DNA of 48,546 nucleotides. Origin: Cyanobacteria bacterium GSL.Bin1 (GTDB lineage Bacteria; Cyanobacteriota; Cyanobacteriia; Cyanobacteriales; Rubidibacteraceae). The notes under the pieces are model-generated. The model searched no databases, had not been told where the DNA came from, and saw nothing but the letters and a program-made list of their open reading frames with translations. Positions 1-48,546 of the stretch are shown here, piece after piece; the first letter of the stretch is position 1; the number at the start of each line of letters is the position of its first letter. Location: the NCBI GenBank assembly GCA_009909085.1, contig JAAANX010000114.1, forward strand, positions 1 through 48,546, written 5' to 3'. A program made the position numbers and the translations under genes.

Positions 1-2
1 CA

Positions 3-116
3 CGAACCGAAGCGAAAGCTGGTGCTGCTGAGAAGCCAAGGGGCTGTCGTCTGGGGTCTCCCCAGACGTTTATACGCCCCGTCCAACCACATTCCGCAGG
101 AATTGGTTGTGGGTAA
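3..116 (+). CDS. C-terminal tail of a possible TnpB-like transposon protein (partial)
   Basis: An open frame enters from the left edge and runs 38 codons to TAA at 114-116. It reads RTEAKAGAAEKPRGC and then a Pro/Gly/Ser-rich low-complexity tail. Tails of this kind are seen at the end of cyanobacterial IS200/IS605-type TnpB proteins, after the nuclease domain; this is recalled from the family, not aligned. It converges with ftsI. A perfect 9-bp inverted repeat (48-56 with 60-68) lies inside the frame, fitting a structured element end. No catalytic part is visible, so the assignment is tentative. Confidence 0.35.
   Translation, partial: RTEAKAGAAEKPRGCRLGSPQTFIRPVQPHSAGIGCG
48..68. terminator. 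GC-rich hairpin between convergent genes
   Basis: CGTCTGGGG at 48-56 is the exact reverse complement of CCCCAGACG at 60-68, with a 3-nt loop, followed by a short T/A stretch. It lies just beyond the stop of the minus-strand ftsI and inside the tail of the plus-strand frame. It could be a terminator for either side, or a structured transposon end. The T-tract is weak, so function is inferred. Confidence 0.35.
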
Positions 117-117
117 T

Positions 118-1872
118 TCACGATGACTCAGCTTTCCCATCCCTCAATTCTTCGGGATGACTGGGCGGAATTCCTTCTATGGTAATTAAGCCTTCAATCA
201 CCTCTTTGACAATCGGTGCCGCAACAGTTGAACCAAACGCCAACGGTTTTTTAGGTTCATCCACTACGGCTAAGACCACATAACGGGGGGTTTGAACTGG
301 AAAAATACCAACAAAACTGGTGATTTTATCATTCTCATAGAAACCGCGGGGGGTTGCTTTCTGGGCGGTGCCTGTTTTTCCAGCTAGGCGATAACCAGGA
401 ATTTTTGCGCTAGCGCCACTCCCCTCACTCACCACTGTTTCCATCATCGCTAACACTTTTTCAGTGGTTTCTGAGGAAAAAATTTGCTGTTGCGAATACT
501 TTTTTTCTTCAATGATTTTACCATTTTGATCCACTAATCCTTTTACCACGTGAGGGGTCACTAAATTGCCTCCATTGGCGATCGCGCCGTGGAGTTGAGC
601 CAGTTTAATGGGCGTTAAAGAAAACCCTTGACCAAAGGAAGCAGTCGCCGGTTCGATCGGGTAGTTGGTAAACTGAAACTTACTTTTAATCGAGCCCGCG
701 ATTTCGCCAATTAAATCAATCCCGACTTTTTCTTCTAAGCCTAATTGTTGTAATTGATGATAATAATCAAGGGAAGGCATACGTTCCATAATTTTGATCA
801 TTCCCACATTGCTGGAAACTTGTAAAATTTCAGCAATACCAATCGTGCCATGTCCCCCTTGACTAAAGTAATCATGATTACGAATCGTCCAACCGCCGAC
901 CTTAATTTTGCCAGGGTCATTAAATTTGCTCTGAGGGGTAATGAGTCCTGCTTCTAGCGCGATCGCGACATTAATGGGTTTAAAAGTCGAGCCGGGTTCA
1001 TATAAATCGGTGATCGCCCAGTTTTTCATTTCTTCCCATTTCGCCTTAAAATACTGATTAGGATCAAAGCTGGGGTCTGTGACTAAAGATAATAATTCCC
1101 CCGTATGAACATCCATAACAATCACCGTTCCACGCTCGGCATCAAAGGCTTGCATTTGTTTTTTCAAGGCTTTATCGGCTAAGCGTTGTAAATTAATATC
1201 CAGGGTGAGTTGGAGTTCTTTTTCATCAAAATCAACGGCTTGTGGCGGTAGGGAAACCGGTAAAACATGACCATTTCTTGTTTTTTGAACCAGCGGGAGA
1301 TCTTTAGGTGTGCGCGTTAATTTGTCTTGTTGGGTAAATTCAACCCCACTTTTCCCCTGATGCTCATCTTTTTGTACATATCCCAGAACATTGGCGGCTA
1401 ATGTTTCATGGGGGTAATAGCGACTATAGGTGGGTCTTAAATCTAAACCATCCCGATTTAAGGCTCGAATATCATCTGCTAGTTCTTCCGTTAAGTTATC
1501 CCGAAGCCGAATTCCCGAGGGTTGTTGTTGAAACCGTTTTGTTAACTCACTTTGACTGGTGCCTTCTAGGATGTTAGCTAACTCTTGAGCAATAACGGAA
1601 TGAGATGGCTGGAAGTATTTCGGATGAACATAGAGGGTATAAACAGCGCGATCCGTCGCTAAAACATTTCCCTGTCGATCCACAATTGAACGTCGAGGAA
1701 CGTAATCTTTGAGGGAAAATCGCTGTTGGTTAGCCGCTTTTTCATGCAGTCGTTGTCCCTTGACTTCAAGAATTTGCAGGTGATAGACTCTTGCGCCTAA
1801 GCCAACCGCTGCGAGTAGGAAAAATATCCAAATGAAGATTAATCTTCTGAATTCCCGATTGACGTTTTGCAT
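118..1872 (-). CDS. ftsI: Peptidoglycan D,D-transpeptidase FtsI (class B PBP, PBP3-like)
   Basis: Septal peptidoglycan transpeptidase. There is one N-terminal membrane anchor (about residues 10-30), then a PBP dimer domain, then the transpeptidase domain. All three active-site motifs are visible: EPGSTFK (Ser about 295), SSN (about 353-355) and KTGT (about 499-502). At 584 residues it has the usual family length. The ATG at 1870-1872 (MQNVNREF) is preferred over an upstream TTG at 1885-1887, because the latter overlaps the preceding gene. The FtsL-like gene upstream ends only 4 nt before this start, so the two are very likely cotranscribed. Confidence 0.93.
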   Translation of the reverse strand: MQNVNREFRRLIFIWIFFLLAAVGLGARVYHLQILEVKGQRLHEKAANQQRFSLKDYVPRRSIVDRQGNVLATDRAVYTLYVHPKYFQPSHSVIAQELANILEGTSQSELTKRFQQQPSGIRLRDNLTEELADDIRALNRDGLDLRPTYSRYYPHETLAANVLGYVQKDEHQGKSGVEFTQQDKLTRTPKDLPLVQKTRNGHVLPVSLPPQAVDFDEKELQLTLDINLQRLADKALKKQMQAFDAERGTVIVMDVHTGELLSLVTDPSFDPNQYFKAKWEEMKNWAITDLYEPGSTFKPINVAIALEAGLITPQSKFNDPGKIKVGGWTIRNHDYFSQGGHGTIGIAEILQVSSNVGMIKIMERMPSLDYYHQLQQLGLEEKVGIDLIGEIAGSIKSKFQFTNYPIEPATASFGQGFSLTPIKLAQLHGAIANGGNLVTPHVVKGLVDQNGKIIEEKKYSQQQIFSSETTEKVLAMMETVVSEGSGASAKIPGYRLAGKTGTAQKATPRGFYENDKITSFVGIFPVQTPRYVVLAVVDEPKKPLAFGSTVAAPIVKEVIEGLITIEGIPPSHPEELRDGKAESS

Positions 1873-1876
1873 AGGT

Positions 1877-2368
1877 TTAATAGGCAATGGGACGATTGGT
1901 TAGGAAAGCGTTCTGGTTTTCTGGTTCTGAAGAAGAGGGAGAGACTTCCGCATTGGGAATCGCTGCGGGTTGCAAATAAATATTGCGCTCTGGGGTGATC
2001 GGAACCAAGTTTTGACTATTATTACTTCCTGATTCAGCAATTTCATCTTTCAGTGCTTCATTAATACCAGTAACTGTACGCTCATAACGCTGTAAGCTTT
2101 GTAACTCTTCATATTCTTGGTTCCATGCTTGTTGAGTCCGAAATTGCAAGCCATACATCACTAAACTCAGCGCGATCGCGCCCAAAGCTACTAAGGAAGA
2201 GGTATGTTGCAACAACAATAAAATCTGAATGAACACAGGAAATGACTTTTTCTTCTTTGGAGAAGAAGATTGCCATTGTTGAGGAAGGGGCTGGGAAGTG
2301 ACTCTCGAACCAGAAGATTTGGAACGACGAACGCGATTCGACGGTTTTGATTTGGAAACAGTAAACAT
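1877..2368 (-). CDS. Small FtsL-like single-pass membrane protein
   Basis: 163 residues. A basic, Ser/Pro-rich cytoplasmic N-terminus (1-44) is followed by one hydrophobic helix (about 45-72, FIQILLLLQHTSSLVALGAI), a Gln/Glu-rich segment likely to form a coiled coil (about 77-110), and a loose Pro/Ser/Asn tail. Size, topology and position directly upstream of ftsI match FtsL/FtsB-type divisome proteins, but sequence alone does not prove homology. It is best read as a cyanobacterial divisome partner expressed with ftsI. Confidence 0.6.
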   Translation of the reverse strand: MFTVSKSKPSNRVRRSKSSGSRVTSQPLPQQWQSSSPKKKKSFPVFIQILLLLQHTSSLVALGAIALSLVMYGLQFRTQQAWNQEYEELQSLQRYERTVTGINEALKDEIAESGSNNSQNLVPITPERNIYLQPAAIPNAEVSPSSSEPENQNAFLTNRPIAY

Positions 2369-2877
2369 AATTTAAGTCAAGAAATTAGCGATAATCCCTA
2401 CACCAATAGTGTTGAAATTGCCATTATCCTAACACTAGCTCGTTGCCTTTCCTTCAGAAGAATCACTCAATAAATCAAATCTAAACTATTGATTATGCCT
2501 CATTTTTACTTTATTTTCTTCTCCAATAGTTACTTTGATTCAGAACTTTAAATCTTATGCTTTTATTACAATTTAGTACATCTCACGACTGTTGCAAAGC
2601 CGGTTTGGCTTAAGGGTAAAAAAATGACGATCAAGCAGAAAACTTAATGACTGAAGACTAGAGTGTGAACTGAAGACTCTTGATTTCGTTTAGTTTATTA
2701 TCAATAGAGAGTAAACGAAGGAAAATCAGTCAACTCTAGTTAGTCTCGTTTAAAAGTGATTAGGATTACTGTATTAAAAGATTTTTATCATGTTAAAGGT
2801 GAAACGAAAATTATCTGGAAGTTCATCACTAAGGATTAGACTGAGTAGAACAGATGCGGGAAAAGTTTGAACAATGA
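2369..2877. other. 509-bp divergent intergenic region
   Basis: An AT-rich gap between the divergent ftsL-like/ftsI pair and the PfkB kinase gene, so it should hold promoters for both. The 10-mer ACTGAAGACT occurs twice about 20 bp apart (near 2649 and 2669). I see no RNA gene, no convincing ORF and no clear operator. Confidence 0.5.
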
Positions 2878-3927
2878 ATGGGTTCAAAAAAGGTAATGAA
2901 TGATTTTTTAGCACAATTAGAAGCCAATTCTCAACGATTGTTTAATCTCTTAGATGCTTTTGAACAGCCCTCTATTTTAGTCGTGGGCGATTTAGCCTTA
3001 GATGAGTTTGTCAATGGGGAAGTCGAACGTCTCTCGCGAGAAGCCCCAGTATTAATTTTGCGCCATGAAAATACCGTCCAAATTCCAGGCGGGGGGGGGA
3101 ATGCCGTTTATAATTTGGCCAAGCTGGGGGCTCAAGTGAAAGTGGCAGGTTTAATTGGCAATGATGCTCAAGGAAAAGCCCTTCAAGACATTTTTACCAA
3201 GGCAGGAATTGATACGGCTGGGATCATTGCTGAGCGCGATCGCGAAACAGTCACCAAAACTCGGATTTCGGGTCATGCTCGCCAATCGGTCACGCAGCAA
3301 ATCGTCCGGCTTGATCGCAAATCAAACTTTCCCCCAAGTGAGAATTCGGTTTTACAAATTGCTCATTATGTCAAAGCATCAATCCCAGCAGTAGATGCGG
3401 TGGTCTGTTCCGATTATGGCGATGGTGTCCTCAGTTCACCGGTAATCGCCTCCGCTTTATCTCATAATTGCACGGTTGTCGATGCTCAAAATAACTTATC
3501 CCGTTATCGAGGCGCTACGCTGTTTACCCCTAACCTACCAGAAGCAGAAGCAGCAGTTGGATATAACATTAGTAACGAAGATTTGTTATCTAAAGCCGGA
3601 AGAGATCTCCTCCATTTGACCCAAGCCAACTATATCTTGATTACGCGCGGAGAACAAGGCATGAGCCTCTTTAGCCAAACCGGAGAGATTGATCATATTC
3701 CTCCATTTAACCGCACAGATGTATTTGATGTCACTGGTGCTGGCGATACGGTGGTTTCAGCCTTAACCATTAGTTTGTGTGCTGGTGCCAGTCCTTGGGA
3801 AGCAGCCGTGTTAGGAAACCTTGCTGCAAGTATTGTGGTCCGTCAGTTTGGCACCGCAACCACCAGTGTTGAGGAAATGAAACTTGGCTTACAAACTTTG
3901 TTGGAGGATCCCAGTTTATTGGAGTAG
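2878..3927 (+). CDS. PfkB-family sugar kinase, HldE/RfaE1-like
   Basis: 349 residues with a full ribokinase fold: an N-terminal beta segment (ILVVGDLALDEFV), the substrate-binding GGGGNAVYNLAKLG motif near residue 71, and the C-terminal DVTGAGDT signature with catalytic Asp about 290. Overall pattern is closest to D-glycero-D-manno-heptose-7-phosphate kinase (RfaE domain 1) rather than fructokinase or adenosine kinase. It would make a sugar bisphosphate for nucleotide-sugar synthesis, which fits the sugar nucleotidylyltransferase next door, though that gene is on the opposite strand. An alternative start (MNDFLAQ) lies 6 codons in. The exact substrate is not provable from sequence. Confidence 0.82.
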   Translation: MGSKKVMNDFLAQLEANSQRLFNLLDAFEQPSILVVGDLALDEFVNGEVERLSREAPVLILRHENTVQIPGGGGNAVYNLAKLGAQVKVAGLIGNDAQGKALQDIFTKAGIDTAGIIAERDRETVTKTRISGHARQSVTQQIVRLDRKSNFPPSENSVLQIAHYVKASIPAVDAVVCSDYGDGVLSSPVIASALSHNCTVVDAQNNLSRYRGATLFTPNLPEAEAAVGYNISNEDLLSKAGRDLLHLTQANYILITRGEQGMSLFSQTGEIDHIPPFNRTDVFDVTGAGDTVVSALTISLCAGASPWEAAVLGNLAASIVVRQFGTATTSVEEMKLGLQTLLEDPSLLE

Positions 3928-3950
3928 GGGAGTGAAAATTCTCCTACTCC
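3921..3950. terminator. Bidirectional hairpin between convergent genes
   Basis: GGAGTAGG at 3921-3928 pairs with CCTACTCC at 3943-3950, and the stem can extend inward with mismatches. It starts at the stop codon of the plus-strand kinase and lies just before the stop of the minus-strand nucleotidylyltransferase. There is no long T-tract on either side, so it is a plausible shared terminator or mRNA end stabiliser. Confidence 0.5.
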
Positions 3951-3962
3951 AGCCAACGCCTC

Positions 3963-5123
3963 TTACTCACCGATTAGGAGTTGCGCGATCGCTTCTTGTT
4001 CTTCCAATTCAAATTGCGGTGGCGTTTGTCGAGCATCGGTAATCAACCAGTCCAAAGCAGCTGCTTGCACATCGATGGTGGTACCTGTTTTATCCACACA
4101 GTAGCGTCCAAAAACCAGTTTATCCACTAAACGGACCTTGGGACCCAATCGCGAATATTCAAAAATCACGCTGTTTTTGACCGTTGCTCCGCTACAAATC
4201 CAACAATTGGGACCAATCATAGCCGGACCAACAATTGTCGCCCCATCTTCAATGCGGGTCATACCACCAATATAAACCGGTCCGGTAATATCAACTTTAT
4301 CCCAGTTCACTGCGACATTGAGTCCAGTATAAACACCAGGGGTAACTTCATGTCCCGGGATGTCAACGTTTTTAATTTCTCCGAGCAACACGCCTCGAAC
4401 CGCATGCCAATAATCTGGAACTTTTCCAATATCCACCCATTGGAAATCCATGGGAACCGCATAGAACGGTGCCCCTTTTGCAACCAGTTTTGGGAATAAA
4501 TCACTACCGAGGTCATAGACTTGATCGGGAGGAATATAGTCGATCACTTCCGGTTCGAGAATATAAATCCCGGTATTGATTTTGGTGCTGAGTGCTTCTT
4601 CAACCGAAGGTTTTTCTTGGAAAGCAGTAATCCGGTTGTTGTCATCAGTAACCACAACTCCATAACTCGAGACTTTATCTGGGGGAACATCCTTGGTAAT
4701 AACGGTTGCGATCGCGCCTCTCTCTTTATGTTGTTTCAGCGCTGCCGTTAAATCTAAGTCAATTAGCGCATCCCCACAAAGCACCACAAACGTATCATCA
4801 AAAAACTTATTAAAATCTTGAATCCGCCGAATCCCGCCTGCAGAGCTTAATGCTTCACCAACTAATTCGCCATCAACAATCCGCCCCTCAAAAGAATAGG
4901 CAATATCGACGCCAAAGCGTTGACCATCTCGAAAATAACTTTCAATTTCTTGGGCAAGATGGCTGACATTGACCATTACTTCGGTAAAACCATGTTGGCG
5001 TAATAGTTCTAACAAAAACTCCATGACTGGCTTTTGTAGAATGGGTATGAGTGGTTTGGGAATGGTGTAAGTAATCGGTCGGACGCGAGTCCCTTTCCCT
5101 GCTGCCAAAATCATGGCTTTCAT
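3963..5123 (-). CDS. Sugar-1-phosphate nucleotidylyltransferase with left-handed beta-helix tail
   Basis: 386 residues from the ATG at 5121-5123 (MKAMILAAG); an in-frame ATG six codons upstream would break the usual start. The N-terminal nucleotidyltransferase domain has the signature LAAGKGTRVRPIT and PKPLIPI, then a catalytic-type CGDALIDLDL segment. The C-terminal half has hexapeptide-like repeats (GMTRIEDGATIVGPAMIGPN) typical of a left-handed beta helix. This architecture matches cyanobacterial mannose-1-phosphate guanylyltransferase or glucose-1-phosphate thymidylyltransferase-like proteins. It supplies activated sugar for polysaccharide; which nucleotide and sugar cannot be told. Confidence 0.85.
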   Translation of the reverse strand: MKAMILAAGKGTRVRPITYTIPKPLIPILQKPVMEFLLELLRQHGFTEVMVNVSHLAQEIESYFRDGQRFGVDIAYSFEGRIVDGELVGEALSSAGGIRRIQDFNKFFDDTFVVLCGDALIDLDLTAALKQHKERGAIATVITKDVPPDKVSSYGVVVTDDNNRITAFQEKPSVEEALSTKINTGIYILEPEVIDYIPPDQVYDLGSDLFPKLVAKGAPFYAVPMDFQWVDIGKVPDYWHAVRGVLLGEIKNVDIPGHEVTPGVYTGLNVAVNWDKVDITGPVYIGGMTRIEDGATIVGPAMIGPNCWICSGATVKNSVIFEYSRLGPKVRLVDKLVFGRYCVDKTGTTIDVQAAALDWLITDARQTPPQFELEEQEAIAQLLIGE

Positions 5124-5333
5124 AGCGCATTGACTCCTCAATTCTCATTTGGGTGTTTATTGGCTCCTCTGATCCCAGTCGCTGTATAGGATAAGAGGAT
5201 AAGTGTTTAGATTGCATTGTAGCGGTTCTTAGCAATGCATTTTTGTTGCCGGGTGATTCATTATCTACTGGCTGACTGAATCTTGCAACTGCTTTTTGGC
5301 TTAGCTTCATTATCTCACTATTATAATCCTCCT

Positions 5334-6149
5334 TCAATCACTAAGTTTTTTCTCCTGAAGAAAGCGTAAATGTAGGTCTTGATAGAACGCTGCTTGGGAT
5401 AATTCCACTTTAGATTGTGCTGATAGTAATAGTAAAGCCCAAAAAATTCCCACTCGATTCCCTTTCTCTGTTACGGGTTCGGAACCATTCTCTGCTGTTG
5501 TTTCTATTTTCTGTTGCTTCCAACGTGCAGCAAGCTCATCTAAGCTCATCCAAAGTTCTTCCGAATTGAAGAGAGAGGTTTCCCGCAGCAAGAAGGTTTC
5601 TAGTTCGGTCGCCAGTTCGGTTAAATTTTCATTATGAGCCAGATGGGTGATCATCTGTGCTGTTTCTCGCTTTGAAGAAGTGCGCGATCGCGCACGAGAG
5701 GCTGGGGAAGTATCTTCAATTTGCTCCCCTAGTTCTTTGAGATAAGTAATTAACTCTGAAAGCGTGACCCGTCGTTTCTGGGGAGGGGGGGCACTCCCAC
5801 GCCGCCGAATATGGTGTTCTAATTTTTGCGGGAGTCGGCGGCGGGAGGTTTCTGCTTCTTCCGGAATCGGCTCATCTGCTTCGGCTTCCTCCTGGTCATC
5901 TTCAGCCAGGGCTTCTAAGGTATCCGCTTTGAACGAGACCAACATTGAAGCCCAAAGAAAGGCTTGTCCGGATTGGGGTAAGTGAAGCTGACTGAGTTGA
6001 TCTAAATCTTGCAAGAATCGATCAATCACTTTAATCACATCGACATCCCAGGGATCGATTTCTCGACGTTGGGCGAGATCAATCAAGAGGGTAATTGCTG
6101 CATTCGCAGGACTCGCTTCTTCAGTCCCCATACTCGCATCTAGATTCAT
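5334..6149 (-). CDS. scpA: Segregation and condensation protein ScpA
   Basis: 271 residues. The start MNLDASMGTEEASPANAAITLLIDLAQRR, with the IDPWDVDVIKV motif near residue 36, is diagnostic of the ScpA kleisin N-terminus. The C-terminus (RVGIFWALLLLSAQSKVELSQ) is the winged-helix part that binds SMC. The middle has an acidic linker and an Arg/Pro-rich stretch. ScpA bridges SMC heads in the chromosome condensin complex. Its start overlaps the stop of the upstream LapA-domain gene by 4 nt (6146-6149), so translation is probably coupled. Confidence 0.9.
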   Translation of the reverse strand: MNLDASMGTEEASPANAAITLLIDLAQRREIDPWDVDVIKVIDRFLQDLDQLSQLHLPQSGQAFLWASMLVSFKADTLEALAEDDQEEAEADEPIPEEAETSRRRLPQKLEHHIRRRGSAPPPQKRRVTLSELITYLKELGEQIEDTSPASRARSRTSSKRETAQMITHLAHNENLTELATELETFLLRETSLFNSEELWMSLDELAARWKQQKIETTAENGSEPVTEKGNRVGIFWALLLLSAQSKVELSQAAFYQDLHLRFLQEKKLSD

Positions 6150-6514
6150 GATTCCGTTTTGGAGGTTTCCTCGCCTTGGGGTAAACGTTTTTGTTGTTCT
6201 TCTAGCTGCATTTTATAGTTTTCAACGTCTTTACTGAGGGTCTCTACCTCTTTCTCTTTCTTTTTTAATTCTCGTTTCTGACCAAAGGTTGCAATTTGAC
6301 GAGTGAGACGGCTCCAAATACTATATAACCAAGCTAGGGTTGCTCCAATCCCCATCGCTAAAATCAGTTCAATGGCTAAGGGCGCTTGCACTTCATACCC
6401 CGGAATAATTTGAATGGTCGTTAGTTCGGTATTTTCGATACTAAACAACACTAAAGCCAAGCCACTGGCAAAAATCACCACAAAATTAAGAATACGCATT
6501 ACAAACTCACTCAC
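6146..6514 (-). CDS. LapA-domain (DUF1049) membrane protein
   Basis: 122 residues. Two hydrophobic helices (about 5-25 and 43-65) enclose the SIENTELTTIQIIPG segment typical of the LapA family. A charged coiled coil follows (KRELKKKEKEVETLSKDVENY). LapA proteins are small inner-membrane proteins linked to envelope and LPS assembly in other bacteria; the cyanobacterial role is not established. It precedes and overlaps scpA. Confidence 0.8.
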   Translation of the reverse strand: MSEFVMRILNFVVIFASGLALVLFSIENTELTTIQIIPGYEVQAPLAIELILAMGIGATLAWLYSIWSRLTRQIATFGQKRELKKKEKEVETLSKDVENYKMQLEEQQKRLPQGEETSKTES

Positions 6515-6571
6515 TTGTCACTCTCTTCAGAGATATCATGCCAGACTTTGGTCTCCTGTAAACCATTATTT

Positions 6572-7822
6572 TTAATTTGGAGCAGATTTTTCTAATTTCT
6601 CTAAAAGTCGCCAACACAGCCAGAGGGCGCGGGGAACATGAAAACAGCCCTTGTAAGGACCTCCCTTGAAGCGATGGGTAACATTGCCAGCGCGATCGAG
6701 ATAGCCAAACCATTCGCCATATTTCGGGTCACGGAAATGGCTAAAAATATAGGCATCTACTTGCTGAAACGCTTCCCAATCGGCTCGTTCTCCCGTGAGG
6801 GAAAAATTTAAGAGATGGGCGTACAAGGCTTCACAATGCACCCACCATAGTTTCATAAACCATTCCAAGGGCGTCGGGCTATACCCTTGGGCATCCAGGA
6901 AATAATAAATCCCGCCATATTCAGCATCCCAACCCCGCTCAAAAGACCAGCGAATCATCTCAATCGCCGTTTCTGATAACGCCGGTTTTTGTAAGTGTTG
7001 CGCCCAATGTTGGAGAAACCAACCTGCTTCTATGGCGTGTCCTGGATTGATTAATCTACCTTCACTACTATTGATGAGTTGTCCCTCAGGAGTGACCGTT
7101 TCATAAACGGTTTTTGTCTCCGGATGAATATGACGTCTTAAACGATGAATACAATCATCGACTTCTCGCTGATAGGCGTGGGTGTCTTCTTCTGCGACTT
7201 CTGCAATTAAATTCAGCAAAATCATGGGGACGGCTAAACTTTGAGCAGACGTTTGCCCCGAATAATGCGGTCGCCCCACTTTTGTCCAATCCTGCGCCCA
7301 ATCCCAAACGTTTTCTAGTTCTAACTTTGCTTCCTTTAAGAGTTGGGGTTGTTCACTGGCACGAGCAAACTCAGCCAGTGCCATGATATAAAAGCATTCA
7401 GAAAAAATTTTCCGTTGTTGATAAATTGGCTTTCCTTGGGCAGTGACGGAAAAATAAACCCGGCGATCCTCTCGAATCGCATAATTTTGCAAGAAATCAG
7501 CCCCTAAACGCGCCATTGTTAACCATTCGGGTTTTGATTCAATGTCGCGATAAAACTTACTGAAGATCCAAACTTGTCGTCCTTGTAACCAGATATGTTT
7601 AGTTGAATCATAGACTGTACCATCTTGGTCAAGGCAGTTGAAGTAACCGCCATGCTTCCAATCCGGAGAATGCTTTTCCCAAAAGGGAATGACATTTTCT
7701 AATAACTCTTGTTCGTATTTCCTACCATAGTGCTGGAACTGAGAGGAAGGGACGGCAAGCGTGTCTTTCATGGCAAAAGTAGAATCCGATTCAGGGGGTG
7801 CTGCAGCTCTCACCGTTGGCAT
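6572..7822 (-). CDS. AGE-family (N-acylglucosamine 2-epimerase-like) sugar epimerase
   Basis: 416 residues with the alpha/alpha-barrel signatures of the AGE family: HGGYFNCLDQDG near the start, WLQGRQVWIFSKFY, NPGHAIEAGWFL (His in the active-site region) and GGIYYFLD, ending near KGCFHVPRALW. Relatives interconvert N-acetylglucosamine/N-acetylmannosamine, or mannose/glucose in free or disaccharide form; the substrate here is not resolved. The ATG at 7820-7822 overlaps the ftsH stop codon by one base (TAATG), giving translational coupling. A second ATG 17 codons in (MKDTL, 7769-7771) is the alternative start. Confidence 0.85.
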   Translation of the reverse strand: MPTVRAAAPPESDSTFAMKDTLAVPSSQFQHYGRKYEQELLENVIPFWEKHSPDWKHGGYFNCLDQDGTVYDSTKHIWLQGRQVWIFSKFYRDIESKPEWLTMARLGADFLQNYAIREDRRVYFSVTAQGKPIYQQRKIFSECFYIMALAEFARASEQPQLLKEAKLELENVWDWAQDWTKVGRPHYSGQTSAQSLAVPMILLNLIAEVAEEDTHAYQREVDDCIHRLRRHIHPETKTVYETVTPEGQLINSSEGRLINPGHAIEAGWFLQHWAQHLQKPALSETAIEMIRWSFERGWDAEYGGIYYFLDAQGYSPTPLEWFMKLWWVHCEALYAHLLNFSLTGERADWEAFQQVDAYIFSHFRDPKYGEWFGYLDRAGNVTHRFKGGPYKGCFHVPRALWLCWRLLEKLEKSAPN

Positions 7823-9720
7823 TACTGGTTTCCAGAGGGAACCAGTTGCTTTTTCGGCAGTTGAGTGTATTGAGACACAATTTTCCGAAACTCTTCCCCT
7901 TCAATGGTTTCTTCGTAGAGCAGCAGATCAACCAAATGATCCATGAGAGGGCGGTTTTCGCGGATAATTTGGCGGGCTTTTTCATAACAGCGCAGCGCGA
8001 TCGCGCGCACTTGCTGGTCAATTTTTGTCGCCACTTCTTCAGAATAGTCAGGATGACGATTGGCATCCCCTCGCCCTAAAAAGACCTGTTCGCTTTGACC
8101 TTCCAATGCCAAAGGACCCAAATCAGACATCCCATAACGGGTTACCATTTCTCGCGCCAAGTTGGAGACGACTTTTAAGTCATTACTCGCACCGGCTGTG
8201 ACCTCGGCATCGCCAAAGATTTCTTTTTCTGCGGCGCGTCCCCCTAAAGTAATGGTAATCCGGTCGATCATCCACGCCCGGGTGTATAATCCGCTATCAA
8301 CCATATCTTCATTAAAACTTTGTTGAGCGAAACCGCCGACACCCCCAGCACGAGGAATAATCGTCACTTTATTCAACGGATCGGAATGTTCTAATAGGGT
8401 CATCAACAGGGCGTGTCCCACTTCATGGTAAGCAATGAGACGTTTTTTCTTGCTATCGAGCAGTGGATTCAAACTTAAGCCGATGGTAATGCGATCTAAG
8501 GCATCATCAATTTCTCGGTTCGTAATCGTGTCTTTGAAACGGCGTGCGGTGAGAATTGCCGCTTCATTGAGGAGGTTGGCTAAATCAGCACCAGACAAAC
8601 CGGGGGTTCTGCGCGCGATCGCTTCTAAAGAAACATCTGGGTCAAGTTTTTTGTTCCGAGAATGAACATCTAAAATTCCTAAGCGCCCTTTGTAACTGGG
8701 TAAGTCCACAGTAATTTGCCGATCAAATCGTCCGGGACGCAATAAGGCTGGATCCAGGACATCTGGGCGGTTTGTCGCCGCAATGACAATCACCCCAGCA
8801 TTTTCTTCAAACCCATTCATTTCAGTTAACAATTGGTTAAGGGTTTGTTCCCGTTCGTCATTTCCCCCGCCAACACCGGCACCGCGTTTGCGTCCGACGG
8901 CGTCAATTTCATCAATAAAAACGAGACAGGGGGCATTTTCTTTGGCTTTTTTAAATAAATCTCTGACGCGAGAGGCACCCACCCCGACAAACATTTCTAC
9001 AAATTCCGACCCGGAAATGCTGTAAAAGGGGACCCCGGCTTCTCCTGAAACGGCTTTCGCGAGGAGGGTTTTCCCGGTTCCAGGCGATCCCACCAGTAAC
9101 ACTCCTTTCGGAATTTTAGCCCCTACTGCGGTAAAGCGTTCTGTTTCTTTGAGGAAGGTCACCACTTCTTGTAGTTCTTCTTTGGCTTCATCAATTCCTG
9201 CCACATCATCAAAGCGAATGCCCGTTTGGTCTTCCACTTGGTATCGAGCACGAGATTTTCCGAAACTCATGGCCTGTCCGGAGGCTTTTGCAGAACGGCG
9301 AATAATCAAAGCCAGTCCTCCCACCAACAGTAGGATCAGGACACCATTAGCAATAATACCGGCAGTTTGACTGTTATCGTTAGAGGCTTCCACATCAATG
9401 GGAATGTCGCTATTCCGTAATTGGGCGATTAATTCGCTATTTTGCTCAAATAACCTCACTTCTCGCTTAACAGTTTCACCACTTTCCCCAACCATCTCAA
9501 CAATTGCGATATTGGTACGGGGATCGAGTTCCACTCTTTCTACTTCTCCTTGCTCAATTTTCTGGAGAAATTGGCTGTAACTTAATTCCTCAGACTTATT
9601 TTGTGCCAGGGTTGGGGAGGCAAAAAAAACACTTTGGAGAATCATCCAACCGGTTGCGAGGGGAAGGAAATAGCGGGAAATCGGCTTGCGGTGGGTTTTA
9701 GCGCCAAATTGTTTTTTCAT
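7822..9720 (-). CDS. ftsH: ATP-dependent zinc metalloprotease FtsH
   Basis: Membrane-bound AAA+ protease that degrades damaged membrane proteins, including photosystem II subunits in cyanobacteria. The start is placed at MKKQFG (9718-9720). Visible in order: an N-terminal hydrophobic signal anchor ending near SPTLAQ, a periplasmic FtsH-extracellular domain ([19 protein letters not shown]), a second membrane helix, Walker A GSPGTGKT, Walker B VFIDEID, the second region of homology with RPGRFDRQ, and the zinc-binding HEVGH. About 632 residues, full length. Cyanobacteria carry four FtsH paralogues; the N-terminus does not let me say which one this is. Confidence 0.95.
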
Positions 9721-9845
9721 TGGTTTTATCGGATACTGCAATATCTTGGGGGTGAGCAAGGGAAGGGTCAAATTATCCCTTTCTTTAGTCTAGAAAAAAA
9801 AAGACGTTTCGGGTGAACGCCTGGACCAGGGAGTTGAGTGTTGAG

Positions 9846-10265
9846 TTAATTACCGCTAATATGAATAACAAGTTCTCTGGAATGAGCGCGATCGCGATGT
9901 TCCCATAAATAAATTCCTTGCCAGGTTCCTAACATCAACTGTCCGCGATCAATAGGGATTTGCTCTGAGGTTTTGGTTAAGACCGAGCGGATGTGAGCTG
10001 GCATATCATCGGGTCCTTCGGCATTATGAACATAGAGGCTGCGATCTTCGGGCACTAATTTTTTAAAAAAGTTAGAAAGATCCGTTAAAACATCGGGATC
10101 GGCATTTTCTTGAATAATTAAACTGGCTGAAGTGTGACGAATAAAGACAGTACACAATCCTCTCTCTACACCCGACTGCGCAACAATCGCTTCCACTTTA
10201 GAAGTAATTTTATGTAAGCATTTTCCTGTCGTTTTGACAGTAATTGTTGTTTGATAATGACTCAT
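9846..10265 (-). CDS. YjbQ-family (UPF0047) protein
   Basis: 139 residues covering the whole YjbQ fold. Conserved landmarks: GLCTVFIRHTSASLIIQENADPDV, RSLYVHNAEGPDDMPAH, and the C-terminal GTWQGIYLWEHRDRAHSRELVIHI. The family was described as having weak thiamine-phosphate synthase activity in enteric bacteria; the physiological role is unsettled. It stands alone between ftsH and two small unknown genes on the same strand. Confidence 0.88.
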   Translation of the reverse strand: MSHYQTTITVKTTGKCLHKITSKVEAIVAQSGVERGLCTVFIRHTSASLIIQENADPDVLTDLSNFFKKLVPEDRSLYVHNAEGPDDMPAHIRSVLTKTSEQIPIDRGQLMLGTWQGIYLWEHRDRAHSRELVIHISGN

Positions 10266-10303
10266 AAATATTAAGCTATTCGTTATTTTCCCTTGCTACT
10301 GCT

Positions 10304-10552
10304 CTAGCCTGTACTTTGTTTTTCTTCATTAGTATCTTCCTCACTCTCTTCTTGTTCGTCTTCTTTTTCTTCCCAAGGAGAATCATAGTGGTGCCAGGGA
10401 ATAATGGGATTATTGGGTAAGCTTTCTGTTAAAACCGTGACATTATCAAGGTCGGGTTCAGGGAGTTCAAACCCTTCTTCTTGTTCTTGATTACCCTCCT
10501 GATCAGAAGAATAATCGTCATAATGAGGATCGTTGTCTGATTGGGTATTCAT
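10304..10552 (-). CDS. Small acidic hypothetical protein
   Basis: 82 residues, extremely rich in Glu, Asp and Gln at both ends, with a short less acidic middle (NVTVLTESLPNNPIIPWHHYDSPWEE). No membrane helix and no family recognised; likely disordered. Strong acidity fits a salt-in or halotolerant host but is not proof. It lies 17 bp downstream of the stop of the membrane protein gene, so probably cotranscribed. Confidence 0.55.
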   Translation of the reverse strand: MNTQSDNDPHYDDYSSDQEGNQEQEEGFELPEPDLDNVTVLTESLPNNPIIPWHHYDSPWEEKEDEQEESEEDTNEEKQSTG

Positions 10553-10569
10553 AGCTCAATTTACGACAA

Positions 10570-11127
10570 TCATGAACTCGAACGATAGTAAATCGTGAGT
10601 ACATGACAGACGATAATGACGACAATTCCAAAAGTGGAATAAGCAGCATAGGTTAACGATTTAGACTTGTCATCTAATCTTTGCTTATTTACATTATAAG
10701 TCTCTGCTAGATTCACAATCATCTGTAACTGGTACTCTGTTTTGGACAGAGTCAGGTAACGCTTTAACACCTCCATGTTGCCAAGATTAGGGGTTACTGC
10801 AACTTGACGCGGTAAAAAGGCACTCAGTAACAAGCCAAATGTCACTACAAAGCCAATCATTTCCCCAATACTAAAAATACTAGGAATTAAAATCAGCTTG
10901 GAAATGGCAAGGGCAGTGAGTAACCCACCGCCATTCACCGCAAATAAGATATTAAGTTTTGTTGCTAGAAGTTGACTTTGTTGATGTTGTTGTTCATTGA
11001 CGCGATGGACATCTTCTAAGGCTAAATCGAGGGTTACTGGATCTTGGTGAAAGGAGGCTTCCTCTTGGCTTAAGGCTTCGGTTACTGAGTTAGGAAGTTC
11101 TTCAGAAACAGCAGTCGGATCAGACAT
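10570..11127 (-). CDS. Hypothetical protein with three membrane helices, SLATT/2TM-like layout
   Basis: 185 residues. The acidic N-terminus (1-48) leads into a Gln/Leu helix (QQSQLLATKLNILFAVNGG), then two hydrophobic helices (about 62-105), a soluble helical stretch (about 112-155), and a last membrane helix near the C-terminus (STFGIVVIIVCHVLTIYY). Two helices, then a helical linker, then one more helix, with a xTK motif before the first, resembles SLATT-type or Pycsar-effector membrane proteins. No partner nucleotidyl cyclase is present, so that is only a structural hint. Its start overlaps the end of the glycosyltransferase gene (11120-11127). Confidence 0.6.
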   Translation of the reverse strand: MSDPTAVSEELPNSVTEALSQEEASFHQDPVTLDLALEDVHRVNEQQHQQSQLLATKLNILFAVNGGGLLTALAISKLILIPSIFSIGEMIGFVVTFGLLLSAFLPRQVAVTPNLGNMEVLKRYLTLSKTEYQLQMIVNLAETYNVNKQRLDDKSKSLTYAAYSTFGIVVIIVCHVLTIYYRSSS

Positions 11128-12238
11128 GATTGCTTGTTGAGTTAGTTACAGAGGAGTTAAGCGTTACAAAATGGTTAACGATCGCGCTGGCAATTTGTTC
11201 GGTCCCATCTTTCTCTACTGTGTCAGGAAGACGAGGCGGTTGCGGAGTTTCCTTTAAGAAAGACCAACTGTCTTCAAAAAACGATTCCGGAGAAATAATT
11301 TGATGGTCAGCATAATTTTCAATCCCCTTTAGCAAGAGAGGCGACTCAGCAAACCGTTCCCGACGTAAAGAAACAATTGGAACTCCCACCCGTATCGCTT
11401 CAGAGAAGGTACTATACCCTGGCTTGGAAACTACACGCCCTGCTACTGGCATAAAATCCAGGGGGCGATAGTGATGGTCTGTGACCTTTAACAAGTTAGG
11501 AAGGTCAGGGGCTTGCCGATCAAAGGTAATGAATTGCCAGTCTGTAAAATATTGTAAATTTTCATAAGGGATTTTGTGTAACCCCAAGCCGCCAAAGGAG
11601 AGAAGAACGGTTTTTTCTTGCGGTTGAATTAATTTAAATTGTTCTCGAATCGCATCGGCACTCCATCGGGGAATCCCACCAGTTAAGCCGACATCCCCGA
11701 GATTAGGGAAGGCACTCATCGGTTCGTACATCGGCAGTCGAAAGGTGCGATCGCTGTAACTATAGCCTTCACTCATCCAATCAGCAAGTTCATGAAACGC
11801 TTCTCCCCAGTCGCGATAAATAAAATCCCAACCGAAATTGGTAATGGACCAACAGGGAATGCCAGCCGTTTTGGCAATTTTTCCCGCTAAAGCAGGAATA
11901 TCGGCAATCATGAGGCTTACCCCCTGATCAGCAATCAATTCTGCTTCTTCTTGAATAATTCTGTCTTCGTTTTTCCGAATTTTCTCTAATTCTTGGCGGG
12001 TGGCGTCTAAATCCATTTGGATGCTATCGCTTTGGACCACTCCTACATCCAACGCGCGATCGCGCTGTATAAAGTCTCCGGGCACATAGGAACTCAGCAA
12101 CCAATCAGGAACTTTCGTTACAAAAATGGGCAATAATTCAGGAAGCAAGGCTTGGGCGGCTGCAGCAACAGAGGCGGCGCGGACGGCATGACCAAAGCCG
12201 TGACTGGTAATGGCAACGTAAAGAACAGGACGAGACAT
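11120..12238 (-). CDS. MurG-like (GT-B) glycosyltransferase family protein
   Basis: Start set at MSRPVLYVAITSHGFGHAVRA (12236-12238); the upstream extension lacks family character. The N-terminal SHGFGH loop and the C-terminal GRVVSKPGYSTFSEAIRVGVPIVSLRRERFAES segment are the acceptor- and nucleotide-sugar-binding parts of GT-B enzymes of the MurG / UDP-glycosyltransferase type. About 372 residues, complete. MurG itself is unlikely because the context is not a dcw cluster; a glycolipid or polysaccharide role is possible. An 8-nt overlap with the next gene suggests an operon. Confidence 0.72.
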   Translation of the reverse strand: MSRPVLYVAITSHGFGHAVRAASVAAAAQALLPELLPIFVTKVPDWLLSSYVPGDFIQRDRALDVGVVQSDSIQMDLDATRQELEKIRKNEDRIIQEEAELIADQGVSLMIADIPALAGKIAKTAGIPCWSITNFGWDFIYRDWGEAFHELADWMSEGYSYSDRTFRLPMYEPMSAFPNLGDVGLTGGIPRWSADAIREQFKLIQPQEKTVLLSFGGLGLHKIPYENLQYFTDWQFITFDRQAPDLPNLLKVTDHHYRPLDFMPVAGRVVSKPGYSTFSEAIRVGVPIVSLRRERFAESPLLLKGIENYADHQIISPESFFEDSWSFLKETPQPPRLPDTVEKDGTEQIASAIVNHFVTLNSSVTNSTSNHV

Positions 12239-12313
12239 AGCAATAACAAAGAATGAATCATAGATCACTCTTAAATTTAAATGCTTTCTCGCGGTAGAGA
12301 ACAAAAAAAATGA

Positions 12314-12653
12314 TTAATGACCCCTTTGGATCCAGTAATGCAGATCCGCGATCGCGGTTTGGGTTTCGGTATCAGGCGCGATCGGTTGTAAGTCGGCAAC
12401 CAAGACCGGGAAAATATCTTCCATGTCTCCTTCTCGATACAGCACTTGCAACTGCACCTGTGATCCAGCAGCTTCGGAATCTGGTTCCATGCCAATCACC
12501 TGAACCGTTTCTTTGCCCCATTATGGGAAAGTTGAGTTTATTTTCTAAATAGTAATACCAGCATAAAGCCGCTTCTTCTTCCGTATAGACATCGACAAAA
12601 ACTTCACGACTAATCCGTTCTTCACGTGCTGCATCATATTCTGGTTTAACCAT
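12314..12653 (-). pseudogene. Broken small calcium-binding-type protein gene
   Basis: The first frame starts MVKPEYDAAREERISREVFVDVY and holds WYYYLENKLNFP, then runs out of family sequence near 12525. Another frame picks up with VIGMEPDSEA and ends with TQTAIADLHYWIQRGH at 12314. Together they match the two ends of a cyanobacterial protein family of about 110 residues annotated as calcium-binding (from memory). Roughly 15 residues between the parts are missing, so there is an internal deletion as well as a frameshift, and the gene is dead rather than misread by one base. Confidence 0.6.
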
Positions 12654-12718
12654 TTTTAGCTTTTCTTTGTCATTACATTAATTGTTATATTTTATAATTG
12701 AGTGATCCCTTTTAGACA

Positions 12719-12960
12719 ATGGCTGAAGCTCAAAAAATCAATCATGATCGACTCTTTAAGGAACTCCTATCTACCTTTTTCATAGAATTTATTGAGTTGT
12801 TTTTTCCAGAAATTGTGAATGATTTAGACTCTCAATCTTTGCAATTATTAGATAAAGAAGTTTTTACTGATGTTACCTCTGGAGATTAGAAGACCTCGCA
12901 GAAGCCCTATTAGACTTTAATTCTATTCAAGATTTAGAGCAATGGCTGAAGGAAAATTGA
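12719..12960 (+). pseudogene. Rpn-family PD-(D/E)XK nuclease gene with large internal deletion
   Basis: It starts MAEAQKINHDRLFKELLSTF and FIELFFPEIVNDLD, the typical head of cyanobacterial Rpn/transposase-type nucleases, and reaches KEVFTDVTSGD before a TAG at 12887-12889. Directly after the stop, in the same frame, comes EDLAEALLDFNSIQDLEQWL, the tail of the same family (DUF4351-like). The roughly 200 residues of catalytic core between head and tail are missing, so only the two ends remain. Confidence 0.7.
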
Positions 12961-13003
12961 TCAGCTTATTATTCGTTATTTGTTTGATTTAAGAAGAGTG
13001 CTG

Positions 13004-13312
13004 CTACTGACGATCATTAATGATTTTGCCGTTAGCTAAATAACGAATCACTTGTTCTGCACTAATTAAACGTTTGAGGACAACTTGACCAATCGAACTC
13101 GAAGTATTCTTATTTTGATCGGGAGATAAAACTTCCACCATTAAGACATCATCTTCGACTTCGTATAAAACGAGTTTTTCCTGATTTTCAATTAGACAAA
13201 TCGGTAAGGCTTGCAAATAAGCCGCTCGTCGTCGGCCATTCACGTTCCACAGTCCGCCAAATTCCCAAATTCGCCCAATTGTCCACCCTTCCGTAAGGAA
13301 AAAATACTTCAT
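13004..13312 (-). CDS. Hypothetical protein, 102 residues
   Basis: Not recognised. It has an aromatic N-terminus (MKYFFLTEGWTIGRIWEFGGLWN), a hydrophobic strand (KLVLYEVEDDVLMVEVLSPDQ) and a helical tail (LISAEQVIRYLANGKI). There is no signal peptide or membrane helix. The stop lies 44 bp beyond the convergent Rpn remnant. Length and codon use look like a real gene, and upstream spacing (a HIP1 site at about 13365) allows its own promoter. Confidence 0.55.
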   Translation of the reverse strand: MKYFFLTEGWTIGRIWEFGGLWNVNGRRRAAYLQALPICLIENQEKLVLYEVEDDVLMVEVLSPDQNKNTSSSIGQVVLKRLISAEQVIRYLANGKIINDRQ

Positions 13313-13418
13313 ACCGAATATTTGTACTCAATCTTCAGGGGTATCACCGTTAAATCATACAGCGCGATCGCTGCAATGAAACAAGACAGAATTGAAAATC
13401 ATGAATCTTGATCGCGCT

Positions 13419-14624
13419 TTAAACTAAGCGAACAAATTTCTTTTTCCCCACTTGTAAGGTTTTGTCAGCTAATTCTTCAGCCGTCTGAAATTCAGCATTC
13501 ACATCCGTCACTTTTTCTCCATCTAAACGCACCGCGCCCCCTTTAATTTGCCGTCGTCCTTCGCCACTGCTAGCACATAAACCAGTGACATTGAGCAGAT
13601 AAAATAACTTCACGGGAAATGCAAATTCTGAGAGAGAGTATTCAGGAACGGCTGCTGCTTCTCCCGTTTGCCCCGAAACTAAACTCAATGCCGATTTTTG
13701 CGCTTGTTCTGCCACTTCTTTTCCATGATAGTGACTGGTCACTTCTAAGCCTAATAATTTTTGGCACTCCCGAGGATTTTCTGGAAGCTGATCCAAGGGT
13801 AAGTTTGTCAGTAGTTCAAAATAGGTTCTAATTTGGTCATCCGGAACTTTCTCCAATTTAGAATACATACTCAAGGCATCTTCTTTTAGCCCCACGTAAT
13901 TATTCAAGGATTTTGACATTTTTTGCACCCCATCAGTCCCGATTAAAATTGGCGTTAATAAGCCAAACTGGGGACGTTTTTTAAAGTAGCGTTGTAAGTC
14001 TCTTCCCACGGCAATATTAAATTTTTGATCGGTTCCGCCTAACTCCACATCTGCTTCCACGGCAACGGAATCATACCCTTGCATGAGAGGATACATAAAC
14101 TCATGAAGATAAATCGGCTGATCTTTTTCGTAGCGTTCTGCAAAGCCTTCTTTGGCTAACATTTGCCCGACCGTCATGGTGGCTAATAATGCCAAAATTT
14201 GGTTTAAATCAAGGTCTTTTAACCATTCGGAATTGTAGCGAATTTCTAAACGTCCAGGAGTATCAAAATCGAGGATGGGACGCAATTGTTCAAGGTAAGT
14301 TTTGGCGTTCGCTTCCACTTCTTCCGGGGTTAAATGCTTGCGGACTTCCGATTTCCCCGTGGGATCGCCAATTTGGGCGGTAAAATCGCCAATAATTAAA
14401 ACTGCAGTATGTCCAGCATCTTGAAAAGCCCGCAGTTTGCGCACGGGAATACTATGTCCCAAATGAATATCGGTTCCGGTTGGGTCAATCCCTAATTTTA
14501 CGCGCAAGGGAGAATCGCTGCGCAGGAGACGCTGTTCTAAATTTTCGTCAGGATTATCCGATTCCGGTTGATTCGGGAAAATTTCTGTTGTACCGCGATA
14601 AAGCCAATTCAAATCTGAAGCCAT
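13419..14624 (-). CDS. tyrS: Tyrosyl-tRNA synthetase
   Basis: Charges tRNA-Tyr. Start at [11 protein letters not shown] (14622-14624), giving 401 residues, the normal length; a 59-residue upstream extension has no family character. Class I motifs are clear: HLGHS near residue 54 (HIGH equivalent) and KMSKS at about 235-239. [20 protein letters not shown] is the tyrosine-pocket region. A C-terminal S4 RNA-binding domain ([16 protein letters not shown]) completes it. This is the longer KMSKS-type TyrRS common in cyanobacteria. Confidence 0.95.
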
Positions 14625-14838
14625 AGAAGGTTGATTGTTCTGATGAGAATACCGTCTGCTTATTGTGACATCTCCTTGATCATAATCTTTGATTGGATCG
14701 GAAAATTCTGTTACCGTCAGTGATGATAATAATAGAAGTGGTACCTGTTGCTCGATCACAGGCGTTTCTAAAAAAGTTATTGAAAACCAGCTACCAATCA
14801 TTCAAAAATATTAATCACGCCCCCTGATTGGAAGAGCG

Positions 14839-14857
14839 CGATTGCCTCTGGCAGCGA
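14839..14857 (-). repeat. 19-nt match to the nested insert of the 37-47 kb repeat
   Basis: In the 233-bp gap between tyrS and the symporter gene, the reverse complement reads TCGCTGCCAGAGGCAATCG. Its last 18 bases equal the end of the 27-nt segment nested in two of the repeat copies at 42427 and 45168. The same gap also carries a HIP1 site near 14881 and the motif ACCACAAAGACACAAAG at about 14950, a simple repeat seen in many cyanobacterial spacers. Confidence 0.55.
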
Positions 14858-15034
14858 ATCGAACCGGAGCGAAGTGAGGACGCGATCGCGTTTTATTAGG
14901 ATATGGAAAAGTTATCCCATTTTTGAGAACAAAGGCTACAAAATTAACCACAAAGACACAAAGAACACAAAGCGTTGAATAACTTTAACGGTAGCTTAAT
15001 CTTTTGAAAATGAGATTAGAAGCAGTGATTAAGC

Positions 15035-16477
15035 TTAACGAAGCATACCCACCTCGAACCGCTCAACTGTCGGTTCTGGCTCTGATGCTTGATTGGGCCA
15101 TGCCTTGGCGTCAATTTCAACTCCAGGTAAACTAGCGGCACTGAACAAAGGTTGTTTCTCGCCACTGCGAATCTGTTTCTCGAAATTGTGCAACACCTTT
15201 AGCCCGACTCCAAATAACATGATCAGTGCTGCTAAGTTCACTAAGGCTAATAACCCCATTGTCAGGTCGGCAAAGCCAAATACTGTACTGAGATCCTGCG
15301 TTGCTCCCCAGATAATCAAGGCAAGGGTTAAAACGCGAAAGCCGTTGAAGAGGGCATGATTTTCTTCGCTGAAGAAATTAAGGCTATTCTCACCTAAATA
15401 ATAGTTATACAGCATAGAGGTGAAAGCAAACAGAGCCAAACCAATAGTGACAAAGACTTGTCCTAAAAAACCAAATTGTTCAGACATGGCATTCTGGGTC
15501 AGTGTCACTCCGTTGACCTCCGCACCGGGTTCATAAACACCAGAGAGTAAAATCACGGCTGCGGTACAAGTACATAAAATCATCGTGTCAATGAAGACAC
15601 TTATAGACTGAAGAATTCCTTGATTGACAGGATGCTTGACGTAAGCCACTGCTGCAACGTTAGGGGCGCTCCCTAAACCCGCTTCGTTGGAAAACAGCCC
15701 CCGCTTCACGCCAAAGATGATTGCCGCCCCAATACCACCCGTAATCGCTGAATCAAGCCCAAAAGCACCACGAACAATAGAGGCGAAAACGCTGGGTATG
15801 CCGTCTAGGTTAGTGATGATAACCGCGAGTGACATTAGGAAATAGCCAATTGCCATGATTGGTACGATATATTCTGCAACGTGAGCGATGCGCTTAACCC
15901 CACCAAAAATGATCGCGCCCAACATCCCCATCATGATAAAGGCTGTCATGTCGCGAGATAAACCAAAGGTATCCTCTACCGATGCAGCCACTGTGTAGGA
16001 TTGGAGCGCATTAAAGCCCAAACCAAAGGTTACTAGCAGTAAAACCGAGAAAACAGCAGCTAACCAGCGCTGATTCAAGCCTTGCTCGATGTAGTAAGCG
16101 GGACCGCCTCGATAAGTGCCGTCAGGTTCGGCTCTCTTAAAGACCTGGCTGAGAGTACACTCGAAGAAACTGGTCGCCATACCGATTAAGCCAATTAACC
16201 ACATCCAAAAGATCGCGCCTGGTCCTCCTAAGGTAATTGCGACAGCGACCCCAGCAATATTTCCCGCTCCCACTCGACCAGCAACGCTTAAAGCAAGCGC
16301 CTGAAAGGAACTGAGGTGACCTTCTTCATGAGTGAACCCCTCCTTGAAGTTGGACAACATTTGCCCGAAGTAGCGAAATTGAACGAAACGGGAACGAATT
16401 GTAAAAGTGAGTCCTAAAGCAATTAAAAGGACAATCAGGAGCTTACTCCAAATGAGGTCGTTGAGAAAATCGAACAT
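15035..16477 (-). CDS. Sodium:alanine/glycine symporter (AGCS family)
   Basis: 480 residues with about 10-11 membrane helices. AGCS landmarks are clear: GRVGAGNIAGVAVAITLGGPGAIFWMW near the start (residues about 67-93), GGPAYYIEQGL, and KRGLFSNEAGLGSAPNVAA around residue 260, which binds substrate and Na+. It imports alanine or glycine with sodium, a sensible choice in a saline habitat. It is a single gene with 233 bp upstream, which should hold its promoter. Confidence 0.92.
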   Translation of the reverse strand: MFDFLNDLIWSKLLIVLLIALGLTFTIRSRFVQFRYFGQMLSNFKEGFTHEEGHLSSFQALALSVAGRVGAGNIAGVAVAITLGGPGAIFWMWLIGLIGMATSFFECTLSQVFKRAEPDGTYRGGPAYYIEQGLNQRWLAAVFSVLLLVTFGLGFNALQSYTVAASVEDTFGLSRDMTAFIMMGMLGAIIFGGVKRIAHVAEYIVPIMAIGYFLMSLAVIITNLDGIPSVFASIVRGAFGLDSAITGGIGAAIIFGVKRGLFSNEAGLGSAPNVAAVAYVKHPVNQGILQSISVFIDTMILCTCTAAVILLSGVYEPGAEVNGVTLTQNAMSEQFGFLGQVFVTIGLALFAFTSMLYNYYLGENSLNFFSEENHALFNGFRVLTLALIIWGATQDLSTVFGFADLTMGLLALVNLAALIMLFGVGLKVLHNFEKQIRSGEKQPLFSAASLPGVEIDAKAWPNQASEPEPTVERFEVGMLR

Positions 16478-16710
16478 TGGTGAGTATTTTTTTTAAAATT
16501 GCGAATAAATACTCCATCATCTTACATTTCAGTTCATGTGGAGCTGTAACTTTAGATACGAAAGAATCTGTACCCAAAGCGCGATGTTCCCTAGTACTAT
16601 CTTTTGGAGTAACTTTAACTTGTAATGCTTTATCAAGCAGCTTAGCAATACTTTCATTCAAATGGGGATTTTTCAGGAGAGTGAGAACTGAGAAATCCCC
16701 AGCACTCAAT

Positions 16711-18045
16711 TTATAAAGCACCCGCTGCAGTTTGGTCAAAAATGCCCTCACTCAGATGACTGGTAATATTAATTGCTTGCAAAACCGGCGCACCCTCTTT
16801 ACCTTCAGGATAGTCAATCACACTTACTGCACCATTGCCTTGCTTCACATTCCAGAAATTGCTTGGAGATAGCCCTAATAAGGCACACAAAATCACTTTA
16901 TTAATCGCATCATGGGCAACAACAATGCCGGTTTTGATTTGGTCAGGAGAATTGCTTTTTTCTACAACAATTTCTTCCCAAGACGCAACAGCACGATCCC
17001 AAACTTGCTGTAAATTTTCCCCGTCTGGCATCTGTACCATTTCTGGTGTTTCTTGCCATTGTTTGAGTAATTCTGGATATTCGGCTTGAATTTCCGGTTT
17101 TAATTTACCTTCCCATTTGCCATGACTAATTTCTAAGAGTCCTTCCTTGATTTCTAACGGCACGCCTGAATGATGGGCTAAGATTAATTCTGCTGTTTCT
17201 TTCGGGCGTAACATCGGGCTAGAAATGGCAAAATCTAATAAGGCTTCTTTCAAAAAATCGGCAGCTTTTCTCCCTTGTTCTCTGCCATTTTCATTAAGCG
17301 GAATATCCATTTTCCCTTGGAAGCGAGATTCTTTATTCCAATCAGTTTCTCCGTGACGGACTAAAAGTAACCGGATTCCTTGATTTTTCCGGGGAGAGGG
17401 TAAAGCAGTTCCCAAATGAGAGGTTTGATTGAGTGATTCTAATTCAACGGGTTCGCCCCATGCGCCTTTGAAGTTCAGAACATTAATCCCACAATTAGAT
17501 TGTTGAATCGAATGGTAACGATTGGGTAGAACCCCAATCGCGCTACTAATTAAACAACGATTAATCCCATTATGAGCAACAATCGCGATCGTTTCTCCTT
17601 CATGCTTAGCAACGATTTCTTTCCAGAAATTTTGGGCTTGTTCATAGAGAGATAAAACTGGATAATGTTCTTGACCATTAACCATCATATAAAATTCATG
17701 AGGACGTGTTTTCCAACAGTAATAATCATCTGGAAATTGCTCGACAACCTCATTTTTTTTCTTTTCTTCCCATAAGGGAAGATCTACTTCTTGTAGTAAT
17801 TCAGAAACTTCGAGGGGAGGGGCAACCTGAAAACAGCTATGAATAATTTCTGCCGTTTCTTTTGCTCTTTGGAGAGGACTGGTATAGAGTGCTGCAAGAT
17901 CAAGTTGACGCAACACAGCACCTACTTTTTGTGCATCGGCGCGACCTTTTTCCGTTAAAACCGATTTGTCACAACGTCCCTGGATGATGTGTTCGATATT
18001 ATAGGTACTTTGTCCATGACGGATAATTACAACCTTTGTCGTCAC
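16711..18045 (-). CDS. Tandem histidine-phosphatase protein (phosphoglycerate-mutase-like)
   Basis: 444 residues made of two histidine-phosphatase domains. Domain 1 starts with VVIIRHGQSTYN (catalytic His about 10) and has IVAHNGINR. Domain 2 starts with LLVRHGETDWN (about residue 230) and has VVAHDAINK. Both keep the RHG catalytic signature and the second conserved His. Two-domain proteins like this are common in cyanobacteria, where relatives have been linked to metal-independent phosphoserine phosphatase activity. The start is GTG (18043-18045), chosen because a strong GGAGG ribosome site lies just upstream. Confidence 0.85.
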   Translation of the reverse strand: MTTKVVIIRHGQSTYNIEHIIQGRCDKSVLTEKGRADAQKVGAVLRQLDLAALYTSPLQRAKETAEIIHSCFQVAPPLEVSELLQEVDLPLWEEKKKNEVVEQFPDDYYCWKTRPHEFYMMVNGQEHYPVLSLYEQAQNFWKEIVAKHEGETIAIVAHNGINRCLISSAIGVLPNRYHSIQQSNCGINVLNFKGAWGEPVELESLNQTSHLGTALPSPRKNQGIRLLLVRHGETDWNKESRFQGKMDIPLNENGREQGRKAADFLKEALLDFAISSPMLRPKETAELILAHHSGVPLEIKEGLLEISHGKWEGKLKPEIQAEYPELLKQWQETPEMVQMPDGENLQQVWDRAVASWEEIVVEKSNSPDQIKTGIVVAHDAINKVILCALLGLSPSNFWNVKQGNGAVSVIDYPEGKEGAPVLQAINITSHLSEGIFDQTAAGAL

Positions 18046-18206
18046 TGATCCTCCTCCAATTAGGTAAACGAGGTTATTGTACTACGACAGCTCAGGATCT
18101 GAGTTGATCAATGTCGATTCAGTTCATGACCCACTACTCCTTGCTCAAGTGAAAGAGTAGAAACGAAACAACAACTATCAAAACAAAAAGAAACAAACAA
18201 GACTTG

Positions 18207-18429
18207 GAATCTGAGGAACAAGATTATCAAGGGGCTCAGGAAAAATTTCAACAAGCCGCAGCTGCATTTGAGAAAGCTACTACGATTAATCCTGATTTTT
18301 ATGAAGCATGGCGCGATCGCGCAAATATCTTGTCTGATTTAGACAAACACCAACAAGCCCTCGCTTCTATTAACAAAGCAACAGAAAGCAGCTGCCGATT
18401 ACAAACAAGCACTCGAAATCTATATTTGA
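18207..18429 (+). pseudogene. TPR-protein remnant
   Basis: The frame reads EEQDYQGAQEKFQQAAAAFEKA and then INPDFYEAWRDRANILSDLDKHQQALASINKA, typical tetratricopeptide repeats. After ALASINKATE the family sequence continues in another frame as KAAADYKQALEIYI and stops at 18427-18429. There is no good start codon. It is a fragment of a larger TPR protein with a frameshift, left between the phosphatase gene and pstB. Confidence 0.65.
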
Positions 18430-18491
18430 TGATAACTGACTCTAAATCTTGCCGCGAAACAATTCCCTTACCAGAAAGAAAGCAACTGCAA

Positions 18492-19334
18492 CTAGCCGAA
18501 GCGACCAGACACATAATCCCGTGTTACTTCTTGCTGAGCCTCCTCGAAGATCACTCTCGTCTCGTCATACTCAGCCAAATAGCCCACTTTACCGCCACTT
18601 TCTGTCGCAACAGCATTAAAAAAGGCGGTGTAATCAGCCACCCGGGTGGCTTGCTGCATATTGTGAGTGACGATAATAATCGTGTAGTTTTCCGCGAGCT
18701 CTTTCATTAACTCCTCCACCTTCAGGGTGGAAATGGGGTCTAAGGCAGAGCAGGGTTCGTCCATTAGCACCACTTCCGGATTGATGGCAATGGTGCGAGC
18801 AATACAGAGTCGCTGCTGCTGTCCACCGGATAAGGCAAATCCGTTTTCTTGCAGTTTGTCCTTGACTTCATCCCAGAGGGCAGCTCGTCTTAGAGAATTC
18901 TCCACTAATTCGTCGAGATCGCCGCTATAGTTACTGACCCTAGCACCATAAGCGATATTGTCATAGATCGATTTGGGAAAAGGATTAGGTTGCTGAAATA
19001 CCATGCCAATCCGGCGACGAACCTCAATGGGGTCGATATCTTTGGCATAGATATCTTGACCATGGTAAGTAATCTCACCGTCAAGGCGAAAACCGTTGAT
19101 TAAGTCATTCAATCGATTAAAGCAGCGCAGTACCGTGCTTTTACCACAACCCGAGGGACCGATCAAGGCGGTGATTTTGTTTCTAGGGATATCCAGGGAA
19201 ACATCACGTACTGCTTTATAGTTGCCGTAGTAAATATCACATGCTTTAGCCCGCAAAACAACGTCAGTTGCTAAGGCAAGTGTTTTAGCTGTTTCGGAGT
19301 TGTACGATGTGTTAGCTGTTTCAGGGTTAGACAT
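18492..19334 (-). CDS. pstB: Phosphate ABC transporter ATPase PstB
   Basis: 280 residues. Energises high-affinity phosphate uptake. Walker [11 protein letters not shown]-loop [15 protein letters not shown] (the NPFP is typical of PstB), ABC signature LSGGQQQRL, Walker [14 protein letters not shown] and the H-loop VTHNMQQA are all present. The C-terminus ends in the usual YVSGRFG. Last gene of the pstS-C-A-B operon; 33 bp from pstA. Confidence 0.96.
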
Positions 19335-19367
19335 TAGTACTCGTTTTTTTTCAGTAGGGCAGTGTTT

Positions 19368-20264
19368 TTAATAAGTTCTGCGTCGCGTTGCCAAGCGAGC
19401 GGCGATACTAGTGGCTAGAACCAGCAGCACTAGAATAAATGCGCCTGCCCAAGCCAACTCCTGCTGCGGCTCAAAGGGAACAATGGCAAAGTTGTAAACC
19501 AGTACTGCTAAGCTAGCAATAGGATTAAAAATACCATTGGGCCAAAACTGAGAAAATAGAGCAGTGAAAATTAGCGGTGCTGTCTCTCCAGCTGCCCGAG
19601 CAATTGCTAAGGTAACCCCAGTAATAATAGCTGGTATAGCAGCCGGGAGAACAACGGTTAAGACCGTTTGATAATTCGATGCACCGACTCCCACTGAAGC
19701 CCAACGGACTTCTTGAGGAACGATCTTCAAAGCCTCATCAGTGGTCCGAATAATCGTCGGCAGCATCAAGATCGACAACGCCACTCCCCCTGCGACAGCA
19801 GAATATCCAGTCCAGCCAGAACGAACTAAAAGTGCGTAAACAAAAACCCCAGCAATAATCGACGGAACACCGCTTAAAACGTTAGTTGCAAACCGTACAT
19901 TTTCAGCTAGTTTGCTCCCTTCGCTAAATTCTGCCAGATAAATGGCTGTCATAATGCCAAAAGGAACAGAAATAAGGGTTGCGATTAAAACTACAATCAG
20001 GGTTCCTAAAATAGCATTGGCAATTCCTCCTCCCTCTAAACCGGGCGGGGGCGGAAGCTGCGTAAACAGGTTCAAATCGAGCCGACCAATTCCACGCACG
20101 AGGACCAAAGCCAGCACCAAGACCAGCGGGATTAATGTTCCCACCATACATAAGCTGGCCAAGGTCGTCATGACGATATTAAAAATGGTTCTACTGTTTG
20201 ACGTATTTTTTTTGAGCCCCTGAATATCAAAGGTTTCAATTGGGGGACTGGGAGAGTTAGCCAC
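19368..20264 (-). CDS. pstA: Phosphate ABC transporter permease PstA
   Basis: 298 residues with about six membrane helices and a permease EAA-type loop (EALKIVPQEVRWASVGVGASNYQTV). IYLAEFSEGSKLAENVRF is typical of PstA. The C-terminus ends ATSIAARLATRRRTY. It pairs with PstC to form the channel. It lies 29 bp downstream of pstC. Confidence 0.95.
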   Translation of the reverse strand: MANSPSPPIETFDIQGLKKNTSNSRTIFNIVMTTLASLCMVGTLIPLVLVLALVLVRGIGRLDLNLFTQLPPPPGLEGGGIANAILGTLIVVLIATLISVPFGIMTAIYLAEFSEGSKLAENVRFATNVLSGVPSIIAGVFVYALLVRSGWTGYSAVAGGVALSILMLPTIIRTTDEALKIVPQEVRWASVGVGASNYQTVLTVVLPAAIPAIITGVTLAIARAAGETAPLIFTALFSQFWPNGIFNPIASLAVLVYNFAIVPFEPQQELAWAGAFILVLLVLATSIAARLATRRRTY

Positions 20265-20293
20265 ATCAACACCTCAAAAAAATATATTGACTA

Positions 20294-21256
20294 CTACTGG
20301 TACTTGGCCTGAACTCGATTCACAATCATCTGTGCTAACACATTGACAACTAATGTCATCACGACCAGCACAAATGCTGCATACATCAAGGCAGACACCT
20401 GCATTCCTTTTGCTTCCGCGAATTGGTTTGCTAAGAGGGAAGCGATCGTATTGGCAGGAGCTAAAATTGAAATATTTAATTGATTTGAGTTCCCGATAAT
20501 CATGGTCGCTGCCATGGTTTCACCCATCGCTCGACCCAAAGCCAGCATTGTACCGCCAACAATACCGGAAAAGGCAGCTGGAATTAAGACTCGAAAAATG
20601 GTGCCCCAACGGCTAGCTCCTAGACCTAAAGAACCTTGTCGTAGTTGAGGCGGTAACGCAGCAAGCGAATCTCGAGAAATCGCAGTAATAATGGGTAAAA
20701 CCATAATCGCTAAAATCACCCCTGCTGGGAGCATCCCCGGTCCGACTGGAGAGGTTCTAAACAGAGGAATCCAGCCAAAATTACCATGTAACCAGTCCCC
20801 AATCACCTTAAGAAACGGAATTAGGACAAAAATTCCCCATAAACCATAAACGACGCTGGGAATGGCTGCCAGTAACTCCACCAAGAAAACGAGCACGGTG
20901 CGAATCTGAAGCGGAATAAAATCCTCGCTCAAAAAAATTGCAGTTCCTAGACCTAAAGGGACAGCAATGATCAGCGCAATTAGAGAACTAACTAGGGTAC
21001 CGTAAATCATTGGTAGTGCCCCATATAGCTCTCGTCCTTCAACCGGATTCCAAGCACTAGTGACCAGGAAGCCGAGCCCAAATTCTTGAACAGCAGGTAG
21101 AGCCTGAATGAAAACAACAATAGCAATAGCTGCTAAGAGTAAACCAATGGCAATGGCAAAAGCAGCAGTTGCACCCGCAAAAATCTGGTCAAATTTCTTC
21201 TCAGTGTTTGAGCGACCTCTCTCAGGAGGTAATGATGATGATGTCTTGGCAGTCAC
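20294..21256 (-). CDS. pstC: Phosphate ABC transporter permease PstC
   Basis: 320 residues, six predicted helices. Typical PstC features: NPVEGRELYGALPMIYGTLVSS, then GTAIFLSEDFIP, the EAA loop DSLAALPPQLRQGSLGLGASRWGTI, and ALGRAMGETMAATMIIGN. Heterodimer partner of PstA. It lies 86 bp downstream of pstS, within one operon. Confidence 0.95.
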   Translation of the reverse strand: MTAKTSSSLPPERGRSNTEKKFDQIFAGATAAFAIAIGLLLAAIAIVVFIQALPAVQEFGLGFLVTSAWNPVEGRELYGALPMIYGTLVSSLIALIIAVPLGLGTAIFLSEDFIPLQIRTVLVFLVELLAAIPSVVYGLWGIFVLIPFLKVIGDWLHGNFGWIPLFRTSPVGPGMLPAGVILAIMVLPIITAISRDSLAALPPQLRQGSLGLGASRWGTIFRVLIPAAFSGIVGGTMLALGRAMGETMAATMIIGNSNQLNISILAPANTIASLLANQFAEAKGMQVSALMYAAFVLVVMTLVVNVLAQMIVNRVQAKYQ

Positions 21257-21342
21257 GATAGCCTCGCTTCCTTACAAAATGATCTGGGAGCTTTGAAAAA
21301 AAAGGAAGAAAGATCATTTAACTTCCCAAAAAAACTTTAAAG

Positions 21343-22464
21343 TTATCGGATTGTAATGGTGTAATCAGGACTGATCTGATCGGCTGCTTCAGCGACGCGT
21401 TCTCTGACATTTTTAGGAAGAGCGATATAGCCTAATTGAGGAGAGATCTCTTGCCCTTCGTTAAGACCATACTCAATCATCACTTCCATGGCTTTCGCTT
21501 TCGAGGCATCGCTATAATCCTGATAAGCCATCATCCAAGTATAGGTTACAACTGGGTAAGATTCTTCGCCTTCAGGATCAGTGATAAAAGCCCGGAGGTT
21601 TTCCGGCAGTTCAACTGCCGCTAAGGTAGCAGATGCCGTTTCATCGTTAGCTTCAATGAAATTGCCAGAGGCATTCTCTAGGGATGCTGTTGCTAGATTG
21701 TTGTTGACTGCATACCCATACTCCACGTATCCGATCGCGCCTACCGTTTGCTGTACTTGAGCGGTTACCCCTTCATTGCCTTTTCCCCCAACAAAAGTTC
21801 CTTTGGTGGTGGGCCACTCAACACTCTTTCCTTCCCCGATTTCTTTTGTCCATTCTTCGCTAATGGCACTCAGGTGTTTGGTAAAGACTCCTGTTGTCCC
21901 GCTACCGTCAGAACGGTGAACTACCGTAATTTTCTGCTCCGGTAGTTCAACATTAGGGTTCGCTTCAGCAATTGCCGGGTCATTCCAATTGGTAATATTG
22001 CCGAGCAGGATATTGGTATAGGCATCTCGGGTGAGCTTGAGACCTGACTCGACACCGGGTACATTATAGGTGAGGACAATACTGCCAGCCGTCATTGGCA
22101 ACAAGATAACACCTCTATCGATATTACCGATTTCCTCATCTGTCATTGCAACATCACTGGCACCAAAATCGACCGTCTCAGACGTAAATTGTTCAACACC
22201 GGCACCGCTACCGACTGACTGATAGTTTACCTGTAGTTGCGGGTACTTCTTGTTCATCTCGACGGCCCAGTTTTGATAGACAGGAGCCGGAAAAGACGCT
22301 CCTGCCCCGGTCAGGGAAATATTCTCGCTGAAAACACTCTCTCCCTCCTCAGTCGGGCTAGTACTATTACCACCGCCACAAGCTGTTACACCTGCTGCTA
22401 AAATTGCGGAAAACACAACAAAACTCAATCGTTGAAAGCGAGCTTTATACATTTTTTGCTTCAT
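21343..22464 (-). CDS. pstS: Phosphate-binding lipoprotein PstS (SphX-type)
   Basis: 373 residues. A short basic N-terminus and hydrophobic core end in a lipobox (AAGVTAC, Cys 29), so the mature protein is membrane-tethered in the periplasm. The fold signatures LTGAGASFPAPVYQNW, SVGSGAGVEQFTSETVDFGASD and HRSDGSGTTGVFT bind phosphate. It captures phosphate for PstCAB. A second in-frame ATG at codon 5 is an equally possible start. The upstream region may carry a Pho box (22641-22669). Confidence 0.95.
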   Translation of the reverse strand: MKQKMYKARFQRLSFVVFSAILAAGVTACGGGNSTSPTEEGESVFSENISLTGAGASFPAPVYQNWAVEMNKKYPQLQVNYQSVGSGAGVEQFTSETVDFGASDVAMTDEEIGNIDRGVILLPMTAGSIVLTYNVPGVESGLKLTRDAYTNILLGNITNWNDPAIAEANPNVELPEQKITVVHRSDGSGTTGVFTKHLSAISEEWTKEIGEGKSVEWPTTKGTFVGGKGNEGVTAQVQQTVGAIGYVEYGYAVNNNLATASLENASGNFIEANDETASATLAAVELPENLRAFITDPEGEESYPVVTYTWMMAYQDYSDASKAKAMEVMIEYGLNEGQEISPQLGYIALPKNVRERVAEAADQISPDYTITIR

Positions 22465-22640
22465 AGTTCTACTGTAAATTTAAAATAAAAAACACTGCTT
22501 AGTTTAGATAAAATTGTAAAAATTGTTACAAAAAAACAAATTAATGACAGGTTTCAGACCAATCTCAACTTTGTTAGAGGCTATTGATTATTGAACTTAA
22601 TTTAGTCAGATTCACCCAAACACTATAAAAGCGTAAACTA

Positions 22641-22669
22641 TTTTGGTAAAGATAAGATTATGGTTAAGT
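22641..22669 (-). promoter_or_regulatory. Possible Pho box (SphR site) upstream of pstS
   Basis: On the minus strand this reads CTTAACCATAATCTTATCTT and onward to TTTACC. The cyanobacterial Pho box is a set of 8-bp direct repeats near CTTAACCT spaced by 3 bp. The first repeat here matches 7 of 8, the next ones only weakly. It lies about 180 bp upstream of pstS. Likely phosphate-controlled, but the match is partial. Confidence 0.3.
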
Positions 22670-22690
22670 AAAAACTTCTAGAGATAACCT

Positions 22691-25447
22691 TCAATATTTT
22701 CTGAGTCTCCGACGAATTAACCACTTCTTCAACTCTACGCCCCAAAAAACTAAGGTACTCAAAGCAAGGCTAAGTAATAGGTCTATCTCTCCCAAGGCTA
22801 CTGTGCCAAAAATTTGTTGTAAGAAAGGAACGTAAATGACTGCCAGTTGCAGCCCGAAAGTTAAGAGGATTGCTCCCCAAAGCGGTTGATTGGAAAGCAA
22901 ACCAATCTGGAAAAGTGAGTCTCGCTCCGAGCGAATTGCCAGGGCATTCCCCATCTGCGAGAGAGTCAAGACGGTAAATAACATGGTCTGCCATTCCTGG
23001 CGGTTGCCAAGCCAGTATCCATAGCCCGTACCGAGGCATATAATCCCCAGCAACAAACCGATCCAAATGATGTCCCGACCCATGCCTCGACCGAAGAAAT
23101 CCTCTGTCGGCGAGTAGGGGGGACGATTCATGGTCCCTCGTTCTGCCGGTTCCACACTCAAAGCCAAAGCAGGCAGACCATCTGTGGTCAAGTTAATCCA
23201 AAGAATTTGCAGCGGTAGCAGCGGTAGGGGCATTCCCAGAAAAGGAGCCAGGAGCATCACCCAAAGTTCCCCCACATTACTACTTAACAGATACTTGATA
23301 AACTTACGAATGTTGTCGTAGATGACTCGCCCCTCTTGAACAGCAGCCACAATCGTAGCGAAGTTATCATCAAGCAAAACCAGATCTGCTGCCTCTCTAG
23401 CGACATCAGTCCCGTTAATGCCCATTGCCACACCAATATCGGCTGCCTTCAAAGCGGGACCGTCGTTGATGCCATCCCCAGTCATAGCGACAATTTGCCC
23501 CTGTTTTTGGAGAGCGCGAACGATACGCAACTTTTGTTCTGGAGAAACTCTGGCATAAACAGAAACCTCTGACACTGCGCCGGTTAATTCAATCTCGCTC
23601 AAGCGATCAAGTTCTTTATCAGTCAAGATGAAGTGCTCGCGAGCCAGAGCTAACTCTCGGGCAACATGACCGGCGGTTTTGGCGCGATCGCCAGTAACCA
23701 GCACCGGACGGATGCCAGCTCTGTGACAGCCGAGAATGGCTGCTCGGGCTTCAGGTCGCATCGGATCGTCAATGCCCACCAACCCGATGAAGATTAGCTC
23801 CCTCTCCAGGTCTTCTAGAGCAGGGGTGGGAGCGGAGGGTAAGAGTCGAAAAGCAACTCCCAGCACCCTCAGACCTTTTTGGGTGAACTGACGTTTGGCT
23901 TCCCTAATCCGTTCGCGCCAGTTGCCATCGAGGGGTTTAGCCCCGCCATCTACCCAAATCCATTCGCATACAGAAAGCAAACTGCCAATCTTACCTTTGG
24001 TGAAGGCAACATATTCTGCTTCGGCCATCGTCGCTTGACTCCAATACCAGACCGCTTCTAAAGCAACGGGAAAAGAAAAGGCGGAGGGAATTTTGTGAAC
24101 AGTGGTCATTCGTTGCCGTCTGAAATTAGACGGAACTTGATTCACGCGGGGAAGGGCTTGTTCGAGTTCGGTTTGCCAAAGTCCCTGGCGAGCAGCTGCC
24201 ATTAGCAAAGCACTTTCAGTAGGATCGCCTACCGCTTGCCAAGAGCGCGGTTCATCAGGGTCGGGTTCTAGAGAAGCATCATTGCACAAGATCGCACTAG
24301 CTAACAAGAAAGATAAAGCGGGTGGCTGACTGAGTAGAAGTGGTTGTTCTCGCTCGTTTTCCAGTAGGGGAGAATAAGAGTGCAACCGGGCTGTTAAGTC
24401 TAGCCGATGTCCCGCCACGTCCAGTACGGTTACAGTCATACGGTTTTGGGTGAGGGTGCCCGTCTTGCCAGAACAAATCGTCGTCACCGAACCGAGGACT
24501 TCGACAGCCGGCAAATGGCGGACGAGAGCGCGTCTTTTGAGCATCTTCTGCGCGCCTAAGGCGAGGGCAATTGTCACGACGGCGGGTAGACCTTCGGGTA
24601 AGGCGGCTACAACTAAAGCGATCGCGGTTAGAAACATTAACCGGACGTCCTCTCCCCGCAGCAGTCCTAAAATTAAGATCGCTCCCACCAGAGCAAGGGA
24701 AGCGATTGCTAATTGACCTCCCAGTCGAGCCAGACGCTTTTGTAACGGGGTCGCTTCCGGTTCTACCTTCTCCATCAGGCTGGCAATATGACCGGATTGG
24801 GTATTCATTCCCGTTTCGGTAACGATCGCCCGAGCGCGTCCGTAGGTGACGATAGTTCCGGAGTAGACCATATTGCATCGCTTGTCAATCCCTAAATCTT
24901 TTCCCGGTAAAGCCTCTGTATCTTTATCCACTGGTTCGGCTACCCCAGTCAAAGCAGCTTCGGCAGTTCGCAAGCCCCAATTTTCCAGCAGTCGGCAGTC
25001 GGCTGGCACTAGCTCTCCGCCTTCGAGGACGATGATATCGCCGGGTACGAGTTGTCGTGCGGAAAGTTCCTGCTCGCGATCGCTGCGACGAACGCTGACG
25101 GTGGGAACAGCGAGCTGTCTGAGTTTGGCGATCGCCTTTTGCGCTCGATATTCTTGAGTGAAACCCAAACCAGTAATGAGAAGGACGATCATGCCAATGC
25201 CTAATCCATCTTTATAATTTCCTAGAAAAGCTGAAATGATGGCAGCAACGATCAGCAGCATGACCAAGACTTCGTTCAATTGCTCCCACAAGATACGCCA
25301 GGGACTCTTGAATTGCGGCTCGCGCCGTTCATTGAGACCATAATGTTTGAGGCGACGGGATGCTTCGAGATCACTCAGTCCGGACGATGCGTTGCTACCG
25401 AGCTTTTCTAGGACTTCTCGGACCTCTAATTGGTGCCAGATACTCAT
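22691..25447 (-). CDS. PacL-like P-type cation ATPase lacking the catalytic aspartate
   Basis: 918 residues, the normal length for P2-type (SERCA/PacL-like) Ca2+ ATPases, with about ten membrane helices. Kept: the M4 ion site PEGLPA, M5-M6 SSNVGELWV and NLTTDGLPALAL, nucleotide-binding FTKG and GDPTESALL, and the hinge MTGDGINDGPALK. Lost: the phosphorylation motif is CSGKTGTLTQN instead of CSDKTGT, so the Asp that carries the phosphate is Gly327 (codon 24467-24469, GGC for GAC). The actuator motif is LTGVAEPV instead of LTGESEPV (residues 167-170). The reading frame is otherwise intact. Predicted unable to form the phosphoenzyme; it may be a regulatory pseudo-ATPase or a recently killed pump. 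It follows the channel-like gene by 9 bp. Confidence 0.9.
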   Translation of the reverse strand: MSIWHQLEVREVLEKLGSNASSGLSDLEASRRLKHYGLNERREPQFKSPWRILWEQLNEVLVMLLIVAAIISAFLGNYKDGLGIGMIVLLITGLGFTQEYRAQKAIAKLRQLAVPTVSVRRSDREQELSARQLVPGDIIVLEGGELVPADCRLLENWGLRTAEAALTGVAEPVDKDTEALPGKDLGIDKRCNMVYSGTIVTYGRARAIVTETGMNTQSGHIASLMEKVEPEATPLQKRLARLGGQLAIASLALVGAILILGLLRGEDVRLMFLTAIALVVAALPEGLPAVVTIALALGAQKMLKRRALVRHLPAVEVLGSVTTICSGKTGTLTQNRMTVTVLDVAGHRLDLTARLHSYSPLLENEREQPLLLSQPPALSFLLASAILCNDASLEPDPDEPRSWQAVGDPTESALLMAAARQGLWQTELEQALPRVNQVPSNFRRQRMTTVHKIPSAFSFPVALEAVWYWSQATMAEAEYVAFTKGKIGSLLSVCEWIWVDGGAKPLDGNWRERIREAKRQFTQKGLRVLGVAFRLLPSAPTPALEDLERELIFIGLVGIDDPMRPEARAAILGCHRAGIRPVLVTGDRAKTAGHVARELALAREHFILTDKELDRLSEIELTGAVSEVSVYARVSPEQKLRIVRALQKQGQIVAMTGDGINDGPALKAADIGVAMGINGTDVAREAADLVLLDDNFATIVAAVQEGRVIYDNIRKFIKYLLSSNVGELWVMLLAPFLGMPLPLLPLQILWINLTTDGLPALALSVEPAERGTMNRPPYSPTEDFFGRGMGRDIIWIGLLLGIICLGTGYGYWLGNRQEWQTMLFTVLTLSQMGNALAIRSERDSLFQIGLLSNQPLWGAILLTFGLQLAVIYVPFLQQIFGTVALGEIDLLLSLALSTLVFWGVELKKWLIRRRLRKY

Positions 25448-25456
25448 GGTCTCTTC

Positions 25457-27499
25457 TTAATCCTTCAGCTTTTTCCCATTAATAAGATTTGCTTTTACTC
25501 TGACCCTTCTAAGTTCCCGGATCAGGCGCTGTGCTTGGTGCTGATATAATTTTATCGGTATTACTTTTGGCAGATCGCTCATCATTTCTCGAGCTTCATT
25601 TAAAGAACAACCGATGACTCGGACTAAAATATTTCCCCCTTCAAATAACGCATCAGCGGTTCTTGCTTTTTGGATTTGTACTTGCCAACTTTTTCCACTC
25701 GTATCGAGTTGACCAACTTCGACTCGTTTCAGTCCTTCCATTGTCGCAAGAACAACTAAGCGATCGCGTACCATTAACCGCACATCATCTGACGGCATAA
25801 ATTTCACCAGTTGTCCGTCTTTTTGATGTAAAATCGGCACAACATTATAACCATAAGCAATATCAGCTAAGAGTAATCCATCGAGAGTATCTTTTTCTTC
25901 AATTTCGTATTCTGTTACTAAAATGGTTTGCTGATTCAACCGCAACAACTTAATAATATTTTCTCCAAATGCTGCACCGGCAAAAGCTTCAGCAGCAACG
26001 GCATAAGCACAGAGAATAATGGCTTGAGGAAGTAACTGTGATAAGTTTTGACTCAATCGTTGTTCAAAGGTCCGAACCACTAATTGACAATCAGGATTAA
26101 TGCGATGAATGGTTAAACTAATTTCTAGGTTCAACATTTCATCGCCGGTTCCGACAATGACACTTTTTGCCCCTTCTAGATGGGCCTGGTTAAGGGATTC
26201 CTTTAAATTACCAAAAAGCATTGGCATTTCTGGCAAAATATTGGAATCAAACTCTGAATTGAGTGGAATTCCTAATAAATATTGTTTTAAGTCCAGTAAC
26301 AGCCTTGCTACCCTTCTTCCAACACGACCAATCCCAATAATTACAATCTGATCTCGTTTAGGAATTGGAGGACGACGTTGCGATAGTTCAAACTTTGAAG
26401 ATAAGAGAGCTTCTGTGACTAAAGCATATAAAACTCCGACTAAAGCCGTTCCTGCTAAAGTTAAACTGAGACTAAACAGTCGTAACCACCACTGAATTTG
26501 CTCACTCGCTTCTAGATCTCCAAATAAATCAGCATACCCGCCTAATAATAAAACCACTGTGGCATAAAAAGATGACAAAAAAGTGGTGTTAGGAAGGTAA
26601 ACCCATAAGATCAAAGTTCCCATTGCAATTAAACTGATAACAATTCCGCCGCAGATGAGAGCAACACGACGCACTGGCAACTTGAGGATTCTCTGATAAA
26701 GGTTTTGTAACTGTTTTTTGAGTACAGAAAGGGTAATTTTCTGGGGAAAAGATTTTCTTTTCTGAGACGGGTAATCCAGTAAAAAAGAATCAGAAGTTAA
26801 CCAGTCTTCGATCTGAATATAAATCACTATATCGCCTGCCTCTAGCAGTTTTTCAGGATGCCAATCATAGAATAAACCAGTCAATTGAGAAGATAAGAAA
26901 GGTTGATAGGCTAAAAGTTTTCGCTTTTGAGTATTTAATTCTTGTAACGTTCGTTGATTGCACCACTGATCACTCGGTTGAATCTGGCGTTTAATCACTC
27001 GAAAGAGTGGTTGTTCACTATCCTTTTCGGTATTCAGGTAAAAGAAGCCTTGGGTCTCTGTTCCCAACGCCGCTAAGGCAAAGGCATCAGCAGAAAGTTG
27101 AGTCGGTTCAAAGGCAATAAAATTCCCTAAATGTTCTCTTAAAAGTTGGTTGAGATTATCTTGTCCGGAACGAATGACCAAGCGGGTGTGAGAACATTGG
27201 GAACGAGCAGCAACTGCTGTTTCTGCATTAATCTGTTCATTACTGGTAACAATCAGTAAAGCCCGAGAATTTCCGATTTTTGCTGCTTCAAGGATTTCTG
27301 CATCTCGACAATCGCCAATGACTAAATCGGTTAACAAACTGGGTAAATGAGGAATTTCCCACTGTCGGGGTTCAATTTGCTTGATCGCGGTAATGCTGAC
27401 GCCAAACTTCTTTAAAGCGACCACACAATGTTGACCGAGGGAACCCAGTCCACAAACAATAAAATGATCGCAACTATTAACCTGAGGGATTTTGTCCAT
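25457..27499 (-). CDS. Double-RCK (TrkA-N) potassium-channel-like membrane protein
   Basis: 680 residues. An N-terminal TrkA-N/RCK domain (FIVCGLGSLGQH, NAD-type GxGxxG) and RCK-C-like region occupy about 1-235. Two membrane helices (about 278-302 and 340-365) bracket a pore-like loop, SFYATVVLLLGGYADLFGD. A second TrkA-N domain (IVIIGIGRVGRRVARLL) and TrkA-C region follow. The layout matches cyanobacterial ion-channel proteins with cytosolic nucleotide-binding domains. The filter reads LGGYAD rather than TVGYGD, so ion selectivity is open. It is the first gene of an operon with the P-type ATPase. Confidence 0.82.
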   Translation of the reverse strand: MDKIPQVNSCDHFIVCGLGSLGQHCVVALKKFGVSITAIKQIEPRQWEIPHLPSLLTDLVIGDCRDAEILEAAKIGNSRALLIVTSNEQINAETAVAARSQCSHTRLVIRSGQDNLNQLLREHLGNFIAFEPTQLSADAFALAALGTETQGFFYLNTEKDSEQPLFRVIKRQIQPSDQWCNQRTLQELNTQKRKLLAYQPFLSSQLTGLFYDWHPEKLLEAGDIVIYIQIEDWLTSDSFLLDYPSQKRKSFPQKITLSVLKKQLQNLYQRILKLPVRRVALICGGIVISLIAMGTLILWVYLPNTTFLSSFYATVVLLLGGYADLFGDLEASEQIQWWLRLFSLSLTLAGTALVGVLYALVTEALLSSKFELSQRRPPIPKRDQIVIIGIGRVGRRVARLLLDLKQYLLGIPLNSEFDSNILPEMPMLFGNLKESLNQAHLEGAKSVIVGTGDEMLNLEISLTIHRINPDCQLVVRTFEQRLSQNLSQLLPQAIILCAYAVAAEAFAGAAFGENIIKLLRLNQQTILVTEYEIEEKDTLDGLLLADIAYGYNVVPILHQKDGQLVKFMPSDDVRLMVRDRLVVLATMEGLKRVEVGQLDTSGKSWQVQIQKARTADALFEGGNILVRVIGCSLNEAREMMSDLPKVIPIKLYQHQAQRLIRELRRVRVKANLINGKKLKD

Positions 27500-27706
27500 T
27501 AATAATCTGAAATATCACCAGAGAAATGAGTCAGGAGTTATGCCGTTAAAGAAAGAATAAAGCCAGGAAAAAGTGAAATAAGAGCGCCCGGCTTCTCGGA
27601 TGATGCTAATTTTGGCTTCATACCCATTAATTCCTGTTTGAATGACATGAAGCCCTTTAAAGATATATTGACATCCTTACTACCCTAGAAGGAAGGTGAT
27701 TCCTGC

Positions 27707-27796
27707 TCACACCGTTACTGGTTCAGCGACACCGCTTACTGAATCGGGTTTCCCTTTATCAGCAAAGGCGGAAGTCTCCCCAGTCGTTTCCCAAGG
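27707..27796 (-). pseudogene. C-terminal remnant of a TnpB-type transposon protein
   Basis: Thirty codons on the minus strand read PWETTGETSAFADKGKPDSV and end EPVTV at a TGA (27707-27709). This is the kind of C-terminal tail seen in cyanobacterial IS200/IS605 TnpB proteins, and the bases beyond the stop (27660-27706, GAATCACCTTCCTTCTAGGG on the minus strand) look like the matching element end. No nuclease domain remains. Family identity is from recalled tail sequences, not a search. Confidence 0.5.
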
Positions 27797-27907
27797 TACT
27801 TTTAGAAAGGAAATTGATGGCGCGATCGCGCTTAGAAAGGGTAGGTCTTGTATCAAAATACACTAAATATGCCAACCCATATTTTTGTGTTTTTGTCAAT
27901 GCGTAAG

Positions 27908-28174
27908 TCCTATATCATTCGTTTGCAGTTAGAAAAAATACAGAAAAGCCAGCAACAGGTCTTTCAGGAATTAAGAGAGGCTCAAATTGGTGTGAATTTA
28001 CATTATATTCCTGTGCATACTCAGCCTTATTACCAACAGTTGGGATTTAAGTGGAGGGATTTTCCTGAAGCGGAACAATATTACCGAGAAGCGATTAGTA
28101 TTCCGTTGTATTCTGCGTTAACAGAAGCCGATCAGAATCGGGTAATCCAGACGTTACGACAAATTTTAAAATAA
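27908..28174 (+). pseudogene. C-terminal fragment of PseC-type sugar aminotransferase
   Basis: The last ~88 codons of a DegT/DnrJ/EryC1 aminotransferase: SYIIRLQLEKIQKSQQQVF, ELREAQIGVNLHYIPVHTQP and EQYYREAISIPLYSALTEAD. GVNLHYIPVHTQPYY is characteristic of PseC (UDP-4-amino-4,6-dideoxy-AltNAc transaminase). The PLP-binding lysine region is missing and no proper start exists. The sequence before about 27908 is unrelated. It is the first of several pieces of a pseudaminic-acid-type locus. Confidence 0.72.
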
Positions 28175-28251
28175 AGCCTGAATTGAAAGCTATCCTTTGG
28201 CTAAAATAGAAACATCAAAATTCAAGTAAAAGGTCAATCCTTCTTGAAATT

Positions 28252-28899
28252 ATGACAACAACCTTAGACCCCTCAATCGCGGAACAATATATTCAGTTAC
28301 ATCCTGTTAGTTGGGAGACATTTAATCAACTTTTAGAAGAGTTAGGAGATAACCGAAATAAACGTTTAACTTACTATCAGAAAACCTTACAAATAATGAG
28401 TCCACTAGGAAAGCATGAAAGTAATAACCGTTTTATTGATGATTTAATTCGGGCAATTACTGATGAACTAGGTCTTAATCTCAAAAAGTTTGGCTCATTA
28501 ACTTTAAAGTCTCAACCCCTTCAACAAGGAGTAGAACCAGATTCCTGCTATTACATCAAAAATGAATTCCGAGTCAGAAGCAAACAAGACATTGATTTAG
28601 AAAGTGATCCGCCTCCTGATTTAATTTTAGAAGTTGATATTACCAGTGGTTCTTTAAATAAACTGCCAATTTATGCTAATTTTAGAGTCCCTGAATTTTG
28701 GCAATATGATGGAGAGAAACTAACGGTATTTATTCTCGAAGAATCGAGTAATACCTATCGAGAAGTTGATCAGAGTAAAATATTTCCGTTCTTAGATTTA
28801 AAGCAAATTCCCCAATTAATTCAGCAAAGTTTAGAAATTGGAGAAACTGCAACCTTAAAACAATTTCGCCAGTGGGTTCAGAATCATGCAGACCAATAA
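28252..28899 (+). CDS. Uma2-family (DUF820) endonuclease-like protein
   Basis: 215 residues. PD-(D/E)XK-type fold with QGVEPDSCYYI, PPPDLILEVDIT and FRVPEFWQYDGEKL, which carry the expected acidic residues. Here the usual Lys-containing helix is NKLPIYANFRV. Uma2 proteins are very numerous in cyanobacteria; their function is unproven. It overlaps the following Uma2 gene by 14 nt, so the two are one transcript. Confidence 0.82.
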   Translation: MTTTLDPSIAEQYIQLHPVSWETFNQLLEELGDNRNKRLTYYQKTLQIMSPLGKHESNNRFIDDLIRAITDELGLNLKKFGSLTLKSQPLQQGVEPDSCYYIKNEFRVRSKQDIDLESDPPPDLILEVDITSGSLNKLPIYANFRVPEFWQYDGEKLTVFILEESSNTYREVDQSKIFPFLDLKQIPQLIQQSLEIGETATLKQFRQWVQNHADQ

Positions 28900-29569
28900 A
28901 GTTGATCAAATCCCCAGACTAGAAAACGGCGATCGCGTAACCCGTCCTGAATTTGAACAGCGGTATCATCAGATGCCCAATCTGAAAAAAGCAGAACTAA
29001 TCGAAGGAGTCGTTTACGTGCCATCTCCCCTGCGCTACAACCGACATGGCAGACCGCACAGTCAAATCATAACCTGGCTCGAAATTTATGCCGTAGCCAC
29101 TCCAGGACTAGAAACTGCAGATAATACAACTGTGCGTCTTGACCTTGATAATGAACCGCAACCCGATGCGCTGCTGCGTCTTGATGAATCTTTAGGTGGG
29201 ACTTCCCGCATCAGCGACGATGATTATCTAGAGGGCGCACCCGAATTAATTGTAGAAATTGCTGGAAGCAGTGTTTCCTATGATTTACATGATAAATTGC
29301 AGGTTTATCGTCGGCATGGGGTTCGGGAATACTTAGTTTGGTTAGTGGAAGACAAGGCATTCCGTTGGTATGTGCTGGCGGAGGGGAACTATCAACTGCA
29401 AACAATGGATTCATCAGGAATCTTAAAAAGCCCCTTTTTTTCAGGATTATGGTTGGATGTTTCTGCTCTTTTAACAGGAAATCGGCAGCAGGTGTTAACA
29501 GTGCTTCAGCAAGGGATCAATTCAGCAGACCATCAAGCATTTATCCAAACCTTAGCCAGAGACAAGTAA
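28886..29569 (+). CDS. Uma2-family protein, tandem copy 1
   Basis: 227 residues. Core NEPQPDALLRLDE, then GAPELIVEIAGSSVSYDLHD and KLQVYRRHGVREYLVW, the D-E-K arrangement of a PD-(D/E)XK nuclease. Nearly the same protein as the following gene, with a 290-bp stretch that looks identical at DNA level. The two differ mainly around residues 50-80 and at the C-terminus. Confidence 0.85.
   Translation: MQTNKVDQIPRLENGDRVTRPEFEQRYHQMPNLKKAELIEGVVYVPSPLRYNRHGRPHSQIITWLEIYAVATPGLETADNTTVRLDLDNEPQPDALLRLDESLGGTSRISDDDYLEGAPELIVEIAGSSVSYDLHDKLQVYRRHGVREYLVWLVEDKAFRWYVLAEGNYQLQTMDSSGILKSPFFSGLWLDVSALLTGNRQQVLTVLQQGINSADHQAFIQTLARDK
29141..29430 (+). repeat. 290-bp block identical to 29880-30169
   Basis: From GACCTTGATAATGAACCGC to CAGGAATCTTAAAAAG the two neighbouring Uma2 genes show no difference that I can see, whereas the sequence before and after diverges, including at silent positions. 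Length and register are the same in both copies. Confidence 0.8.
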
Positions 29570-29624
29570 ACACTTTAAGGTCAAAAATCTAAAACATTCC
29601 TCATCTATAGATTTAGATTTCAAT

Positions 29625-30317
29625 ATGCAGAATAGTAAAGTTGATCAAATCCCTAGATTAGAAAACGGCGATCGCGTAACCCGTCCTGAATTTGAACGTC
29701 GGTATCATCAGATGCCAAATCTGAAAAAAGCAGAATTAATCGAAGGAGTCGTTTACGTGCCATCTCCCTTAAGATATCAACAACATGGTCAACCCCACAG
29801 CGACATTATGGGTTGGTTATGGGTTTATAGTGCAGCGACTCTGGGAGTGTATGTCGCAGATAATACAACTGTGCGCTTAGACCTTGATAATGAACCGCAA
29901 CCCGATGCGCTGCTGCGTCTTGATGAATCTTTAGGTGGGACTTCCCGCATCAGCGACGATGATTATCTAGAGGGCGCACCCGAATTAATTGTAGAAATTG
30001 CTGGAAGCAGTGTTTCCTATGATTTACATGATAAATTGCAGGTTTATCGTCGGCATGGGGTTCGGGAATACTTAGTTTGGTTAGTGGAAGACAAGGCATT
30101 CCGTTGGTATGTGCTGGCGGAGGGGAACTATCAACTGCAAACAATGGATTCATCAGGAATCTTAAAAAGTCCCTTCTTTTCGGGATTATGGTTGGATGTT
30201 TCTGCTCTTTTAACAGGAAATCGACAACAAGTGTTAACGGTGCTTCAGCAAGGGATAAACTCGCCTGAACATCAAACTCTTGTCGAAATCTTAACTAAAG
30301 GTAAAGAGGAGGGATGA
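29625..30317 (+). CDS. Uma2-family protein, tandem copy 2
   Basis: 230 residues. Same catalytic layout as its neighbour (PDALLRLDE, ELIVEIAGSS, DKLQVYRRHG). In residues 45-80 (RYQQHGQPHSDIMGWLWVYS) it is closer to the distant copy at 41666 than to the adjacent one. That mosaic pattern, with the identical 290-bp block, points to gene conversion between tandem copies. Confidence 0.85.
   Translation: MQNSKVDQIPRLENGDRVTRPEFERRYHQMPNLKKAELIEGVVYVPSPLRYQQHGQPHSDIMGWLWVYSAATLGVYVADNTTVRLDLDNEPQPDALLRLDESLGGTSRISDDDYLEGAPELIVEIAGSSVSYDLHDKLQVYRRHGVREYLVWLVEDKAFRWYVLAEGNYQLQTMDSSGILKSPFFSGLWLDVSALLTGNRQQVLTVLQQGINSPEHQTLVEILTKGKEEG
29880..30169 (+). repeat. 290-bp block identical to 29141-29430
   Basis: Second member of the conversion-like pair inside the tandem Uma2 genes. 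Its right border is exact: the next base is T here and C in the first copy, and the copies then differ at several positions (codons for S-P-F-F-S-G). Confidence 0.8.
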
Positions 30318-30319
30318 TA

Positions 30320-30373
30320 ATGACGACAGCGACTCAATTCTTAACTTTGCAAGAGTTTCTACAGTTACTGTGA
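30320..30373 (+). pseudogene. N-terminal stub of another Uma2 gene
   Basis: MTTATQFLTLQEFLQLL then TGA. Opening sequences like this (MTxATxxLTLEEFLxLP) start many Uma2 proteins. It breaks off just where the cytidylyltransferase fragment begins (GTG at 30370), so this point marks an insertion or deletion joint. Confidence 0.5.
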
Positions 30374-30792
30374 TTCATCGCGATCGCGTTATTCAAACCT
30401 ATTTTGATCACCAGCCTCAATGTGATTATGTTTCTAATGCTTTAGAACGAACATATCCCAGAGGAATGGATACAGAAGTTTTTTCCTTTGAAAGCCTTTC
30501 TAAAGCCTACTCAGACGCGATCGCGCAGCCCGATCAAGAGCACGTCACTCCTTTTATACTCCATCGACCAGAACGTTTTAATCTTATACCAGTTCTTAAC
30601 TCAGAAAATCATAGTCATCATCGTTGGACAGTTGATACACAAGAAGATTTTGAATTGATCAAGAGAATTTTAGAAGCAGTTTATCCTCAAAAGCCAAATT
30701 GTACCATGGAAGATTGTCTCAATTTATTAAAAGAGCATCCTGAGTGGCAAAAAATTAATGCTCATGTTGAACAGGAAAAATATGGAGAGTAA
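30370..30792 (+). pseudogene. C-terminal part of SpsF-like cytidylyltransferase
   Basis: About 140 residues matching the second half of SpsF/PseF-type nucleotidyltransferases: QCDYVSNALERTYPRGMDTE, EHVTPFILHRPERFNL, SHHRWTVDTQEDFELIKRIL and the end INAHVEQEKYGE. The N-terminal nucleotide-binding part (about 100 residues) is missing, so it is not a working enzyme, although a GTG-started product could be made. In intact loci this step makes a CMP-activated sugar. Confidence 0.72.
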
Positions 30793-30793
30793 A

Positions 30794-31141
30794 ATGATGA
30801 CAAGCTATAAAACCGAGCAAGAGAAATTTTGGTCAGGAACTTTCGGAGATGATTATGTTATAAGAAATCGTGGTGACTTCTCTATAGCAAGTAATATTGC
30901 TCTCTTTTCTAAAATTTTGTATAGAACAAATGGCATCGATTCTTTACTCGAAATTGGAGCTAATATTGGTTTAAAATTAAAAGCAATTAAGCAACTTTTA
31001 CCCCAAGTTAAACTATCAGTAATTGAAGTCAATCAAAAAGCAGTTGAAGAACTAGAAAAAATGGGGGGGGTGACAGTTTATCATCGCGATTATAACTTTC
31101 CTCAAGATGATATCACTTGGTTTTTACTAGAAAAAAGATAA
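30794..31141 (+). pseudogene. Truncated methylase of the pseudaminic-acid-associated type
   Basis: Starts MMTSYKTEQEKFWSGTFGDD and has the SAM-binding LLEIGANIGLKLKAI. The recorded frame ends at 31141 with DDITWFLLEKR. One frame over, the same DNA reads LVFTR, the beginning of the family motif YDLVFTRGVLIHI, so there is a frameshift at about 31110 followed by loss of the rest. The full protein is about 200 residues. It directly follows the cytidylyltransferase, as in intact pse loci. Confidence 0.68.
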
Positions 31142-31146
31142 TAAAA

Positions 31147-31599
31147 ATGAATACATCTCTCTATGAACAAGACTTTTATACTTGGGTGCAACAGCAAGCA
31201 AGTCTCTTAAGTCACAAAAAATTTGATCAGTTGGATTTACCCCATTTAATCGAGGAGTTAGAAGACTTGGGAAAGCGTCACTATGATCAACTTGAATCTC
31301 GTTTGATGCAGTTAATAGCTCACTTGTTAAAATGGCAAGTTCAATACTGGAAACGAACAAACAGTTGGCGAGCGACGATTCGCGTACAAAGAACAGCGAT
31401 CGCGAAACTCCTGCGACGCAATCCTGGTCTCAAATCTCGTTTAGAAGAAGCGATGAGAGAAAGTTGGGAAGAAGCCAGAGACTTAGCAATTATTGAAACT
31501 GATTTACCTGATGAAAAATTTCCTGAAGCCTGTCCTTTTTCCTTAGAAGAAATCCTGAGTGAAACGTTTTTTCCAGAGCCAGAAAATAACTCCCAATGA
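31147..31599 (+). CDS. DUF29-family protein
   Basis: 150 residues starting MNTSLYEQDFYTWVQQQASL, with DLPHLIEELEDLGKRHYDQLESRL and HLLKWQVQYWKRTNSW, the classic DUF29 pattern of many cyanobacterial genomes. Function unknown, helical, no membrane segment. Its TGA overlaps the pseG ATG (ATGA at 31596-31599). It seems to have landed between the methylase fragment and pseG. Confidence 0.85.
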   Translation: MNTSLYEQDFYTWVQQQASLLSHKKFDQLDLPHLIEELEDLGKRHYDQLESRLMQLIAHLLKWQVQYWKRTNSWRATIRVQRTAIAKLLRRNPGLKSRLEEAMRESWEEARDLAIIETDLPDEKFPEACPFSLEEILSETFFPEPENNSQ

Positions 31600-32642
31600 T
31601 AACTCCAACTCAACTCAATTTCTTATTCCGAGTCGAAGCCTCGATCGCGATCGGAAGTGGTCATATAATGCGCTGCTTAGCACTTGCTCAAGCATGGCAA
31701 AATTTAGGGGGAAATGCCATCTTTGCGGTTGCAACAGACATCGGAAAATTACAAACCCGCTTGGAAACAGAAGGAATAACCATTCATCAATTATCTGTCA
31801 CATCGGGAAGCAGAGAAGATGGAGAAGCCGTTATTGCTTTAGCTCAAAAATTAGGGGTTTCTTGGGTTGTGGTGGATGGGTATCAATTTGGAAGAAACTA
31901 TCAGCAACAGTTAAAAGCAACAGGATTAAAGGTGCTGTTTATTGATGATTATGGACACGCTGAACATTATTCGGCTGATTTAGTTTTAAATCAAAACCTT
32001 GGTGCGAATGAGAATTTATATCCTCATCGAGACAACCAGACTCAGTTATTATTAGGAACAAAGTATGCTCTCTTAAGACGCGAGTTTTGGCAATGGCGAA
32101 ACTGGAAACGAGAGATTTCTCCAACTGCGTGTAAGGTTTTAGTAACTCTTGGTGGCGCTGATCCAGACAATGTAACGCTGAAGGTAATGCAGGCTTTATC
32201 TGCTATGGAAAGAGAAGGATTAGAAACAGTAGTAATTGTGGGAGGAAGCAATCCCCATTATGACCAGTTGCAGGGCGTGGCGCAAGCGTCTCCCGTCTCG
32301 ATGACACTGAAGCAGAATGTCACTAATATGCCAGAGTGGATGGCGTGGGCTGATCTTGCCATTGCAGCAGGAGGATCAACCAATTGGGAATTAGCGTTTA
32401 TGGGGTTACCTAGTGTGATTATTACTGTTGCAGACAATCAAAGCGCGATCGCGCAGCAATTAGGCAAAATGGGAATAACCATTAGTTTAGGCTGGTATCA
32501 ACAACTAACGGTTCACCAACTGACAACAGCAGTCTCTGAGTTACTTTCTGCACAAAAACAACGACAACAAATGAGTGAAAAAGGAAGACAGTTAGTTGAT
32601 GGTTTAGGAAGTCAAAGAGTGATTGAAATGATGAGAGAATAA
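31596..32642 (+). CDS. pseG: PseG-type UDP-sugar hydrolase
   Basis: 348 residues, complete. The N-terminal IAIGSGHIMRCLALAQAW has the catalytic-type His about 23. KVLVTLGGADPDNVT and MPEWMAWADLAIAAGGSTNWELAFMG are the UDP-binding parts of this GT-B-like hydrolase. It removes UDP from 2,4-diacetamido-2,4,6-trideoxy-altropyranose in pseudaminic acid synthesis. Every other pse gene seen here is broken, so it has no visible substrate supply in this window; the missing steps may be elsewhere. Confidence 0.85.
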   Translation: MITPTQLNFLFRVEASIAIGSGHIMRCLALAQAWQNLGGNAIFAVATDIGKLQTRLETEGITIHQLSVTSGSREDGEAVIALAQKLGVSWVVVDGYQFGRNYQQQLKATGLKVLFIDDYGHAEHYSADLVLNQNLGANENLYPHRDNQTQLLLGTKYALLRREFWQWRNWKREISPTACKVLVTLGGADPDNVTLKVMQALSAMEREGLETVVIVGGSNPHYDQLQGVAQASPVSMTLKQNVTNMPEWMAWADLAIAAGGSTNWELAFMGLPSVIITVADNQSAIAQQLGKMGITISLGWYQQLTVHQLTTAVSELLSAQKQRQQMSEKGRQLVDGLGSQRVIEMMRE

Positions 32643-32658
32643 GCAAGGGAAAATTAGC

Positions 32659-33231
32659 ATGACATCAACCACAGAGCAACAACTGTATTCAATCGCAGAA
32701 TATCTTGAGTTGGAAAAAAGCGCGATCGAACGTCATGAGTATATTAATGGGGCAATTAGACAAATGGCGGGGGGATCACCAAGACACAACACGATTAAAG
32801 TGAATTTAATTATTGCCCTTGGTTTAGCTCTGAGAAATACATCCTATCGGGTTTTTGATAGCGATCAACGATTATGGATTCCAGAAAATTCTACGTTTAC
32901 TTATCCTGATGTGACTGTTGTTCAAGAACCGATCATGATCGCTGATCAGGATGAAACAGCCCTGACTAACCCCTTACTCATTACGGAAGTTTTATCAGAA
33001 TCAACTCGGAACTATGACCGCAGTGAGAAATTTGTGAGTTACCGCAGTCTTCCCACCTTTCAAGAATATCTCTTAATTGAACAAGATCGGGTGCAGATAG
33101 AACAGCACATCAAGCAAGATGATCACCATTGGTTACTGACCCTTCATGATGATATTAATAGTACCATTTCTTTAGCCTCTGTTTCGATAGAAATTGCGAT
33201 CGCTGATCTTTACGAGCATATAGATATATAA
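32659..33231 (+). CDS. Uma2-family protein
   Basis: 190 residues. Starts MTSTTEQQLYSIAEYLELEK and has YEYINGAI-like HEYINGAIRQMAGGSP, TYPDVTVVQ, PLLITEVLSESTRNYDRSEKF and QEYLLIEQDRVQIE. These give the D, E and K of the nuclease fold. It sits between intact pseG and a second pseG tail. Confidence 0.85.
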   Translation: MTSTTEQQLYSIAEYLELEKSAIERHEYINGAIRQMAGGSPRHNTIKVNLIIALGLALRNTSYRVFDSDQRLWIPENSTFTYPDVTVVQEPIMIADQDETALTNPLLITEVLSESTRNYDRSEKFVSYRSLPTFQEYLLIEQDRVQIEQHIKQDDHHWLLTLHDDINSTISLASVSIEIAIADLYEHIDI

Positions 33232-33240
33232 AGGTCATCC

Positions 33241-33450
33241 GCGATCGCGCAAAAATTAGGCAAAATGGGAGTAACCATCAGTTTAGGTTGGTATCAACAA
33301 CTAACAGTTAATCAACTGACAACAGCCATTTCTGAGTTACTTTCTGCACAGCAAAAACGTCAACAGATGATCGAAAAAGGAAGACAGTTAGTTGATGGCT
33401 TGGGGAGTCAAAGAGTAATTGAAATGATGAAAAAGGATACTATCTTTTAA
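33241..33450 (+). pseudogene. Second copy of the pseG 3' end
   Basis: AIAQKLGKMGVTISLGWYQQ and LVDGLGSQRVIEMM repeat the last 65 codons of pseG, with a few substitutions (such as VTIS for ITIS, NQL for HQL). The copy begins exactly at a HIP1 site (GCGATCGCGC at 33241), matching the HIP1 site inside pseG at 32445. It lacks the first 280 residues. Confidence 0.8.
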
Positions 33451-34103
33451 TTAAACACAAGATTAAAACCTTCTTGCGAAAAGTGCTTATCGTGAGAGAG
33501 TACGTCTGCTTCTACTCCTGCTGTTGCGCCCCACCAATGAGCTAAATGTTCAACAGCCCTGTCTGATCTTGGATGAGGAAACGCCCGCATTTCCGACGCA
33601 TAAGCTGCCAGTGCTTTCCGTTTAAGATGCAGGGTGTCAGAAATATCCACAAACCAGTTTGGGTGAAAGGGAGCTTTAACTGGGGAAACCTGCCATTCTG
33701 TGCTGGAGAGAACTTCAAAGAAGAGAATGGTCTTTGTGGGATTATGAGGAGTCGATCGCGCTGCAGTGATTACGGCTTCACTGACTCGTTGATGATCAAT
33801 GTTGACATCCCCTGGATAGTGGGTGTAAATGCGCTGAGGGGAATGTTCTTGAATTGCTGGCTTGATCGCCTTGATAATATCGAGTAAATCGCAGTGATCC
33901 ATCCGATTATCAGGAAAATCCATTAATTTTAAGGACTGAACCCCTAAAATCTCCTTTGCTTGCTGGGCGGATTGGGCTAAAGCGGAGAGTTCAGTGCTTC
34001 TTTGGGCGCGATCGCGCTTTTGGTCCCGACTGGTCGCCCCTTCTGCTAAAATCAGGACGTGAACAGTGTCTCCTTTTTGAGTGTGGTGCGCGATCGTGGC
34101 AAG
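33447..34103 (-). pseudogene. PIG-L (LmbE-like) deacetylase without its N-terminus
   Basis: The open frame reads LATIAHHTQKGDTVHVLILA then EGATSRDQKRDRAQRSTELSA, MDFPDNRMDH, and YTHYPGDVNIDHQRVSEAV, as in PIG-L deacetylases. The N-terminal APHPDDE zinc site should lie about 10 residues before LATIAHH, but family sequence stops at about 34103 and unrelated DNA follows. A shorter product could begin at the internal ATG (33921-33923). Such deacetylases occur in amino-sugar loci. It converges with the pseG tail, overlapping by 4 nt. Confidence 0.7.
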
Positions 34104-34328
34104 CCTTATCCTAATAATTTACTCGCTCACATTATTCAAAGCCTTTCCGATTAAATTAACTACTGGTGTATCCCATCCGTTAATAAGTAAATGTTGATAA
34201 CGCTCTCGATCTCGGAGACGATGCACAGACCCATCAACGGGCTGAGGCTGTGGATTTATTTTTCCATCTCTAATTTTTAACCAAGAACTTTGAAATAAAT
34301 TGATTGCTATCTTAGTTAACTTGTCATA

Positions 34329-34745
34329 TAGCAATCCTAAATCATTTGTAAAAAATAAGCCGTCCTTAATTAGTAACCACTGGATAACAGCAGCGCGATC
34401 GCGCTGACTTAGGTATCCTCTCGAACCTTTATATTTGACCTTCAGGGCTTCAATTCCAAAACCCAGCATATTGAACTTTCACTTTACTAATAAATGGAGC
34501 TGAAACCCCTAAGGTTTCTTGAATGGTTTTGGTTTTCAAGCCTTGAGTCAGCATTTTGAGCGCTAAAGCTCTTTTCAGTTCTGTTGCTTTCGGATTACTA
34601 GCAATAAATTTTTCTAGCTCTTCTAGAGCATCTGTTGCACAAGACTCGTTGATTTGTGTCATGAAGCTTAAATTGGGTCGGAATGACATTTATTTCTAGA
34701 GTTTACTTTATCATTTGAATATTTACAACTCATTTAGGATTGCTA
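34329..34745. mobile_element. 417-bp IS630-family derivative with TA duplication
   Basis: The ends are inverted repeats: TAGCAATCCTAAATCATTTG at the left and, read on the minus strand from the right end, TAGCAATCCTAAATGAGTTG. Both sides are flanked by TA (34327-34328 and 34746-34747), the normal IS630/Tc1-mariner duplication. Inside, the minus strand holds only the helix-turn-helix head of an IS630 transposase. The DDE catalytic part is gone, so it cannot move itself. Confidence 0.8.
34450..34689 (-). pseudogene. IS630 transposase N-terminal domain remnant
   Basis: MSFRPNLSFMTQINESCATD and then ALALKMLTQGLKTKTIQETL, GVSAPFISKVKVQYAGF. This is the helix-turn-helix head of IS630 transposases. 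The next family segment, FGIEALKVKYKGSRGYLSQR, is in another frame just downstream (about 34380-34460), so there is a frameshift as well as loss of the rest. Confidence 0.7.
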
Positions 34746-34828
34746 TAGCTACTTCGTAATGTATCTTGGTTAGTAAACTCGGTTTTAGTTTGAACTAAAA
34801 TATCTCCTGTATCAATTCCTTCATCTAA

Positions 34829-34972
34829 TACTGCCAGTCGCTTTTGTGCTGCTTGAGAGTCTCCAACTGATGCTTCTTGAACTACTAACTGAGAGGCAAC
34901 TAATTCAAATGCCAGTCTGCGATTTTGCCACCACTGTTGAGTAATTTGCTGATGACTTGCTATGACAATGTA
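34829..34972 (-). pseudogene. PIN-domain (VapC-type) toxin fragment
   Basis: The minus strand reads IVIASHQQITQQWWQNRRLA, then FELVASQLVVQEASVGDSQA and AQKRLAVL. This fits the N-terminal third of a cyanobacterial PIN toxin family (ExxSxLVxxE after a WW motif). The first catalytic Asp segment before IVIASH is missing and the rest is replaced by formyltransferase sequence at about 34829. Confidence 0.5.
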
Positions 34973-35036
34973 CTGTTTCTAAATCTTTAAGATCGCGACG
35001 AATTCGCCCCGCCAGTGTTAAATAACGACCATTCAT
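34973..35036 (-). pseudogene. HEPN (HepT-like) toxin N-terminal stub
   Basis: MNGRYLTLAGRIRRDLKDLE then TV, after which family sequence ends and PIN-toxin sequence begins in another frame. Starts like this are seen in HepT/HEPN toxins that follow MNT nucleotidyltransferase antitoxins. Its ATG overlaps the stop of the preceding stub (ATGA). Confidence 0.5.
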
Positions 35037-35167
35037 AATGGTTGTCCTTCTTCCTTTAAAAAATCGGAGGCTTGTTGAGCAATGATTTTGGCTTGTTGCC
35101 ATCGTTTTTCCGTTTGCGCGATCGCGCTTTGTTTTCGCCGTCTTGCTGTGGCTTTGTAGGAATTCAT
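35033..35167 (-). pseudogene. MntA-like nucleotidyltransferase antitoxin stub
   Basis: 44 residues: MNSYKATARRRKQSAIAQTE, KRWQQAKIIAQQASDFLKEE, then GQPL and stop. The pattern fits the N-terminal helix of MNT antitoxins, which should continue to GSLARG and a D-x-D motif, absent here. It is coupled to the HEPN stub by an ATGA overlap. Together they look like a collapsed MntA-HepT pair. Confidence 0.5.
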
Positions 35168-35207
35168 TTGTCATCCTCTCCCCCAATTTCTGTTTCTTTT
35201 TATCCTA

Positions 35208-35993
35208 TCATTTCTCTGGAAAACCCAGTCTGGCTAAAATTTCGCTGCGTTGGTCGTCTTCTTCATATTCAAAGTGAAAATAACTCTCCTGTTCACTGTA
35301 GCCATAGAGAAGATTATTTGATTGGATTTCATGATAAAATGGTACAACTTGAGCGCGATCGAGAACTTTCCATAGTCCCAGAAGGTAGCCACAAAAATAG
35401 CTAACAAAATAACGGATTTCTTCTAAGGAAAATTCTTGTTCATAAGGCTCATGATAGACTGATTGAATGGGTTCAATTTTTTCTTCAACACATCGGCGAA
35501 TAGAAAAATCAATGCTACCTCTATAATCTCTCACAACAATAATATAGTTATAAGTTGCATTGGGTTTAATGATTTCAGTAAATAGGGGAAAGGTAAAACT
35601 CGATTTATAATCGTCAAAACAACGACTACTTTTTCCAAATAAATGTTTTAGACTAAGGTAAATTTTAGGCAATTCTATAGTTTCAATCTTTAAATTAAAG
35701 GCTGTAAAAAATCTACCATCGTTTTTGATAGGAATCGTGTAGCTTGATAAGTTAAAATAATCTTCATCACTAAGACGATAGAAACGGTAATGCGCTTGCT
35801 TTAAATCTAAATCAAGTGCTTCATAAACGATTGAGGAAAAAGACTGAAGGCATTGTTTTAAATACTCATTTAGCTGCAATTCTTTAAGCAACAACTGTTT
35901 CTCTTCTGTTGAGAGATTCCTGATTTTCTGAACAATTCCTTTGACTAATTGAGAGTTCATGGACGATCGCTGCTGAGTTGATTTATTAATCAT
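35208..35993 (-). CDS. Hypothetical protein, about 261 residues
   Basis: Not recognised. Soluble and helical at the N-terminus (VQKIRNLSTEEKQLLLKELQ), followed by mixed alpha/beta sequence with many aromatic residues. Its C-terminal DDQRSEILARLGFPEK is acidic. No membrane helix or nuclease motif is evident. The start is set at the first ATG (35991-35993, MINKS); a later ATG at 35958-35960 (MNSQLVKG) is also possible and avoids the HIP1-like bases. Confidence 0.6.
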   Translation of the reverse strand: MINKSTQQRSSMNSQLVKGIVQKIRNLSTEEKQLLLKELQLNEYLKQCLQSFSSIVYEALDLDLKQAHYRFYRLSDEDYFNLSSYTIPIKNDGRFFTAFNLKIETIELPKIYLSLKHLFGKSSRCFDDYKSSFTFPLFTEIIKPNATYNYIIVVRDYRGSIDFSIRRCVEEKIEPIQSVYHEPYEQEFSLEEIRYFVSYFCGYLLGLWKVLDRAQVVPFYHEIQSNNLLYGYSEQESYFHFEYEEDDQRSEILARLGFPEK

Positions 35994-36021
35994 TTTAGCA
36001 ACTTTCAAGTTATGATCGTTA

Positions 36022-36123
36022 TACCATTTTCAAAAAATCCTGCTACGGTTGATCCCCCCAACCCCCCCTTATTAAGGGGGGGCTTAGTTGATCGTTATGT
36101 AGTGCCAATTATTCAAAATGGTA
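36022..36123. repeat. MITE-like element with an internal GC-rich palindrome
   Basis: The ends form inverted repeats: TACCATTTTCAAAA at 36022 and, on the opposite strand from 36123, TACCATTTTGAATA. Inside is the familiar cyanobacterial repeat GATCCCCCCAACCCCCC with a 9-bp stem (CCCCCCCTT / AAGGGGGGG) around 36062-36082. No ORF. Flanking TA is present on the left only. Confidence 0.6.
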
Positions 36124-36213
36124 TTAGTTCTATTTTGCCCAGGTGCTGCACGCAAGCCGTAGAGCCTTGCGCTACATTAGTGGTAGAGAGATAATTCATG
36201 AGGAAACCAAGCT

Positions 36214-36471
36214 ATGACAATTAAAGAGCAATTACTCCGAGAATTAGAAACAGCCCCACAACCTGTGACCGAAGAAGTGTTTGACTTTTTATTACTCGCT
36301 AAAATTAAACATCACCGCTCCTCATCTTATGAGCAATCAGAAAATACCCAGTTGTTAGGAGCATTTGCAGAGAAGTTAGTAGCTGATATTCCTGAAGAGG
36401 TTTTAAATGAGTTGCCTACTGATAGTGCTGAACAACATGATCATTATATTTATGGAACTCCAAAACGATAA
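36214..36471 (+). CDS. Antitoxin-like protein upstream of a PIN toxin
   Basis: 85 residues: MTIKEQLLRELETAPQPVTE then EVFDFLLLAKIKH, the usual opening of the small DUF2281-like antitoxins that precede PIN toxins in cyanobacteria. The C-terminus is acidic. A ribosome-binding GAGGAAA lies 10 bp upstream. The toxin gene starts 2 bp after the stop. Confidence 0.7.
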   Translation: MTIKEQLLRELETAPQPVTEEVFDFLLLAKIKHHRSSSYEQSENTQLLGAFAEKLVADIPEEVLNELPTDSAEQHDHYIYGTPKR

Positions 36472-36473
36472 GA

Positions 36474-36860
36474 ATGAAGCCAGTTTTTGCTGATACTTTT
36501 TATTGGATTGCTTTATTAAACCCTAAAGATGACTGGCATCAAACTGTACTGAATTATACTTATAATCACCCAAATCAAACAATAATTACCACAGATGGCA
36601 TTGTTGAGGAAGTTCTTAACTATGCTTCCTCTAGAGGGTTTGTCATAAAACAAAAAGCTCTTCTCTTATACAAGAAAATGCTACAAGAGCCAAATATAGA
36701 AGTAATTTCTTATAATGTGCAATTACGAGAACTAGGCTTGAAACTATATGAACAGCGTTTAGATAAAGGGTATAGCCTCACGGATTGTATTTCAATGATA
36801 GTGATGCAACAAATAGACATTCAAGCAGAAGCCTTTGTTTTAGCCCGTCATCAGGAATAG
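36474..36860 (+). CDS. PIN-domain (VapC-type) toxin, probably inactive
   Basis: 128 residues. Three PIN acidic residues are visible: Asp7 (VFADTFYW), Glu45/46 (GIVEEVLN) and Asp104 (SLTDCISM). The fourth, in the usual ALTxDxHFE, is replaced in VLARHQE and the protein stops there, without the last strand. PIN toxins cut RNA with Mg2+ or Mn2+. The damaged end suggests loss of activity. Confidence 0.75.
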   Translation: MKPVFADTFYWIALLNPKDDWHQTVLNYTYNHPNQTIITTDGIVEEVLNYASSRGFVIKQKALLLYKKMLQEPNIEVISYNVQLRELGLKLYEQRLDKGYSLTDCISMIVMQQIDIQAEAFVLARHQE

Positions 36861-36919
36861 AGTTTTTTAGTTGAGTTTTCGATAATATATTTATAGGAGA
36901 ACCAATAATTTGATACAAA

Positions 36920-37165
36920 ATGAGTATTGTTATTCCTGAAGAAATTTTAAGGGCTGCTGAAACAAACGAAGAAGAATTAAAAATAGAGTTGGCTTTGTTA
37001 CTCTACAAACAAAACAAAATTAGTAGTGGAAAAGTTCGAGCTTGGTTAGGGTTAACCGTTTTAGAATTTCAACATGAACTTGCCAAAAGGAAATTAGCAA
37101 TTAATTATGATCTTGAAGAACTCAATCAAGATGTAGAAACCTTAAAAAGCCTAGGATTGTTGTGA
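36920..37165 (+). CDS. UPF0175-family antitoxin
   Basis: 81 residues: IPEEILRAAETNEEELKIEL, ALLLYKQNKISSGKVRAWLG, LTVLEFQHELAKRKLAINYD, then DLEELNQDVETL. This is the complete UPF0175 pattern, a helix-turn-helix-type DNA-binding antitoxin. It overlaps the next gene by 4 nt. Confidence 0.85.
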   Translation: MSIVIPEEILRAAETNEEELKIELALLLYKQNKISSGKVRAWLGLTVLEFQHELAKRKLAINYDLEELNQDVETLKSLGLL

Positions 37166-37497
37166 TTATTGTTAGCGATACATCTCCCATTACCAATCTC
37201 GCTGCTGTCCAAACACTAGACTTGTTACAGTTCCTTTATGGGTCAATTATTATTCCTGTTGCTGTCTATAACGAATTGACCCAAGCCGATATCAAAAAGG
37301 CAGTTCCAGGGGCAACCGAAGTTCAAACATACTCTTGGATTCAAACTCGACCCGTTCAAAATCTTCAAAAAGTTAACGAAATTTTAGTGGCTAACAGTAA
37401 TATTCACTTAGGGGAGGCAGAAGCAATTGTCCTTGCTCTTGAACTGAAAGCAGATCTTCTTCTCATGGATGAACGGCGAGGGAGAACCTTGTTATAA
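37162..37497 (+). CDS. DUF3368 PIN-like toxin, C-terminally truncated
   Basis: 111 residues. VSDTSPITNLAAVQTLDLL carries the first Asp, VYNELTQ the Glu, and LGEAEAIVLALE and LLLMDERRGRTLL the later acidic residues. Intact DUF3368 proteins go on for about 40 more residues after DERRGR. Here a TAA follows directly (37495-37497), so the last helix is lost. Its antitoxin looks complete. Confidence 0.8.
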   Translation: MIIVSDTSPITNLAAVQTLDLLQFLYGSIIIPVAVYNELTQADIKKAVPGATEVQTYSWIQTRPVQNLQKVNEILVANSNIHLGEAEAIVLALELKADLLLMDERRGRTLL

Positions 37498-37522
37498 AAT
37501 CGCCTCCTTTGAAAAAATTTCA

Positions 37523-37561
37523 GCGCGATCGCTTCGCCAGTTCCCCTAGGGAACATCGCGC
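37523..37561. repeat. HIP1-like hairpin, copy 1
   Basis: GCGCGAT...ATCGCGC arms around an inner GTTCCC/GGGAAC pair. The left arm here is a true HIP1 (GCGATCGC), unlike the other copies, where it reads GCGATGGC. Confidence 0.65.
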
Positions 37562-37563
37562 TC

Positions 37564-37700
37564 TTTAAATTATTTACCTGCCGATCACGCTTCGGCTGTT
37601 GTCTAAAAAAGCAAGAATAAGGAGAAAAACAGACGATCGCGCCCAGAGACAGTCAGCACAAAGACTCGGTTTTCCAAAAACAGCCTCAATTATTATTTGA
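37564..37700 (+). repeat. Dispersed non-coding repeat, copy 1 (right end lost)
   Basis: Core order: TTATTTACCTGCCGATC, CGCTTCGGCTGTTGTCT, GCAAGAATAAGGAGAAAAAC, AGACGATCGCGCC, AGCACAAAGACT, TTTTCCAAAAA. It lacks the final GGAGTTTTGCCTCTGCG part found in other copies. It fills the 329-bp gap before the Uma2 gene. Confidence 0.75.
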
Positions 37701-37826
37701 CACTCAAGCGTCACTTTGAGATGTAGTGGTTGATCATTGTCAGCAAAATGATTAGCAAACTTCAGATCGCACTTTTTCAAGCCAACCCTAATTTAAAATA
37801 AACAGAGAACTTCACCACGGGAATGA

Positions 37827-38519
37827 ATGATGTATCAAAGCAATCCTCCCCTTCCCCCAAAAGAAACCCTGCCCACCATGTATGATTTACCCAGTGAAGA
37901 TCCAGAGGAACCTGGTTTGCCCGACGAATTTCATCTTCTCCAGCCTGAATTGCTTCGCCTTACCTTTCGCCCCCCAAGTTACCCCAATAATCAGGTCTTT
38001 ACGGCAAGCGATTTGAATTTCTACTATGATGTGCATCATACCCAGTGGTATAAACGCCCCGACTGGTTTGCGGTTTTAGGGGTATCGCGCCTCTATGAAG
38101 AAAAAGATCTCCGTTTAAGTTATGTGACATGGCAAGAAGGGGCAAATCCCTTTGTGGTGGTAGAATTGCTTTCTCCTGGCACCGAGAAAGAAGACTTAGG
38201 GCAAAATTTAAGAGAAGTGGGTCAGCCTCCTAATAAATGGACGGTTTACGAGCAAATCCTGAGGATTCCCTATTATTTTGTCTTTAATCGCTATAACAAT
38301 GACTTCCAAGCCTTTCAGTTAAGAGGTAGTCATTATGAGTCCTTATCAATTCAAGGACATGGAGTCTGGTTAGAACAAGCAGAACTGGGATTAGGATTAT
38401 GGGAAGGGGAATATCAGGGAATCTCTAGGCTGTGGTTGCGTTGGTACGACCAAAATCAGAACTGGATTCTCACTCCTGCTGAACAAGCAACTCAACGCGC
38501 TGAACGTTTAGCTGAATAA
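37827..38519 (+). CDS. Uma2-family protein with a late premature stop
   Basis: 230 residues. NLPSEDPEEPG-type start, TASDLNFYYDVHHTQWYKRP, DWFAVLGVSRLY and PFVVVELLSPGTEKEDLG carry the nuclease-like core of this Uma2 subfamily. Compared with the copy at 43803, TAA at 38517-38519 replaces a CAA codon, removing the last 11 codons (QLRALGIDPEA), which are still present beyond the stop. It also lacks most of the Gln/Ala/Glu coiled coil of that copy. Confidence 0.85.
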   Translation: MMYQSNPPLPPKETLPTMYDLPSEDPEEPGLPDEFHLLQPELLRLTFRPPSYPNNQVFTASDLNFYYDVHHTQWYKRPDWFAVLGVSRLYEEKDLRLSYVTWQEGANPFVVVELLSPGTEKEDLGQNLREVGQPPNKWTVYEQILRIPYYFVFNRYNNDFQAFQLRGSHYESLSIQGHGVWLEQAELGLGLWEGEYQGISRLWLRWYDQNQNWILTPAEQATQRAERLAE

Positions 38520-38591
38520 TTAAGAGCTTTGGGGATTGATCCCGAAGCCTAAGGGCAATTTTTTAAATAACCAATAAACAATTAACCTACC

Positions 38592-38864
38592 ATGCAAAAT
38601 ATTCAACTAAAATCCCATATTGGGGATGATGGCATCTTAAAAGTTCAGGTTCCTACAGAACTCCAAAATACTGAAGTAGAGGTGCTAGTGGTTTTTCAAG
38701 CGACAACTGATACAGGTAAAGAAAAAATAGAGAAAGCGCGAGGGTGGCCGTCGGGTTTTTTTGAAAAAACTTGGGGGAGTTGTACTGATGATCCCATCAT
38801 TATTGATGAAGGAGGAGTTTCTCCAGAATTAGATGATGATGCTCAAGGAATATTTAAGACGTAA
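38592..38864 (+). CDS. Antitoxin-like protein of a VapBC pair
   Basis: 90 residues starting MQNIQLKSHIGDDGILKVQV with PTELQNTEVEVLVVF, a two-strand opening common to small cyanobacterial antitoxins paired with PIN toxins. The rest has GWPSGFFEKTWGS and an acidic tail. It is followed after 9 bp by the VapC gene. Confidence 0.75.
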   Translation: MQNIQLKSHIGDDGILKVQVPTELQNTEVEVLVVFQATTDTGKEKIEKARGWPSGFFEKTWGSCTDDPIIIDEGGVSPELDDDAQGIFKT

Positions 38865-38873
38865 TTCTCCTTC

Positions 38874-39275
38874 ATGTTGTACTTATTAGATACTAATGTT
38901 ATTGCAATTTATTTAAACCAACGCTCAGTTTTATTAAGGGAAAGATTGGAACAAATTCATCCAGATGATATTGCTGTTTGTTCAGTGGTAAAGTTTGAAT
39001 TATTCTATGGAGCAATGCGAAGTGGAAATCCGAGTAAAAATTTAACACGACAACAGGAATTTTTAGATCTGTTTGTTTCTTTACCCTTTGATGATAAAGC
39101 AGCAGCCAAGGCAGGAGAAATTAGAAATTATTTAGCTTCTCAGGGGACCCCAATTGGTTCTTACGATTTATTAATTGCTGCTATCGCGATCACGAACAAC
39201 TTAACTTTAGTAACTCACAATATGAGAGAGTTTAAAAGAGTGCCAGATTTAAATTTGGAAGATTGGGAAATCTAG
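38874..39275 (+). CDS. vapC: VapC-type PIN toxin, apparently intact
   Basis: 133 residues. LLDTNVIAIYLN (Asp6), VVKFELFYGA (Glu42), IGSYDLLIAA (Asp98) and VTHNMREF (Asn116 region) are all in place, giving the full PIN active site. Translation after the antitoxin is probably coupled. VapC toxins cut specific RNAs, often initiator tRNA. This is the only clearly complete PIN toxin in the window. Confidence 0.9.
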   Translation: MLYLLDTNVIAIYLNQRSVLLRERLEQIHPDDIAVCSVVKFELFYGAMRSGNPSKNLTRQQEFLDLFVSLPFDDKAAAKAGEIRNYLASQGTPIGSYDLLIAAIAITNNLTLVTHNMREFKRVPDLNLEDWEI

Positions 39276-39292
39276 GTTTATTTTTATGGGTT

Positions 39293-39576
39293 AACTTATT
39301 TTAAGTCGGGAGGAGATTCAGGAAAGGTTGGGATTTACAGAAGTTGATCTAAAGCAAACTCGTTTCTATTAAGATGTTCATGGCGAAGGAAGAGAAGAAG
39401 AAGCAGTTATTTTGATCCTTCGTCTGCTTAATCGTCGTTTTGGAGAGTTGGACAGCAATTTAGTGGAGCAAATTCAGTCTTTAAAAGTGTCGGGGTTGGA
39501 AGCGTTGGCAGAGGCGCTTTTGGATTTTTCTACAGTTGCTGATTTGGAACGCTGGTTGCAACAATCAAATGTTTAG
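39293..39576 (+). pseudogene. Rpn/DUF4351-type C-terminal tail, copy 1
   Basis: LSREEIQERLGFTEVDLKQT then RFY, a TAA, DVHGEGREEEAVILILRLLN and LEALAEALLDFSTVADLERW. The stop is a Gln codon (CAA to TAA) relative to other copies. The nuclease core is missing entirely. Confidence 0.75.
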
Positions 39577-39596
39577 CAAGGGCGATCATCGCGCTC

Positions 39597-39781
39597 TTTA
39601 AGTTATCTAGCATCTGATCGCGCTTCGGCTGTTGCCTAAAAAGGTAAGAAAAGGAGAAAAACAGACGATCGCGCCGAGAGACAGGCAGCACAAAGACTGG
39701 GTTTTCCAAAAACGGGTTCGATTGGAGTTTTGCTTCTGCGATCGCTGCTATCTTGGGTAAGATTAAGGAAAAGCGCGTAGA
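39597..39781 (+). repeat. Dispersed non-coding repeat, copy 2
   Basis: Complete core through GGAGTTTTGCTTCTGCG, ATCGCTGCT and the right part GGGTAAGATTAAGGAAAAGC, then the short hairpin GCGTAGAGCCTTGCG. It begins 20 bp after the Rpn tail stop, as in other copies. Confidence 0.8.
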
Positions 39782-39845
39782 GCCTTGCGTCTTATCTCTA
39801 TGGATCATTCTCCTAACTGGGTTATATCAACTAATAGCTGCTTGC

Positions 39846-40424
39846 TCAATGCCAAAATATTTTAAGATTGAGAACAAATCCCGGTAAGACCTTCTCCCCT
39901 GACAAAGAGTCTGGCTTGTCTAAAACTTCAGGAAGGTGTTGAGGACGATAAATTTCAACAGTTTTATTTCTACGATTAATTAACCAGCCCAGTTGACAGC
40001 CATTATCCATGTACTCTCGCATTTTTTTTTGGGTCTTAGTAAGGCTATCGCTGGGGGAAAGAATTTCAATAACAAAATCAGGACACAGGGGTAAAAATTT
40101 CTCACGTTGTTCGGAGGTCAAGCCATCCCAACGTTTTTTTTTGACCCAAGAGGCATCGGGGGAACGGTCGGCACCGTTGGGGAGATGAAAGCCAGTAGAA
40201 GAATCGAAGACTTCACCGAGTTGGGTTTGTTCGTTCCATAGTGCGAGTTCCAGATTGATTTTTGAGTTGGTACGTCCGGTTTCTCCTCCTGTAGGGGGCA
40301 TGACAATTAAGTCTCCGTTAGCATTACGTTCTAGCTTGAGGTCAGGGTTAGCTTGGCAAAGTTGATAGAACTGTTCTTCAGACAATTTGACAACTGAGTT
40401 GAGGTCTAAGGTTAACTGAGTCAT
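39846..40424 (-). CDS. Uma2-family protein
   Basis: 192 residues, apparently complete: MTQLTLDLNSVVKLSEEQFY, NGDLIVMPPTGGETGRTNSK, PDASWVKKKRW, CPDFVIEILSPSDSLTKTQK and KMREYMDNGCQLGWLIN. The D, E and K of the nuclease core are in place. It is the only Uma2 gene on the minus strand and belongs to a different subfamily from its neighbours. Confidence 0.88.
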   Translation of the reverse strand: MTQLTLDLNSVVKLSEEQFYQLCQANPDLKLERNANGDLIVMPPTGGETGRTNSKINLELALWNEQTQLGEVFDSSTGFHLPNGADRSPDASWVKKKRWDGLTSEQREKFLPLCPDFVIEILSPSDSLTKTQKKMREYMDNGCQLGWLINRRNKTVEIYRPQHLPEVLDKPDSLSGEKVLPGFVLNLKIFWH

Positions 40425-40461
40425 GATCGTTCCTTGAAATATCCTTTAATTTCATATTACA

Positions 40462-40657
40462 TAAGCTACCCAACTTAAGCAGGGAGGAAGTTCAGGCAAT
40501 GTTGGGATTTACAGAAGTTGACCTGAAACAAACTCGTTTCTATCAAGATGTTCATGGTGAAGGAAGAGAAGAAGAAGCAGTTATTTTGGTGCTTCGTTTT
40601 TGGGCTTTATTGGAGATGTCTATTGGGAACGCTGGTTGCAACAATCATAATGTTTAG
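40462..40657 (+). pseudogene. Rpn/DUF4351-type C-terminal tail, copy 2 (internally deleted)
   Basis: KLPNLSREEVQAMLGFTEVD, LKQTRFYQDVHGEGREEEA, VILVLRF, then a jump into the last bases of the family (GGAACGCTGGTTGCAACAATC) in another frame. About 40 codons of the tail are missing compared with the copy at 46670. Confidence 0.7.
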
Positions 40658-40769
40658 CAAGGGTGATCATCGCGCTGTCACCCAATTCTTGTTGAAAATA
40701 ATCGGGCTGGTATTGCCGTAACGAGAGCGTATTACTCTGTCTAGCAGTTGCGTCGAACTGAATAACCCA

Positions 40770-40807
40770 GCGCGATGTGCTTCGCACTCGGTCTGGCGAC
40801 CTAAGCG
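40770..40807. repeat. Inverted repeat left of hicBA
   Basis: GCGCGATGTGCTTCGCACTC then GGTCTGGCGACCTAAGCG. Its reverse complement, with a few changes, lies at 41448-41482, on the other side of the HicBA pair. GCGATG arms relate it to the HIP1-like hairpins. The wider 40658-40935 gap holds no gene. Confidence 0.6.
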
Positions 40808-40877
40808 CTCTTTTTTGATCTCATTTTGATCGCGCCGTTAGAAAAAATCTTAAATGAAAACTGGAGGCTCTGAAAGT
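40805..40877 (+). repeat. Direct repeat left of hicBA
   Basis: GCGCTCTTTTTTGATCTCAT, TTTGATCGCGCCGTTAG, then ATGAAAACTGG. It matches 41502-41574 in the same orientation with some mismatches, so the toxin-antitoxin pair is bracketed by about 73-bp direct repeats. Confidence 0.65.
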
Positions 40878-40935
40878 AAAATTAAAAATATCGTTCCGAT
40901 CAGAGGTCAAGATAAAATCGGCAAAAGGAGTCAAA

Positions 40936-41148
40936 ATGAATTCAGTGATTGTTTTTGAAGTTTCTCAAGAAGAAGATGGTGGTTTTGTTGCCGAATGTTT
41001 AACTGAGGATATCTTTACTCAGGGTGAGAGTTGGGAAGAATTAAGAGTGAATGTCAATGAAGCAGTTAAAGGATATTATTTTGATCAGCCAAGTTGTCCG
41101 AAAGTCAAATTACACCTCTTTAAGGAAGAAATGTTAGTCATTCAATGA
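40936..41148 (+). CDS. hicB: HicB-like antitoxin
   Basis: 70 residues: MNSVIVFEVSQEEDGGFVAE, CLTEDIFTQGESWEELRVNV, NEAVKGYYFD. This is the partial RNase-H-like fold of HicB antitoxins; no C-terminal DNA-binding extension is present. An AAGGAG ribosome site is 9 bp upstream. It overlaps hicA by 4 nt (ATGA). Confidence 0.85.
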   Translation: MNSVIVFEVSQEEDGGFVAECLTEDIFTQGESWEELRVNVNEAVKGYYFDQPSCPKVKLHLFKEEMLVIQ

Positions 41149-41384
41149 AAATTCCTAGAGATCTCAAAGGAAGTTATCTCGCGGATATTCTCTCTCGCCA
41201 ATGGGATTACAAAACTGTTCACCAACAGGGAAGTCATATTATTTTGGATACTGAAATTCCCAGTCATCAAAGAATTAGTATTCCTAACCATAATCCTTTG
41301 CGCTTGGGGACGTTGAATAGTATCTTGCGAGCAGTTTCTCGACATAAAGGAGTAACCAAAGCTGATATTATTAATACCTTATGA
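41145..41384 (+). CDS. hicA: HicA-like mRNA-interferase toxin
   Basis: 79 residues. The dsRBD-like HicA fold is seen in LKGSYLADILSRQWDYKTVH and QQGSHIILDTEIPSHQRISI, with the catalytic His in the GSH motif (about residue 30), then PNHNPLRLGTLNSILRAVSR. Complete length. Partner of the preceding HicB; antitoxin-first order, unlike the E. coli pair. Confidence 0.88.
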   Translation: MKIPRDLKGSYLADILSRQWDYKTVHQQGSHIILDTEIPSHQRISIPNHNPLRLGTLNSILRAVSRHKGVTKADIINTL

Positions 41385-41447
41385 GCTTAATTAAAGCCCC
41401 CAAATACTATGACCGAGTGAGTCCCGATTTCAGTTCTAGTTTCCCAC

Positions 41448-41482
41448 GCGTAGGTCGCCAGACCGAGCCGTAGGCATCGCGC
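41448..41482. repeat. Inverted repeat right of hicBA
   Basis: GCGTAGGTCGCCAGACCGAG then CCGTAGGCATCGCGC; it is the inverted partner of 40770-40807. Confidence 0.6.
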
Positions 41483-41501
41483 CACTGGCAACGTTTATGT
41501 C

Positions 41502-41574
41502 GCGCTCCTTTTTGATCTCATTGTGATCGCGCCCTTAAAAAGGTTTGTAGATGAAAACTGGTTGCTGTAAACTT
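41502..41574 (+). repeat. Direct repeat right of hicBA
   Basis: GCGCTCCTTTTTGATCTCAT, TGTGATCGCGCCCTTAA, ATGAAAACTGG; partner of 40805-40877. The rest of the 281-bp gap to the next Uma2 gene shows nothing else. Confidence 0.65.
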
Positions 41575-41665
41575 GATGAAGGTTGATTTGATATTGCAAT
41601 GATTAATGTAATCGCGCTTGCCATAATCTCCTAAAATAAGCAGTAAGTGCCACTCCGAGGTTTCT

Positions 41666-42358
41666 GTGATGAGTTATCCTTCAACTACCTCTCAAAAGAC
41701 CCCTATCCTAGAAAACGGAGATCGCATGACTCGTAATGAGTTTGAGCGTCGGTATCATCAAATGCCGAACGTCAAAAAAGCCGAATTAATTGAAGGAATT
41801 GTTTACGTGGCATCCCCCTTAAGATATCAACAGCATGGTCAGCCCCATAGTGATGTTGTGGGGTGGTTAACCGTTTATCGTGCAGCTACTCCGAGAGTTT
41901 ATAGTGCTGATAATACAACTGTTCGTCTTGATTTGGATAATGAACCGCAACCTGATGCCCTGCTGCGTCTGGAGGAATCAGTAGGGGGAAACTCTCGGAT
42001 TAGCGAAGATGATTATCTCGAGGGCGCACCGGAATTAATTGTGGAAATTGCCAGCAGTAGCGCATCCTATGACATACATGATAAGCTGCAGGTTTATCGT
42101 CGTAATGGGGTACGGGAATATCTAGTTTGGTTGGTTGAGGATAAGGAATTTCGGTGGTATGTGTGGCAGGAAGGAACCTATCAGCAATTATCGCCAGATG
42201 AATCGGGAATTTTGAAAAGTCCTTTTTTCCTTGGGTTGTGGTTGGATGTATCGGCGCTGTTGGCGGGAGAGATGCAACAGGTGCTATCTGTGCTCAATTC
42301 AGGAATCAATTCTTCGGAGCATCAAGCCTTGGTTGAGCAATTGGGTAAAACTAAATAA
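41666..42358 (+). CDS. Uma2-family protein, diverged relative of the tandem copies
   Basis: 230 residues. RYQQHGQPHSDVVGWLTVYR, NEPQPDALLRLEESVGGNSR, GAPELIVEIASSSASYDIHD and KLQVYRRNGVREYLVWLVED show the same subfamily as 28886 and 29625, with intact D, E and K. Many silent differences indicate an older duplication than that pair. Confidence 0.87.
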   Translation: MMSYPSTTSQKTPILENGDRMTRNEFERRYHQMPNVKKAELIEGIVYVASPLRYQQHGQPHSDVVGWLTVYRAATPRVYSADNTTVRLDLDNEPQPDALLRLEESVGGNSRISEDDYLEGAPELIVEIASSSASYDIHDKLQVYRRNGVREYLVWLVEDKEFRWYVWQEGTYQQLSPDESGILKSPFFLGLWLDVSALLAGEMQQVLSVLNSGINSSEHQALVEQLGKTK

Positions 42359-42402
42359 TATCTGTGCGCGATCGCGCCTCATTAGTCCTGATGGTTCCCT
42401 GT

Positions 42403-42613
42403 TTTAAGTTATTTACCTGCCGATCGAGCGAAGCTCGCTGCCAGAGGCAATCGCGCTTCGGCTGTTGCCTAAAAAGGTAAGAAAAGGAGAAAAACAGATG
42501 ATCGCGCTGGGAGACAGGCAGCACAAAGACTAGATTTTCCAAAAACGGGTTCAATTGGAGTTTTGCCTCTGCGATCGCTGCTTGAGTGGGTAAGATTAAG
42601 GAAAAGCGCGTAG
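42403..42613 (+). repeat. Dispersed non-coding repeat, copy 3 with nested 27-nt insert
   Basis: Full-length core ending GCGATCGCTGCTTGAGTGGG and TAAGATTAAGGAAAAGCGCG. At 42427-42453 a 27-nt segment (AGCGAAGCTCGCTGCCAGAG, GCAATCG) interrupts the HIP1-like CGATCGCG of the core. It follows the Uma2 stop by 45 bp. Confidence 0.8.
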
Positions 42614-42638
42614 ATTGGAGATCGAGCCGTCGAGCCTC

Positions 42639-42740
42639 GCTGATCTCGCTAATTACAGCAAATGTCATCTCAGTGGAGATCGTTGGGTACACTCTAGGGG
42701 AGGCGCGATGGGTTCGCTTCCGTAGGGAACATCGCGCTCT
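42639..42740 (+). repeat. 102-bp direct repeat, copy 1, ending in a HIP1-like hairpin
   Basis: GCTGATCTCGCTAATTACAG, then TGTCATCTCAGTGGAGATCG, GGGTACACTCTAGGGGAG and the hairpin GCGCGATG...CATCGCGC (42703-42737). It equals 47365-47466 in the same orientation and same length, with about nine mismatches by eye. Confidence 0.75.
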
Positions 42741-42804
42741 TAGGGAGAACGCCTAAATTAAGGACAATTAATCTCCTAGCTGTCAGGTCATAAGCACTCA
42801 AGCA

Positions 42805-43759
42805 ATGCCGACAAAATCGCATCAAATCCACACCCGTTACACTTCACAAAGCCGTCTCCGACAACCGTTACAACTATTTCGTGAGATGTGGCATGATTTA
42901 CTGGCTTCTAGAGAACTAGCTTCGCAATTACTGGTTCGTGACATCAAAGCACAATATCGACAGTCATTTCTAGGATTATTTTGGGCGTTTATTCCCCCGA
43001 TTGCCACCGCGATTGGGTTAACTCTTGCCAACAATGCCCAAGTGATTAGTATTGGCGCGACTGATTTGCCCTATCCGGCTTATGTGATGTTTAGCATGGC
43101 ATTATGGCAAACCTTTGTCGAGGCTTTAAATGGTCCGATTCAAGCCGTAACGAAAGCCAAGTCGATGTTAGCGAAAATTAATTTTCCTCGTGAGGCGTTG
43201 ATTTTGTCGCAAATTGGACAGGTAGGGTTTAATTTTGCGATTAAGTTGATTTTAATTGTGGGTTTATTTGTTTGGTATCAAATTCCTGTGAGTTGGACAG
43301 TTGTTTTAGCTCCAGTTGCCCTGGTTCATTTGATTGCTTTAGGGACGTTATTTGGTTTATTCTTAGCTCCTTTAGGGGCGTTGTATCAGGATATAACTCG
43401 CGGATTAACCTTTTTAACCAGTGCTTGGTTATTTCTTACCCCTGTCATTTACCCCCCGCCAAAAACAGGAGTATTTGGGATAGTTGTTGGCTTAAATCCT
43501 GTAACTCCTTTACTTGTCACTACTCGCGAATTAGCAACCCGAGGAACGGTTTCCGAACCCTTAACATTTTGGGTAGCTAGTGCTTTGGCAATGGGCGGTT
43601 TGTTGGTAGCTTGGCTGGTGTATCGTTTATAGTGATTCCAAGTAAGAACCATACAATCAATGAGGGGCAAATACAGAACATGCCTTTAACTCTGCTGTAC
43701 GGAAATCAATTGGAATGACTATAGCGATGCCCTTTATTGTTGAACGCATGAGTGCCTAA
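42805..43759 (+). pseudogene. ABC-2 polysaccharide export permease cut by a MITE
   Basis: Translation of 42805-43632 gives 275 residues with about six membrane helices: LVRDIKAQYRQSFLGLFWAF, MFSMALWQTFVEALNGPIQA, FLTSAWLFLTPVIY and LNPVTPLLVTTREL, as in Wzm/KpsM-like ABC-2 permeases. It exports O-antigen or other lipid-linked polysaccharide with an ATPase that is not in this window. Removing the 92-bp element and one TA restores AMPFIVERMSA and a stop at 43757-43759, giving 286 residues. All helices precede the break, so the shortened protein could still work. Confidence 0.85.
43630..43721. mobile_element. 92-bp MITE with TA duplication in the permease gene
   Basis: The left end is TAGTGATTCCAAGTAAG; the right end, on the opposite strand, is TAGTCATTCCAATTGAT. 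Twelve of the first 13 bases match. TA flanks both sides (43628-43629, 43722-43723), as expected for a non-autonomous IS630/Tc1-type element. No coding capacity. The first bases give the new TAG stop. Confidence 0.85.
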
Positions 43760-43802
43760 GCCCTTAATTTAAAATAAACAGAGAACCTCACCCTGGGAAT
43801 GA

Positions 43803-44633
43803 ATGATGTATCAAAACAATCCTCCGCTTCCCCCAAAAGAAACCCTCCCCACCATGTATGATTTACCCAGTGAAGACCCTGAGGAACCCGGTTTGCCCGA
43901 CGAATTTCATCTTCTCCAGCCTGAATTGCTTCGCCTCACCTTTCGTCCCCCAAGTTACCCCAGTAATCAGGTGTTTACCGCAAGTGATTTGAATTTATAC
44001 TATGATGTGCATCATACCCAGTGGTATAAACGTCCCGACTGGTTTGCGGTTTTAGGGGTATCGCGCCTCTATGAAGAAAAAGACCTCCGTTTAAGTTATG
44101 TCACTTGGCAAGAAGGGGCAAATCCCTTTGTGGTGGTAGAATTGCTTTCTCCTGGCACCGAGAAAGAAGACTTAGGGCAAAATTTAAGAGAAGTGGGTCA
44201 GCCTCCCAATAAATGGACGGTTTACGAGCAAATTTTAAGAGTTCCCTATTATTTTGTCTTTAATCGCTATAACAATGAATTTCGAGCCTTTGAGCTAAAA
44301 GGAAGTCGTTATCAGCCGGTGTCGATAGAAGAACAAGGGGTGTGGTTAGAACAAGCAGAACTGGGATTAGGATTATGGGAAGGGGAATATCAGGGAATCA
44401 ATCGAGAGTGGCTGCGTTGGTATGACCAAAATCAAAACTGGATTCTCACTCCTGCTGAACAGGAAGCTCAACGGGCTCAACTTGCCTCTCAACAGGCTGA
44501 ACAAGAAGCTCAACGCGCTGAACAAGCTAATCAACAAGCTCAACAGGAAGCTCAACGGGCTGAACAAGCTAATCAACGGGCTGAACGTTTAGCTGAACAA
44601 TTGAGAGCTTTGGGCATTGATCCCGAAGCCTAA
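43803..44633 (+). CDS. Uma2-family protein with extended C-terminal coiled coil
   Basis: 276 residues. The core is almost the same as 37827 (TASDLNLYYDVHHTQWYKRP, PFVVVELLSPGTEKEDLG). From about 215 onward it has tandem units of the type QQAEQEAQRAEQAN, giving a long charged coiled coil, then RALGIDPEA. The untranslated leader (about 40 bp, AATTTAAAATAAACAGAGAA) is also shared with 37827, so the duplicated unit includes upstream DNA. Confidence 0.88.
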   Translation: MMYQNNPPLPPKETLPTMYDLPSEDPEEPGLPDEFHLLQPELLRLTFRPPSYPSNQVFTASDLNLYYDVHHTQWYKRPDWFAVLGVSRLYEEKDLRLSYVTWQEGANPFVVVELLSPGTEKEDLGQNLREVGQPPNKWTVYEQILRVPYYFVFNRYNNEFRAFELKGSRYQPVSIEEQGVWLEQAELGLGLWEGEYQGINREWLRWYDQNQNWILTPAEQEAQRAQLASQQAEQEAQRAEQANQQAQQEAQRAEQANQRAERLAEQLRALGIDPEA

Positions 44634-44696
44634 GGGCAAGAATTTTTAGGTGCAGCGATCGCTGCTGAAAGTAACGGTCACTTGATCATTGAGTCG

Positions 44697-44986
44697 TTGA
44701 AGTCGGGAGGAGATTCAGGAAATGTTGGGATTTACGGATGTTGATCTAAAACAAACGCGTTTCTATCAAGATGTTCATGGCGAAGGAAGAAAAGAAGGAA
44801 GAGAATGAAGAAGCAGTTATTTTGATCCTTCGTCTGCTTAATCGTCGTTTTGGGGAGTTAGACAGCAATTTAGTGGAGCCAATTCAGGCTTTAGGTGTGT
44901 CGGAGTTGGAAATGTTGGCAGAGGCGCTTTTGGATTTTTCTACAGTTGCTGATTTGGAACGCTGATTGCAACAATCAAATGTTTAG
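44697..44986 (+). pseudogene. Rpn/DUF4351-type C-terminal tail, copy 3
   Basis: MLGFTDVDLKQTRFYQDVHG is in one frame and ends at RKEGRE. EEAVILILRLLNRRFGELDS, MLAEALLDFSTVADLER continues in another frame and stops at a TGA replacing TGG (44963-44965). So it has a frameshift and a nonsense change. No nuclease core. Confidence 0.75.
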
Positions 44987-44989
44987 CAA

Positions 44990-45081
44990 GCGCGATGGCT
45001 TCGCTTCCGTAGGGAACATCTCGCTTTTTAAATGATTTACCTACTGATCGCGCTTCGGTTAGTAGAATTTTGTCTAAAATT
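44990..45081 (+). repeat. HIP1-like hairpin plus half copy of the dispersed repeat
   Basis: Hairpin GCGCGATG...CATCTCGC (44990-45024), then TTTTTAAATGATTTACCTAC and TGATCGCGCTTCGGTTAGTA, GAATTTTGTCTAAAATTGG. The same half-copy type recurs at 47431-47517. The 750-bp gap from 44634 to 45385 is filled by the Rpn tail, this element and copy 4. Confidence 0.7.
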
Positions 45082-45143
45082 GGACAGTCATTCCAAGCAT
45101 TTCGGACAGGAGGCTTTAAGGGAATTTCAGCGCGATCATGCTC

Positions 45144-45342
45144 TTTAAGTTATTTACCAGCCGATCGAGCGAAGCTCGCTGCCAGAGGCAATCGCGCTTC
45201 TGCTGTTGTCTAAAAAGGCAAGAAAAGGAGAAAAACAGACGATCGCGCCCAGAGACAGGCAGGTTTGCCAAAAACGGGTTCAATTGGAGTTTTGCTTCTG
45301 CGATCGCTGCTTGACTGGGTAAAATTAAGGAAAAGCGCCTAG
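45144..45342 (+). repeat. Dispersed non-coding repeat, copy 4 with nested 27-nt insert
   Basis: Same order as copy 3, including the 27-nt nested insert at the same point (45168-45194). The GCACAAAGACTGGG section is shortened to GGTTTGCC. It ends AAATTAAGGAAAAGCGCC. Confidence 0.8.
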
Positions 45343-45385
45343 AGCGGAGCGCCTCATCAGTCCTGATGATTCCCTTTTTTATGAA

Positions 45386-45772
45386 ATGACAGCCCTTAAT
45401 CCATCAAATTTAGAAAAAATTATTCAAGCGATTCTGCAAGCTCAGAAAAAAATACAATGGAAACCTCAAAAAGCCGAACCTCATTTGAAGAAACGTATCC
45501 GTTTAGGACATTTACCTGAAGATTCTACAATAGCAACCTACGAAACAATTATTCATCAAATTCTTATTGATCCGAAAGCCAACGTCTATGTTTATCTTTA
45601 TGGCTCTTTACTATATCCCACTCTTAGCTCTAGAATACAAAATCAAATCTGGTTAGTTATCCTAGGAATGGACAGCATTTTAGAAACCGCCTTTCCTCCC
45701 ACAGACCCTAATGCTTACTTGGCTAATCCAGCATTTATCTATCTGGGAATCTTGGAAAATTTGCAACCATGA
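45386..45772 (+). CDS. Unknown 128-residue protein, first gene of a coupled pair
   Basis: No family recognised with certainty. The N-terminus is helical and basic (LEKIIQAILQAQKKIQWKPQ). A conserved-looking centre follows: RIRLGHLPEDSTIATYETII, HQILIDPKANVYVYLYGSLL, then QIWLVILGMDSILETAFPPT. The hint of His near GHLP and a TAFPP turn after a strand resembles BECR-fold RNases (EndoU/RelE-like), but this is inference. It overlaps the next gene by 4 nt (ATGA, 45769-45772). Confidence 0.6.
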   Translation: MTALNPSNLEKIIQAILQAQKKIQWKPQKAEPHLKKRIRLGHLPEDSTIATYETIIHQILIDPKANVYVYLYGSLLYPTLSSRIQNQIWLVILGMDSILETAFPPTDPNAYLANPAFIYLGILENLQP

Positions 45773-46083
45773 ATGATCTTCTAAATCTTTATAATCTTAG
45801 CCTCGATTATCCCGAGGTCAGTGGCGCAGAACAATTAGAACTTTTAATGATCAGGGATAAAATTGCTAAATTGGAAACAAAATTGACCACGGAAGAAAAA
45901 AGGATTTTATCAGAAGCTGATCGGAAACTGATCAGTAATGCAGCAATAATTTATCAAGAAGTTTCCGATTTTATTAATTTAAGTGACTATCGAAAGGAAA
46001 AAGAAATTTCACCGCAAAAATGGTGGTGGTATTTAGATGTTTTAAGTTATTTACCAGCTGATCGCGCTTCGGCTGTTGTCTAA
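45769..46083 (+). CDS. Unknown 104-residue helical partner, tail derived from a repeat
   Basis: A charged, fully helical protein: MNDLLNLYNLSLDYPEVSGA, EQLELLMIRDKIAKLETKLT, TEEKRILSEADRKLISNAAI. Not recognised. Its last 15 or so codons (VLSYLPADRASAVV) are translated from the left end of dispersed repeat copy 5, so the original C-terminus has been replaced. Coupled translation and small size fit an antitoxin role next to 45386, not proven. Confidence 0.55.
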   Translation: MNDLLNLYNLSLDYPEVSGAEQLELLMIRDKIAKLETKLTTEEKRILSEADRKLISNAAIIYQEVSDFINLSDYRKEKEISPQKWWWYLDVLSYLPADRASAVV

Positions 46084-46217
46084 AAAAGCAAGAAAAGGAG
46101 AAAAGCAGACGATCGCGCCGGGAAACAGGCAGCACCAGGACTGGGTTTGCCAAAAATAGCCTCAATTGGAGTTTTGCCTCTGCGCGATCGCTGCTATCTG
46201 GGTAAGATTAAGAAAAA
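46041..46217 (+). repeat. Dispersed non-coding repeat, copy 5
   Basis: TTTAAGTTATTTACCAGCTG through GGAGTTTTGCCTCTGCG and GGTAAGATTAAGAAAAAG. It carries CGGGAAACAGGCAGCACCAG in the middle. It begins inside the 45769 gene. Confidence 0.8.
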
Positions 46218-46296
46218 GGGAGTCGTCTGTTCTTTCAGAAACGTTATCGAATGACTGAAGACCTTTTGTTAAAATATCGGTCAAAAACCAGACATT

Positions 46297-46963
46297 TTGA
46301 AAACTGATAGTCTTTTTTACCGTCTTTTCCAAAACTTTCCCCCCTTATTATTTGAACTGATTGGAGTTTCCGTTGCCAACAGCCAACAATATCAGTTTCG
46401 TTCTGTGGAAATTAAACAAACTGCATTTCGGATAGATGGGTTATTTGCCCCCCCAGAAGCGGATACCGAATCCCCTCTTTTCTTTGTGGAAGTGCAATTT
46501 TCAGGGGAAAGTGATTTCTATAGCCGTTTCTTTGCGGAGATTTTTCTCTATTTGCGTCAGTATCAACCGATTTGGTCATTGGTTATTGGTCACTTGTCAT
46601 TTGTTTTTACGCTAAGTCACTAATGACAAGTGACTGAGGACTAATGACTAATTTGTAGAGACTATCATAGTGTATAAGTTACCTCGTTTAAGTCGGGAGG
46701 AGATTCAGGAAATGTTGGGATTTACGGATGTTGATCTAAAACAAACGCGTTTCTATCAAGATGTTCATGGCGAAGGAAGAGAAGAAGAAGCAGTTATTTT
46801 GATCCTTCGTCTGCTTAATCGTCGTTTTGGGGAGTTAGACAGCAATTTAGTTGAGCAGATTCAAGCTTTAGGTGTGTCGGAGTTGGAAGCGTTGGCAGAG
46901 GGGCTTTTGGATTTTGCCACGGTTGCTGATTTGGAATGCTGGTTGCAACAATCAAATGTTTAG
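46297..46963 (+). pseudogene. Rpn-family nuclease with central part replaced by a palindrome
   Basis: The head (TTG start, KTDSLFYRLFQNFPPLLFEL, FRSVEIKQTAFRIDGLFAPP, PLFFVEVQFSGESDFYSRFF, AEIFLYLRQYQP) is the PD-(D/E)XK part with D and E in place. After 46570, unrelated bases with a palindrome follow. The tail resumes at 46670 (YKLPRLSREEIQEMLGFTDV, LLNRRFGELDSNLVEQIQAL, DFATVADLECWLQQSNV). About 60-80 residues between are missing. Intact homologues are single proteins of about 300 residues. Confidence 0.72.
46571..46669. repeat. Palindromic insert inside the Rpn gene
   Basis: GTCACTTGTCATT (46589-46601) pairs exactly with AATGACAAGTGAC (46622-46634), with a 20-nt loop. GGTCATTGG and ACTAATGACTAA flank it, the usual TGGTCATTTGTCA kind of simple repeat found in cyanobacteria. 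Confidence 0.65.
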
Positions 46964-46966
46964 CAA

Positions 46967-47113
46967 GCGCGATGGCTTCGCTTCCGTAGGGAACATCGCG
47001 CTTCTGCTGTTGTCTAAAAAAAGCAAGAAAAGTAGAAAAACAGACGATCGCGCCCGGAGACAGGCAGCACAAAGACTAGGTTTTCCAAAAACGGGTTCGA
47101 TTGGGGTTTGGCT
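46967..47113 (+). repeat. HIP1-like hairpin plus dispersed repeat, copy 6
   Basis: Hairpin GCGCGATG...CATCGCGC (46967-47001) joined directly to CTTCTGCTGTTGTCTAAAAA and the core (GACGATCGCGCCCGGAGACA, GGCAGCACAAAGACT). It lacks the left TTATTTACC part, and ends near TTGGGGTTTGGCTTCG. It starts 4 bp after the Rpn stop. Confidence 0.75.
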
Positions 47114-47142
47114 TCGTTTGAAAGAACAAGGATTCATCGAGA

Positions 47143-47349
47143 GCGCGATGGCTTCGCCGGTTCCCTACGGGAACATCGCGCTTCATCAGTTCTGAGCAAT
47201 CAGATGCTTTAAATGATTTACCTGCCGATCGCGCTTCGGCTGTTGTCTAAAAAAGCAAGAAAAGGAGAAAAGCAGACAATCGCGCGGGGAAACAGGCAGG
47301 TTTGCCAAAAACGGGTTCAATTGGAGTTTTGCCTGCTGCAATCGCTGCT
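47143..47349 (+). repeat. HIP1-like hairpin plus dispersed repeat, copy 7
   Basis: Hairpin with GGTTCCC/GGGAAC inner stem (47143-47181), a short spacer, then the core from 47208 (TTTAAATGATTTACCTGCCG) to ATCGCTGCT. It has the GGCAGGTTTGCC shortening shared with copy 4. Confidence 0.75.
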
Positions 47350-47364
47350 ATTTCGGTAGGGTTG

Positions 47365-47517
47365 GCTGATCTGGCTAATTAGAGCAAGTGTCATCTCAGT
47401 TGAAATAGCTGGGTACACTCTAGGGGAGACGCGATGGCTTCGCTTCCGTAGGGAACATCGCGCTCTTTAAGTGATTTACTAGCTGATCGCGCTTCGGTTA
47501 GTAGAATTTTGTCTAAG
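47365..47517 (+). repeat. 102-bp direct repeat, copy 2, plus half copy of the dispersed repeat
   Basis: 47365-47466 repeats 42639-42740. It runs on into TTTAAGTGATTTACTAGCTG and CGCTTCGGTTAGTAGAATTT. Together with copies 6 and 7 this fills the 600-bp space from 46964 to 47561; no gene lies there. Confidence 0.72.
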
Positions 47518-47561
47518 ATAGGAAGATGAAATTAAATTCAAATTTGGGTCAGGAATCAAAA

Positions 47562-47819
47562 ATGCAAACAGTTCGATTTTGCTCTCAAGCAGATGAAAAT
47601 GGTCAGTTGCAACTCCAGCTTGATCATCTTCCAGTCAACCAAAATTTAGAGATTGTTGTGGTTTATCAATCTGTTTCCCCACAGACAACAGCACCGAGTA
47701 ATCCAGATGAAGACCCAATTGTAGGATTATTTTCAGGCGATTCTCACTTTGCTGAAGACTCTGAAGAGATTTTAGAACAAGGAATTCACCCTTCCTCGGG
47801 TTGGACATGGAAATCATAG
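47562..47819 (+). CDS. Antitoxin-like protein of a broken PIN pair
   Basis: 85 residues from MQTVRFCSQADENGQLQLQL (47562); a 12-codon upstream extension from 47526 is less likely. DHLPVNQNLEIVVVYQSV is the two-strand opening of small antitoxins, as in 38592. The end HPSSGWTWKS overlaps the toxin start by 13 nt. Confidence 0.7.
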   Translation: MQTVRFCSQADENGQLQLQLDHLPVNQNLEIVVVYQSVSPQTTAPSNPDEDPIVGLFSGDSHFAEDSEEILEQGIHPSSGWTWKS

Positions 47820-47944
47820 CAGATACAGGGTTTATTGTTGCTTTAACCAATCGTCCCGATCAATACCATGAAACAGTTAAAAAAATTTATAATCAGCAAC
47901 AAGAGATTTTAGTTCCTCAAACTAAACTACAAAAAATTAATTAG
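47807..47944 (+). pseudogene. PIN toxin N-terminal fragment
   Basis: 45 residues: MEIIADTGFIVALTNRPDQY, HETVKKIYNQQQEILVPQT, then KLQKIN and stop. Asp6 (IADTGF) is the first PIN acidic residue. The rest of the toxin (about 90 residues) is lost, and the following 47945-48063 has no family sequence. So the antitoxin above has no working toxin here. Confidence 0.75.
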
Positions 47945-48063
47945 AAGAAAAAACGAATTAGTACATCTGTTGAAGAGTCGCAGATTACACCTTCCGTTTA
48001 GGAAAGCGCCTGCTGCAACCATTGGTTAGAATTGGACATTCAAAATGCCTAAAATTGTCATTT

Positions 48064-48405
48064 ATGAAAAAAAATAATGATCAAGTCAGCAAAACTAATG
48101 TTAAGAATAGTATTTTGACCTTTAAGAAATTGGTTCATCAGCTTTATGGAGAACATCTGGAACGAGTCATTTTATTTGGTTCTCAAGCGAGGGGAAATGC
48201 AACAGAAGATTCAGATGTTGATATTCTCATTATTACCCAGAAGCGTTTATCTTTAGAGGGGCGAGAAAGGCTAATTGCTTTCATTAGTCATCTTTCTATG
48301 AACGAGAATATCCTGATTAATTTCATGGAAATGTCACCTCAACGGTTTAATTCCGAGCAAAGTCCGTTATTACTGAATATTCGGAGAGAGGGAATTGCAC
48401 TGTGA
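48064..48405 (+). CDS. MNT-type nucleotidyltransferase (probable antitoxin)
   Basis: 113 residues from the ATG at 48064. VILFGSQARGNATEDSDVDI carries the GSxARG and DxD motif of minimal nucleotidyltransferases; a third acidic residue may be in INFMEMS. Such proteins AMPylate and silence a HEPN toxin (MntA-HepT). Its TGA overlaps a GTG of the next, truncated frame. Confidence 0.8.
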   Translation: MKKNNDQVSKTNVKNSILTFKKLVHQLYGEHLERVILFGSQARGNATEDSDVDILIITQKRLSLEGRERLIAFISHLSMNENILINFMEMSPQRFNSEQSPLLLNIRREGIAL

Positions 48406-48449
48406 GTCAACCTGAATGTCAATTGCTATTAGAGTGCTGCAATAAATAA
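48402..48449 (+). pseudogene. Stub of the gene following the MNT gene
   Basis: VSQPECQLLLECCNK then TAA, started by GTG in an ATGA-like overlap (GTGA). In intact pairs the next gene would be a HEPN toxin, but PECQLLLEC also resembles the start of larger nucleotidyltransferase-like proteins. Only 15 codons remain. Confidence 0.4.
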
Positions 48450-48496
48450 ATCGTCCTTTTACAATGAAAGAGAAGTCATGTATCGACGGAAGGTTA

Positions 48497-48546
48497 ATGA
48501 ACACAGACTCCATCGAATTAACCGACTCTCGAAAATCTCTCTTTCA
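48497..48546 (+). CDS. Start of an unknown gene (runs off the window)
   Basis: ATG at 48497 after a GGAAGG ribosome site, then MNTDSIELTDSRKSLF to the window edge. Too short to assign. Confidence 0.45.
   Translation, partial: MNTDSIELTDSRKSLF

Follow-up and report, generated by a model that had tools for sequence, protein, structure and literature searches.

A conserved cyanobacterial clade of probable P-type ATPase-derived pseudoenzymes with glycine in place of the phosphorylated aspartate

In P-type ATPases the aspartate of the DKTGT motif accepts the phosphate and the glutamate of the TGES motif serves dephosphorylation. The phospho-aspartate defines the whole superfamily, and a selected clade that has dispensed with it would offer a natural experiment on this machine without phosphorylation. 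What, then, is the full-length P-type ATPase homologue lacking both residues that is encoded in the 48,546-nucleotide stretch of DNA analysed here (hereafter the window), which is one entire contig of the 4.8 Mb, 210-contig genome of Cyanobacteria bacterium GSL.Bin1? A preliminary description of the gene had read the two substitutions as independent catalytic losses and had offered two possible causes, selection for a non-pumping role and, alternatively, a very recent loss; here we weigh these and other readings against homologues, phylogeny, substitution rates, models of family and fold, and gene neighbourhood (Table 1).

Table 1. Positions in the window of the pseudoenzyme gene, its motifs and its neighbours
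Feature	Positions	Strand	Basis
P-type ATPase-derived pseudoenzyme, P2A-like, 918 aa	22691..25447	-	ORF, domain profiles, family models, AlphaFold model and structural match
Gly327 (GGC) instead of the phosphorylated Asp of DKTGT	24467..24469	-	Gly in 18/18 members; Asp in 48/48 active relatives
TGVA, residues 167-170 (ACT GGG GTA GCC), Val replacing Glu169 of TGES	24938..24949	-	Glu in 1/17 members (L097); Glu in 48/48 active relatives
Gln445 (in RRQRM) instead of the otherwise invariant N-domain Lys	24113..24115	-	Gln in 17/17 members; Lys in 48/48 active relatives
PEGLP, residues 284-288, helix 4 ion-site motif, kept	24584..24598	-	Pro284 and Glu285 in 17/17
NVGE, residues 724-727, helix 5 ion-site Asn and Glu, kept	23267..23278	-	Asn724 and Glu727 in 17/17
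NLTTD, residues 752-756, helix 6 ion-site Asn/Thr/Asp, kept	23180..23194	-	Asn752, Thr755 and Asp756 in 17/17
TGDGIND, residues 656-662, P-domain motif, kept	23462..23482	-	Asp658, Asn661 and Asp662 in 17/17
pstS, phosphate-binding protein, 226 bp downstream of the pseudoenzyme gene	21343..22464	-	TIGR00975, 380.4 > 205
pstC, phosphate permease subunit	20294..21256	-	TIGR02138, 310.7 > 196.45
pstA, phosphate permease subunit	19368..20264	-	TIGR00974, 289.4 > 193.45
pstB, phosphate ABC ATPase	18492..19334	-	TIGR00972, 385.2 > 343.2
680-aa protein with two TrkA_N (RCK) stretches, upstream of the pseudoenzyme gene by 9 bp	25457..27499	-	ORF and domain profiles

The gene is, as first described, open throughout: a single frame of 918 codons runs from an ATG at 25447 to a stop that ends at 22691, and its translation bears out the glycine reported at the phosphorylation site, which lies in the context ICSGKTGTLTQNRM and reads ICSGKTGT. 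The second site lies in the context AALTGVAEPVDK and reads LTGVAEP. Both of the replaced residues had been called near-invariant, and indeed no exception occurs among the 48 active relatives. The loss of TGES as TGVA stood only in part, since Ala occupies position 170 in 39 of these relatives and Ser in the other 9; Ala170 is thus no loss, and the replacement of Glu169 by Val leaves the only unusual residue of the motif. A third change, Lys445 to Gln in the nucleotide domain, was absent from the earlier account. We take Lys445 to be the equivalent of SERCA Lys492, close to the nucleotide, and position 440 to be that of Phe487; an alignment to the Listeria pump places a lysine at the 445 position of this active homologue and confirms that point alone.

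The glycine turned out to be common property of a subfamily. When the protein was aligned with homologues from related genomes, a check that the preliminary description had proposed, the closest of them (84, 74, 68 and 67% identity) all shared Gly327, and SGKTGT also occurs in every one of the nearest homologues in GTDB genomes (67-68%), which come from Nostoc paludosum FACHB-159 and two MAGs, one of Nostocaceae and one of Mastigocoleus. We found the subfamily in 18 of 534 genomes of the order Cyanobacteriales, the window and seventeen others, spread over four families (one carrier in f1, which is the window, two in f8, one in f19 and fourteen in f33), with SGKTGT in every member and GGC, GGT or GGG as the glycine codon among the 17 members tabulated. 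Three loci (L013, L014 and L015, the last from Nostoc paludosum FACHB-159) have contigs as long as those of L095, L096 and L097, were taken as identical with them and were each counted once. A motif scan of 388 genomes of the order, allowing Gly, Ala or Val codons at the site, had matches in 9, and 6 of the matches were true Gly ORFs; the remaining three (L075-L077, reading CSAKTGT) fell outside any open frame and were dismissed as chance. By family, the motif scan gave 14/217 in f33 (the family with Nostoc paludosum), 1/27 in f19 and 2/50 in f8. Because the scan patterns required the exact context CSxKTGT(L/F)T and the order was sampled, all carrier counts are lower bounds. Codons not starting with G at the site, in the same motif, were found in 0/376 genomes of the order, and a scan across the phylum (386 genomes, 281 of them new and outside the order) returned only the window, G314 and one chance match, none of them new. 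Homologues from other phyla in which the motif was read all carry Asp. Among the 15 plasmid matches listed none exceeded 52.8% identity, with one further record in the 60-80% band.

In a tree of 45 proteins, the 17 full-length Gly-bearing members form one clade with full support (100/100), as they do when the trait columns are removed; the eighteenth member, L098, is frameshifted and was excluded from trees, column counts and promoter scan. This clade adjoins three cyanobacterial proteins that bear both Asp and Glu (L078, L120 and L121; 52-61% identity in those pairs that were compared). The label 'PacL-like' is therefore loose, given that the canonical PacL paralogue of the same genome, which encodes further P-type ATPases too, is 48% identical to the pseudoenzyme and the latter sits in a clade of its own. 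Within the clade L097, which keeps TGES, branches first, and the other 16 members group at 100/98, or at 94/96 once the trait columns are left out, support that the program rates as neither shown nor rejected. Residue 169 is Val in seven members, Ile in five, Ala in four and Glu in one, such that the TGES glutamate is gone from 16 of the 17 members showing the site. The claim of two independent losses gives way to an ordered history: judging from the tree, the root of the clade probably saw a single replacement of Asp by Gly, and Glu169 probably disappeared afterwards, leaving Val, Ala or Ile according to lineage. A loss of Glu169 after that of the Asp is what would be expected once no phosphoenzyme was left to hydrolyse, and the order is open to test in the laboratory through the early-branching member that lost the Asp and kept the Glu.

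Might the glycine nevertheless be a sequencing error, a recent loss or a sign of a decaying gene? A single base separates the window codon from GAC and L098 is frameshifted, both as such a reading would have it. Set against this, the glycine occurs in 18/18 members, 17 of the 18 frames are open over their full length, and the whole-gene dN/dS (NG86) lies between 0.08 and 0.17 in nine pairs. The shared glycine and this constraint refute error and decay, to which we give hardly any credence, and the presence of Gly327 in the closest homologues, the low dN/dS and the monophyly of the clade together exclude the very recent loss once considered, while supporting the selection for a non-pumping role that had been proposed beside it. 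A close relative with normal motifs next to neutral decay of this copy would have told another story; the closest homologues carry Gly and the gene is constrained. As judged by its substitution pattern, the subfamily is under purifying selection, and it has almost certainly been retained for a function. Computed along the gene, dN/dS is about 0.1 overall and near that of the PacL paralogues: in five genome pairs the pseudoenzyme values are 0.091, 0.086, 0.170, 0.094 and 0.099 and those of canonical PacL 0.069, 0.108, 0.068, 0.084 and 0.073, two of the latter being rough owing to high dS (1.24 and 2.22). The pseudoenzyme value is raised in the pair G413/G414 (0.17). Constraint is weaker over the first 110 alignment columns, with local dN/dS of 0.18-0.48 in five of six pairs, and in the C-terminal tail local values reach 1.05.

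What selection has preserved can be read from the 211 alignment columns that are at least 97% invariant in the 48 active relatives, of which 131 are kept in all 17 members. Uniformly retained are Lys328, Thr329, Gly330 and Thr331, directly after the lost Asp; Lys484 of the N domain; Arg564 and Thr585; Asp587, Lys639, Asp658, Asn661 and Asp662 of the P domain; and the ion-site residues of helices 4, 5 and 6, namely Glu285, Asn724, Glu727, Asn752, Thr755 and Asp756. Arg527 and Gly586 are each found in 16/17 members and Arg633 in 15/17; TGD has become TDD in L072, and a variable position in helix 8 is Glu in 13/17. Position 440, Phe in 48/48 active relatives, is Phe in seven members, Tyr in eight and Ser in two, one of the latter being the window protein. 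The statement that the ion-site and nucleotide motifs are kept hence holds for the helix 4-6 residues and for most of the MgATP site, but not for Lys445 or, in the window protein, position 440. Near-invariant columns with less than 80% retention make up 4/56 in the membrane part versus 32/155 in the cytosolic part (p = 0.02). We also considered whether relaxation was confined to the A domain, which found no support (9/41 columns versus 27/170, p = 0.36). Two aspartates, Asp343 and Asp350, are fixed in the Gly clade and not in the active relatives.

The architecture is that of a complete P-type ATPase. Five Pfam families exceed their cut-offs in the window protein (PF00690, PF00122, PF13246, PF00702 and PF00689), the A, P, N and membrane domains are present in order, and the superfamily model TIGR01494 scores 286.1 against a cut-off of 62.3. 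Scores are below cut-off for the PMR1-type (TIGR01522; 670.3 against 798.3), SERCA-type (TIGR01116; 589.8 against 703.4) and MgtA, or P3B Mg2+ ATPase, models (TIGR01524; 357 against 610.75). A structural search with an AlphaFold model found SPCA1 in its E1-Ca-AMPPCP form as the best match (Z 44.7, rmsd 6.3, 822 aligned residues), followed by SERCA, LMCA1 and MgtA, and on this model the fold is intact and ordinary. The model (pLDDT 75.6, pTM 0.63, built from 16 sequences, with low confidence at residues 168-170, 227-231, 306-320, 353-373 and 671-692) confirms the fold only, and its E1-like shape is no evidence for a preferred state.

The protein thus shares with the P2A Ca2+ ATPases (PMR1/SPCA, SERCA, Listeria LMCA1 and PacL) the domain set, the fold, the helix 4-5-6 ion residues that mark the type and most nucleotide-site residues. 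It differs from them in lacking the phosphorylatable Asp and, in 16/17 members, the TGES Glu, which are hallmarks of the superfamily at large, as well as in the change of Lys445 to Gln and in its scores below the PMR1 and SERCA cut-offs. A catalytic residue is gone throughout a conserved, selected clade. Since it has a P2A frame and fails both the catalytic test and the Ca2+ pump NCBIfam cut-offs, we file the subfamily as a P-type ATPase-derived pseudoenzyme family and not as a Ca2+ pump; annotation pipelines would likely label its genes cation pumps.

Changes in DKTGT have been encountered before. In the available excerpts of a survey of 9,634 P-type sequences (PMC3896382), 22, including 17 bacterial ones, carried a point mutation in the motif, which was intact in 99.77% of sequences, and the variants were regarded as possibly errors, non-functional or highly specialized; as far as these excerpts go, they were treated as single sequences and no conserved clade was described, in contrast to the clade reported here, a member of which may be among the 22. 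Among the open-licence full-text papers that our searches listed, we found isolated DKTGT variants only and no report of a conserved Asp-less P-type ATPase clade. The degenerate P4-ATPase domain of Plasmodium GC-beta, as presented in the excerpted text of PMC6592433, is eukaryotic, P4-type, fused to a cyclase and degenerate throughout, whereas the cyanobacterial pseudoenzyme is changed at chosen catalytic residues.

Does the genomic setting hint at a role? In the window, pstSCAB follows the pseudoenzyme gene on the same strand. The RCK gene on the other side was rejected as a conserved partner: in two congeners (G001 and G004) it is followed by another gene, presumably ksgA. Across the 18 contexts, genes for PstS, PstA, PstB, PstC or PhoD lie within 5 kb in six (the window, L074, L092, L095, L097 and L102), DUF5132 genes in ten (L073, L092, L093, L094 and L097-L102) and MgtA or a part of it in four (L070, L071, L097 and L102). 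Taken together, phosphate genes, MgtA or DUF5132 are found within 5 kb in 15/18 contexts versus 0/3 Asp-bearing sisters and 0/12 canonical PacL genes of carrier genomes, a comparison that favours the pseudoenzyme because the query set was drawn from its own contexts. Within that distance L072, L091 and L096 have none of the three, though for L091 the contig ends 635 bp away on one side. Contig ends likewise truncate L070 (909 bp on one side), L092 (2,773) and L095 (2,415) and, among the controls, L150 (3,460 bp) and L134 (4,183); of the PacL controls, L157 was set aside as lying beside a pseudoenzyme gene, and L155, which has no single open PacL frame, has no row. Some 'MgtA' labels were left uncounted, in L098 as its own split half and in L099-L101 as a PacL gene. 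Neighbour identities were confirmed by family models on selected copies (PstB of L102 above TIGR00972, MgtA of L102 above TIGR01524, PstS-like proteins of L074 and L095 above TIGR02136), and PhoD and DUF5132 were identified by Pfam; the remaining names rest on similarity to copies confirmed by profile. The neighbours differ between lineages. L097 and L102 have in common the order ATPase, PstB, DUF5132, MgtA (MgtA reversed in L097), in L095 the next gene upstream, 603 bp away, encodes an MgtE and CBS domain protein, and 7/18 contexts (L070, L071, L097 and L099-L102) have a further P-type ATPase gene, whole or partial, no more than 3 kb away. On gene order, the neighbours point to Mg2+ and phosphate, and not to one partner. 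A search for a Pho box upstream of the 17 members gave best scores no higher than the 95th percentile of shuffles (lowest p 0.08, in L074).

Each of the 18 carriers has one to five copies of DUF5132, and 19 of 30 copies in nine carrier genomes have an E1-E2 ATPase domain no more than 3 kb away, where about 0.44 would be expected. For 16 of these 19 copies an ATPase other than the pseudoenzyme is that near. Judged by association, DUF5132 seems to accompany cyanobacterial P-type ATPases in general as a small companion; a full-text search of open-licence papers found none that names it.

Given these observations, what might the pseudoenzyme do? By P-type ATPase biochemistry, a protein without the acceptor Asp would form no aspartyl-phosphate and hence run no pump cycle. 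The excerpted text of a study of MgtA (PMC10925321) reports that the D373N change abolishes ATP hydrolysis and that D373N and E215A strains grow significantly less without added Mg2+. As far as homologues such as this teach, a protein without the Asp is barred from the known pump cycle, and the clade is very probably not a phosphoenzyme pump. Because strong selection acts on what remains, namely the intact ion site of helices 4-5-6 and the greater part of the MgATP pocket, ligand-controlled conformational signalling best explains its retention: we think it probable that this conserved pseudoenzyme, derived from P2A (SERCA/PMR1-like) Ca2+ ATPases, is a regulator of Mg2+/Ca2+ or phosphate transport that binds MgATP together with a divalent cation, a role that we infer from the residues kept and the genes nearby. 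The protein would, with less certainty, change shape upon binding, and the signal would regulate Mg2+/Ca2+ or phosphate uptake; alternatively, it might act by contacting MgtA or some other competent P-type ATPase, perhaps via the DUF5132 protein. That the protein is a ligand-binding regulator seems likely on balance, and that it is tied specifically to Mg2+ and phosphate transport is a tentative suggestion. The fullest version is speculative and, in all its detail, unlikely: a pseudo-pump sensor that would bind MgATP and a divalent cation without phosphorylation and, with DUF5132, act on MgtA/PacL or Pst to couple Mg2+/Ca2+ status to phosphate uptake. The excerpts of PMC10925321 report MgtA, whose genes neighbour the pseudoenzyme as noted, to be dimeric; MgtA is catalytic, the word 'heterodimer' is absent from that text, and a hetero-oligomer with a pseudo-subunit is our proposal only.

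The same conservation bears on other roles. Ion-site residues kept in 17/17 members and membrane columns better conserved than cytosolic ones would also suit a ligand-gated passive ion pathway, a channel or carrier rather than a regulator, in which bound ATP or ions would gate a leak via the retained ion site. Such conservation is also compatible with an ion sensor, however, the alignment contains no obvious pore-opening change and a constitutive leak would harm the cell, and we regard a passive pathway as improbable. A pure scaffold or assembly factor, whose fold is kept for partner contacts and for which ligand binding is irrelevant, would accommodate the altered nucleotide-site positions 445 and 440 and the nearby P-type ATPase genes in seven contexts; yet in that case nothing would keep the residues of the ion site and of the Mg2+/phosphate pocket from drifting, and many are invariant, leaving this reading a similarly slim chance. 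The original suggestion of a regulatory or scaffold role was a fair guess. Catalysis by another route, be it ATP hydrolysis that bypasses the aspartyl-phosphate or a phosphate carried by some other residue such as Ser326, might be argued from the fully kept P-domain residues around the site and from the clade-fixed Asp343 and Asp350. It appears less probable still: ordinary members often have a Ser or Thr ahead of the Asp, the two aspartates are 16 and 23 residues away from the site, and the dephosphorylating Glu is lost in all members but one, as lost phosphoenzyme turnover predicts. Regulation through ligand binding, then, is the reading that we retain.

A separate observation concerns how the gene travels. 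Its presence is sparse, the f1 and f19 members match at 84%, the pseudoenzyme gene has a G+C content of 51.9% as compared with 40.0-47.4% in the RCK and pst genes, and dS falls below that of PacL in two genome pairs (0.66 versus 1.24 in G389/G529; 0.71 versus 2.22 in G439/G448). Together, these features of the sequences suggest horizontal transfer among cyanobacteria. In the pairs G505/G507 and G413/G414, dS is slightly above that of PacL.

A gene for a protein like PstB, the phosphate ABC ATPase, adjoins the pseudoenzyme gene in three cyanobacterial lineages (L102, L097 and L092; see table), and no gene for PstS, PstC or PstA was found within 5 kb at any of these loci, one of which, L092, is cut by its contig end. 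At two further loci the neighbour resembles the Mg2+ P-type ATPase MgtA: the copy at L071 is truncated to 428 aa, and the contig of L070 starts within the gene, so that only its end is visible. At L098 (8807-11913, genome G503), the pseudoenzyme gene itself is read in two frames, with a break near residue 270 that reflects either a frameshift or a sequencing error.

Features in the window, in the source genome (G000) and at loci of other cyanobacterial genomes
Feature	Location	Strand	Remark
MgtA-like gene	L071 7729-9015		directly before pseudoenzyme gene
MgtA-like gene, end portion	L070 26-832		directly before pseudoenzyme gene
PstB-like gene	L102 11874-12740		adjoins pseudoenzyme gene
PstB-like gene	L097 7096-7911		adjoins pseudoenzyme gene
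PstB-like gene	L092 12139-12957		adjoins pseudoenzyme gene; contig end cuts locus
680-aa protein with RCK stretches	window 25457-27499	-	
Two adjoining ORFs, 227 and 230 aa	window 28886-30317	+	
DUF5132 copy	G000:C88:22886-23017		
DUF5132 copy	G000:C80:31535-31672		

In the window, the 680-aa protein encoded directly upstream carries RCK stretches at each end, with hydrophobic segments and a GGYADLFGD stretch between them, a layout like that of an ion channel; relatives with 73-77% identity are present in two congeners. The starts of the 227-aa and 230-aa ORFs are nearly identical, and the pair is probably a tandem duplication.

Small DUF5132 proteins are a candidate partner of P-type ATPases: among 30 copies, two in the source genome and 28 in eight other genomes, 19 lie less than 3 kb from a P-type ATPase domain, compared to ~0.44 expected across the nine genomes. 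The length of the adjoining ATPases varies. A further P-type ATPase match in the source genome (G000:C93:2627-5311) contains one internal TGA stop.

Finally, because the helix 6 ion site of the sister proteins that have the phosphorylation Asp (L078, L120 and L121) reads NLLADG rather than NLTTDG, these proteins may use a different ion.
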